Below the pieces are notes generated by a model that ran no database searches, was not told the origin of the DNA, and saw only the letters and a program-made list of their open reading frames with translations. A stretch of 40,824 nucleotides of DNA from Paludibacteraceae bacterium (GTDB lineage Bacteria; Bacteroidota; Bacteroidia; Bacteroidales; Paludibacteraceae). Shown here in pieces: positions 1 through 40,824 of this stretch (position 1 is the first letter of the stretch; each line of letters starts with the position of its first letter). The position numbers and the translations under genes were made by a program. The DNA lies in the NCBI GenBank assembly GCA_017384225.1, contig JAFNUD010000097.1, forward strand, positions 1 to 40,824, given 5' to 3'.

Positions 1-1737
1 GAAGACACCTTCACCCTTCTTAGCAGAGATATGTTGGCATTGGTAGCTACCACCCCAATCCTCTACGAGGATATTCATACCAGAGAGTTGCTCTTTGATT
101 TTCTCTGGGTTAGCGGTAGGCTTATCGCACTTGTTGATAGCGAAGATCATAGGTACGCCCGCTGCTTGCGCGTGGTTGATGGCCTCGATGGTTTGAGGCA
201 TGACCGCATCGTCGGCAGCCACAATGATAATCGCGATATCCGTTACCTTAGCACCACGTGCACGCATAGCGGTAAACGCCTCGTGACCAGGGGTATCGAG
301 GAACGTGATATGTTGACCATTCTTCAGCTGCACGTTGTATGCACCAATGTGCTGGGTAATACCACCTGCCTCACCCGCAATCACGTTGGCATTACGGATA
401 TGGTCGAGGAGCGAAGTTTTACCGTGATCCACGTGACCCATGACTGTCACGATTGGGCAGCGCTCGGTAATATCCTCGTCGTTGATTACCTCATCAGCAT
501 TGATCTCCTCTACGACTTCGGCAGAAACAAACTCAGTAGAGAAGCCAAACTCCTCAGCTACGAGATTGATAGTCTCGGCATCAAGACGTTGGTTGATACT
601 AACCATCACGCCAAGCATCATACAAGTACCGATGACCTTGGTCACAGGCACATTCATCATCACAGCGAGGTCATTAGCAGTCACAAACTCGGTGAGTTTC
701 AGCACCTTGCTTTGTTCTTGCTCTGCAGCACGCTCTTGTGCCATCTTCTCACGCTCTAACTCGCGACGCTCACGTTTGTATTTGCTGGTATTGGTCTTAC
801 CTTTGTTGCCTTGCAAGCGTTGGATAGTCTCCTTGATTTGGCGTTGTACAGCCTCGTCATCGACCTCCACTTTGAAACCTTTAGCCTTGTTGTTCTTCTT
901 TTGAGGTTTCTGATTGCGCGCATCATTGACGTCCACCTTATTTTGTTTGATGCGCTCGCGCTTACGTTTTTCACCGTCCTTAGAAGCCTCATTGCCGTTG
1001 TTGCTACCATTATTGGCAGCAGGTTTGTTGGCCTTGCGTTGTTGCTCGCGTGCTTCACGTTCTTTGCGTTTTTCCTCCTTAGTTTTTTTAGTAGGATGCG
1101 TAGCAGTATTGATGCTGCTCAAGTCAATCTTGCCCAGCACCTTAGGTGCATTCTTTAGCACAGGTTTGCCCAAGGTGAAAATTTCTGTTTCCTCCTTTTC
1201 TGCAAGTTGTTGTTGTGCTTGCTCCTTAGCAAGTTGCGCTTTACGTTCTGCTTCTTTCGCAGCCGCTTGTTGCGCTTGTTTTGCAGCTAAACGTTCAGCC
1301 TCAGCCTTTGCCTTGGCTGCTTTTTCTGCAGCTTCTTTCTCTGCAAGCAATTTGGCTTCTTCGGCTTTTTTAGCCTCTTCAGCAGCTTGGCGCGCAGCCT
1401 CCTCTTCAGCTCTGCGTTTTTTATCTGCATCCAAATCGATTTTACCAACCATTTTGGGTTTGGGCACCTCGGTAGGAATATGTTCTGGTTTCTTTGGCTC
1501 GTCAATAGCGACAGACTTAGGAATATCACGTTCTTGACGCTCCTGTGCCTGACGCTCTGCTTCCAACTTCAACGCCATGTCTTTGTTGAATTCTTTAGCG
1601 AGCATTAGGTACAAGTCATCATCAATACGGGTATTAGGATCCGTTGCGATTTCCTTACCCTGCTTCTTACAGAATTCCACGGCGGTGGACATGCCGATGT
1701 TTAATTCTTTACAAGCTTTGATAAGTTTAATTGCCAT
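1..1737 (-). CDS. infB: Translation initiation factor IF-2 (C-terminal part outside window)
   Basis: IF-2 is the GTPase that places fMet-tRNA on the 30S subunit and promotes 70S joining in the cytoplasm. The first 579 codons are present; the rest lies beyond base 1. Visible are an N-terminal helical domain starting [15 protein letters not shown], and a long Lys/Glu/Ala-rich linker of low complexity (about residues 115-300). A second IF2_N-type domain follows, then the G domain with G1 GHVDHGKT, G3 DTPGHEAF and G4 NKCD. The start at 1737 gives the usual Bacteroidales N-terminus; no Shine-Dalgarno sequence precedes it. It is the last visible gene of rimP-nusA-infB, separated from nusA by 215 bp packed with small hairpins (see the spacer entry). 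The linker is typical of the family and explains why this stretch yields many spurious open frames on the other strand. Confidence 0.97.
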
Positions 1738-1952
1738 ATTCGTGTTCGGCAATGGCTTGCATTCAAGCGGTGGTGTGCGCTTTGCGCAGGTTGTGTCGCT
1801 ACGCGAGATTTTGCACCTTCGGCGGGCTACCGCTCGCTTTTGCGAGCCATCACTCACGCCCCGCGTGCATTACTTCGCCACAAGGCGACTTTACCGCTGC
1901 TTTGCAGCCTTAACCTCCTTGCCGTCGGAGGGGTTTTATCATTTATACTTAA
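1738..1952 (-). promoter_or_regulatory. nusA-infB spacer: array of eight mini-hairpins
   Basis: This GC-rich spacer holds, in plus coordinates, stem pairs 1755-1759/1764-1768, 1776-1780/1784-1788, 1796-1799/1803-1806, 1832-1837/1842-1847, 1855-1859/1863-1867, 1875-1879/1884-1888, 1896-1900/1904-1908 and 1914-1918/1927-1931. Seven of the eight have 4-6 bp stems and loops of 3-5 nt; the last has an 8-nt loop. They are spaced roughly every 14-25 bp. No promoter of the TAnnTTTG type and no convincing ORF is present. The hairpins would lie in the infB leader of the operon mRNA. Function is unknown; the structure is read directly from the sequence. Confidence 0.75.
1914..1931 (-). repeat. 18-bp palindromic repeat, copy 1
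   Basis: On the minus strand this reads CCTCCGACGGCAAGGAGG: a 5-bp stem with loop GACGGCAA, 21 nt after the nusA stop codon. An identical copy lies at 3323-3340, after rimP. The loop hexamer CGGCAA is the reverse complement of TTGCCG at 1747-1752, just upstream of the infB start. Confidence 0.85.
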
Positions 1953-3209
1953 TTAGTCTTCAAACTCAGCAGCGAGGATAGCAATCACCTCGTCAATGGT
2001 CTCTTCCTCAAGGTCAACGCGCTTCACCAACTCTGATTTCTCTACGCTCAAAACAGCCTTAGCCGTATCCAAACCTATAGCCTTGAATGCGTCAAGAACC
2101 CATTGATCGATCTCGTCGTTAAACTCGTCCAAATAGATATCCTCGCTATCAGCCTCATCCATCTCGCGATAAACGTCGATTTGATAACCAGTCAGCATGC
2201 TTGCTAACTTGATATTATAACCACCCTTACCGATAGCCAACGACACCTCTTCAGGCTTGAGATAAACCTCTACCATCTTTTCCTCCTCGTTGATATTCAT
2301 CGATGATATTTTAGCAGGAGCCAGAGCACGTTGTACATAGAGGTTGATATTTGATGTGTAGTGAATCACATCAATATTTTCGTTGCGCAACTCGCGTACG
2401 ATACCATGGATACGCGCGCCCTTGATACCCACGCATGCGCCTACAGGATCAATACGATCGTCGAAAGACTCTACAGCCACTTTAGCACGCTCACCTGGAA
2501 TACGAGCAATATTTTTGATAGCAATCAATCCATCATGTACCTCTGGTACCTCTTGTTCAAAGAGACGTTGCAAGAAAAGTGGCGATGTACGAGAAAGAAT
2601 AATCTTAGGATTTTGGTTCTTATTATCTACTTGTACCACTACTGCACGCACTGTGTCACCCTTACGATAAAAATCTGTTGGAATTTGGTTTTGTTTAGGC
2701 AAATAGAGTTCGTTTCCTTCCTCGTCCAAAAGAAGCATCTCCTTCTTCCATACTTGGTACAACTCACCACTCACCACTTGACCCAACATTTGCGAATAAT
2801 GCAAGTATAGGTTCTCTTTTTGCAAATCCAAAATACGGCTTGCCAATGTCTGACGAAGATTCAGAATCATACGACGACCAAAAGAAGCAAACTCTACTTT
2901 GTCAGTCACTTCCTCGCCCACTTCTGCCTCATCATCAAGCAATAGTGCCTCAGAGAGCGCAATTTGCGTATCAGGGTTCGCAACATCATCATCCTCCATA
3001 ACCAGGCGGTTGCGATAAATCTCAAGATCGCCTTTATCTGGGTTGATAATCACATCATAGTTAGCATCTGTACCATACATCTTGGTGATTACATTGCGGA
3101 ATGAATCCTCCAAAACGTTGATAAACGTTTGGCGGTCAATGTTTTTTAGTTCTTTAAACTCTGAAAAAATGTCAATCAGGTTGATTGATTCTTGTTTTTT
3201 AGTTGCCAT
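1953..3209 (-). CDS. nusA: Transcription termination/antitermination factor NusA
   Basis: NusA binds RNA polymerase and nascent RNA and modulates pausing, intrinsic termination and rRNA antitermination. The 418-residue product has the NusA N-terminal domain (LIDIFSEFKELKNIDRQTF at the start), then an S1 domain, then KH domains containing GACVGIKGARI and LAIGKGGYN, and an acidic C-terminal tail. I chose ATG 3209 (MATKKQES). An upstream in-frame ATG at 3233 would add eight residues, but it sits beside a hairpin, and family N-termini begin at the later Met. The bases just before ATG 3209 closely match those before infB, which supports this start. The spacer to rimP (157 bp) carries several inverted repeats. 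Confidence 0.97.
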   Translation of the reverse strand: MATKKQESINLIDIFSEFKELKNIDRQTFINVLEDSFRNVITKMYGTDANYDVIINPDKGDLEIYRNRLVMEDDDVANPDTQIALSEALLLDDEAEVGEEVTDKVEFASFGRRMILNLRQTLASRILDLQKENLYLHYSQMLGQVVSGELYQVWKKEMLLLDEEGNELYLPKQNQIPTDFYRKGDTVRAVVVQVDNKNQNPKIILSRTSPLFLQRLFEQEVPEVHDGLIAIKNIARIPGERAKVAVESFDDRIDPVGACVGIKGARIHGIVRELRNENIDVIHYTSNINLYVQRALAPAKISSMNINEEEKMVEVYLKPEEVSLAIGKGGYNIKLASMLTGYQIDVYREMDEADSEDIYLDEFNDEIDQWVLDAFKAIGLDTAKAVLSVEKSELVKRVDLEEETIDEVIAILAAEFED

Positions 3210-3366
3210 TTCGTATTCGGCAATCTCGCGCATTGACCGACGACCACGTCGTCGTTAGGGCGCTCGATGCCTCCACTCTATCCTCGAAGCCACGAGCTTC
3301 TCGGATGTTTTCGAGGGAGACTCCTCCTTGCCGTCGGAGGTAATTTAAATGTTTATTGTTATTATT
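3210..3366 (-). promoter_or_regulatory. rimP-nusA spacer with stacked inverted repeats
   Basis: The spacer begins, 26 nt after the rimP stop, with the 18-bp palindrome (3323-3340). It then holds a 7-bp stem 3310-3316/3282-3288, which includes a smaller internal alternative. Last is a perfect 7-bp hairpin with 3-nt loop at 3238-3254, close to the nusA start. It ends with ATTGCCGAATACGAA abutting ATG 3209. No TAnnTTTG promoter is visible, so nusA is probably transcribed from the rimP promoter. Confidence 0.7.
3323..3340 (-). repeat. 18-bp palindromic repeat, copy 2
   Basis: Identical on the minus strand to the copy at 1914-1931 (CCTCC, loop GACGGCAA, GGAGG). The loop can pair with TTGCCG at 3218-3223, ahead of nusA. 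Confidence 0.85.
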
Positions 3367-3855
3367 CTAAAATTTCAAATCGTACTTGGTGTATTTAACT
3401 GCGTCGTAGGCAAAGGTGAGAGTTTGGATCTCTTTTTGTTTGCGTTTTTTACCTTCAACCGCTACCAGCATCTCTGTCTCAATAGCAAAAGAGTCTTCAT
3501 CCACGCTCACGAGTGTACCACGGTATTTTTTACCATCAGCAGCCAAAACTTCTACATCATGATTGAGGTGCTTGGTATATTGCATCTTTGTCACAAAAGG
3601 TGCAGTTAAACTTACACTTCCCACTTCCAATGAATAATCATCGCCTTCTCTACCCTTCTGCTCCTCACTTCTTGCCTCCAATTGCTCTACAAGGTAGTGA
3701 TTCAACTCCGCACAGAAATCTACATCTACCCCTTCGAGTTTATCTACCTCGACCAAGATTTCATTCTGTACATTCACTTTCAAGGTAATCAATTCATATC
3801 CAGTCCCTTGAAGCTTATCTTGGATAATCGATTGTATATATTGTTTATCTATCAT
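3367..3855 (-). CDS. rimP: Ribosome maturation factor RimP
   Basis: RimP assists 30S subunit assembly. The 162-residue product has the family pattern: an N-terminal alpha/beta domain (MIDKQYIQSIIQDKLQGTGY, then LKVNVQNEILVEVDKLEGVDVDFCAELNHYL) and a C-terminal SH3-like barrel (about residues 85-160). The family signature DYSLEVGSVSLTAPF corresponds to the usual YxLEVSSPGL, slightly diverged. Length is normal. It is the first gene of rimP-nusA-infB and has its own Bacteroidetes-type promoter and a hairpin in the 5' leader. The identification rests on domain pattern plus gene order, which is widely conserved in bacteria. Confidence 0.95.
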   Translation of the reverse strand: MIDKQYIQSIIQDKLQGTGYELITLKVNVQNEILVEVDKLEGVDVDFCAELNHYLVEQLEARSEEQKGREGDDYSLEVGSVSLTAPFVTKMQYTKHLNHDVEVLAADGKKYRGTLVSVDEDSFAIETEMLVAVEGKKRKQKEIQTLTFAYDAVKYTKYDLKF

Positions 3856-3874
3856 AATTGTATTTTTATAAAAC

Positions 3875-3900
3875 TGAGGGAACCTTGTCAGGCCCCCTCA
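3875..3900 (-). promoter_or_regulatory. 5'-terminal hairpin of the rimP operon mRNA
   Basis: In the minus-strand RNA an 11-bp stem with loop GACA forms (3890-3900 with 3875-3885). Two of the pairs are G-U wobbles that would be A-C mismatches in plus-strand RNA, so the structure is specific to the rimP transcript. It begins within a few nucleotides of the predicted transcription start and is not followed by a long U-run, so I read it as a leader structure and not a terminator. Confidence 0.6.
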
Positions 3901-3913
3901 TTCATTTACGCTG

Positions 3914-3945
3914 CAAAGGTACAACTTTTTTTCTATATATGCAAA
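3914..3945 (-). promoter_or_regulatory. rimP operon promoter
   Basis: On the minus strand TTTG (3942-3945), 20 bp, TACCTTTG (3914-3921) matches the Bacteroidetes sigma-ABfr consensus. The 5' leader would be about 50 nt and include the hairpin at 3875-3900. Confidence 0.8.
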
Positions 3946-3981
3946 TATTTTTGAAAAAAAAGCAGTATTTTTTCTTTTTAT

Positions 3982-5010
3982 TTACTTTCGCTTTCCTCGC
4001 AAATAGAAATCAATAATGATACTTCGCTTACTAATTGTAGTAGGATAAGGCACTTTTGCTTGGCGAAGATTATCACCTCTGTATTGTGCATATTTCACTC
4101 GCGCTTTTAGAAAATCTAATCTTGCTTGTACTACCGATTTGGCATTTAGCAACTTACCAGATACTAGCATTTGCATCGCTGCCACATAATCCAAAAAGAA
4201 GCGAACAAATAGTACCCAATACAATTGGGGTGCTGGTAAATTCTTATAAAGCATTAATAGGTTGTTGCGAAAATTCAAATATGTCTTTTGTGGACTCTCA
4301 TATCCTAAAGTGCCTCCGCCAACATGATAAACGACAGACTGAGGAAGTGCCATGATTTGATATCCTCTGCTATTCAAACGCCAACAAAGGTCTATCTCCT
4401 CTTGATGAGCAAAGAAATAAGCATCTAAACCACCCACTTGGAGGTAGATGTCGCGGCGAATCATCATGCATGCGCCTGTTGCCCAAAACACTTGTAAAGG
4501 CGTATCATACTGACCACAATCTGCCTCAACATGCGTTAAAAAACGCCCACGGCAATATGGATATCCTAAGCAGTCTATCATTCCGCCAGCTGCACCTGCA
4601 TGCTCGAAATAGACTTGCGTTATTCCTTGAACTCTTGCAGTTTCTTTGGATTGCCAACTGAGTATTTTAGGTTGGATAGCAGCCACGTTTTGGTGTGCGT
4701 ACATATACGTTAGAAGAGTATCTAACCATCCTTCCGTTACCTCTACATCCGAATTGAGCAATACCACATACTCTGCATCTACCTCCGCTATAGCACGATT
4801 ATAACCTTCGGCAAAACCATAATTCTTCTTTAGTTCAATGACACGCACTGGTTGGCCTTGCAAGAACGCTAATGAGCCATCTGTAGAGCCATTATCTGCC
4901 ACAACAATCTCCACCCCATCCATTTGCGTATGCGCAATCACGGAAGGCAAAAAGCGACGTAACATGGCTTCGCCGTTCCAATTTAATATGATAATAGAGC
5001 ATCGCATCAT
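3982..5010 (-). CDS. Glycosyltransferase family 2 protein
   Basis: A GT-A-fold transferase that probably adds a sugar to a growing surface glycan at the inner face of the cytoplasmic membrane; donor and acceptor cannot be told. The GT2 domain fills roughly residues 1-240: the N-terminal strand CSIIILNWNGE, nucleotide-binding VVADNGSTDGS, and the acidic site LLNSDVEV. Next come the acceptor-side WATGACMMIRR, the HQEEIDLCWRLNSRGYQI motif typical of rhamnosyltransferase-like GT2 enzymes, and a basic C-terminal tail of about 70 residues. No membrane-spanning loop is evident. The start has two adjacent Met codons (5010 or 5007). It is the last gene of the sugar transferase-Wzi-GT2 cluster, 26 bp after the Wzi-like gene. 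Confidence 0.9.
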   Translation of the reverse strand: MMRCSIIILNWNGEAMLRRFLPSVIAHTQMDGVEIVVADNGSTDGSLAFLQGQPVRVIELKKNYGFAEGYNRAIAEVDAEYVVLLNSDVEVTEGWLDTLLTYMYAHQNVAAIQPKILSWQSKETARVQGITQVYFEHAGAAGGMIDCLGYPYCRGRFLTHVEADCGQYDTPLQVFWATGACMMIRRDIYLQVGGLDAYFFAHQEEIDLCWRLNSRGYQIMALPQSVVYHVGGGTLGYESPQKTYLNFRNNLLMLYKNLPAPQLYWVLFVRFFLDYVAAMQMLVSGKLLNAKSVVQARLDFLKARVKYAQYRGDNLRQAKVPYPTTISKRSIIIDFYLRGKRK

Positions 5011-5036
5011 AAACTACAAAACAACTAATCTAAAAA

Positions 5037-6827
5037 TTAAAAGCCAAAAGAAAAAGCGGCTGATACTGTTAGATTCTTACCTTGGTAGTAGAGAGGGCAA
5101 TATTGATCCAAATAATGCTGTGCATCACCCAGATTTTCACTTGGCAAAGCATTTTCTTTGAGATTATCAAATCCTTTCGCATGATTATACCCAATTGATA
5201 GTCTCATATACATATTTGGATGAGGCTCAAAAATTCCATCCAATCGCACTTCATCATTGCGATATATACTATGGTCAAATGGTTTTTGAGCGATTGTTGC
5301 GCTGATATTATCTCGCAGATACGCAAATGAATTGTATTTCACATCATTGGTATAACTCAATTTCAACAGCAATCCTCGTATAGGACGATATGCCAACTCG
5401 GCATAAATAGATTGCGCATTGTCGCCCATATAATGCCCCATATTATAGCTATTAGACATCCACGTCAGCACATCTATCGAATGGGTATAACATGCTATAT
5501 ACGAACGGGTAAACTCTCCTTTGAGACTCAATCCCTTCACAGGCCACCCCGACCAATTCAATCCTACTTGATAAGACAACGGATTATTCTCTGGATTGCT
5601 CTTTTTGAAACGAGAGAACTTCACCTCATCCACAAACAACGATCCATAGAGTTGCAGATGCTCCACGGGTCGCACAGATAGCGATGCAAACACTTGCGAA
5701 TTTTGGTTCTGTGTGCGCACACCCTTAGTCAGCAAGTGATCCAAGGATTTGTAGAACGCAATCGGTATCAAGTATGCCGCTTGAATCGTTTGCTCAGCAT
5801 AAATAACGGAATTACCCAAGGAGAACGATAACTGCTTAATAGGCGTAAAGGTCAGCATATTTGCCGCCATAAACTTATTGTATGGACGGTAATTCTTCAC
5901 AGGTTCGTTAGCCCCTGCCGTATTTTCGGAGTAATAATAGGTAGAATCCAAAACGTTCGATACCAACCAAGCATGGAAATAATCAAATTGAAACCATTTG
6001 CAAGGCGTCAGTTGCAGTGTGATCATTGGTACTGCGGGATTTCTACCCGACAGGATGTTCGATGCATGATACGCCGTACCCCACGCAATATTCTCGCGTT
6101 GGATACCCACACTACCCCACCATGTATAGAGACTGATTCCGCCCTTCGAATCTGAAAAGTCGCCACCGTAATTAGCCTCTTTGTATTGCACACCTGCTAA
6201 TGGACTGAGTGCGGGCTGTTGTTGCGAAGCACCATAATGAATGCGCGCACCGTATATTCGTGCCATATCGGTGGGGAAATACTCTTTATTGAGCCAATTG
6301 CCGCTCCATGAGTTATCGCGCAAGCTCCCCCAAATACTAAGGTGTTTGGCTATATCCAACTGCAATTCTGCTCCATACCAACGCTGCAGCAATACACCTT
6401 TCTTACTCATCATCACATCCGCTCCTAGGATAGGACGCAGGCGTAATTTGAACATATTGTTGGTGCTCTTATAACTAAACTGTGGATCGGCTAAGGATAA
6501 TGAGAAGGTACGATGATCCGTGTATTGCACATAGTTACTCACCATCGTATCACGCTCTAAAGCAAACTCATTTAGATAAAAGACGAGATCTGCTTTCTGT
6601 CTTGCATTGAGCAACGAATCTGCATTTTCTGCTTCGAGCAACATACTTGCCACCTGAGTTCTTGTGTATGGACGAACGGTAGTTTGGGCAGTAATGACTC
6701 CATCCGTAATCAGTTCGTCCAAATAGTCGTACAAGCGAACATAACTCAACGACACGGGCATATTCTGCGCTGCCAAATTGCAAGCAACGCCTATCACCCA
6801 TATTATTATCAGCCACTTACGCTCCAT
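5037..6827 (-). CDS. Wzi-like capsule assembly outer-membrane beta-barrel protein
   Basis: A 596-residue protein with a signal peptide (MERKWLIIIWVIGVACNLAAQ). A short helical segment follows (about residues 25-95), rich in Asp/Glu with LYDYLDELITDGVI. A long stretch of alternating aromatic strands then ends ...LTVSAAFSFGF, with the terminal Phe expected of an outer-membrane barrel. This layout matches the Bacteroidetes 'capsule assembly Wzi family'; E. coli Wzi is an outer-membrane lectin that holds capsule at the surface. The longer open frame reaches 6893, overlapping the sugar transferase. I chose 6827 because it places the signal peptide at the N-terminus and leaves a 7-bp gap to the gene before. 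Sitting between a priming sugar transferase and a GT2 enzyme supports a surface-glycan role. The family call is by pattern and may be a related barrel. Confidence 0.75.
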   Translation of the reverse strand: MERKWLIIIWVIGVACNLAAQNMPVSLSYVRLYDYLDELITDGVITAQTTVRPYTRTQVASMLLEAENADSLLNARQKADLVFYLNEFALERDTMVSNYVQYTDHRTFSLSLADPQFSYKSTNNMFKLRLRPILGADVMMSKKGVLLQRWYGAELQLDIAKHLSIWGSLRDNSWSGNWLNKEYFPTDMARIYGARIHYGASQQQPALSPLAGVQYKEANYGGDFSDSKGGISLYTWWGSVGIQRENIAWGTAYHASNILSGRNPAVPMITLQLTPCKWFQFDYFHAWLVSNVLDSTYYYSENTAGANEPVKNYRPYNKFMAANMLTFTPIKQLSFSLGNSVIYAEQTIQAAYLIPIAFYKSLDHLLTKGVRTQNQNSQVFASLSVRPVEHLQLYGSLFVDEVKFSRFKKSNPENNPLSYQVGLNWSGWPVKGLSLKGEFTRSYIACYTHSIDVLTWMSNSYNMGHYMGDNAQSIYAELAYRPIRGLLLKLSYTNDVKYNSFAYLRDNISATIAQKPFDHSIYRNDEVRLDGIFEPHPNMYMRLSIGYNHAKGFDNLKENALPSENLGDAQHYLDQYCPLYYQGKNLTVSAAFSFGF

Positions 6828-6834
6828 ATTACCT

Positions 6835-8364
6835 TTAATGACTGCGCGCACGTTTGAATATGATAGTATAGAATATGCGCCAAAAATAGACAAAGTCAGT
6901 GGTTAATGTACCCTTCTCTTCACACATATTCAAATAGCGCATTTCTGATGCTTCTATTTCCTCTAAAGTCTTGGGCATATCTGCATAGAATGGAGGTAAC
7001 AACCCTGGTTTATGGCGCACACGTGTCTCTTGCAACTGTTTGCTATAGAGAGAGAAATAATGTTGCGAGATAGGACGAACACCCACCAACTTCATATCCC
7101 CTTTGAGTAGGTTGATAATCATAGGTAGCTCATCCAGCCAGTATTTTCGGGCCAAGCGACCAAGTGTAGTAATACGAATGTCGTGGTTAAACTTACCACC
7201 CTCTTGGAGGGAATATTTATTATATATATATTCTTGTAAAAACTCCGAATAAGGGTGCATAGTACGCAATTTGTAGAACTTAAATTTACGTCCATTCTTT
7301 CCTATACGATTGAGTTTCACAAACAGACCATAGACACGTCTTTCGATTACCTTAGGACGAAACTTACGGCGTGCTATCACATAGTTTAAGTCGCCAATCT
7401 TGCGCTCCTCTACTATATCAAATCCACAATAACACAATCTGCCCAGTACTTCTGCCTTGCTCAACACGCGGTCTTTACCCTCAGTAATATCAAAGTAAAA
7501 CCGCGATGTCATAACCAATTTAGGCAGTACACGCTTGTACATAAAGAAGGCAATATAGTACATCCAACTAAACACCTTTGGATAACGCGTCAATATATTG
7601 CGTTTTGTCACCGACTGTGGTTCATAACAACAAACCCACAATCCATTGTCTGGCAACTTGTCATTGACCGTAGCAAATAACTTATTTACACCGCGTATCT
7701 GATTAAGTGGCATGAAGTTAACCAATGTATCATAACGATAGTTGCGCAGTTTCTGTATGTTGTACAACTCTGTGGAACGCAGTGTAAAGGTATTGGATGA
7801 ATACAGTGTAATATGCTTCTCCAAAAATGCTATTGCTGCTGGCGTCGCAAACTCCAATATACTATCGCGCAGGGCTTCTTTTTCCTCTTCGCCATAGTAT
7901 TTTGGTTGTTTCAGCACGGGTTGCTCTGCGCGAGCAGGCGCCTCAATGGGTCTGTCTTCCTCATTCAGCGCATAGCGATAAGCATGTTTGATGATCAGAT
8001 AAACTAACGAAATGACCAGCATCACCAGCCATATTGTTAATAATACCCATATAGAAAAATTTTCTTTAGAGAGCATCCACATGTATCCATACATCATGCC
8101 AAATGTGGCAGTGGAGGCAACCAATAGGCGACGTAGATCCTTACCCATCTTCATATATTTTACGGGAATATAACGATGGCATAAGTAGCTGGTAATCAGC
8201 CAAACTAAAGAAAATACAAGAGCGAACACACTATATTTCTGAAATGGTATCTCCGTAGATAGCGGAAAGAGCCATAACACGACAACCACACTTAATACTA
8301 ACGCCAATACATCAGCGAATATATAAGTACTATAGGGTTTGTAAAATAAGCGTACTCGCCTCAT
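6835..8364 (-). CDS. Polyprenyl-phosphate sugar-1-phosphate transferase with extra central domain
   Basis: A 509-residue membrane protein. Four hydrophobic helices lie in the first 140 residues. A soluble middle domain follows (about 165-340). It looks like the second half of a Rossmann-type methyltransferase or nucleotide-binding fold, with VNFMPLNQIRGVNKLF and LGRLCYCGFDIVEERKIG. The C-terminal catalytic domain of bacterial sugar transferases comes last: GKNGRKFKFYKLRTMHPYSE, DIRITTLGRLARKYWLDELP, LLKGDMKLVGVRP and the C-terminal hydrophobic FWRIFYTIIFKRA. Such enzymes start lipid-linked glycan synthesis by moving sugar-1-phosphate to undecaprenyl phosphate. The usual re-entrant KRxFD helix directly before the catalytic domain is not recognisable, as in many Bacteroidetes homologues. 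It lies 29 bp after the ompH-like gene and heads the glycan cluster. The substrate is unknown. Confidence 0.85.
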   Translation of the reverse strand: MRRVRLFYKPYSTYIFADVLALVLSVVVVLWLFPLSTEIPFQKYSVFALVFSLVWLITSYLCHRYIPVKYMKMGKDLRRLLVASTATFGMMYGYMWMLSKENFSIWVLLTIWLVMLVISLVYLIIKHAYRYALNEEDRPIEAPARAEQPVLKQPKYYGEEEKEALRDSILEFATPAAIAFLEKHITLYSSNTFTLRSTELYNIQKLRNYRYDTLVNFMPLNQIRGVNKLFATVNDKLPDNGLWVCCYEPQSVTKRNILTRYPKVFSWMYYIAFFMYKRVLPKLVMTSRFYFDITEGKDRVLSKAEVLGRLCYCGFDIVEERKIGDLNYVIARRKFRPKVIERRVYGLFVKLNRIGKNGRKFKFYKLRTMHPYSEFLQEYIYNKYSLQEGGKFNHDIRITTLGRLARKYWLDELPMIINLLKGDMKLVGVRPISQHYFSLYSKQLQETRVRHKPGLLPPFYADMPKTLEEIEASEMRYLNMCEEKGTLTTDFVYFWRIFYTIIFKRARSH

Positions 8365-8393
8365 AAAATAAGAAAAAACAAATTACTCAAGAA

Positions 8394-8984
8394 TTATTTT
8401 TTGCAGCGTTTATTCATGCCAGTAATTACCTCGTTGGTAATATCGTATTGCTTGCTTGCCATCAACACATTATCCTTAGCATTGTTGCTCAAAATAATAT
8501 GGAAGCGACCATCGGCATTAAATTCCTTCAAAAAGTTGGTAACTGAATCAGCAAGTTGCAGATTTAGTTTTTGGTTCTCAAGCATGATGTCTTGAGTGAG
8601 TTTTGCCTCCAACTCTTGCAGTTCTTGCTCTTTTTTAGCCAATTTCTGCTGTGCTTGTTCTGCACGCTCACGACTCAAGAAACCATTATTTTCCAACTTA
8701 TATTGAAAATCTGCCACTTCGTTTTGGAAGGTGCGCAACTTTGCATTCATTTTAGTACGAGCATCCTCTTGTTTGTTCATCAATTTTTCGCTGGCATCTT
8801 GTGCAAAAGTATAGTTGGCTAGCAGACTATCCACATTTAAATATGCCACTGGCATTAGTTCTGTAGAATTTGTTTCTGCTTCAACTTCAGTATTTGCAGG
8901 TTTGTTGCCTGTCAATACAATACCAAATAATGTAGCCAAGGCAGCTACAAAAATCACATTGATTACGATTTGAATTTTATTCAT
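8394..8984 (-). CDS. OmpH/Skp-family periplasmic chaperone
   Basis: A 196-residue protein with an N-terminal hydrophobic segment (residues 5-25) that could be a signal peptide or an anchor. The family motif MPVAYLNVDSLLANY follows, then a long Gln/Glu/Lys-rich coiled coil (about residues 65-150, AEQAQQKLAKKEQELQELEA), and finally a small beta-strand end with FHIILSNNAKDNVLMA. This is the Skp/OmpH pattern: a jellyfish-shaped trimer that holds unfolded outer-membrane proteins in the periplasm. The acidic, unusual spacer after the hydrophobic segment and the lack of a clear cleavage site leave membrane anchoring open. It sits between DUF1015 and the glycan genes in a same-strand run, close to an outer-membrane barrel gene that could be a client. 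Confidence 0.88.
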   Translation of the reverse strand: MNKIQIVINVIFVAALATLFGIVLTGNKPANTEVEAETNSTELMPVAYLNVDSLLANYTFAQDASEKLMNKQEDARTKMNAKLRTFQNEVADFQYKLENNGFLSRERAEQAQQKLAKKEQELQELEAKLTQDIMLENQKLNLQLADSVTNFLKEFNADGRFHIILSNNAKDNVLMASKQYDITNEVITGMNKRCKK

Positions 8985-9045
8985 TTCTTTAAAGTTTAAT
9001 TATTTTAATCATTTAGATTATTCAGTTTCTCCATTTAAAACTTAC

Positions 9046-10290
9046 TTACACCAATTCGTGAATTACCAATCCAGAACGTAGTTTTGGCTCAAACCATGTG
9101 GTTTTAGGTGGCATGATATTACCTGTATCTGCAATGCGAATCAGCTGATCCATGGTCACGGGGTACAAGGCCAATGCCATTTTCATTTCACCAGAATCCA
9201 CGCGACGGCTCAGTTCTTCCAAGCCACGAATACCGCCTACAAAGTCGATTCGTTTATCCGAACGCAAATCTTTGATACCTAATAATTTATCAAGAATTAA
9301 GTTCGATGATATAGTTACATCCAGCACACCTATTGGATCTTGGTCATCATAGCGGCCTGCTTTCGCTACCAATTTATACCAGTGTCCGCCAAGGTACAAA
9401 GCAAAGGTATGCAACGCATCTGGACGATAAACTGCTGTACCCATATTTGCGACTTCAAAATCTTCGCTCAATGCCTGCAAAAAAGCCTCTTCGCTCATGC
9501 CATTCAAATCGCGTACTACGCGGTTGTAGTCCATGATATGCAATTGATTATCAGGAAAGCATACTGCCAAGAAGTAGTTGTATTCCTCATCGCCTTTGTG
9601 ATTAGGATTTTGCAGTTTCTTTTCATTGCCCACTAATGCTGCAGCCGCGCTACGATGGTGTCCATCTGCGATATACATAGCAGGAATTTCTGCGATAATA
9701 TTGGTTATTTGTGCAATAGTATCGGCATCTTTAATTACCCAAAACGTATGTCCAAATCCATCAAGGTCGGATACAAAATCGTATTCAGGCTCAGTAGAAA
9801 CTACTGAAGCGATGATCGCATCCAAATCATCACGATGCGGATATGCAAAGAATACAGGCTCCACGTTAGCGTTATTCACACGCACATGCTTCATACGATC
9901 TTCCTCTTTGTCGCGACGGGTGAGCTCATGCTTCATGATGCGCCCTTCCATATAGTCCTCTACCCATGCCGCAAGTACGAGTCCATATTGCGTGCGACCA
10001 TCCATAGTTTGCGCATAGACATAGTAGCAATCTTGTTCATCTTGAACGAGCCATCCCTTGGTGCGGAACGTATCAAATTGCTCGCGTGCTACCGCATATA
10101 CGCGTGCATCGTGCTCATCGGTTCCATCCTCAAAGTTGATTTCTGGCTTAATAATATGGTATAGTGACATTGGATTACCCATAGCCTCTTGACGAGCTTC
10201 TTCGGAATTAAGCACGTCATAAGGACGACTGCTTACTTCTTTTACTAATGCTTGTGGTGGTCGGATACCACGAAATGGTTTTACTTTCAT
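9046..10290 (-). CDS. DUF1015 family protein
   Basis: A 414-residue cytoplasmic protein with the DUF1015 features: the N-terminal MKVKPFRGIRPPQ, SSRPYDVLNSEEARQEA, and the highly conserved MYIADGHHRSAAAAL near the middle. RPYDVL and DGHHR are the family signatures. The biochemical role is not established. In Bacteroides relatives, as I recall, it commonly follows serC and serA, suggesting a link to serine metabolism. Here serA lies about 20 kb away, so that linkage is broken. No signal peptide or membrane helix is seen. The gene is 64 bp after bactofilin and 61 bp before the ompH-like gene, all co-directional. Confidence 0.9.
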   Translation of the reverse strand: MKVKPFRGIRPPQALVKEVSSRPYDVLNSEEARQEAMGNPMSLYHIIKPEINFEDGTDEHDARVYAVAREQFDTFRTKGWLVQDEQDCYYVYAQTMDGRTQYGLVLAAWVEDYMEGRIMKHELTRRDKEEDRMKHVRVNNANVEPVFFAYPHRDDLDAIIASVVSTEPEYDFVSDLDGFGHTFWVIKDADTIAQITNIIAEIPAMYIADGHHRSAAAALVGNEKKLQNPNHKGDEEYNYFLAVCFPDNQLHIMDYNRVVRDLNGMSEEAFLQALSEDFEVANMGTAVYRPDALHTFALYLGGHWYKLVAKAGRYDDQDPIGVLDVTISSNLILDKLLGIKDLRSDKRIDFVGGIRGLEELSRRVDSGEMKMALALYPVTMDQLIRIADTGNIMPPKTTWFEPKLRSGLVIHELV

Positions 10291-10354
10291 GTATATTTTG
10301 ATTTAAAGTTTTACAAATTACAAAATGTAATATAGACGAGAGAAGACAGAATGA

Positions 10355-10741
10355 TTAATTCTTATCCTTGGATGTTTTTCCCATCACACAAGTACCATTA
10401 AAAATAGCATTAGGCTCTACAGTTAGCGTTTGTGCATAGATTTCACCTTTAACGCGACTTGTAGCACGGAGTGCTAATGATTGCTTTACTTCTATCTTGC
10501 CTTCTATACACCCCATCACTTCCGCATTTTGACATACAACAGTTCCAAGCACTACACCTTTTTCTCCAACAACTAATTTTCCTGCACAATTAACATCTCC
10601 TTCGATAGTACCATCTACACGAATATCATTATCCGTAGTTATAGTACCTACTATCTTACTGCCTACAGTGAGTGAGTTATACATAGCTCCTGCATGTTGT
10701 TGTGTTGCTGCCATAGTTTCTTTTTTTACAAAATTAATCAT
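10355..10741 (-). CDS. Bactofilin (polymer-forming cytoskeletal protein)
   Basis: A 128-residue protein whose core (about residues 25-115) is the right-handed beta-helix of bactofilins. Regular short repeats such as GSKIVGTITTDNDIRVDGTI, EGDVNCAGKLVVGEKGVV, GTVVCQNAEVMGCIEG and SRVKGEIYAQTLTVEPNA alternate hydrophobic residues with Gly turns. Flanking tails are short and disordered. Bactofilins polymerise without nucleotide, and in other bacteria scaffold cell-wall or envelope enzymes. The start may be 10741 or the internal Met at 10714. The gene has its own promoter (10840-10871) and heads the apparent unit that runs down through the surface-glycan genes, so an envelope scaffolding role is a reasonable inference. 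Upstream lies an 18-codon open frame ending 2 nt before ATG 10741. Confidence 0.9.
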   Translation of the reverse strand: MINFVKKETMAATQQHAGAMYNSLTVGSKIVGTITTDNDIRVDGTIEGDVNCAGKLVVGEKGVVLGTVVCQNAEVMGCIEGKIEVKQSLALRATSRVKGEIYAQTLTVEPNAIFNGTCVMGKTSKDKN

Positions 10742-10743
10742 TG

Positions 10744-10800
10744 TTATTCCATTACGACATTAAACGCACGAAATATACCGTGATCCTTTGTCATCTTCAT
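10744..10800 (-). CDS. Possible 18-codon upstream ORF in bactofilin leader
   Basis: An ATG at 10800 opens MKMTKDHGIFRAFNVVME and stops at TAA 10744-10746, two bases before the bactofilin ATG. It lies entirely inside the predicted 5' leader. Such tight spacing would allow re-initiation. An ORF this short can arise by chance, and nothing else supports translation. Confidence 0.25.
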   Translation of the reverse strand: MKMTKDHGIFRAFNVVME

Positions 10801-10839
10801 ATTTCGTTTGAATAGTGCCTTTTGTTTATATTTCGCCTG

Positions 10840-10871
10840 CAAAGGTACTGCTTTTTTTTTATATTTGCAAG
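10840..10871 (-). promoter_or_regulatory. Bactofilin promoter
   Basis: Minus strand: CTTG (10868-10871, one mismatch to TTTG), 20 bp, TACCTTTG (10840-10847). An A/T-rich tract fills the spacer. The 5' leader would be about 90 nt and contain the possible 18-codon ORF. Confidence 0.75.
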
Positions 10872-10944
10872 CCTTTTAATATATTTTTGTATTAGTTATT
10901 ACCCGCAGAATAATTAGCATCATTTTTTACTACATACTAATCAT

Positions 10945-11514
10945 CTACAAGAACACTCCCTCTGCAAAAATCTTCACACCAATAAGAATGAGTATTATTC
11001 CACCCAAGATATTCACATTAATGCGAAGGCGATTACCCACCAAATGACCTATCACAAAACCAGTCATCGAAAACACAAAACATGTCAAAGCAATCACTCC
11101 CACCGCTAACCACAAGATTTTGGGATATGGAATAAAAAGCACACCTGTGGCTAAGGTGTCCATTGATGTAGCAAAAGCTAATGACAAGAGTCCTGAAAAA
11201 GAAAAATCAGCGACCTGTACATCTTCTCCTTCTGACTTTAAAGCATCGTAAATCATCTTTCCGCCAATAAAGCCAAGCAGAACAAGGGCTATCCATGGAG
11301 CATAGCGCTCAAAGAACGAAACAAAAAAACTACCTGCGAAATAGCCAATAAGTGGCATACCCGCATGAAATATACCAAAAAGCAATGCCATGAACAGAGG
11401 TTTGATATACCGAGGGACATAACCATGTGGCGAGGCCAATCCCTTGCATACCGACACCGCAAAACAGTCCATAGCAAGACCAATGGCGAGGAGTATTATT
11501 GTAAGAATACTCAT
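10945..11514 (-). CDS. mntP: Manganese efflux pump MntP
   Basis: A 189-residue polytopic membrane protein with six predicted helices and the MntP (DUF204) repeats. The first repeat has LAIGLAMDCFAVSVCKGLA (Asp in helix 1) and the second has SLAFATSMDTLATGV; the helix GFIGGKMIYDALK is also typical. MntP exports Mn2+ to prevent toxicity. Length is normal for the family. No yybP-ykoY-type leader fits in the 48 bp between it and def, so it appears to be read through from def, and any Mn-dependent control is not visible here. It is the last gene of the gyrA-TPR-ruvX-def-mntP run. Confidence 0.93.
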   Translation of the reverse strand: MSILTIILLAIGLAMDCFAVSVCKGLASPHGYVPRYIKPLFMALLFGIFHAGMPLIGYFAGSFFVSFFERYAPWIALVLLGFIGGKMIYDALKSEGEDVQVADFSFSGLLSLAFATSMDTLATGVLFIPYPKILWLAVGVIALTCFVFSMTGFVIGHLVGNRLRINVNILGGIILILIGVKIFAEGVFL

Positions 11515-11562
11515 AGAATGTTGTTGACTAATATAATATTGTTATTGTTGTTGATTACATAA

Positions 11563-12111
11563 TTAGCGTTTGGTGCGATAGCGGGCAGCAACTTTGCCTT
11601 TGGCAATGTTGGTGAGTTTTGTTTTAACAAACTGACGGCGGATAGGCGAGATGCGATCCGTGAACACATGTCCTTCCAAATGGTCGTACTCGTGTTGGAT
11701 GATACGTGCTGCAAAACCTTCGTAGGTTTCCGTATGCTCCGTAAAGTTCTCATCCATATAGCGGATAGTAATGCTTGCAGGACGAATGACATTCTCCGAA
11801 ATTCCAGGAAGAGAAAGACAACCTTCGGAGAAAGTGCTATCCTCTTCACTCTCCTCAATAATTTCAGGATTTATAAACACCTTCTTAAAGTCTTGACACT
11901 CGGGATAATCCTCTGCCAGTTCAGTACCATCCACTATAAAAAGGCGAATAGCCTTTCCAATCTGTGGAGCAGCCAAACCACAGCCCTCGGCTACCTCAAG
12001 AGTCTCCCACATGTCAGCAAGTAGTTGCTGGAGATCAAGTGATTCGGGTGTGATGTCTTCTGTGGGTTTGCGCAACACAGGTTGACCGTATAAATATATA
12101 GGCAATATCAT
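11563..12111 (-). CDS. def: Peptide deformylase
   Basis: Removes the formyl group from the N-terminal Met of new proteins. The 182-residue product carries all three motifs of the metalloenzyme: GCGLAAPQ (43-50), EGCLS (96-100, metal ligand Cys98) and QHEYDH (139-144, ligands His140 and His144, catalytic Glu141). The start MILPIYLYGQPVLR is the usual N-terminus. Length and C-terminal basic tail match Bacteroidales enzymes. It lies 114 bp after ruvX, across an 11-bp tandem repeat, and 48 bp before mntP. The ruvX-def pairing suggests a housekeeping operon. Confidence 0.97.
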   Translation of the reverse strand: MILPIYLYGQPVLRKPTEDITPESLDLQQLLADMWETLEVAEGCGLAAPQIGKAIRLFIVDGTELAEDYPECQDFKKVFINPEIIEESEEDSTFSEGCLSLPGISENVIRPASITIRYMDENFTEHTETYEGFAARIIQHEYDHLEGHVFTDRISPIRRQFVKTKLTNIAKGKVAARYRTKR

Positions 12112-12176
12112 GCTATTGATAATTTATTTTAATTTACAACGATTAGTAGCACACAAGTAACGTGACGGTAAAGAAT

Positions 12177-12217
12177 TGTATGGTTATTGTGTGGTTATTG
12201 TATGGTTATTGTATGGT
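12177..12217. repeat. 11-bp tandem repeat, about 3.7 copies
   Basis: Units TGT(A/G)TGGTTAT run head to tail at 12177, 12188, 12199 and 12210 (last copy partial). One base differs in the second unit. It fills part of the 114-bp ruvX-def spacer and could vary in copy number between strains by slippage. Confidence 0.9.
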
Positions 12218-12225
12218 GGGAGTCG

Positions 12226-12639
12226 CTAACGAATACTATCTAAATAGCCCTCAAGAATAATACAAGCTGCCAATTTATCTACTACCGACTTGTCTTGACG
12301 TTGACTCTTCTTCATGCCACCTGCAATCATTGCTTGGTGAGCAATAACAGAAGTAAAACGTTCGTCGTACTCCTTGAGCGGCATATTGGGAAACACCTTG
12401 CGAAAGCGATTGATAAAGGGCTGGATATACTGCATCGTCTCGGAGTCTTTGCCATTCATCTGATAAGGATGTCCAATCACCACTTCATCAACTTGTTCGC
12501 GAACAAAATAGTCGGTCAGCCAAGTCTCCAACGTATGCGTAGGGATAGTAACAAGCGGATTAGCCGTTATACGGAGGGCATCCGTAACGGCTAATCCTGT
12601 TCGTTTACGACCAAAGTCTATCGCAAGTATTCTGCCCAT
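12226..12639 (-). CDS. ruvX: Holliday junction resolvase-like protein RuvX (YqgF)
   Basis: A 137-residue RNase H-fold protein. Motifs: first acidic strand GRILAIDFGRKRTGLAVTD, middle DEVVIGHPYQMNGKDSE with the catalytic Asp/Glu region, PLKEYDERFTSVIAHQAM, and the C-terminal SVVDKLAACIILEGYL with a conserved acidic residue. Family members process the 5' end of pre-16S rRNA and were also proposed to resolve Holliday junctions; most recent work that I recall favours rRNA processing. Length is standard. It lies 32 bp after the TPR gene, with an AT-rich ATTATGA repeat in between, and upstream of def. Confidence 0.95.
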   Translation of the reverse strand: MGRILAIDFGRKRTGLAVTDALRITANPLVTIPTHTLETWLTDYFVREQVDEVVIGHPYQMNGKDSETMQYIQPFINRFRKVFPNMPLKEYDERFTSVIAHQAMIAGGMKKSQRQDKSVVDKLAACIILEGYLDSIR

Positions 12640-12645
12640 AATCCA

Positions 12646-12669
12646 ATTATGAATTATGAATTATGAATT
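12646..12669. repeat. AATTATGAATT-type AT-rich repeat
   Basis: Three tandem 8-bp units of the form AATTATGA (ending ...GAATTT) fill the TPR-ruvX spacer. A near-identical sequence (AATTATGAATTAAG, then AATTAAGAAT) occurs inside the tex coding region at 24785-24808, which suggests a dispersed genomic repeat. Confidence 0.7.
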
Positions 12670-12671
12670 TC

Positions 12672-13922
12672 TTAATCTGCGAGTGCTTCGTACTTATCGT
12701 TCATACCAAGTCGATAGTAGAGCGAACGAAGTGAGCGTTTGAAGTCGTAATTATCAGGTTCTAACTCATATGCTTTCTCAAAATATGGTAAAGCATTTTG
12801 ATACGCCTTATCAATTTCTACCTTTGCTTTAGCATATTCTTTGGCATCATAGTAGATGGCATCATCATTGAGTTTGTTACCTAAATCCACATAGGCAAAT
12901 CCCAATGTCTCAAGGAAGAGTGCATTGTTAGGCTCGATAGCGATCGCTTGTTCAAATGCCTTGAAAGACTCCTCAAAACGACCAATACGAGCGAGAATAG
13001 AACCCTTAGAATTGTAATATTGACCTACGTTAGGTTCACGAGAGATAGCGAGATCTAAGTACTCAATAGCTTTATCTTCTTGACCTGAATTGATGTAAAG
13101 ATTGATTAGGTTTTGCATGAACCATGGTTCTTCTGGGAAAAGATTAATGCTTGATTTGATAGACTCTACAGCTTTTGCAGTATCTCCTTGCTCCATATAG
13201 ATTTGGTAGATATATTCGTTCGCATAGATCACCTCTTTGCGAAGAGCGTTAGCATTAGCCTTCTCTGTATTCATTTTTAACAATGCAATAATCGCATCAT
13301 CATAGCGCTGTGCCTCGTAAGCAAAACGACCTGCATAGTAAAGACAAGTGTAATAGCTGGAATCACAAAGCAATTTAGCAGCTTCCGCAGGTGTATTCTG
13401 CATCATAGGTAATTCTGGGATGTTGCAATGTGCCATAAACATGTCGTACGCTGTTGAAGGATCATTATTCTCATATGCAGTAAATCCAGCAATGATAAGT
13501 GGTTGTTGTTGAAAGTATTCTACAACCTTTGGTACGATATTTTTAGGGGTACGTGTATCGTATTTTTCATTACCTTTTTTATCAATTGTAGGTATGAGAG
13601 CAAGTTCATATGCTTTATTCCAATAGTTCAGCGACTCATATACAGCAGCTCCCCATTGATTTACATCCAGATGTTGACCTATTTGGCGTTTAAGATTACC
13701 ATTATAGAAATCCTTGTAGCCAATATAACCAGCAACATACCAGGTATTTGCCAAGTCTTTTGTCTCATCATTTTGCAATGCCTCAGCAATAGCTGAACGT
13801 GCTCCAGCAAAGTCAGGGGTCTCTGCATCAGCAAGACCACGCGCTTTATTTACGTTTGCTTTTTGTGCAAAACAGCCTGCGCTTACCAGCACCAGAGCTG
13901 CAAGAAAAATTGATTTTTTCAT
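12672..13922 (-). CDS. Secreted/periplasmic tetratricopeptide-repeat protein
   Basis: A 416-residue protein with a signal peptide (MKKSIFLAALVLVSAGCFAQ). The Cys before FAQ is not in a good lipobox context. Helical repeats follow; clear TPR motifs lie between about residues 225 and 400: ANEYIYQIYMEQGDTAKAVE, NLINLYINSGQEDKAIEYL, PNVGQYYNSKGSILARIGRF, PNNALFLETLGFAYVDLGNK and ALPYFEKAYELEPDN. TPRs mediate protein-protein contacts; the partner is unknown. The gene sits 59 bp downstream of gyrA and 32 bp upstream of ruvX. A TPR gene next to gyrA is, as I recall, a common Bacteroidales arrangement, but I know of no demonstrated functional link. It likely uses the gyrA promoter. Confidence 0.88.
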   Translation of the reverse strand: MKKSIFLAALVLVSAGCFAQKANVNKARGLADAETPDFAGARSAIAEALQNDETKDLANTWYVAGYIGYKDFYNGNLKRQIGQHLDVNQWGAAVYESLNYWNKAYELALIPTIDKKGNEKYDTRTPKNIVPKVVEYFQQQPLIIAGFTAYENNDPSTAYDMFMAHCNIPELPMMQNTPAEAAKLLCDSSYYTCLYYAGRFAYEAQRYDDAIIALLKMNTEKANANALRKEVIYANEYIYQIYMEQGDTAKAVESIKSSINLFPEEPWFMQNLINLYINSGQEDKAIEYLDLAISREPNVGQYYNSKGSILARIGRFEESFKAFEQAIAIEPNNALFLETLGFAYVDLGNKLNDDAIYYDAKEYAKAKVEIDKAYQNALPYFEKAYELEPDNYDFKRSLRSLYYRLGMNDKYEALAD

Positions 13923-13981
13923 ACTATTAATACTATTTAAAAAGTTTCAAAGTGTCAAGCGACTATATCGCATGTTATATA

Positions 13982-16537
13982 TTATTCTTCGGTTATTGTC
14001 GCATCTTCAACATTTATCTCTTCTGCCGTTTGGTCCTCAACCTCCTCTTTAGGCACCACACAGCCGAACATGAGCGTATCGTTGCGCTTTTGCAGTTCAA
14101 TGAGTTTTACTCCTTGAGTAGCACGCCCCATGACACGGATAGTATCCATTGCCATACGGATAGCAGTACCCGATTTGGTGATGAGCATCAAGTCTTGCTC
14201 ATCGGTAACAGCCTCAAGACCAATGAGATTACCCGTCTTATCGGTGAGGTTCATGGTCTTTACACCCTTACCGCCACGATTGGTAATACGATAAATTGGC
14301 TCGCCATTCTCATCATCAAGATCGGTACGCTTACCAAAGCCTTTTTCCGAAATCACGAGTACAGATTCCTTGCTATCCTCACCCACACAAATCATACCAA
14401 TCACGCGATCCTTGCCATCTTCATCCAACTTGATAGCACGTACACCCGTAGCTGTACGACCCATTGGGCGAACAGTATCTTCAGGGAAGCGGACAACCTT
14501 ACCATTGTAGGATGCCACCAACATCTGGCTATTGCCATCGGTGAGTGTCACGCGGATAAGGCGGTCATCCTCACGCAAGCCAAGGGCAATGATACCGTTA
14601 GCACGTGGACGACTATATGACTCAAGTGTAGTCTTCTTCATCAGACCATTCTTTGTCGCAAAGATGAGGTAGTGATTTTGCACATACTCCATATCGCTGA
14701 GGTTCTTCACGTGGATAAACGCGCAAACCTTATCGCCCTTCTGGATATTAATCATATTCTGCAACGCACGACCCTTAGACTGACGGTTGCCCTCTGGCAA
14801 TTCATATACCTTAGTCCAATAGAGACGACCTTGCTCGGTGAAGAACATCATGGTAGAGTGCATATTTGCTTGGTGTACATACTCAATGAAGTCCTCATCG
14901 CGTGCTGCGCTTGCCTTCGCGCCTACGCCACCACGACCTTGCTGACGGAAGTCAGCCAATGGGGTACGTTTGATATAGCCCAAGTGAGAAATGGTGATGA
15001 CCATATCATCGTCAGCATACATATCCTCAGGATTGAACTCAGTGGCCATCTTGATGATACGTGTACGGCGCTCGTCAGCATACTTCTCTTTGATTTCCAC
15101 GAGTTCGTTCTCAATCACTTCATATCGCAATGTCTCACTATTAAGCAGTTCGTTGAGTTGTTGGATCAGTTGTTGCAACTTTGCATACTCCTCTTTCAAC
15201 TCCTCAATGCGCAAACCTGTCAACTGTGACAAGCGCATATCCACAATAGCCTTTGACTGGATGCTATCCAAGTCAAATCGTGCCTCAATGTTGGTCTGAG
15301 CCTCTGCTGGGGTGCGGCTTGCACGGATAATCTTCACAACCTCGTCAATATGGTCCACCGCGATAATCAATCCCTCCAAAATGTGTGCACGCTCCTCTGC
15401 CTTGCGCAAATCATACTTAGTACGGCGAATCACCACATCCATACGGTGCTCTATGAAGTTTGCCACCATGTCGTGCAAGTTCAATAACTGTGGACGCCCC
15501 TTCACCAACGCAATGCTATTTACAGAGAAACTAGATTGCAATGCGGTGTACTTATAGAGTTTGTTGAGTACCACCTGCGCATTCGCATCACGCTTGATCT
15601 CAATGATGATACGAATATCACGCTTAGAGTGATCACTAATACCCGAGATACCCTCGATCCTCTTGTCGTTCACAAGGTCAGCGATATTCTTCACGAGGTC
15701 AGACTTCACCACTCCGTATGGCAACTCGCCAATCACAATTCGTTCGCGACCGTTATCTTCGGTTTCAATCTCCGCTTTCGAACGGATAATCACTCGTCCG
15801 CGACCTGTCTCGTATGCGTCGCGCACACCTTGATAACCGTATATAGTGCCACCCGTTGGGAAGTCAGGCGCCTTAATATGCTCCATAAGCTCTGCCACGG
15901 TGATAGGCTCTACCTCTGGATTCTCTACACGTGCCACAGCGTTCTTCACGTATGCTACGCAGCCATCTATCACTTCGCCTAAGTTGTGGGTTGGCATATT
16001 GGTAGCCATACCTACCGCGATACCACTGGCACCATTGACCAGCAGGTTAGGAAAGCGACATGGCAACACTACAGGCTCACGCTGGGTGTCATCGAAGTTG
16101 AGCTGCATATCCACAGTATCTTTTTCTATGTCGCGGAGCATCTCCTCTGCTAATTTCGAGAGGCGTGCCTCGGTATAACGCATAGCCGCTGCACCGTCGC
16201 CGTCAATAGAGCCGAAGTTACCTTGTCCGTCCACCAAGACGTTGCGCATATTCCATGGTTGTGCCATGCGCACGAGCGTGCCATAGATACTGCTATCACC
16301 ATGAGGGTGGAACTTACCCATTACTTCACCCACGATACGCGCGGATTTCTTGGTAGGTTTGTCGCTGGTGTTTCCTAACTCATTCATTCCGAAGAGCACA
16401 CGGCGGTGAACAGGCTTGAAACCGTCACGCACATCTGGCAACGCACGTGCCACGATAACGCTCATCGAGTAATCAATGTACGAGGTTCGCATTTCCTCGT
16501 CAATCTTCACAGGAATAATTCTGTCGTTGTTAATCAT
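13982..16537 (-). CDS. gyrA: DNA gyrase subunit A
   Basis: The breakage-reunion subunit of gyrase, which introduces negative supercoils with GyrB. The 851-residue product starts with MINNDRIIPVKIDEEMRTSY. It has the winged-helix quinolone region KFHPHGDSSIYGTLVRMAQ (75-93), catalytic Tyr121 in RYTEARL, and the tower and coiled-coil regions. The C-terminal beta-pinwheel (about 500-810) contains the GyrA-box QQGRGGVGAK. The C-terminal tail is acidic (VEDQTAEEINVEDATITEE), as in other GyrA proteins. Residue 82 (E. coli 83) is wild-type Ser. Residue 86 (E. coli Asp87) is Gly, which I recall as usual in Bacteroidales, so it should not be read as acquired resistance without comparison. It has its own promoter and heads a run down to mntP. 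Confidence 0.98.
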   Translation of the reverse strand: MINNDRIIPVKIDEEMRTSYIDYSMSVIVARALPDVRDGFKPVHRRVLFGMNELGNTSDKPTKKSARIVGEVMGKFHPHGDSSIYGTLVRMAQPWNMRNVLVDGQGNFGSIDGDGAAAMRYTEARLSKLAEEMLRDIEKDTVDMQLNFDDTQREPVVLPCRFPNLLVNGASGIAVGMATNMPTHNLGEVIDGCVAYVKNAVARVENPEVEPITVAELMEHIKAPDFPTGGTIYGYQGVRDAYETGRGRVIIRSKAEIETEDNGRERIVIGELPYGVVKSDLVKNIADLVNDKRIEGISGISDHSKRDIRIIIEIKRDANAQVVLNKLYKYTALQSSFSVNSIALVKGRPQLLNLHDMVANFIEHRMDVVIRRTKYDLRKAEERAHILEGLIIAVDHIDEVVKIIRASRTPAEAQTNIEARFDLDSIQSKAIVDMRLSQLTGLRIEELKEEYAKLQQLIQQLNELLNSETLRYEVIENELVEIKEKYADERRTRIIKMATEFNPEDMYADDDMVITISHLGYIKRTPLADFRQQGRGGVGAKASAARDEDFIEYVHQANMHSTMMFFTEQGRLYWTKVYELPEGNRQSKGRALQNMINIQKGDKVCAFIHVKNLSDMEYVQNHYLIFATKNGLMKKTTLESYSRPRANGIIALGLREDDRLIRVTLTDGNSQMLVASYNGKVVRFPEDTVRPMGRTATGVRAIKLDEDGKDRVIGMICVGEDSKESVLVISEKGFGKRTDLDDENGEPIYRITNRGGKGVKTMNLTDKTGNLIGLEAVTDEQDLMLITKSGTAIRMAMDTIRVMGRATQGVKLIELQKRNDTLMFGCVVPKEEVEDQTAEEINVEDATITEE

Positions 16538-16611
16538 TTTATATAAAGTTCTAAAAAAATCGAATTCACGTATCTACAAGCGGTATCAAACAACCACTTT
16601 CTTCCACGCTG

Positions 16612-16643
16612 CAAAATTACTGCTTTTTTTTGACATACGCAAA
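16612..16643 (-). promoter_or_regulatory. gyrA promoter
   Basis: Minus strand: TTTG (16640-16643), 20 bp, TAATTTTG (16612-16619). The predicted leader is about 65-70 nt. It probably also drives the TPR gene, ruvX, def and mntP, since no other match is seen between them. Confidence 0.78.
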
Positions 16644-16835
16644 TTTTTATGTTTTTTTTTGTATTTTTATTTATTTTAGCAAAAATCACTATTGGACATC
16701 AAATGCCTTAAATCGAAAATATATAGCCAATACGCGTTTTATGCACAACCAGAGATGTACATATGCGCGCGAGAAGATATTGCCATCCAATCCGCCATGA
16801 ATACAAATCAAAAAATATCAAAAATATCAAAAACA

Positions 16836-16867
16836 TTTGCAAATATGATATTTTATTCGTAACTTTG
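16836..16867 (+). promoter_or_regulatory. Promoter of the SpoU methyltransferase unit
   Basis: TTTG (16836-16839), 20 bp, TAACTTTG (16860-16867). The start codon at 16889 leaves a leader of only about 15-17 nt, which decides against the upstream ATG at 16763. Confidence 0.8.
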
Positions 16868-16888
16868 CGGCAATTTATCATTGTGACT

Positions 16889-17614
16889 ATGGTCAATAGA
16901 TTGAGTAAAGCGCAAATAAAGTTGGTTCGTAGCTTGCAGAACAAAAAAACAAGAGACGAATTACAACTCTTCGTTGCAGAAGGAAATAAATGCATCAACG
17001 ATTTGGAAGGTACATTTGCATTGCGATTGAAAATCACATTGGATAATGCTACCCCTACAGAAATAGCTCAGATGTCATCACTTCGCACCCCACCAGGTGT
17101 GATTGCTGTGTTTGAAAAGGCAAAACAGCAAGCTATAGACTTTTCAACTAACAGGCTGATATTAGCATTAGATGGCATACAAGATCCGGGTAATTTAGGT
17201 ACGATCATTCGCACCTGCGATTGGTTTGGTATTTACGATATTATATGCTCAAAAGATACAGCAGATTGTTATAATCCAAAAGTGGTACAGGCCACAATGG
17301 GAGCGCTAGCTCGTGTTAGGATGCATTACGTAGATGATCTTCCTCAGATGCTATCTGATTTTAAAGATGCAAACTACCCTATTTACGGAACATTATTAGA
17401 AGGAAATAATATGTATGCGCCCAATAGTATTCCCAACAAAGAATTTGGTATAATTGTCATGGGTAATGAGGGAAATGGTATATCCCCAGCTATACGCGAG
17501 GTGCTTACACACACACTACTTATTCCATCCTACAACACCAATAACACATCTGAGAGTCTAAACGTAAGCATTGCTACGGCTATCATACTGGCGGAATTTC
17601 GCCGTCCTATTTAA
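16889..17614 (+). CDS. TrmH/SpoU-family RNA 2'-O-methyltransferase
   Basis: A 241-residue SPOUT enzyme predicted to methylate a ribose 2'-OH of rRNA or tRNA using SAM. The N-terminal substrate-binding domain begins MVNRLSKAQIKLVRSLQNKK and carries the usual FVAEGNK. The knotted catalytic domain has motif 1 LDGIQDPGNLGTIIRTCDWF (with the catalytic Arg and Asn), motif 2 IVMGNEGNGIS (about 188-198) and motif 3 IPSYNTNNTSESLNVSIATA. The open frame extends upstream to 16763, but that would cross the promoter; ATG 16889 gives the family N-terminus. Which RNA is the target (RlmB-like or TrmH-like) cannot be told. The GDPD gene follows 20 bp downstream. Confidence 0.93.
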   Translation: MVNRLSKAQIKLVRSLQNKKTRDELQLFVAEGNKCINDLEGTFALRLKITLDNATPTEIAQMSSLRTPPGVIAVFEKAKQQAIDFSTNRLILALDGIQDPGNLGTIIRTCDWFGIYDIICSKDTADCYNPKVVQATMGALARVRMHYVDDLPQMLSDFKDANYPIYGTLLEGNNMYAPNSIPNKEFGIIVMGNEGNGISPAIREVLTHTLLIPSYNTNNTSESLNVSIATAIILAEFRRPI

Positions 17615-17634
17615 CTAATGCATTTACAAACATC

Positions 17635-19767
17635 ATGAAAAAAACAATTATTCTCTTATGCATAGCATGTATGGCTATTAACGCCTACGCTTGGAAGCCT
17701 CTCTTTGCTGGTCATCGTGGTAGTTACCGCGGAGTAGAAAACACCGAAGAGGCTATGTTTAATGGTATAAACCATTATGGATACACAGGACTTGAAATTG
17801 ATGTCAAAACCACCAGTGACGGAGCATATGTCTGCTGGCACGATGACGATCTCAATCGTGTAGGACATAATGTCAGTATTCCTAATAGCACCCTTGCTAC
17901 ACTCGAAGCACTCACACTCACGCAGACACGTGGTGGCGTACAATATACTGCCAAAATATGTACTGTAGATCGCTTTTTGGAAATTTGTAAAAACAACAAT
18001 ATATTCCCTATAATAGAACTAAAATGGGCAAACGGCATCAACAACAACGATATGAGTCGTTTTCCTGGTCTGTACGAACTGATTGAGAAACATGGTCTTG
18101 TAGAAGAAACACGCATCTTAACCTCCATGCAAAAATCCTTAGAGTATGTGCGTACTAATTATCCTGCATTGCAGTGTCAATACCTCTGCTACGAAGTGAC
18201 AGAGGGACGCTATCAGTGGTGTCTGCAATGGGGAATTACCCCAAGTGTACAAACGGGAGGATTGACCAAAACTATGGCACGCAGATGCCATGATGCAGGA
18301 ATGGAAGTAGCCTGTTGGACTGTTAATAGCGAGAGTTCCTATCTCCAACATGGAAATCTTGGATGTACTACAATGACGTGCGACTACCTCATGCCCGCAG
18401 ACATGCCAGAAATCGATGAAATAGATTGGGATGTGTTGGCACCTATTGCTCCTCTAACACAACTCTACATCACCCCTCTTTTCCATTACGCACAAACTGC
18501 AGGCAATCGTCCTGATAATTTTCCAACCACCACTGGAGGCAACTATACACAAGCACAAGAAGCTGCGTATATTGATGGTGTATTCTATGCTGCCGATTAC
18601 TATAATACAACGATCGTAGCTATAGACACTACAGGAAAGGTGTACGAGCCAGGATTAGTCGCATCGCGTCATGGTATTTGTCGCGATAATGTTGGTAATT
18701 TGATTATCCATAGTTCGGATGATAATTCTACTCCCAACCAACTTACTGTCTATAAAGCGGATGACAATACCGAGCACACGATTGCTTTCACACTCAACCA
18801 TAACGGACAAACCCACTTTCCGACAGCCAGTGGCGACATATTCTCCGAGGAAGGTGGATATGTGTATTTTTTTCCTAACAAACAGATGTTTGTAGAAGTA
18901 GTGAAGATTGCCAATGGTAAATTTGTCAATACGACATCGTTTCCTGTCAGTATCGAAGGCACTACTGCGGGCTATGTCATTCCCATCGACAACAATCCAG
19001 CTCACTTTATATACCAAGTCCGTAATCAGGGATATTATCTGTACAAAGGCGTTGATAAAGGAGCTTATTTCAACAGCGCAAGCAGCACTACGGCTCCTGC
19101 TCGTAATAGTTCTGTTGGTGGAGCATTCTTTCGCCTAAATAATCATGACATGCTGCTATACGCTTCGGGAAGCAACTATAATGGTGGATGGACCATCAGA
19201 GATATGACTTCTACTGAACAAACTCCTATGTACACACAACCCCCTCTCGGGACTGATGGCTACGACGGGAACGCATCAGTAGGAGCATTCTTTCAATGGG
19301 AACAACTCGATGATAATACCATCAACCTTTACGAATACTGCTTGGGAGCAGGTATTGCAGGATGGGAAATTAGTTCTGAACCGCATAAGATTCGCGTGAA
19401 AGAACTTACTATTTCTCCAACATCAATCACTGTAAACGTAGGCGATACAGCAACCATCACCGCTACTATTTTTCCTGAGAATGCTACAGACCAAGATATT
19501 ATTTGGAAAAACACGCCCACTAACCGCTATACTAAACTTAATAAAAACGGATTAAGTGCAACACTCACAAGTACCCGAGAAGGTTCTTATACCATAACTG
19601 CTACTTTAGGCAATTTTACTGCAGAAAGTAGGGTCACTTTTGTTAAATCAACAGATGTAGAGTCTCCCCATATCTATGCAGATCAAGCAAAAAAAATAAT
19701 TCAGAATCATCAACTATACATCAATCATAATAACAAGACATATAATTGTTTAGGACAAGAAAAATAA
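17635..19767 (+). CDS. Secreted glycerophosphodiester phosphodiesterase with C-terminal extension, Ig-like domain and sorting tail
   Basis: GDPDs cleave glycerophosphodiesters to glycerol-3-phosphate and an alcohol. The 710-residue protein has a signal peptide (MKKTIILLCIACMAINAYA), then a GDPD TIM barrel (about 22-260). Catalytic-site residues are visible: His27-Arg28 (AGHRG), Glu35-Asn36, Glu54/Asp56 (GLEIDV), His69-Asp70 (CWHDDD) and Glu128/Lys130 (IELKW). A region of about 290 residues that I do not recognise follows; its repeated strands suggest a propeller-like fold. A BIG2-like Ig domain comes next (about 590-670, ISPTSITVNVGDTATITATI). The C-terminal tail KKIIQNHQLYINHNNKTYN resembles short type IX secretion signals. 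Typical GDPDs are 250-350 residues, so this is a large fusion. The tail is shared with the next gene's product. Confidence 0.88.
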   Translation: MKKTIILLCIACMAINAYAWKPLFAGHRGSYRGVENTEEAMFNGINHYGYTGLEIDVKTTSDGAYVCWHDDDLNRVGHNVSIPNSTLATLEALTLTQTRGGVQYTAKICTVDRFLEICKNNNIFPIIELKWANGINNNDMSRFPGLYELIEKHGLVEETRILTSMQKSLEYVRTNYPALQCQYLCYEVTEGRYQWCLQWGITPSVQTGGLTKTMARRCHDAGMEVACWTVNSESSYLQHGNLGCTTMTCDYLMPADMPEIDEIDWDVLAPIAPLTQLYITPLFHYAQTAGNRPDNFPTTTGGNYTQAQEAAYIDGVFYAADYYNTTIVAIDTTGKVYEPGLVASRHGICRDNVGNLIIHSSDDNSTPNQLTVYKADDNTEHTIAFTLNHNGQTHFPTASGDIFSEEGGYVYFFPNKQMFVEVVKIANGKFVNTTSFPVSIEGTTAGYVIPIDNNPAHFIYQVRNQGYYLYKGVDKGAYFNSASSTTAPARNSSVGGAFFRLNNHDMLLYASGSNYNGGWTIRDMTSTEQTPMYTQPPLGTDGYDGNASVGAFFQWEQLDDNTINLYEYCLGAGIAGWEISSEPHKIRVKELTISPTSITVNVGDTATITATIFPENATDQDIIWKNTPTNRYTKLNKNGLSATLTSTREGSYTITATLGNFTAESRVTFVKSTDVESPHIYADQAKKIIQNHQLYINHNNKTYNCLGQEK

Positions 19768-19789
19768 CTTGTATAAAAAACACCGCATT

Positions 19790-21790
19790 ATGAGAATAGT
19801 AATATCATTTTTATGTTTATTATTGGCTATCCCTGTATCCTTTGCAGGTATCACTACCTATACATTTACGTCCATTGATTGGAATAGTCAAGTGGGTGCT
19901 ACCAAGTGTGATGGTAAGACGGACGGATGGGTATGCGACAAGGAAGCACACTCCTATTCCTATGGTAATACCGATGCGCAAGGGCGTCCTTATAGTCGAG
20001 GTGTGAGTGTAAAAACCAGCACTTCGGGAGCAGGTGCTACATCTGTGGTGACTTTCGAAGGTGTGCGAAGTATAGATGTCAACTTCTGCCAAAATGCTTC
20101 GAAGGGAAAAGGCAGCATTTTTGTGCAAGTAGGTGATAACACATCCTACGAACTGACCATCAATCGTCCGCCTAAAGGAGTAGGACAATACAATCGCGAT
20201 ACTACCCTACTGCTGTCCAATGCCGAGACAGGAAAAATATGCTTTTGGGTAACGTGTACAGAGAATGCCATCAACATTAACACCCTTACTATTCATAGTA
20301 GCAATGGCGGTTCGTCGCCTTTCACAACCGACACCTATCAATTGGTAACACATATTGATCAACTCCAAGATTCCGACCAAATTATCATTGGCGTACACAA
20401 CTCTGACGTGATTAATATCATGGGTTATTTCGATGAATCCATCTCATCTAACAACATACACGCCATACGTGGTCAATATTCTGAAGACCGCACGCAGGTT
20501 GCAGCCAACGACAATGCTATCTACACCCTGCACAAAACTGAACTTAATGGTGAATCGGCGTTCTATATTGAGGATAATATCCGCTATGAGTGTGCCTATC
20601 TCGTGGCCAATGGCGGACAAACAAAAAACAAACTGGCCCTATGGGATAAACTCTACGACCAAAACACCTATGGTTATTATGGTTATTGGGATATCCATGT
20701 TGCCCAAGATGGTGAAGCCACCATTATGAATTTGGGTAATAGTAAGGGAAAATACCTGCAATATAACGCAAGTAATAATCCGCCGCTCTTTGGTTGCTAT
20801 ACTGACTTAAGTCAGACTCCTGTATGCATCTATCGCCGTGTAGAAGCATTGGGCGATACTGTGGCCATTGTCGCACCGCTCACGAATTTCGGGACCGTAT
20901 TGCTCAGCAAAGGTGTTGCTGCGGGTAAACAAACAATTATGGTAAATGCCAACCGCCTCACGGAAGATATTTCCGTCTCGCTCAAGCATGGTGCGCCTTT
21001 CCAGTTATCCACGACAAGTTTAGACCGCGACGGAGGACAACTTACCATCTCTTATCAAGTGGAATTAGGTGGCAATTATATTGATACTCTGATCCTTACC
21101 AGTGGCGATATTGTCTGCGAAGCACCTATTATATTGCGTGCCGTAGCGCCTATCACTGTCAGTCAAGCCGTGCAATCTGCCGACTTCGAGACGGTATATT
21201 TAGATTCGGTAATTGTAACCAAAAAGTATGATTCTTATATTTTCGTTCGCGATCATACGGGCTCGATGTTGATTTACGATACGGGCGATGGTACTGGTCA
21301 ACGCTATGGTGAGGGGTTGGCTAACGGACACGTTCTCCGACAAGTAGTAGGACGCTTCCGCAACTACTATGGTGTGCCTGAACTATCTCCTACCCAAGCA
21401 TGGAAAGTAGATAAGGACAAAGTGGCATGTCTGCCCGAACTTATTAGCACGACCATCGATTCTGCAGATGTTTGCCGATATATCCGCATTGAGAATGTCA
21501 CAATTGATGAATACGATATGGCATCATCGCCATCTATCTGTTCGATTAGGGCAGTAGATGCTTTCAATACGGGACTTCTTACCGAACTTCCTACCCAATT
21601 GGATGCTGTGGTGATGTGGTCGTGGAATGAATTACAATTGTGGTGCGTACGACAAGAAGTTAATTCATACACAGGTATTGATCATATAACCAATGCTCAT
21701 CCACAAACGATTCAAAAACGTATTATTAACAACCAGTTGGTAATACAAGTTGATAATAATACATATACTGTTTTAGGTACAAAATTATAA
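19790..21790 (+). CDS. Secreted multidomain protein with OB-fold (DUF6359-like) and C-terminal sorting tail
   Basis: A 666-residue protein of unknown function. Signal peptide MRIVISFLCLLLAIPVSFAG supports ATG 19790; the open frame could begin at a TTG at 19769. Residues about 20-160 form a beta-rich module. Residues about 175-350 resemble a lectin-like module common in Bacteroidales secreted proteins (YQLVTHIDQLQDSDQIIIGV ... GKYLQYNASNNPPLFGCYT ... ICIYRR-like end). A beta-sandwich follows at about 360-450. Residues about 455-620 look like the OB-fold DUF6359 (VYLDSVIVTKKYDSYIFVRD, then VVGRFRNYYGVPEL). The end, KRIINNQLVIQVDNNTYTV plus LGTKL, matches the tail of the GDPD before it. It lies 22 bp after the GDPD gene and 9 bp before the aminotransferase gene. 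Probably exported to the surface by type IX secretion; no catalytic motif is seen. Confidence 0.75.
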   Translation: MRIVISFLCLLLAIPVSFAGITTYTFTSIDWNSQVGATKCDGKTDGWVCDKEAHSYSYGNTDAQGRPYSRGVSVKTSTSGAGATSVVTFEGVRSIDVNFCQNASKGKGSIFVQVGDNTSYELTINRPPKGVGQYNRDTTLLLSNAETGKICFWVTCTENAININTLTIHSSNGGSSPFTTDTYQLVTHIDQLQDSDQIIIGVHNSDVINIMGYFDESISSNNIHAIRGQYSEDRTQVAANDNAIYTLHKTELNGESAFYIEDNIRYECAYLVANGGQTKNKLALWDKLYDQNTYGYYGYWDIHVAQDGEATIMNLGNSKGKYLQYNASNNPPLFGCYTDLSQTPVCIYRRVEALGDTVAIVAPLTNFGTVLLSKGVAAGKQTIMVNANRLTEDISVSLKHGAPFQLSTTSLDRDGGQLTISYQVELGGNYIDTLILTSGDIVCEAPIILRAVAPITVSQAVQSADFETVYLDSVIVTKKYDSYIFVRDHTGSMLIYDTGDGTGQRYGEGLANGHVLRQVVGRFRNYYGVPELSPTQAWKVDKDKVACLPELISTTIDSADVCRYIRIENVTIDEYDMASSPSICSIRAVDAFNTGLLTELPTQLDAVVMWSWNELQLWCVRQEVNSYTGIDHITNAHPQTIQKRIINNQLVIQVDNNTYTVLGTKL

Positions 21791-21799
21791 ACAAATCTT

Positions 21800-23005
21800 A
21801 TGAATATTTCCAAACGAATTGCTGCGCTCGAAGAGTCGCAAACCTTGCAAGTGGCTGCATTATGCCAACAACTCCGTGCAGAAGGAGTAGATGTGATTGG
21901 TCTATCCCTGGGCGAGCCCGATTTTCCAGCTCCTGCACATGTCAAACAAGCAGCCATAGATGCTATCAACAACGACATCTCGCATTATGGTCCCACTCCT
22001 GGTTTCCCAGCATTGCGTCAAGCCATTGCTGATACCATCAATAAGGATATCAAAGACTATCCTGTCAAACCATACAATGCAAATGAGATCATAGTGTCTG
22101 TAGGTGCTAAACAAGCCATCTGCAATGCTATCGAAGTCCTGATTGGTCCTGACGACGAGGTGATTATCCCTACTCCTTCATGGGTAAGTTATGTAGAAAT
22201 GGTAAAGATAGCACAAGGTAAGAGTGTTTTGGTAAAAACTACCATGGAAAACAATTTCTGCATTACTGCAGAGCAATTGGAAGCTGCAATCACACCTAAA
22301 ACGAAACTGCTCATGCTTTGTTCTCCGAATAACCCTACAGGCTCTGTTTATGCATTGGATAATCTCAAAGCGATTGTTGAGGTACTTGTGAAGCATCCAC
22401 AAGTGGTGGTGTTGGCCGATGAGATTTACCAGCACATCCTCTATACGGGCAAGCACGAGACATTGGCGCAGTTCCCTGAGATTGAGGATCGTCTTATTGT
22501 TATCAATGGTGTAAGCAAAGCATTTGCCATGACGGGCTACCGTATTGGTTGGTTGGCATGCCATAACAAAGACCTCATTACTGCCGTTAAACGCCTTCAA
22601 GGTCAGATGATTACATGTGCTACTACAATCGCACAAAAAGCCGCTGAAGCTGCATATACAGGACCACAAGAATGTGTAGAAGAAATGCGTCAAGCGTTTG
22701 AACGACGCCGTGACCTTATTTTGGGACTCGCCAGAGAAATTGAGGGTATGAAAGTCTTGGAGCCACAAGGAGCGTTCTATCTGTTCCCCGATGTATCAGC
22801 GTTCTTTGGTAAGAAATACAATGGTAAAACCATCAGCAATGCGGATGAACTCGTTACTTACTTGCTGCAAGAAGCACATGTCGCATGCGTTTCGGGTAGT
22901 GCCTTTGGCGAGGATAATTGCATCCGATTCTCGTATGCCACCAGCGAAGAGTTGATTACTGAAGCTATGACGCGCATGAAGGAAGCATTGGAAAAATTGC
23001 AATAA
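21800..23005 (+). CDS. Aspartate aminotransferase (class I/II, PLP-dependent)
   Basis: Transfers the amino group between aspartate and 2-oxoglutarate in the cytoplasm. The 401-residue product shows the subfamily I-gamma pattern: GLSLGEPDFPAPAHVKQAA near the start, ISHYGPTPGFPALRQAIA, PTPSWVSYVEM, LCSPNNPTGSVY, DEIYQHILY, and the PLP-lysine motif NGVSKAFAMTGYRIGW. Length is typical of Bacteroidales AspAT. Prephenate or other keto acid specificity cannot be excluded from sequence. It is 9 bp after the secreted OB-fold gene, an unexpected partner, and likely co-transcribed with it. The following gene has its own promoter. Confidence 0.93.
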   Translation: MNISKRIAALEESQTLQVAALCQQLRAEGVDVIGLSLGEPDFPAPAHVKQAAIDAINNDISHYGPTPGFPALRQAIADTINKDIKDYPVKPYNANEIIVSVGAKQAICNAIEVLIGPDDEVIIPTPSWVSYVEMVKIAQGKSVLVKTTMENNFCITAEQLEAAITPKTKLLMLCSPNNPTGSVYALDNLKAIVEVLVKHPQVVVLADEIYQHILYTGKHETLAQFPEIEDRLIVINGVSKAFAMTGYRIGWLACHNKDLITAVKRLQGQMITCATTIAQKAAEAAYTGPQECVEEMRQAFERRRDLILGLAREIEGMKVLEPQGAFYLFPDVSAFFGKKYNGKTISNADELVTYLLQEAHVACVSGSAFGEDNCIRFSYATSEELITEAMTRMKEALEKLQ

Positions 23006-23008
23006 ATA

Positions 23009-23040
23009 TTTGGTCATTAAAAAAAAAAGTCGTATCTTTG
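23009..23040 (+). promoter_or_regulatory. Promoter of the small outer-membrane protein gene
   Basis: TTTG (23009-23012), 20 bp, TATCTTTG (23033-23040), with an A-tract in the spacer. It begins 3 bp after the aminotransferase stop. The leader is about 50 nt and very AT-rich, typical of strongly expressed Bacteroidetes genes. Confidence 0.82.
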
Positions 23041-23099
23041 CAACATATTTCTATTTGAAATAATAAATCTTAATTACTAACTATTAATCATTAATTATT

Positions 23100-23630
23100 A
23101 TGAAGAAAGTAATTCTTGTTGCCATTTTGGCAGTCGCAGGTTTTGTAGCAGTAGTAGCTCAACCACGCGCAATCGGTGTAAACCTCGGTTATGGCGTTGA
23201 TGTATCATATCAACACAGCATTGGTGAGTCTAATATGATTGACTTATCAGTAAATATTCCAGCATTCAATGGTATTGGTGTTACAGCTACTTATGACTGG
23301 ATAAATCCATTCAACACCGCTATTCCTTGGAACGAGAAAGGCGAGTGGAACTGGAGTCTTGGTGTAGGTGCTGGTGTGGGTGTATATAATCCTTTCCGCA
23401 CTCTAAGTGCAGTTAATGAACAAGGAGAACTGGTTAAAGAATGGGCTGGTAAGATTTATGCAGGTGCAGTAGGTCACGTAGGAGTTGAGTATAATTTCTG
23501 GTTTCCATTGCAATTATCTGTTGACTATCGTCCTAACATCGGTGTTGCTATAGCAAGTGATGGTGGTTTCATGTTTAATGGTATTGGTCTTTTCAGCGGT
23601 ATCACACTCGGTGTTCGCTATCTATTCTAA
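23100..23630 (+). CDS. Small outer-membrane beta-barrel protein (putative)
   Basis: A 176-residue protein with signal peptide MKKVILVAILAVAGFVAVVAQ. About eight amphipathic strands follow (for example AIGVNLGYGVDVSYQHSIG, MIDLSVNIPAFNGIGVTATY, WNWSLGVGAGVGVYN, AGAVGHVGVEYNF, PLQLSVDYRPNIGVA). It ends SGITLGVRYLF, with the C-terminal aromatic residue used in barrel assembly. This fits a small OmpA/OmpW-like 8-stranded barrel with no periplasmic domain. Function is unknown. A strong own promoter suggests abundant expression. The tex gene follows only 5 bp later and may be read from the same promoter. Confidence 0.8.
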   Translation: MKKVILVAILAVAGFVAVVAQPRAIGVNLGYGVDVSYQHSIGESNMIDLSVNIPAFNGIGVTATYDWINPFNTAIPWNEKGEWNWSLGVGAGVGVYNPFRTLSAVNEQGELVKEWAGKIYAGAVGHVGVEYNFWFPLQLSVDYRPNIGVAIASDGGFMFNGIGLFSGITLGVRYLF

Positions 23631-23635
23631 TCCGT

Positions 23636-25792
23636 ATGACTGATTTTTCGAAATTAATTTCGTCACGTATTGGAGTGGCTGCTACGCAAGTGGCAGCCAC
23701 TATTGCATTGCTCAACGAAAACGCGACTATTCCCTTTATTGCCCGCTATCGTAAAGAGCGTACAGGTAGTTTGGATGAGGTGCAAATCAGCAATATCGCT
23801 GATGAATATCATCGTTTTTTAGAACTCGATGAGCGTAAAAACACTATCCTACATACCATTGAAGAACAGGGCAAACTGACCGCCGAACTACGCCAACGCA
23901 TTGAGCAGTCATGGGATAGCACAGAGCTCGAGGACATCTACCTACCCTACAAACCCCACCGCAAGACACGCGCAGATGTAGCGCGCGAGCAAGGATTAGA
24001 GCCTTTAGCTATGGCTATTTTTGCGCAAAAACGAGAAGGCGAAGAGGCTATTAGGCGATTGGGCAAAGAGCGAGAAGAAGCGCTACAAGGTGCACGCGAT
24101 ATTATTGCCGAATGGATTAGCCAAGACGAGAAGGCTCGCCAGAATATCCGTCGCGAGTTCTCATATTCGGCTATCATTACCACCAAAGTGATCAAGGGCA
24201 AAGAGAGCGAGGTAGAAGCACAGAAATACAAAGACTATTTTGCTATCAGCGAACCACTTCGCCGTATCACCTCTCACCGTCTGTTGGCTATTCGTAGAGC
24301 GGAGAGCGAGGGCTATATCCGTGTGGATATCTCACCCGACCGCGAGAAGGCATTGGATAAACTGGCATATCAGTTTCTTCATTCCAACAGCGATGCGTCC
24401 TACCAAGTGGAATTGGCTATGGAGGATAGTTATAAACGCTTGCTCAAACCTTCCATTGAAACAGAGTTTGCTGCGAGCAGTAAGGAAAAGGCAGATACAG
24501 AAGCCATTCGCGTATTTGCAGACAACCTGCGCCAACTGCTATTGGAATCTCCACTCGGACAGAAGCGAGTACTAGCGCTTGATCCTGGTTTTCGCACAGG
24601 ATGTAAATTGGTAATCCTATCCGCACAAGGCGATTTGCTCAAGCATACGGTTGTTTTCCTCAATACAAAGCAGGCTACCGACACGATTCTGCAACTCATT
24701 CTGCAATACCAGATTGAGGCTATTGCTATCGGCAACGGTACTGCCTCCCGCGAAACAGAACAGATGGTACGTGTGGCTATTGAGAATTATGAATTAAGAA
24801 TTAAGAATAGTACGACAAGTCAAAATTTAAACTGCAAAAGTCAGAATTCCCCTCAGGTTTTTGTAGTTAGTGAGAGTGGAGCTTCGGTCTATTCTGCCAG
24901 CAAAATTGCGCGTGAGGAGTTTCCCGATGAGGATGTGACAGTGCGTGGTGCGGTGTCTATAGGCAGACGCCTTATGGATCCGTTGGCGGAATTAGTGAAG
25001 ATTGATCCTAAATCAATTGGTGTAGGGCAATACCAGCATGATGTCAACCAATCGCGCTTAGCAGAATCGCTTCAGCAAACAGTAGAGAGCGTGGTCAATC
25101 ACGTGGGAGTGGATGTCAATACTGCCAGTAAGCATATCCTAACGTATATATCTGGTTTAGGTCCTGCATTAGCACAGAATATTGTAAACTATCGCAGCGA
25201 ACACGGAGCATTCACTTGCAGAAAAGACCTGCTGAAAGTGCCTAAGATGGGCGCCAAGACCTATGAGCAGGCAGCGGGTTTCTTGCGTGTGACCAACTCT
25301 GCGATGCCATTGGATAATTCCGCTGTGCATCCTGAGAGTTATCCTATCGTGGAACGTATGGCAAAAGACTTGGGTTGTAAGGTAAGCGACCTCATGAGCC
25401 GTGCAGACTTGCGACAAAAGATAGATCTAAAGCACTATGTCACCGACCAAGTAGGTATGCCTACCCTCATGGATATCCTCAGCGAATTGGAAAAACCAAG
25501 TCGTGATCCAAGAACACAAATCGAGGAGTTTCATTTCGAAGAGACGGTGCATACTATAGATGATTTGAAAGTGGGAATGGTACTCCCTGGTATCATTACG
25601 AACATATCCAATTTTGGTGCGTTCTGCGATGTCGGTGTGCACAAAGACGGACTGATTCATATCTCCGAGATGGGCAATCGGCGTATCAGTAACCCCAGCG
25701 AAGTGGTTCGTTTGCACCAACATGTGCGTGTACGCGTGATAGATATTGATCACGCACGCGGACGCATACAACTATCGCTAAAACAGGTATAA
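23636..25792 (+). CDS. tex: Tex-family RNA-binding transcription accessory protein, with in-frame insertion
   Basis: A 718-residue Tex/YhgF protein. It has an N-terminal helical region (RIGVAATQVAATIALLNENA, PFIARYRKERTGSLDE), a YqgF/RNase H-like domain (about 315-450, VLALDPGFRTGCKLVIL, AIGNGTASRETEQ), helix-hairpin-helix repeats (about 490-560, GLGPALAQNIVNYRSEHGAF) and a C-terminal S1 domain (about 645-715, GMVLPGIITNISNFGAFCDV). Tex associates with transcription and affects gene expression. Oddity: between the ETEQ strand and VVSESGASVYSAS there are about 18-24 extra residues (ENYELRIKNSTTSQN...; codons from 24782). They are encoded by AT-rich repeat DNA like that at 12646-12669. The reading frame is intact, so the protein is probably functional. 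It lies 5 bp after the barrel gene. Confidence 0.94.
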   Translation: MTDFSKLISSRIGVAATQVAATIALLNENATIPFIARYRKERTGSLDEVQISNIADEYHRFLELDERKNTILHTIEEQGKLTAELRQRIEQSWDSTELEDIYLPYKPHRKTRADVAREQGLEPLAMAIFAQKREGEEAIRRLGKEREEALQGARDIIAEWISQDEKARQNIRREFSYSAIITTKVIKGKESEVEAQKYKDYFAISEPLRRITSHRLLAIRRAESEGYIRVDISPDREKALDKLAYQFLHSNSDASYQVELAMEDSYKRLLKPSIETEFAASSKEKADTEAIRVFADNLRQLLLESPLGQKRVLALDPGFRTGCKLVILSAQGDLLKHTVVFLNTKQATDTILQLILQYQIEAIAIGNGTASRETEQMVRVAIENYELRIKNSTTSQNLNCKSQNSPQVFVVSESGASVYSASKIAREEFPDEDVTVRGAVSIGRRLMDPLAELVKIDPKSIGVGQYQHDVNQSRLAESLQQTVESVVNHVGVDVNTASKHILTYISGLGPALAQNIVNYRSEHGAFTCRKDLLKVPKMGAKTYEQAAGFLRVTNSAMPLDNSAVHPESYPIVERMAKDLGCKVSDLMSRADLRQKIDLKHYVTDQVGMPTLMDILSELEKPSRDPRTQIEEFHFEETVHTIDDLKVGMVLPGIITNISNFGAFCDVGVHKDGLIHISEMGNRRISNPSEVVRLHQHVRVRVIDIDHARGRIQLSLKQV
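24785..24808 (+). repeat. AATTATGAATTAAG-type repeat inside tex
   Basis: AATTATGAATTAAG followed by AATTAAGAAT, encoding NYELRIKN in frame. It resembles the intergenic repeat at 12646-12669 and lies at a surface loop position of the YqgF domain. Confidence 0.65.
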
Positions 25793-25879
25793 TTTTCAAC
25801 CCAAAATCGAATAGGTCTATTCCCCATCAATCCGCAAGTCTGATTTTTTGTCCCCAAAAAAACACCGAATTATTACAAC

Positions 25880-25910
25880 ATCGGCTGATTCCTATGTGGA
25901 ATCAGCCGAT
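25880..25910. terminator. Hairpin between convergent tex and M3 peptidase genes
   Basis: A perfect 13-bp stem with loop TATGT sits midway between the two 3' ends. The flanks are AT-rich, but there is no long uninterrupted U-run on either strand, so it may stop transcription from both sides or mainly protect 3' ends. Confidence 0.7.
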
Positions 25911-25939
25911 TATTATATCTTTGCATCATTATTGATAGA

Positions 25940-28054
25940 TTATTTCTTTATTCCGTCGCGCTCCAGCAGTGCATCGATAGACGGTTCGCCGCCGCGGAAA
26001 GCACGATACAAATCCATAGGCTTCGCGCTACCACCCTTCTCCAAGATGTTCTTGCGATAGAGCTCAGCAGCCTTCTTATCGAAGATACTGCCGTTCTTAG
26101 CCTTAGCTGCCTTGAAGACTGAATATGCGTCAGCATCCAACAACTCAGACCACTTATAACTATAGTAACCAGCAGCATAGCCACCAGAGAAGATATGCGT
26201 GAAAGCATATTGCATGTGCGTACCTGATACCAGTGGCAACACCTGTACGCCCACCATAGCCTCATCGCCAAACTTGATCACAGCCTCGGTAGCAGTCAAG
26301 GTCTCAGGAACAACGAATGGCTCGGTCAAAGTATGCCATGCCATATCGAGATAACCAAATGAGAGTTGGCGCACGCAAGCATATGCCACATGATAGTTAG
26401 CTGCCGCTTGAATCTTGTCCACCAAGTCTTGTGGGATAACCTCGCCTGTTTCATAGTGCTTAGCGAAAGTGTCAAGGAACTCCTTCTCGCTAAGGAAGTT
26501 CTCATTGAACTGTGAAGGCAACTCAACAAAGTCGCGTGGCACGTTGGTACCATTCTGCGCTGCGTATTGGCACTTGGTGAGCATACCATGCAAGCCATGA
26601 CCGAACTCGTGCAAGAAAGTCTCCACCTCGTCATAAGAGAACAAAGCAGGTTTAGAGTCTGTAGCTTGGGTGAAGTTCATCACATTGACTACGTGTGGGC
26701 GATGCTTGCCATATTGCTCTTGGAAGTTGTTCATCCATGCACCACCGCGCTTACCCTCGCGTGGGTGGAAGTCTGCATAGTAAACAGCGAGGAATTTGCC
26801 CTTCTCGTCAAACACCTCATAAGCAGTCACATCTGGGTGATATACTTGGATGTTCTTGTTCTCCTTGAAGGTAATACCATAGAGGCGTTTAGCCAAACCA
26901 AACACACCCTCTACCACTTTCTCCTTTTGGAAATATGGGCGGAGCAAGTCATCTGAAATAGCGTATTTCTCCTCTTTGAGTTGCTTGGAGTAGAAACTCC
27001 AATCCCATGGTTGGAGGGTAGCATAAAATCCTTTAGATTTAGCAAACTCTTGCAATTCCGCCACCTCTTGCAACGCAACTGGCATATAGCTCTCGCGCAA
27101 TTGATCAAGGAAATTCATCACGTTTTCCTTGCTCTCGGCACAAGTATTGGTGAGCGACTTATCAGCGTGGCAAGCCTTGTCAAAGAGGTTAGCCAATGCC
27201 AAGCGGGTATTGACGATATCAATGATAATCTGTGTGTTATCATATTCGCCACCAATAGCTCGGGTGTTGTATGCGGTATAGAGTTCGCGACGGATATCGC
27301 GGTTTTGGCAGTCCTCCATCACAGGGATATAGGTGGTAGGTTTGAGGTCAAGCAACCAACCTTCCATGCCTTTCTTCTCTGCATTAGCGCGGAGCATAGC
27401 CTTGGTATCGTCCTTCAGACCAGCGAGGTCAGCCTCGTTGGTGATAAGCATAGTCCAAGCGTTGGTAGCCTTCAGCACATTTTGACCATACACGAGGGTG
27501 AGTTGAGAAAGTTTAGCGCTGAGTTCTTTATAGACTTGCTTTTGCTCTGGATTGAGGTTAGCACCATTGTTTGCAAATGACTCGTAGATATCCTCGAGGA
27601 GCTTTTGTTGTGCAGCATCCAATTTGAGTTTATCTTTTTGATCATAAACCGCTTTGATACGTGCAAAGAGTCCCTCGTTGAGACGGATAGTAGCTGAATA
27701 CTCCGACATTTTAGGAGAGAGTTCCATAGCGATTGCTTGCAACTCGTCGTTGGTCTCTGCAGAGGTGAGGTTGTAGAAGCAACCAGCTACGATAGAAAGC
27801 AACTCGCCAGACTTCTCGTATGCCTCAATAGTATTCTTGAAAGTAGGGGCAGCAGGGTTATTGACAATAGCATCAATCTCAGCCAAGCCTTGCTTGATAC
27901 CTTCCTCGAAAGCAGGCATATAATGCTCAGGGCGGATGTCATTGAACGGATAAGTTCCGTGTGGAGTCTTCCACTCTTTGTAGTGGAAGAATGGGTTGGC
28001 ACTTGCCAACATAGTTACTGCCATTGCAGCCATAGTAATGATTGATTTTTTCAT
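25940..28054 (-). CDS. dcp: M3-family zinc metallopeptidase (peptidyl-dipeptidase Dcp-like)
   Basis: A 704-residue oligopeptidase with signal peptide MKKSIITMAAMAVTMLASA, so probably periplasmic. The N-terminal part matches the Dcp/OpdA helical domain (NPFFHYKEWKTPHGTYPFND, RPEHYMPAFEEGIKQGLAEI). The zinc site is FLHEFGHGLHGM, with HEFGH at about residues 482-486, preceded by NVMNFTQATDSKPALFSYDE. The third ligand and substrate region follow, including GGYAAGYYSYKWSELLDADAY. Dcp removes C-terminal dipeptides from oligopeptides; OpdA-type endopeptidase activity is an alternative. It is the last gene of the serA run, 61 bp after the CBM9-like gene across a 7-bp tandem repeat. A hairpin lies 30 bp beyond its stop. 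Confidence 0.93.
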   Translation of the reverse strand: MKKSIITMAAMAVTMLASANPFFHYKEWKTPHGTYPFNDIRPEHYMPAFEEGIKQGLAEIDAIVNNPAAPTFKNTIEAYEKSGELLSIVAGCFYNLTSAETNDELQAIAMELSPKMSEYSATIRLNEGLFARIKAVYDQKDKLKLDAAQQKLLEDIYESFANNGANLNPEQKQVYKELSAKLSQLTLVYGQNVLKATNAWTMLITNEADLAGLKDDTKAMLRANAEKKGMEGWLLDLKPTTYIPVMEDCQNRDIRRELYTAYNTRAIGGEYDNTQIIIDIVNTRLALANLFDKACHADKSLTNTCAESKENVMNFLDQLRESYMPVALQEVAELQEFAKSKGFYATLQPWDWSFYSKQLKEEKYAISDDLLRPYFQKEKVVEGVFGLAKRLYGITFKENKNIQVYHPDVTAYEVFDEKGKFLAVYYADFHPREGKRGGAWMNNFQEQYGKHRPHVVNVMNFTQATDSKPALFSYDEVETFLHEFGHGLHGMLTKCQYAAQNGTNVPRDFVELPSQFNENFLSEKEFLDTFAKHYETGEVIPQDLVDKIQAAANYHVAYACVRQLSFGYLDMAWHTLTEPFVVPETLTATEAVIKFGDEAMVGVQVLPLVSGTHMQYAFTHIFSGGYAAGYYSYKWSELLDADAYSVFKAAKAKNGSIFDKKAAELYRKNILEKGGSAKPMDLYRAFRGGEPSIDALLERDGIKK

Positions 28055-28074
28055 ATAGTTGATTTATTTTAAGT

Positions 28075-28109
28075 CGGATATCGGGTATCGGATATCGGGT
28101 ATCGGGTAT
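28075..28109. repeat. 7-bp tandem repeat, five copies
   Basis: Units CGG(A/G)TAT are repeated five times between the M3 peptidase start and the CBM9-like gene stop. Units alternate A/G at position 4. It could be a slippage-prone locus that alters spacing ahead of the peptidase start codon. Confidence 0.85.
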
Positions 28110-28115
28110 AGGATT

Positions 28116-28736
28116 CTAAAATTGTATTTCTCCAAAGAACTCTGGCAAATGGAATGCAGGTACAGGAGCATCAATAGCATTCCAAGAAGCATAGTGCTTC
28201 GTAGCCGTTTTGTCGCCACATTTATACAAGTTTGCGCGACGCGCACGCTCATGCGTGAGATCTAAGTCTATCAACGCCAATGGTATCCCTACGAGCAATG
28301 TCCAATGCGCCGCACATAATTGTTTGCCATAGCGCTGGATGGATGCCAATTGCTCGGGATTGAGACGAACGACATCTACCTTGCGCTCTTTGCGATGCGA
28401 AGCATTGCATACGCCAGCAGGATTGAACTCAAAATTCCAATAGTGGGTATTATCCGCATCAGCAATAAAAATCTCCACACAGGCGTCCTCATTCACCAAT
28501 TCCAAATCTTGAGTCTTGGTTGTCAATGGTAGTTCACCTCTCACCTCGTATCGCACGTAGAGCATCTCATCGGTATGTGCAAGCGTGAAAGTAGTTTGAG
28601 GTGCAACAGGATACCGCTCTACCCAATTCAATGTGTCTATCCTACCCGACTCTGGCATAGTTGCCATAATAGCATCTATCTGTGCGAGTGTTTTGCCTAG
28701 TAAAGCAGGTTGGTATATTGATTTGGTTGTCATCAT
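28116..28736 (-). CDS. CBM9-like (DOMON-type) domain protein without signal peptide
   Basis: A 206-residue protein resembling Bacteroidetes carbohydrate-binding family 9-like proteins. Visible elements are TTFTLAHTDEMLYVRYEV, the acidic EDACVEIFIADADNTHYWNF, FEFNPAGVCNASHRKERK, and the late strand AHWTLLVGIPLALID. No signal peptide is seen; the N-terminus MMTTKSIYQPALLGKTL is polar. Either it works in the cytoplasm or the ligand is not an extracellular polysaccharide. Its start overlaps the upstream stop (ATGATGA at 28733-28736), implying translational coupling to the CHU_C protein gene. Sugar binding is inferred from the fold only. Confidence 0.75.
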   Translation of the reverse strand: MMTTKSIYQPALLGKTLAQIDAIMATMPESGRIDTLNWVERYPVAPQTTFTLAHTDEMLYVRYEVRGELPLTTKTQDLELVNEDACVEIFIADADNTHYWNFEFNPAGVCNASHRKERKVDVVRLNPEQLASIQRYGKQLCAAHWTLLVGIPLALIDLDLTHERARRANLYKCGDKTATKHYASWNAIDAPVPAFHLPEFFGEIQF

Positions 28737-30049
28737 TTTCCTCCACGAAGTAGGTTGATTGAGCCCGACATTTGATAGACTCCTATGAGCGACTCATCCT
28801 GTTTTTTCACTTTGGCGCTATATACAGGTTTGATGGTATATTTAGCATTCACATCCGCATCTGTTCCTAATGCACGTATCACGTAGAAATACGCACCTTC
28901 TGCAGCAGGTCGTCCGTTGATTGTGCCATCCCATCCTTTAGCAGGATCGTTCCACTTGTACACCAGATGTCCCCATCGGTTATACACCCAACACTGAAAC
29001 TCTTTGAGCGAACGATATGCTACACGAAATTCATCGTTGGCACCATCGCCATTCGGAGTAAACACATTTGGTACCAGCAACATTGATTCGCTTATGGATA
29101 TATCAAACGATACGGAATCCAATTGACAATCGCTATTGCTCACAACCACTACAGCTCGATACTGTCCTTTCTCCAAAAACGTATATCTATGTTCAGCATC
29201 GTTACGCGTGAAGAGCAATGCGCTACCCTGATAGATTTTCCATTGATAATAGTCGGCATTCAGTCCATTACTTTTGAATAGAATATCCAATGGTGCTGAC
29301 ATATTCATACGATCATCTGGCGAATAAGGACGATTTACCTCGTTGCTTGTTTCGCTCTGTTTGCCGCGGGTCGTTGTAATTGCCATAGGATATGCTTTTA
29401 ATGCCACAGGCTCATACTGTAGCGAGTGCATGGTATCTATTTCTACTGACAAATCTTCTGCAAACTTATCTATGATAGAGAAACCTACTGAATTATCTGT
29501 AGGTACAGGCGAAGATGATACAATCATATCATTTTCAAAAATCAACTCCTCTACCGCTGCTGAATCAATCCACATTTCAGCTTCATTATCCCACATCGCG
29601 CTAGTAAACTCCACCTTACACATGCGAGGATATGTCATCACATTGCCATACTGACTGGTGTATGTCAATTGAGGTATCTCTCCGATGAGGTGAAGCAAAG
29701 CGGTCTCGCATGTCAATTCCACATCGATTTGCTCAATACTTGGACGCAATTGCTCGTAGTCAAATGCCCAAAACACATCACGTTCATTCCCCACTTTTAC
29801 CATATAACCTTCTCCATGCTCAGGATAAAAATAATCAGTACCTGTTTGAATAGGCATCACAGTATCCGACAAATGATACCAGTCGACAGTTCCTACAGTG
29901 CTAATGGTTTTTACCTCAGGATTATTAGCAAACACCAGAAGTGTATCTCCCGCATTATCTATCAATATAGCATTTCCTACGCACTCGATATGTAAGGCGT
30001 AGGAAATACCACTAATGAGCAATATAATTGCTAATATGATTGTTCTCAT
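28733..30049 (-). CDS. Secreted protein with gliding motility-associated C-terminal (CHU_C) domain
   Basis: A 438-residue protein with signal peptide MRTIILAIILLISGISYA. An unrecognised N-terminal region (about 20-230) is followed by a PKD-like beta domain (about 245-320, LFKSNGLNADYYQWKIYQGS ... KGQYRAVVVVSNSDC). The CHU_C domain (about 325-410) has VPNVFTPNGDGANDEFRV, FQCWVYNRWGHLVYKW, GWDGTINGRPAAEGAYFYVI. CHU_C domains are type B sorting signals for type IX secretion, so the protein probably reaches the surface. After CHU_C there are about 35 extra residues, longer than usual. The start overlaps the serA stop and its stop overlaps the CBM9-like start, both as ATGA, an unusual coupling of a surface protein to a biosynthetic enzyme. 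Confidence 0.85.
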   Translation of the reverse strand: MRTIILAIILLISGISYALHIECVGNAILIDNAGDTLLVFANNPEVKTISTVGTVDWYHLSDTVMPIQTGTDYFYPEHGEGYMVKVGNERDVFWAFDYEQLRPSIEQIDVELTCETALLHLIGEIPQLTYTSQYGNVMTYPRMCKVEFTSAMWDNEAEMWIDSAAVEELIFENDMIVSSSPVPTDNSVGFSIIDKFAEDLSVEIDTMHSLQYEPVALKAYPMAITTTRGKQSETSNEVNRPYSPDDRMNMSAPLDILFKSNGLNADYYQWKIYQGSALLFTRNDAEHRYTFLEKGQYRAVVVVSNSDCQLDSVSFDISISESMLLVPNVFTPNGDGANDEFRVAYRSLKEFQCWVYNRWGHLVYKWNDPAKGWDGTINGRPAAEGAYFYVIRALGTDADVNAKYTIKPVYSAKVKKQDESLIGVYQMSGSINLLRGGK

Positions 30050-30966
30050 TTATTCACTTGGAACTTAGTATTACCGTTCTCTAAAAAATCTACTATTTGT
30101 TTAGCAGCAGCTATACCCGCGTTGATATTCGCTTCTGCAGTCTGTGCGCCCATCTTCTTAGGTGTAGCAAAATATCGTCCAGCAAACAACTCTTGCATCT
30201 TCTGATCAGCAGCAGGCATAATATCAGTTACATACTTAAAATCCTTACGCATTTGCATGAACTGAATCAGTTCGTCCTCATTGATAACCTCTTTGCGTGC
30301 AGTATTGACCAGCACTGCCCCTTGTGGCATACGACTGAGCAAGGCATTGTTGATCGAACCCTTAGTCTCTGGTGTAGCAGGGATATGTAGGCTTACAACA
30401 TGGCAAGTAGTATATAACTCCTCTGCGCTATGCAATGGTGTTACTCCTTCGGCTATCATAACCTCATCTGGACAATAAGCATCATAAGCATACAACTCCA
30501 TACCAAATCCCTTGGCTATACGTGCCACATTGCGTCCTACGTTGCCGTAGGCGTGAATACCAAGTTTCTTGCCATAAAGCTCCGTACCGCTGGTACCATT
30601 ATACATATTGCGAACAGCCATCACCATAAGTCCGAAAGCGAGTTCTGCCACCGCATTGGAATTTTGTCCTGGTGTATTCATCACGACTACGTTGTGGACA
30701 GTAGCGGCTGACAGATCTATATTATCATAACCAGCGCCAGCACGAACTACAATCTTCAAGTTTTTAGCAGCATCCAACACTTCAGCATCCACATTATCCG
30801 ATCGGATAATAAGTGCATCTACATCAGCCACAGCATCTAATAGCTGTTGCTTATTGGTATACTTTTCCAATAGAAGAAGTTCATAACCAGCTTGTGCTAC
30901 TACTTCACGGATGCCATCTACTGCCACTTTGGCAAATGGTTTTTCGGTTGCTATGAGTACTTTCAT
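30046..30966 (-). CDS. serA: D-3-phosphoglycerate dehydrogenase, short form
   Basis: Oxidises 3-phosphoglycerate to 3-phosphohydroxypyruvate, the first step of serine synthesis. The 306-residue protein has the 2-hydroxyacid dehydrogenase fold: RAGAGYDNIDLSAA (75-88), NSNAVAELAFGLM, NAD-binding GIHAYGNVGRNVARIAKGFG (136-155) and LVNTARKEVINEDEL with Arg224. It lacks the C-terminal ACT domain. The usual catalytic His of TPHxG is Lys270 here (TPKKMGAQTAEAN), and the partner Glu of the PxEP motif is absent (MPAADQK). I recall the same Lys form in other Bacteroidales and in Entamoeba PGDH, so this is a subfamily trait and not damage. It has its own promoter and is coupled to the CHU_C gene by ATGA. 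A related hydroxyacid substrate is possible. Confidence 0.88.
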   Translation of the reverse strand: MKVLIATEKPFAKVAVDGIREVVAQAGYELLLLEKYTNKQQLLDAVADVDALIIRSDNVDAEVLDAAKNLKIVVRAGAGYDNIDLSAATVHNVVVMNTPGQNSNAVAELAFGLMVMAVRNMYNGTSGTELYGKKLGIHAYGNVGRNVARIAKGFGMELYAYDAYCPDEVMIAEGVTPLHSAEELYTTCHVVSLHIPATPETKGSINNALLSRMPQGAVLVNTARKEVINEDELIQFMQMRKDFKYVTDIMPAADQKMQELFAGRYFATPKKMGAQTAEANINAGIAAAKQIVDFLENGNTKFQVNK

Positions 30967-31066
30967 ATGTTTGATTATTATTGTATTATATACACAAGTT
31001 TATTCCACTTTCTATTCGGGCATATGATATAGGTCTTGCACCTTAAGCATGTTTTACTTTTCGCTG

Positions 31067-31098
31067 CAAAGGTACAAAAAAATTATTACATATGCAAA
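31067..31098 (-). promoter_or_regulatory. serA promoter
   Basis: Minus strand: TTTG (31095-31098), 20 bp, TACCTTTG (31067-31074). The leader to ATG 30966 is about 95 nt, without a clear strong hairpin. Confidence 0.8.
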
Positions 31099-31165
31099 TC
31101 TATCTCTCTTTTTTTAAGAATTTATTGATATTAGTGATAGAATAGTAAAATAGCCCTTGTATATA

Positions 31166-31201
31166 AAAAAAGCTATCTAACTCACTGTTAGACAGCTTTT
31201 T
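31166..31201 (-). terminator. Intrinsic terminator of rng
   Basis: In minus-strand RNA an A-rich 5' arm and AGCUGUCUAAC pair with GUUAGAUAGCU, followed by a U-run of seven. The single irregularity in the stem is a G-U wobble in minus RNA but an A-C mismatch in plus RNA, so it serves rng, whose stop is 4 bp upstream. Confidence 0.88.
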
Positions 31202-31204
31202 CTC

Positions 31205-32773
31205 TTATTGCTTTTCGCACGCCTTGTCTTCTTGTAGCGTTTGCTCTTCTCCTTTTTTGGAGTAAAATTTAGTTTCGAGCATTCCAAGACTTTGATTTTC
31301 TATCACCCGCACGCCATATTTTATTGCCCATTTCTTTTTTAAGTTAAAGAAACCCTTTGTAATATATGCAAATACAAATGGGTGCAAGTGCAAGCGTAAT
31401 CCTCTTCCATATTGTGCTACCATTGCCTCTATTTGTTCTTGTATTTGATCCGTAAAGAACAATGATGCTTGTATTTTACCTTTTCCCATACAAGTAGGAC
31501 AAGTCTCCATCACATTCATTTCCACCGCGGGGCGCACGCGTTGTCGAGTGATTTGCATTAGTCCAAACTTGCTGAGTGGCAACACATTATGTTTTGCCCT
31601 ATCGTGGCTCATCAGTTTTTGCATATATTCGTATAATGCCTGCTGATTAGCCTTGTCATCCATATCAATGAAATCTACAACAATTATTCCACCAATATCT
31701 CTTAATCGGAGTTGATGCACGATTTCATCTGCTGCAAGCATATTAAAATGAAAGGCATTTTGCTCCTGATCAGCAAAAAGTTTCTTACTTCCGCTATTGA
31801 CATCTATTGAGAATAGTGCTTCAGTGCGATCCATAATGAGGTAGCCACCTTTCTTGAATCCTACTGTACGCCCCAATCCTGTCTTCATTTGGCGTGTGAT
31901 ATCAAACTTATCAAAGATAGGTTGCTCACCTGTATATAGTTTGACCACTTTAGATGCCTCTGGGGCTATCAATTCCAAATACTGCTTAACATCCTCGTAA
32001 ACCATCTGATCATTCACATGAATATTCTCAAAATCGGGTGAGAATATATCGCGAATAATACCAATCGTTCTGCCTAATTCCTGACTAATCAAACTAACTG
32101 GCTCTGCGCGTTGCAAAGTTTTGATACAATCTTCCCAACGCTTTACCAGTAGACGCAATTCGTTGTCCAATTCAGCTACTCGCTTGTCTTCCGCCACCGT
32201 CCGTACAATCACGCCAAATCCGTGCGGTTTGATTGATTGGACTAATTGTTTGAGTCTTCCGCGTTCAGAGTTACGAGAGATTTTATTGCTCACCATTACC
32301 TTTTCTATGAAAGGTATGAGTACAAAATTACGTCCCGTGATAGAAATCTCTGCGGATAAGCGAGGTCCTTTCGAGTTAATTGGTTCTTTGGTTACTTGCA
32401 CCAATAAGGTATCTCCCACTTTCAAGAAATCGGCAATTTGTCCATCTTTAGTGCATTCTGCTTGCCGTTCTATCTTGTGTATTTCAGGAATACGACGACG
32501 ATCAGAAACGAGTTTTGTCACATATTTCTGTGTCGTAAGAAACCCCGATCCTAAATCAAGGTAGTGCAGAAAAGCTTCTTTCTCATGACCTACATCCACA
32601 AAGGCGGCATTCAAGGCAGGCATCACTTTTTTCACACGACCATAATAGATATTCCCAACAGCAAAGGTATCTTTTCCGCGTTGTTCGCGGTTTACCTCCA
32701 TGAGTCGATCGTCTTCTGTGAGTGCAATAGCCACCTCTTGTGGAGTCACATCCACAATCAGTTCGCTTTTCAT
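31205..32773 (-). CDS. rng: Ribonuclease G/E family endoribonuclease
   Basis: Single-strand-specific endoribonuclease acting in rRNA maturation and mRNA decay. With ATG 32773 (MKSELIVDVTPQEVAIALT) the product is 522 residues. It has an N-terminal RNase H-like/S1 module (NIYYGRVKKVMPALNAAFVD, then DLGSGFLTTQ), the 5'-sensor region, and a DNase I-like catalytic region with LFSIDVNSGS (about 323) and IIVVDFIDMDDKANQQA carrying the metal-binding Asp residues. The zinc-link is CPTCMGKG (about 423-430), and a C-terminal domain follows. The open frame extends to 32806, but that start would lie within a terminator stem (32786-32840), and family members begin near MxSEL. The membrane-anchor and degradosome scaffold of E. 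coli RNase E are missing, so it is RNase G-like. Confidence 0.94.
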   Translation of the reverse strand: MKSELIVDVTPQEVAIALTEDDRLMEVNREQRGKDTFAVGNIYYGRVKKVMPALNAAFVDVGHEKEAFLHYLDLGSGFLTTQKYVTKLVSDRRRIPEIHKIERQAECTKDGQIADFLKVGDTLLVQVTKEPINSKGPRLSAEISITGRNFVLIPFIEKVMVSNKISRNSERGRLKQLVQSIKPHGFGVIVRTVAEDKRVAELDNELRLLVKRWEDCIKTLQRAEPVSLISQELGRTIGIIRDIFSPDFENIHVNDQMVYEDVKQYLELIAPEASKVVKLYTGEQPIFDKFDITRQMKTGLGRTVGFKKGGYLIMDRTEALFSIDVNSGSKKLFADQEQNAFHFNMLAADEIVHQLRLRDIGGIIVVDFIDMDDKANQQALYEYMQKLMSHDRAKHNVLPLSKFGLMQITRQRVRPAVEMNVMETCPTCMGKGKIQASLFFTDQIQEQIEAMVAQYGRGLRLHLHPFVFAYITKGFFNLKKKWAIKYGVRVIENQSLGMLETKFYSKKGEEQTLQEDKACEKQ

Positions 32774-32785
32774 ATTCAATAAATC

Positions 32786-32840
32786 AAAAAAATGCTTTGT
32801 GGCCACCCATTTGCGCCCAAACAGGATTATACCACAAAGC
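32786..32840 (-). terminator. Terminator/attenuator directly upstream of rng
   Basis: In minus-strand RNA GCUUUGUGG (32832-32840) pairs with CCACAAAGC (32794-32802) across a 29-nt loop, then AUUUUUUUG follows. It lies between the COX24-domain gene stop and the rng ATG, ending 12 bp before that ATG. No TAnnTTTG promoter is seen between it and rng. So either it is leaky and sets the rng level, or its folding is regulated. Confidence 0.65.
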
Positions 32841-32866
32841 CGTTAGTTACACCTCTCGTCTAAACA

Positions 32867-32956
32867 TTATTTATGTTTATGACGATTCTTACGCAAACGT
32901 TTTTTACGTTTGTGAGTAGACATTTTATGTCTTTTGTGCTTTTTACCGTTTGGCAT
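32867..32956 (-). CDS. AURKAIP1/COX24-domain peptide (29 residues)
   Basis: A very basic 29-residue peptide, MPNGKKHKRHKMSTHKRKKR plus LRKNRHKHK. This matches the short AURKAIP1/COX24-domain proteins annotated in Bacteroidetes. The related eukaryotic domain occurs in mS38 (AURKAIP1), a mitochondrial small-subunit ribosomal protein, so a ribosome-bound role is likely. Seventeen of 29 residues are Lys or Arg, and four of the rest are His, which fits rRNA binding. It is too short for usual ORF cut-offs. It begins 28 bp after HU and is probably transcribed from the HU promoter. The domain assignment is from memory of the conserved pattern; the frame and stop are certain. Confidence 0.85.
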   Translation of the reverse strand: MPNGKKHKRHKMSTHKRKKRLRKNRHKHK

Positions 32957-32984
32957 AATAATATAATTTAATTAATGTTAATAA

Positions 32985-33257
32985 TTATTTCAAGATTTCT
33001 GCAAATGCATCAGATGGTTTGAAAGATGGGATTTTGTGCTCTGGGACAATAATAGACTCTTTCTTAGTAATATTGCGAGCCACTTTTTGTTTGCGCACTT
33101 TTGTACCAAAACTACCAAAACCACGGAGATATACGGTATCACCTGCAGCAACGGTGCTTTTAATGTTGTCCATGGCAGACTCTACTACGTTCATAATTGT
33201 AGTCTTGTCATAACCAGTCTTAATTGCAATTGCGTTAACGAGTTCTGCTTTTGTCAT
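32985..33257 (-). CDS. HU-family DNA-binding protein
   Basis: A 90-residue nucleoid protein, probably dimeric, that bends DNA. It starts MTKAELVNAIAIKTGYDKTT, has the HU core VYLRGFGSFGTKVRKQKVAR, and ends FKPSDAFAEILK. The beta-arm reads ARNITKKESIIVPEH in place of the E. coli-type RNPxTGxxI. The intercalating Pro is therefore missing, which I recall as usual in Bacteroidales HU. The frame extends to 33284, but ATG 33257 gives the standard N-terminus. It has a promoter at 33336-33367 and a leader with a hairpin near the 5' end (33302-33324), and is followed by the COX24-domain peptide. Confidence 0.95.
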   Translation of the reverse strand: MTKAELVNAIAIKTGYDKTTIMNVVESAMDNIKSTVAAGDTVYLRGFGSFGTKVRKQKVARNITKKESIIVPEHKIPSFKPSDAFAEILK

Positions 33258-33301
33258 AATAAATTTTTTATATAAGTTATACAATTTTCAACGAGAGAAA
33301 A

Positions 33302-33324
33302 GGTCCTGCAAAATCGCACAGACC
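33302..33324 (-). promoter_or_regulatory. Hairpin near the 5' end of HU mRNA
   Basis: In minus RNA GGUCU/GGACC arms plus UGC/GCA pair with one bulged G around loop GAUUUU. It starts about 5 nt after the predicted transcription start. It may protect the 5' end; no U-run follows. Confidence 0.5.
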
Positions 33325-33335
33325 GAAATCGTGTG

Positions 33336-33367
33336 CAAAGGTACGATAAAGTTTTGATTTACACAAG
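33336..33367 (-). promoter_or_regulatory. HU promoter
   Basis: Minus strand: CTTG (33364-33367, one mismatch), 20 bp, TACCTTTG (33336-33343), with T-rich upstream DNA. The leader is about 70 nt. Confidence 0.75.
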
Positions 33368-33453
33368 AAAAAACGAAAAAAAATTATTTTTTTTTACATT
33401 TTATAAAAAACAACGCAGTATTTTTGCAATAATTGCCATCAAGTTATCGTATT

Positions 33454-35859
33454 CTACAACTCCACCACGGTAATTCCTGCGCCACCACGGTCGGGATCGC
33501 CATCATGGAATGAGATATCACCTGTTTTGAGACGACGCATTGATCTCTGACGTTCTGCCAAATAGTCGCGTACTACTTGTTTGAGTGCGCCAGTACCTGT
33601 GCCATGCAAAATACTTACAATCTCAGCATTGACCATTAGCGCATCATCGATATAAGCAATCAACGTTTCCAACGCCTCATCTACACGCAAACCACGTATA
33701 TCCAATTCGCGAGAGAAAGAGAGTTTTTTCTTTCGAAGTTCATCTGCCACATTACTGGAAACAAAGCGATTAGCGAGTTTATCCCCAGCCCCTCTTGTAG
33801 TGGAAGAAAGATTATTTTCTTGGATAAGTTTAGCAGGATTCTTGGTGAGCATCTTGAGATCGCTCAAATCACGCAGTAGTTTATTCGAACGTTGTACACG
33901 CTTAGACGAGTGTACTTCGTTGGCGTGATTGGTAGCACTGTGTGAGCTACGCTTCGTTGGCGTGATAGGCTGCGTATTATTATCGATTTCCACTTTGAGT
34001 TTTTCGACTTTCTCTCGAGCTTGTTGCGTAGCTTTCTTTTCCGCTTTTGCCTCTTTAATTTCGCGAATAGTACGCTCAATAGTGGCATTACTTTTGCGCA
34101 ATAGATTTGCAGCCTGTTCGTTAGCTTCTTCCAAGATGGCTCGTTTCTTAGCCTTGATACCTGCCATCTGCTCCTCGTAGTGTGCAATTTTCTCTTCAAG
34201 ATGTTTCTCGCGTTGGCGGATATTTTGGCGTTTATTTTCCCAATAGCGTTTGTCACGTGCAATATCTTGCAGATGCTTATCGTAATCAATATGCTCTTCG
34301 CCAACAATATCAGTAGCACGTTGTATAATATTCTCAGGTAAGCCTATCTGTCGAGCTATCTCTACGGCAAAACTACTACCAGCTTGACCTATAGAGAGTT
34401 GAAAAAGAGGTTTAAGTTGCCCTCTATCATAGAGCATTGCGCCATTGATAACACCATCTGTTTGCTCAGCAAAGTGCTTGAGATTGCTATAGTGAGTTGT
34501 GATAACACCGTATGCCTTTTGCTCATTGAGTTGCGAGAGTACAGCTTCGGCTATCGCACCACCAATCATAGGCTCCGTACCAGTTCCAAACTCATCGATT
34601 AGCAACAAGGTCTTAGCATCGGCATAGCGCACAAAATGTTTCATATTACGCAGATGCGAAGAATAGGTAGAAAGGTCGTCTTCTATAGACTGTTCATCAC
34701 CGATATCAATTAGCAAATGATTGAATAATCCCATCTTGCTTGCCTCATGCATCGGCACAGGTAGTCCACACTGCAACATATATTGCAATATGGCTACGGT
34801 CTTTAGGCATACAGACTTTCCACCAGCGTTAGGACCACTGATAACGAGTATACGATTATCTGTAAGGCGAATCGTAAGAGGTACTACTGTCTTAGCTTGA
34901 CGGCGAAAATTGAGTAATAACACAGGGTGATATGCCTCACGCCAATCTATCATTGGCTTCTTGCTCAGTTCTGGCACTATCGCGTGCATATCAATAGCAA
35001 AGAGTGCTTTAGCCCGCAAAAAGTCCACTTCGCCCAGATAATCCTCCATTGCTAAAATAGCTGGTATTTCCGGACGAATCTGTGCTGTAGTCTCCATTAA
35101 TATACGAATACGCTCACGACGTTCCTCACCTTCTAATTCGCGTATGCGATTATTTGCCTCCACCACCTGTTGTGGTTCGATAAAGACAGTCTTACCTGTG
35201 GCAGATTCGTCGTGAACGATACCGCCAATTTTGCGCTTATAGGCAGGCGGAACTGGCAATACGAGTCGCCCCTCTCGCAAAGTGGGCGCTGCATCTTTAT
35301 CGAGAATGCCATCGGCTTGTGCTTGACGAAGAATTGCGTTCAGAGCACGAGAGACAGACCCTTGAGCAGCTCCTATCTCTTTGCGGATACGTGCTAATTC
35401 GGGAGATGCATTATCGCGCATCTTGCCATAGCGATCAAGGATATGGTCTATTAATGCAATCAATCGGATAGGCGAAGAAACAATAAAACAGGCGGATAGC
35501 AAAGGGTATTTCACCTTATCTATTGTATCGAAAAATCGCCCCAGTTGCGCGGAATAATCCAGCATTTTGCGTAGAGAGAAGAGTTCTGCTTCGTCCATGT
35601 ATAGTCCCTCAATGCGTATGCGAGAGAGTGCTTCGCGCAAATCATATATCTCACCGACGGGAAATGTCAAGGTGGGGTCTATTAGTATAGACATCATCTC
35701 GCGTGCTTGATTGAGCAGATCACGAACGGCAGAGTAATGTGTGAGCCACTGCATTGCATCCACGCGTTCTTTGCCGAGCGATGATGTGCAACATCCTTTC
35801 AGTCCATCTCTAATGACTTGAAAATCTATCTTATGTTCTATATTCCGAGGATATATCAT
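33454..35859 (-). CDS. mutS2: Endonuclease MutS2
   Basis: An 801-residue MutS2 protein. MutS2 acts on recombination intermediates and, in Bacillus, splits collided ribosomes. It has the MutS2 lever/clamp region (1-300), then ATPase Walker A ISGPNAGGKSVCLKTV (about 337-352), the DEQSIEDDLSTYSSHLRNM signature, Walker B LLLIDEFGTG (about 416) and ITTHYSNLK. A long Lys/Glu-rich coiled coil follows (about 510-620), then a KOW-like region, and a C-terminal Smr nuclease domain (about 720-801) with LDIRGLRVDEAL and HGTGTGAL. A Ser/His/Asn-rich stretch (about 620-650) separates coil and Smr. Length matches Bacteroidales homologues. It follows DUF721 by 146 bp without an obvious promoter. Confidence 0.96.
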   Translation of the reverse strand: MIYPRNIEHKIDFQVIRDGLKGCCTSSLGKERVDAMQWLTHYSAVRDLLNQAREMMSILIDPTLTFPVGEIYDLREALSRIRIEGLYMDEAELFSLRKMLDYSAQLGRFFDTIDKVKYPLLSACFIVSSPIRLIALIDHILDRYGKMRDNASPELARIRKEIGAAQGSVSRALNAILRQAQADGILDKDAAPTLREGRLVLPVPPAYKRKIGGIVHDESATGKTVFIEPQQVVEANNRIRELEGEERRERIRILMETTAQIRPEIPAILAMEDYLGEVDFLRAKALFAIDMHAIVPELSKKPMIDWREAYHPVLLLNFRRQAKTVVPLTIRLTDNRILVISGPNAGGKSVCLKTVAILQYMLQCGLPVPMHEASKMGLFNHLLIDIGDEQSIEDDLSTYSSHLRNMKHFVRYADAKTLLLIDEFGTGTEPMIGGAIAEAVLSQLNEQKAYGVITTHYSNLKHFAEQTDGVINGAMLYDRGQLKPLFQLSIGQAGSSFAVEIARQIGLPENIIQRATDIVGEEHIDYDKHLQDIARDKRYWENKRQNIRQREKHLEEKIAHYEEQMAGIKAKKRAILEEANEQAANLLRKSNATIERTIREIKEAKAEKKATQQAREKVEKLKVEIDNNTQPITPTKRSSHSATNHANEVHSSKRVQRSNKLLRDLSDLKMLTKNPAKLIQENNLSSTTRGAGDKLANRFVSSNVADELRKKKLSFSRELDIRGLRVDEALETLIAYIDDALMVNAEIVSILHGTGTGALKQVVRDYLAERQRSMRRLKTGDISFHDGDPDRGGAGITVVEL

Positions 35860-36005
35860 TTCCTTTGTTGATAGTGTAACGTGTAAAGATAGGTTGAGCT
35901 CACACTGATCGCACAGATTGGTTTGGATAGTTTAGATGTCGTGAGCAGCTTGCTGCGAGCAGGATATATAGTTAGTCTCCTTTGTAGGAAGTCTGGAGGA
36001 TTCCC

Positions 36006-36308
36006 CTATCCTAACAATCGAATATCTTTCAGCACTTTTGCGCCAACGGATTCGTTCAGTTTACGCACTAGGTCAAAACGAATATCAAAGAGTTGTGAAC
36101 GTAAAGCAGCAGAATGAATATGCACATTGAGTACGCCATTCTTCACTTCGCTTTTGTCTATATATTGCATCACAGTCTGTCCTAACACCTTAGGCAAAAG
36201 CGCTACAATCTTGCGCTCCAATAGCGGTTGTTCTAATTCAGAACCATGTATAAATTCTGCCAACAGATCACCTATTGCGCGTGCTTTATGTATCTCTCTA
36301 TCTGCCAT
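36006..36308 (-). CDS. DUF721 (DciA-like) protein
   Basis: A 100-residue protein with the DUF721 fold pattern: an N-terminal helix, then ALLPKVLGQTVMQYIDKSEV, NGVLNVHIHSAALRSQLFDI and a C-terminal amphipathic strand-helix. The short form lacks the C-terminal extension of actinobacterial members. DciA relatives load the replicative helicase in bacteria without DnaC/DnaI, so a replication role is plausible for this short type but unproven. Its ATG (36308) directly follows the TAA of the glucosaminidase gene with no gap, so the two are co-translated or coupled. Confidence 0.85.
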   Translation of the reverse strand: MADREIHKARAIGDLLAEFIHGSELEQPLLERKIVALLPKVLGQTVMQYIDKSEVKNGVLNVHIHSAALRSQLFDIRFDLVRKLNESVGAKVLKDIRLLG

Positions 36309-37289
36309 TTATCGCAAAGACAATCGTTGATGAGTAGTCAGTTCGGTGCCATAAGGTATGCCATTGAGTTTGTATAAGCTCTTCAGTTTGATACCATATT
36401 TTTGTGCGATATCCCATGCTGTTTCATTGCCACGGAAATAGTAGGTTGCATATCGACGTTCAGCACGATTCTTTTTGGGATAGATATAGACAATATCACC
36501 TTCTTGAAGTTCGCGGATATCCAATGCGTCGTTACACTTGCGCAGCGTACGTTCGTACATATTCAAGAATAATGCCAACGAAGCATAGGTTTCATTGGGT
36601 CCAGCTACTACATATCGCACACCATTGCGATAGCCAGAACGATGGTTGTGGAACAGTTCTAAATCCTCCATCGCAGGCATCGTATAATCCGCTACGGGTT
36701 CTTGCTCTGCGAAGGCTATATTAGTGGCGTCTTCTTTGGTGAAAGTTTTTTTTTTACTATCCGATTTAGATTTCACAAGACTTTTATCAGAAGCCAATTT
36801 ATCCAATTCATATAATTCTATTATACGAATTAATTTTTCTGGATACTTAGGGTCAGTAGCATAACCACAATCTTTCAGGCCACGGGCCCAATTCTTATAG
36901 TCATTCACCGAAAGTGCAAATAGACGCTCATAATGTTTGCGTTTTAAGAATAGTGAGTGATCCTCATATGAGTCTGCTACGTCTGCATATTTGCGAAAAC
37001 ACTCATTCGTACGGTTATCGCCATACTTATATGTCTTTCCAGGCCAATCAGATGTGCATTTGATACCAAAGTGATTATTGGCTTTCACTGCCAATTCTGA
37101 TTTTCCCGCAGCAGACTCCAAGATAGCTTGTGCCATCGTAATTGAAGCAGGAATAGCATGCTTGCGTTGTTGCTCAATAGCTATCTGACGATACTGCTCT
37201 ATATATGCCTCGTATGCAGCATTTTTTGACTGTGCCCATATTGCAATGCTCAGGCATGATAACACGACAAAGGAGAATATCTTTTTCAT
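36309..37289 (-). CDS. Secreted N-acetylglucosaminidase (GH73/FlgJ-like) with LysM domains
   Basis: A 326-residue peptidoglycan hydrolase. It has a signal peptide MKKIFSFVVLSCLSIAIWAQ and a glucosaminidase domain (about 25-165) with IPASITMAQAILESAAGKSE (catalytic Glu in ILES), NNHFGIKCTSDW, FRKYADVADSYEDHSLFL and GLKDCGYATDPKYPEKL. A Lys/Ser-rich linker is followed by two LysM-like modules (about 220-272 and 280-325; GNETAWDIAQKYGIKLKSLY). It cuts between GlcNAc and MurNAc in the periplasm and may act in cell separation or wall remodelling. The frame opens at 37349, but the promoter at 37307-37338 and the signal peptide fix ATG 37289. It is directly joined to DUF721. Confidence 0.93.
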   Translation of the reverse strand: MKKIFSFVVLSCLSIAIWAQSKNAAYEAYIEQYRQIAIEQQRKHAIPASITMAQAILESAAGKSELAVKANNHFGIKCTSDWPGKTYKYGDNRTNECFRKYADVADSYEDHSLFLKRKHYERLFALSVNDYKNWARGLKDCGYATDPKYPEKLIRIIELYELDKLASDKSLVKSKSDSKKKTFTKEDATNIAFAEQEPVADYTMPAMEDLELFHNHRSGYRNGVRYVVAGPNETYASLALFLNMYERTLRKCNDALDIRELQEGDIVYIYPKKNRAERRYATYYFRGNETAWDIAQKYGIKLKSLYKLNGIPYGTELTTHQRLSLR

Positions 37290-37306
37290 ATCATATAATT
37301 TTGCCG

Positions 37307-37338
37307 CAAAGGTAGTAAAAAAAAAACAAATATGCAAC
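37307..37338 (-). promoter_or_regulatory. Glucosaminidase promoter
   Basis: Minus strand: GTTG (37335-37338, weak match), 20 bp, TACCTTTG (37307-37314). The leader is about 10-12 nt. It is back to back with the plus-strand promoter at 37343-37374. Confidence 0.7.
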
Positions 37339-37342
37339 TTTT

Positions 37343-37374
37343 TTTGCAAATATACTTTTTTTATAGTACTTTTG
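37343..37374 (+). promoter_or_regulatory. Promoter of the lipoprotein gene
   Basis: TTTG (37343-37346), 20 bp, TACTTTTG (37367-37374). The upstream boxes of this and the divergent promoter are only 4 bp apart, so the two could compete for polymerase. Confidence 0.75.
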
Positions 37375-37418
37375 CACGAAATTTGTAAAACAACACCATA
37401 AACATACTCATTATTCTT

Positions 37419-37871
37419 ATGAAAAAAGTTTTATTTTTGCTATTATGTACAGCCCTTACAGGATGTTCGTTCCACACTATTTCTAATGTATCGCAACAAA
37501 CGATAGACGTGCATGTACGTGTATCAGATTGGCAATATACTAACATGATAGACAATAACTATTTCCGTTGTGTGATAGATATGCCAGAAATTACATCCCA
37601 CGTATTTAACCAAGGTGAAGTACAAGTTTATCGTGTATTTAACCGAAATACAGCAGATGCATTCAAACACGTTTTACCAGATGTATTTCATCAAAAAGAA
37701 GTTCTTAACGGTGAAACATTTTTATATACAACTACAGTTGATTGTCTTTATGGTATAGGTTGGTTGGAATTCAACTATCGTGTCAGCGATTTCGTTTACG
37801 ACAACGGCAATTATGGAGATTTTGCTCCTAAAGCTATGGATTTTAGCATTGTAATTACCAAATCATATTGA
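37419..37871 (+). CDS. Putative lipoprotein of unknown function
   Basis: A 150-residue protein with a lipoprotein signal MKKVLFLLLCTALTGC: the lipobox LTGC places the lipidated Cys at residue 16. The rest is beta-rich and aromatic (VRVSDWQYTNMIDNNYFRCV, DMPEITSHVFNQGEVQVYRV, TTVDCLYGIGWLEFNYRVSD), with no catalytic motif that I recognise. It resembles small Bacteroidetes hypothetical lipoproteins. It has its own promoter. The next gene's ATG is 8 bp after the stop; a TTG start would even overlap the stop. Confidence 0.82.
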   Translation: MKKVLFLLLCTALTGCSFHTISNVSQQTIDVHVRVSDWQYTNMIDNNYFRCVIDMPEITSHVFNQGEVQVYRVFNRNTADAFKHVLPDVFHQKEVLNGETFLYTTTVDCLYGIGWLEFNYRVSDFVYDNGNYGDFAPKAMDFSIVITKSY

Positions 37872-37879
37872 TTATAGCT

Positions 37880-39085
37880 ATGTTTAATAGCCCAGCGCTG
37901 CTATCGCTCATTCACGAGCATCTGCATGACGATGTGCAACAATTGGCATTGCAACGTAATCGGTTTCCGCAATTGTCGGATGCCGATTTCCGTTTTCTAT
38001 TGCAGCAGATAGAAGGACGTCAACGTACTATGCACAAGCTACCTTCTTTTGCGCAAATACCAGATTGGTGGTATCCTGTTCGTCTATCTTGCGAGCAGTG
38101 CTCTAGCGAGGCAACAGCGAAGTACAAGGCAAGCTTGTTGAGGCGAGCAATTAGCAATGAACAACGAGATTTAGCATCTATCCTTATTGATCTTACGGCA
38201 GGTTATGGTGTGGACACGTATTTTATGTCGGAGTACGTGCAAGAAGCGCATTATATAGAGCGCAATGCAGATCTATGTAGTATTGCGCGCCACAATTTCG
38301 CTCTTCAACGTCCGCATATTCAAGTACACAATACCACCGCTGAAGTATTCCTTGCCTCATTACCTGCTGCTGATAGCCACTTGTCCTATCGCATTATCTT
38401 CCTTGATCCAGCCCGAAGAAGTCAATCGGGAAATAAAGTCTTTCGCATAGAAGACTGCGAACCTAATGTATTAACAATGCTACCCACCCTTCGCGCCAAC
38501 GCAAATAGAATAATGATTAAATTCAGCCCTATGCTGGATATCACAGCCGCATTACGGGCATTGGGACAAGACTGGGATACGCATATTGTAGCTCTCAATA
38601 ACGAGGTAAAGGAAATACTATTCTTCACAGGAACAGGATCTATATCCGCCGTAAATATCCATGCAGGACAAATGGATACATTCTCTTTTACTGAGCAAGA
38701 GGAAAAATCAGTGGTAGCTATTATTGCACCAACAATAAAAAAATATCTCTACGAACCCAATGCGGCTATAATCAAAGCGGGTGCATATCGTTTAATTTGT
38801 CAACGATATGCTTTGGAAAAATTGGATACAAACACGCACCTCTATACCTCCGACACTTTCCTACCCAACTTCCCAGGTCGTATATGGCAGGTGCAAGAAG
38901 TGCTCACTAAACACTCGACACCAAACGCAGAACTCAAATACAGCATTATCTCGCGCAACTATCCGCTATCCCCAGAGCAATTACGTAAGAAACTCAAGTT
39001 GCAAGATGGCGATGATCAGTATATCATAGGTGCTCGCCACCAAGGCAAACCCCTACTAATCCTTGCTTCGCGGATTATGGTATAA
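37880..39085 (+). CDS. THUMP-like domain class I SAM methyltransferase
   Basis: A 401-residue protein like the P. gingivalis PG_1098 group. The N-terminal helical part (LLSLIHEHLHDDVQQLALQR) precedes a Rossmann methyltransferase domain (about 85-240): DLTAGYGVDTYFMSEYV is motif I, YIERNADLCSIARHNF motif II, and RIIFLDPARRSQSGNKVF the catalytic-loop region. A THUMP-like/ferredoxin-like domain follows (about 285-400), with YLYEPNAAIIKAGAYRLIC and SRNYPLSPEQLRKKLKLQDG. The DPAR motif resembles those of RNA or DNA base methyltransferases; the target is unknown. ATG 37880 is preferred over TTG 37868. A bidirectional terminator follows. Confidence 0.9.
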   Translation: MFNSPALLSLIHEHLHDDVQQLALQRNRFPQLSDADFRFLLQQIEGRQRTMHKLPSFAQIPDWWYPVRLSCEQCSSEATAKYKASLLRRAISNEQRDLASILIDLTAGYGVDTYFMSEYVQEAHYIERNADLCSIARHNFALQRPHIQVHNTTAEVFLASLPAADSHLSYRIIFLDPARRSQSGNKVFRIEDCEPNVLTMLPTLRANANRIMIKFSPMLDITAALRALGQDWDTHIVALNNEVKEILFFTGTGSISAVNIHAGQMDTFSFTEQEEKSVVAIIAPTIKKYLYEPNAAIIKAGAYRLICQRYALEKLDTNTHLYTSDTFLPNFPGRIWQVQEVLTKHSTPNAELKYSIISRNYPLSPEQLRKKLKLQDGDDQYIIGARHQGKPLLILASRIMV

Positions 39086-39104
39086 GGTAGGGAAAGCACA
39101 AACT

Positions 39105-39137
39105 AAAAAAATGACTCCCGCTGAGGGAGTCATTTTT
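39105..39137. terminator. Bidirectional intrinsic terminator
   Basis: ATGACTCCC (39111-39119), loop GCTGA, GGGAGTCAT (39125-39133), flanked by six A on the left and a T-run on the right. It works for both the methyltransferase gene (plus) and the acyl-CoA ligase gene (minus), whose stop is 2 bp away. Confidence 0.92.
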
Positions 39138-39138
39138 A

Positions 39139-40791
39139 TTACTTATACATAAATCGCTTAATACTGCGTTTAGGCGTCTTTTCAAACTCTTTCTCTACCA
39201 ACTCAATCGCTGTCACTTGGCTATAGTTTGGCAACATCTTGTTGACTTTCAGCACATTCTCCTTCATCACTTGCGCTACGGTTTTGCCTTGCAGCACTTC
39301 CGCCTTAGCCAATGAAGGATCTGAATATACCAACGCCACTAATTTATGTTCACGATCCACTACCACAGACTCGGTCACGAGAGGTAGGCTATTGAGTTTA
39401 TCCTCAATCTCCTCTGGGTAGATGTTTTGTCCGTTAGGGCTGAGCAGCATATTCTTGCTACGACCGCGCAAGAAGAGATTGCCTTCCTTGTCAATGATAC
39501 CCAAGTCACCTGTGCGCATCCATCCATCCTCGGTGAATGCCTCTTTGGAAGCTTGCTCGTTCTTGTAGTAACCACTCATCACATTCACGCCATATACCTG
39601 TACCTCACCCTCTTTCTTGGTGGGGTCTTCTGAGTCAACACGGATTTGCATACCTGGGATTACCTTACCACAAGAGCGATATGCATATTTATCCCAATCT
39701 TCGTAACTAATCAAGGGCGCGCACTCGGTCATACCATAACCAACGCAGTATGGAAAGTGCATTTGCTTCATACAGATCTCGACCTCTTCGTTGAGTGCTG
39801 CGCCACCGATAATCAAAAAGCGCAGATTGCCGCCAAATGCAGTCAAAAGTGTATTGCGCACTTTCTTGTGAATCAACTTGTTAATCAGCGGAATATTCCA
39901 CAGGACTTTCATCGCAGGTTTCTTTATCACAGGTAGCACCTTGCCCTTGATGATCTTCTCTATTACCAACGGTACAGTAAGGATCATAAATGGATGCACC
40001 TGAGCAAATGCTTTCATCAATGTAGTTGGGGTTGGTGCTTTGGTCAAGAAATATACTTCAGCACCATCACAGACTTGATACAAGAATTCAAACATCAAGC
40101 CAAACATATGGGCAATAGGGAGCATTGACATCACTTTATCGCCTGGCTTGTGAGGAATCTTTTTCACCGCAAAGTCAATGTTTCCACTCAAGTTTTTGTG
40201 TGTCAACATGACACCTTTGGGATTACCTGTAGAACCAGAAGTATAATTGAGCAATGCCAAATCATCGTGGTTATCGGTAGGATAATTCACATGTTCTTTA
40301 CTAAATCCATTTGGAAAGGCCTCTGCAAATGCATTATCTACTTGTGCATATGCTTTTTCAACTTCTTCTGTGGCAGCATATTGTAAGCTGAAGTCGTCCA
40401 TAAATACCAATGCAGTCAAGCCTGGCATATTCTTGGCATCGATCTTCTTCAACACATTAGGACCCGTATAAAGCAATTTTGCCTCTGAGTGATTAACCAA
40501 AGCCTCTACACCTTCGCCTGTAAAATCAGGCAAAATGCTTACTGCCACAGCCTTATAGGTTTCCACAGCCAAGAATGTCACACCCCAATTAGAGCAGTTA
40601 CGTCCACACAATGCAATCTTATCCCCCTCTTTGATCCCCAACAAACGGAACGTTGTGTGCAAACGTGCAATTTGCGCAGCCATCTCACCATATGTGTATT
40701 GGGTTGCGCCATCCAAATCTTTCATCGCCAAATCAGACCACTTTGTTTTGATCGTATTTTGGAGATAAGCTAAGTAATGTTTTAATTCCAT
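39139..40791 (-). CDS. Long-chain fatty acid-CoA ligase (AMP-binding)
   Basis: A 550-residue adenylate-forming enzyme that activates fatty acids to acyl-CoA through an acyl-AMP. Motifs: the P-loop-like LNYTSGSTGNPKGVMLTHKN (about 179-198), YGMTECAPLISYEDWDKYAY (A5), WMRTGDLGIIDKEGNLFLRG (A7/A8) and the catalytic-Lys end FEKTPKRSIKRFMYK. There is no signal peptide; membrane association is typical for the family. Length fits the short Bacteroidetes FadD-like group. Acyl-ACP synthetase activity is possible, because many Bacteroidales lack a full beta-oxidation pathway. Bases 40792-40824 upstream are AT-rich and too short to show a promoter. Confidence 0.93.
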   Translation of the reverse strand: MELKHYLAYLQNTIKTKWSDLAMKDLDGATQYTYGEMAAQIARLHTTFRLLGIKEGDKIALCGRNCSNWGVTFLAVETYKAVAVSILPDFTGEGVEALVNHSEAKLLYTGPNVLKKIDAKNMPGLTALVFMDDFSLQYAATEEVEKAYAQVDNAFAEAFPNGFSKEHVNYPTDNHDDLALLNYTSGSTGNPKGVMLTHKNLSGNIDFAVKKIPHKPGDKVMSMLPIAHMFGLMFEFLYQVCDGAEVYFLTKAPTPTTLMKAFAQVHPFMILTVPLVIEKIIKGKVLPVIKKPAMKVLWNIPLINKLIHKKVRNTLLTAFGGNLRFLIIGGAALNEEVEICMKQMHFPYCVGYGMTECAPLISYEDWDKYAYRSCGKVIPGMQIRVDSEDPTKKEGEVQVYGVNVMSGYYKNEQASKEAFTEDGWMRTGDLGIIDKEGNLFLRGRSKNMLLSPNGQNIYPEEIEDKLNSLPLVTESVVVDREHKLVALVYSDPSLAKAEVLQGKTVAQVMKENVLKVNKMLPNYSQVTAIELVEKEFEKTPKRSIKRFMYK

Positions 40792-40824
40792 AATAAATTT
40801 GTATTTATTTGTTATTACGCTCTC

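Follow-up and report, generated by a model that had tools for sequence, protein, structure and literature searches.

A patchily distributed pseudoknot leader ahead of infB, nusA and unrelated genes in a genus of Paludibacteraceae

Introduction

Small H-type pseudoknots that act as translational leaders are known from the preQ1-I and SAM-II riboswitches, and the preQ1 aptamers hold the sequence of the ligand pocket. The S4 leader of the alpha operon is a structured translational operator with a pseudoknot, while REP- and MITE-like repeats are found as many short, structured intergenic copies whose presence is patchy between species. The leaders of S15 (rpsO) are reported to be structured translational operators of varied architecture (PMC4684408), and a survey of ribosomal protein leaders includes those of L13 and S4 in Bacteroidia, with neither infB nor nusA named in its main text (PMC7247131). 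In the literature that we searched, which includes that survey, PMC2864571 and PMC8040213 and few of the subscription journals, we found no pseudoknot leader of infB or nusA in Bacteroidales. The ribosomes of Bacteroidia have been reported not to recognise Shine-Dalgarno sequences (PMC9976891), and how a single gene is controlled at initiation in such a lineage is a question that bears directly on this leader.

The window analysed here, by which we mean the whole stretch of 40,824 nucleotides (contig JAFNUD010000097.1 of assembly GCA_017384225.1), comes from a genome (G000) that belongs to a large genus of Paludibacteraceae. The closest named relatives of its NusA are metagenome-assembled genomes of Paludibacteraceae or Bacteroidales, many of them from ruminants or other herbivores. 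The original prediction held that two spacers of one operon in this window share both ends, that the loop of a palindrome at the upstream end could contact the sequence ahead of the start codon, and that this contact would expose or hide the start codon and so coordinate the translation of nusA and infB. Here, we follow up these claims by comparing the spacers across the genus.

Results

The two leaders of the window. The spacers lie on the reverse strand between rimP (3367..3855; the best NCBIfam match, below the whole-protein cut-off), nusA (1953..3209; NCBIfam NusA, above cut-off) and infB (1..1737, continuing past the edge of the window; the best NCBIfam match for a truncated piece of IF-2, below the whole-protein cut-off). 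Both hold a common hairpin, CCTCC-GACGGCAA-GGAGG, and a common tail, TTGCCGAAYACGAA, ahead of the AUG. Namely, the identical 18-mer CCTCCGACGGCAAGGAGG lies at 3340-3323, 26 nt past the rimP stop, and again at 1931-1914, 21 nt past the nusA stop, just where the original prediction had placed it; what had been called an 18-bp palindrome is, however, a 5-bp stem with an 8-nt loop. In the nusA leader, the 3' part of the loop of this hairpin (H1, 3323..3340, reverse strand) reads CGGCAA (3333-3328; strand S2 of the pseudoknot discussed below) and is the exact complement, as had been claimed, of TTGCCG at 3218..3223 (S2', reverse strand), 8 nt upstream of the nusA AUG (3209-3207). In the infB leader, H1 (1914..1931, reverse strand) presents the same CGGCAA (1924-1919) to TTGCCG at 1747..1752 (reverse strand), 9 nt upstream of the infB AUG (1737-1735). 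The tail does abut the ATG at nusA, whereas its infB copy carries an extra T and reads ACGAAT directly before the ATG.

The interiors of the two spacers are unrelated in sequence. Between H1 and the nusA AUG lies a copy of a dispersed structured core repeat (3211..3279, reverse strand), the 3' strand of which overlaps S2'; its score of 91.6 bits with our covariance model R1 is that of one of the 41 copies used to build the model. The infB interior (1753..1913, reverse strand) has no core repeat and is rich in hairpins; among the sequences collected here it is found whole only in its own genome, with a 32-nt partial match in two other loci (L357 and L369). Since only the ends are common to the two leaders, the first reading saw two spacers with the same ends. 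By way of side observation, a chain of short GC-rich hairpins occupies 1753-1913, and across the genus both spacers, judged by eye, show near-total divergence between close species, many of them being packed as far as the ends of the genes with short repeats or inverted repeats.

Exact copies of the 18-mer are rare: two places in its own genome and three in all, from 2 of the 61 genomes searched (its own included). The third, in G014, likewise has a TTGCCG partner, and in none of these 61 genomes is the 18-mer scattered without one. The tail TTGCCGAAYACGAA occurs three times in its own genome. At the third occurrence the tail runs one base into a CorA-family gene (Pfam CorA, E 5e-48), its final A serving also as the first letter of the ATG, and a variant hairpin, CCTCT-GACGGCAT-AGAGG, stands upstream. 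A search of positions 1500-3900 of the window against Rfam 15 at E up to 5 returned two sub-threshold snoRNA matches only, and a search of 11 further loci at gathering score returned tRNA only. A transcription terminator was considered and rejected by eye, there being no run of T after H1.

Pairing across the genus. We gathered the rimP-nusA-infB regions of the genus, obtaining 168 infB and 166 nusA leaders including repeats from the same genome, or 121 and 119 distinct leaders, respectively. Twelve loci that we judged to belong to other genera, by name and by a NusA identity of 65-72%, were excluded from the pairing test; pairing at infB is absent from all 12. In each leader the CCTC hairpin was chosen without regard to pairing, and exact pairing was defined as at least 4 complementary nucleotides between the 3' end of the loop and the leader. 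Spacers shorter than 30 nt (10 infB and 51 nusA) fell outside the hairpin search, and CCTC occurs in none of them. A CCTC hairpin is present in 38 of the 121 distinct infB leaders, a count that any knot on another stem would escape, the criterion having been derived from the first examples. The other 83 are without the feature, which is therefore dispensable at infB.

In 37 of the 38 the 3' end of the loop pairs exactly with the leader ahead of the AUG, and the 38th (L310, ACGGTG/CACTGT) pairs with one G-U. When leaders were swapped between species, by comparison, the mean was 14.4 and the maximum 23 of 38 in 2000 trials; the carriers share ancestry, so that these counts, like those from the shuffles given below, overstate independence, and it is on this cross-species test that we exclude chance. 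At nusA, just 4 of the 119 spacers have a CCTC hairpin, and all four pair, one of them (L308) by a different sequence, CTGGCT/AGCCAG. Across the leaders seen, the paired sequence takes at least ten forms, each with its own complement; besides those of L310 and L308, the pairs include CGGCAA/TTGCCG (the window), CGGAAT/ATTCCG, GAACTA/TAGTTC, CGGA/TCCG, GAGCG/CGCTC, CGAC/GTCG, GGCA/TGCC and CGGCG/CGCCG, and at one orphan gene CGAGCT/AGCTCG. On a NusA tree of 121 sequences, made by a quick method with SH-aLRT support, the type of S2 changes at least 13 times among carriers, with all types containing CGGC grouped as one and with L043 (CGGAAT), L096 (GGACTA) and L310 (ACGGTG) set by hand.

Anatomy and energetics. 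What emerges is an H-type pseudoknot that is compact in part of the species; in the rest it is enlarged, frequently by the dispersed repeat. The loop of S1 pairs with a downstream strand, both helices show compensatory change, and the downstream strand lies at the ribosome binding site. The compact form, seen in 21 of the 38 infB leaders and free of any repeat body, begins with an S1 of 4-6 bp, followed by 1-3 nt and then by an S2 of 4-6 nt that lies directly at, or one nucleotide ahead of, the 3' strand of S1; a 9-10 nt A-rich linker (e.g. AATAAACAA) leads to S2', from which 6-9 nt remain to the AUG. In the long form (17 of 38) an insert sits inside this linker. Over the infB and nusA leaders, S1 and S2' lie anywhere from 9 to 161 nt apart, but the gap between S2' and the AUG is always 4-9 nt, which is consistent with the predicted closing of each spacer into a domain.

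In an alignment of the compact form, with 20 distinct rows and the pseudoknot written out, four of the five S2 pairs show changes on both sides, as does one pair of S1, and CCCTC is invariant. The covariation score is 0.175 against a shuffled mean of 0.089, with 0 of 500 shuffles as high and with slid versions at or below 0.075; the score is lowered by three misaligned rows, whose loop or stem is longer. One of five control measures was not extreme, 22 of the 500 shuffles reaching the observed number of further pair types. The contact between loop and leader that had been proposed, as either a kissing interaction or a pseudoknot, is thus borne out in the form of a pseudoknot, and we regard it as very likely that this structure is one maintained in evolution.

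Over its best nested fold, the pseudoknot gains between 0.2 and 10 kcal/mol before any pseudoknot penalty (41 leaders), with a gain of 7 kcal/mol or more in just 14 of the 41. Thermodynamics alone is indecisive here: small predicted gaps are compatible with two states, and also with a knot that rarely forms.

The dispersed core repeat. The core repeat, AGAGYGGAGGC...GCCGAACRCGA, folds into one long irregular helix. Over 41 aligned copies, 95.9% of cells pair and 15 of 19 pairs show changes on both sides; the covariation score is 0.426, against 0.151 for shuffled alignments and at most 0.06 for slid versions. A dispersed bacterial repeat with base-pair covariation of this strength is conserved in its fold as a nucleic acid rather than letter by letter. 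As judged from these alignments, covariation supports the S1, S2/S2' and core repeat helices alike. The covariance model finds 15 places in the genome of the window at E up to 1, the weakest of which lies inside a long reading frame and is probably chance. At E up to 0.01 it matches 49 of 101 genomes, namely 49 of the 61 of the genus and 0 of the 40 from other genera, with up to 38 matches in a single genome; these counts are lower bounds, since the filters were stricter here and the number of scored candidates was capped.

To describe the surroundings of the repeat, we used 101 distinct copies with their flanks, from loci chosen by match and hence not a random sample. The end falls at -1 to +5 of a start codon in 35 copies. 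Of these, 30 are preceded by the hairpin and pair with the tail over at least 5 bp, whereas a pseudoknot of that length is found in 0 of the 66 others (a 4-nt match is present in three). The contrast is plain, but the events are not independent, as orthologous leaders of different species each enter the count. Other copies end at other boundaries. In particular, 14 end 0-4 nt ahead of tRNA genes, 4 of the 7 within 40 nt of an antisense stop codon end at 0 or -1 of it, 6 of the 11 within 30 nt of an antisense -7 box (for which the promoter motif was taken to be TANNTTTG) end at +3, 2 lie at antisense tRNA 3' ends, and 31 are near nothing recognised. In other words, core repeats without the hairpin also adjoin tRNAs and antisense gene ends, and abutment to a start codon alone is no sign of translation control.

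Exact boundary ends of such hairpin-less cores are frequent in L192, L193, L196-L198, L200, L202, L203, L128, L160 and L161, where they fall 1-4 nt ahead of tRNA genes, at antisense stop codons or 3 nt from antisense -7 boxes; the 5' side, judged by eye, seems to stop within free spacer. For the boundary-ending repeats of these genus loci, we found no target site or mechanism. As further observations, in L181 three core copies stand 185-200 nt apart, alternating in tandem with a terminator-like hairpin unit, and in L168 a copy lies just 3' of a tRNA gene.

Carriers and patchiness. Paired leaders precede infB, nusA and genes for an RseP-like protease, PNPase, FtsY and ribosomal protein L32, the last of these above its whole-protein NCBIfam cut-off and the other three below theirs (PNPase and FtsY being truncated by the ends of their loci); the sole ribosomal protein gene among the carriers seen is the one at locus L140. 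Further carriers are a deoxynucleoside kinase, CorA, some of the proteins in an orphan family and a HAD-like protein (Pfam E 0.074, below cut-off). Presence of the leader at infB changes at least 20 times on the NusA tree, with 13 of these changes forced by well supported branches, and even sister sequences differ: L010 has it and L011 does not, just as L014 has it and L042 does not. In G084, two copies of the leader, at nusA and at infB, match one query at 100% and 99%. In L144, a compact pseudoknot leader has a core repeat within it, placed exactly ahead of S2' and sparing both halves; this leader precedes a short orphan frame that is apparently interrupted. L175 is a nested case. Dispersed copies together with patchy presence are the pattern expected of a MITE-like element. 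Related species without the leader have, by eye, a different spacer, and there was no clean empty site in which to look for a target-site duplication. Taken together, these comparisons suggest a leader that behaves as one mobile cassette, with repeated gain and loss at infB and with copies ahead of several unrelated genes.

The orphan proteins themselves are of about 90-130 amino acids, with SGK or SGAL near the N-terminus and TLRxYxW near the C-terminus (loci L345-L374). Six genomes (G000, G085, G014, G073, G034 and G146) hold 9-24 matches each, some of them clustered or at contig ends. Pfam gave sub-cut-off matches only, on 4 of 9 aligned proteins (the best being Imm19, E 0.0006), PHROGs gave none at E 0.01, and NCBIfam matched one member at E 0.009 to a model named 'hypothetical protein', so that no clear family emerged from these searches.

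Scans for further cases. A general scan for pseudoknots ahead of every ATG, without the CCTC stem, was useless, with 965 hits against 846 in the control (the complement, not reversed). Requiring the stem gave 106 against 88 at S2 of at least 4, and separation appeared only at S2 of at least 6 (26 against 4). A strict scan without orthology was run over the window, 400 kb of G085:C4, 15 kb of G146:C11 and some 390 kb from three other genomes, and its 23 hits against 18 in controls left real cases indistinguishable; in G085:C4 it gave 10 against 10, one of which, ahead of an orphan gene at 154868, is by eye a real element. Carriers seem to be few per genome, and only the orthologue-based test was informative.

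Discussion

The ends shared by the two spacers are best explained as the halves of one H-type pseudoknot formed by the leader of the mRNA. Here S1 is a CCTC-type hairpin and the 3' part of its loop, S2, pairs with S2', 4-9 nt ahead of the AUG; between S1 and S2' there may be a 9-10 nt A-rich linker, an extra hairpin, the dispersed structured repeat or other structured sequence, with the window nusA leader as an example of the repeat insert and the window infB leader of other structured sequence. Acting in the mRNA, the knot would occupy the place where the 30S subunit binds, and its folding and unfolding would set translation of the next gene, repression upon formation of the knot being the most likely direction. 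In the long forms with a core, S2' may pair alternatively with the 5' strand of the core (GGC/GCC and variants), which would give two mutually exclusive states, as expected of a switch. The three segments change together, as CGGCAA/GGC/TTGCCG, CGGAAT/GGAAT/ATTCCG and GAACTA/GAAC/TAGTTC, an observation made by eye and without statistics. On the strength of the comparative sequence evidence, we think that the pseudoknot leader probably has a role in the translation of the next gene, and that gating of the AUG is the best reading of that role.

One can take this further and ask whether the leader is a portable translation switch, that is, a mobile RNA cassette that inserts precisely at start codons and brings a pseudoknot of its own, in two states in the long form. 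We offer this as a tentative idea, which may be right but which we would not bet on; the accompanying notion, that the pairing sequence drifts freely while complementarity and the distance to the AUG are kept, is just as provisional. If it is true, translational control would be added and removed gene by gene in a lineage without Shine-Dalgarno signals. Moreover, a knot at a fixed distance from the AUG that is nevertheless patchy between sister species is a natural experiment, in which related species with and without it can be compared. The dispersed cassette ahead of unrelated genes is the unit that the original prediction missed. Its proposed purpose, coordinated control of nusA and infB, fares poorly: the feature is in 38 of 121 infB but just 4 of 119 nusA leaders, and the near-identity of the two G084 copies points to recent spread. 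Given how few nusA leaders carry it, and that the leader stands at both genes only in the window species and in two more, we consider it highly unlikely that such coordination is what the leader evolved for.

How else could complementarity between loop and tail arise? It could be a signal at the level of DNA: a transposase would recognise, in folded single-stranded form, the paired ends of a small non-autonomous mobile element, and the pairing would play no part in translation. The many changes of presence at infB, the near-identical copies at several genes and the up to 38 core matches in one genome all fit such an element, and covarying ends would also suit self-recognition in DNA. A mobility signal should, however, be present in every copy, and the hairpin half (at least 5 bp) is found in none of the 66 cores that do not end at a start codon; S2' holds its 4-9 nt to the AUG, and 21 of 38 infB leaders are compact, without any repeat body. 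We consider this explanation unlikely. Similarly unlikely, in our view, is a protein-binding translational operator: as with the S15 or S4 leaders, the pseudoknot would be bound by a ribosomal protein or a translation factor, such as a small-subunit protein or IF2 itself, and the genes that carry it would thereby be repressed. An invariant CCCTC (compact alignment) beside a free S2 would suit recognition of shape, and the list of carriers does include infB, nusA, PNPase, FtsY and L32. Yet the same list runs on to an RseP-like protease, a deoxynucleoside kinase, CorA, a HAD-like protein and orphan proteins, with a single ribosomal protein gene (locus L140) among those seen, and presence at infB is patchy.

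A different pairing altogether could be the functional one, namely a hairpin that sequesters the start codon, TTGCC with the GGCAA of ATGGCAA, instead of the contact between loop and leader. This hairpin does appear in the minimum-energy folds of both window leaders, but the carriers L010 and L013 have ATGGCT at infB and species without the leader also start with ATGGCA. We rejected it as not conserved across species, and hold it to be hardly credible as the functional pairing.

Among the closest parallels are the preQ1-I and SAM-II riboswitches, where, as here, a hairpin loop pairs downstream across a linker and the last strand lies beside the ribosome binding site. Unlike in those riboswitches, S2 here changes freely and the loci searched gave no Rfam match; the leader stands ahead of functionally unrelated genes, is patchy between species, and has up to 161 nt between its strands. 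From the S15 and S4 ribosomal protein leaders it differs in that only one of the carriers seen is a ribosomal protein gene. With REP- and MITE-like repeats it has in common the multiple short structured copies between genes and the patchiness across species, but it departs from them in its strong covariation, as in structured RNA, and in a 3' end that often falls exactly at gene boundaries.
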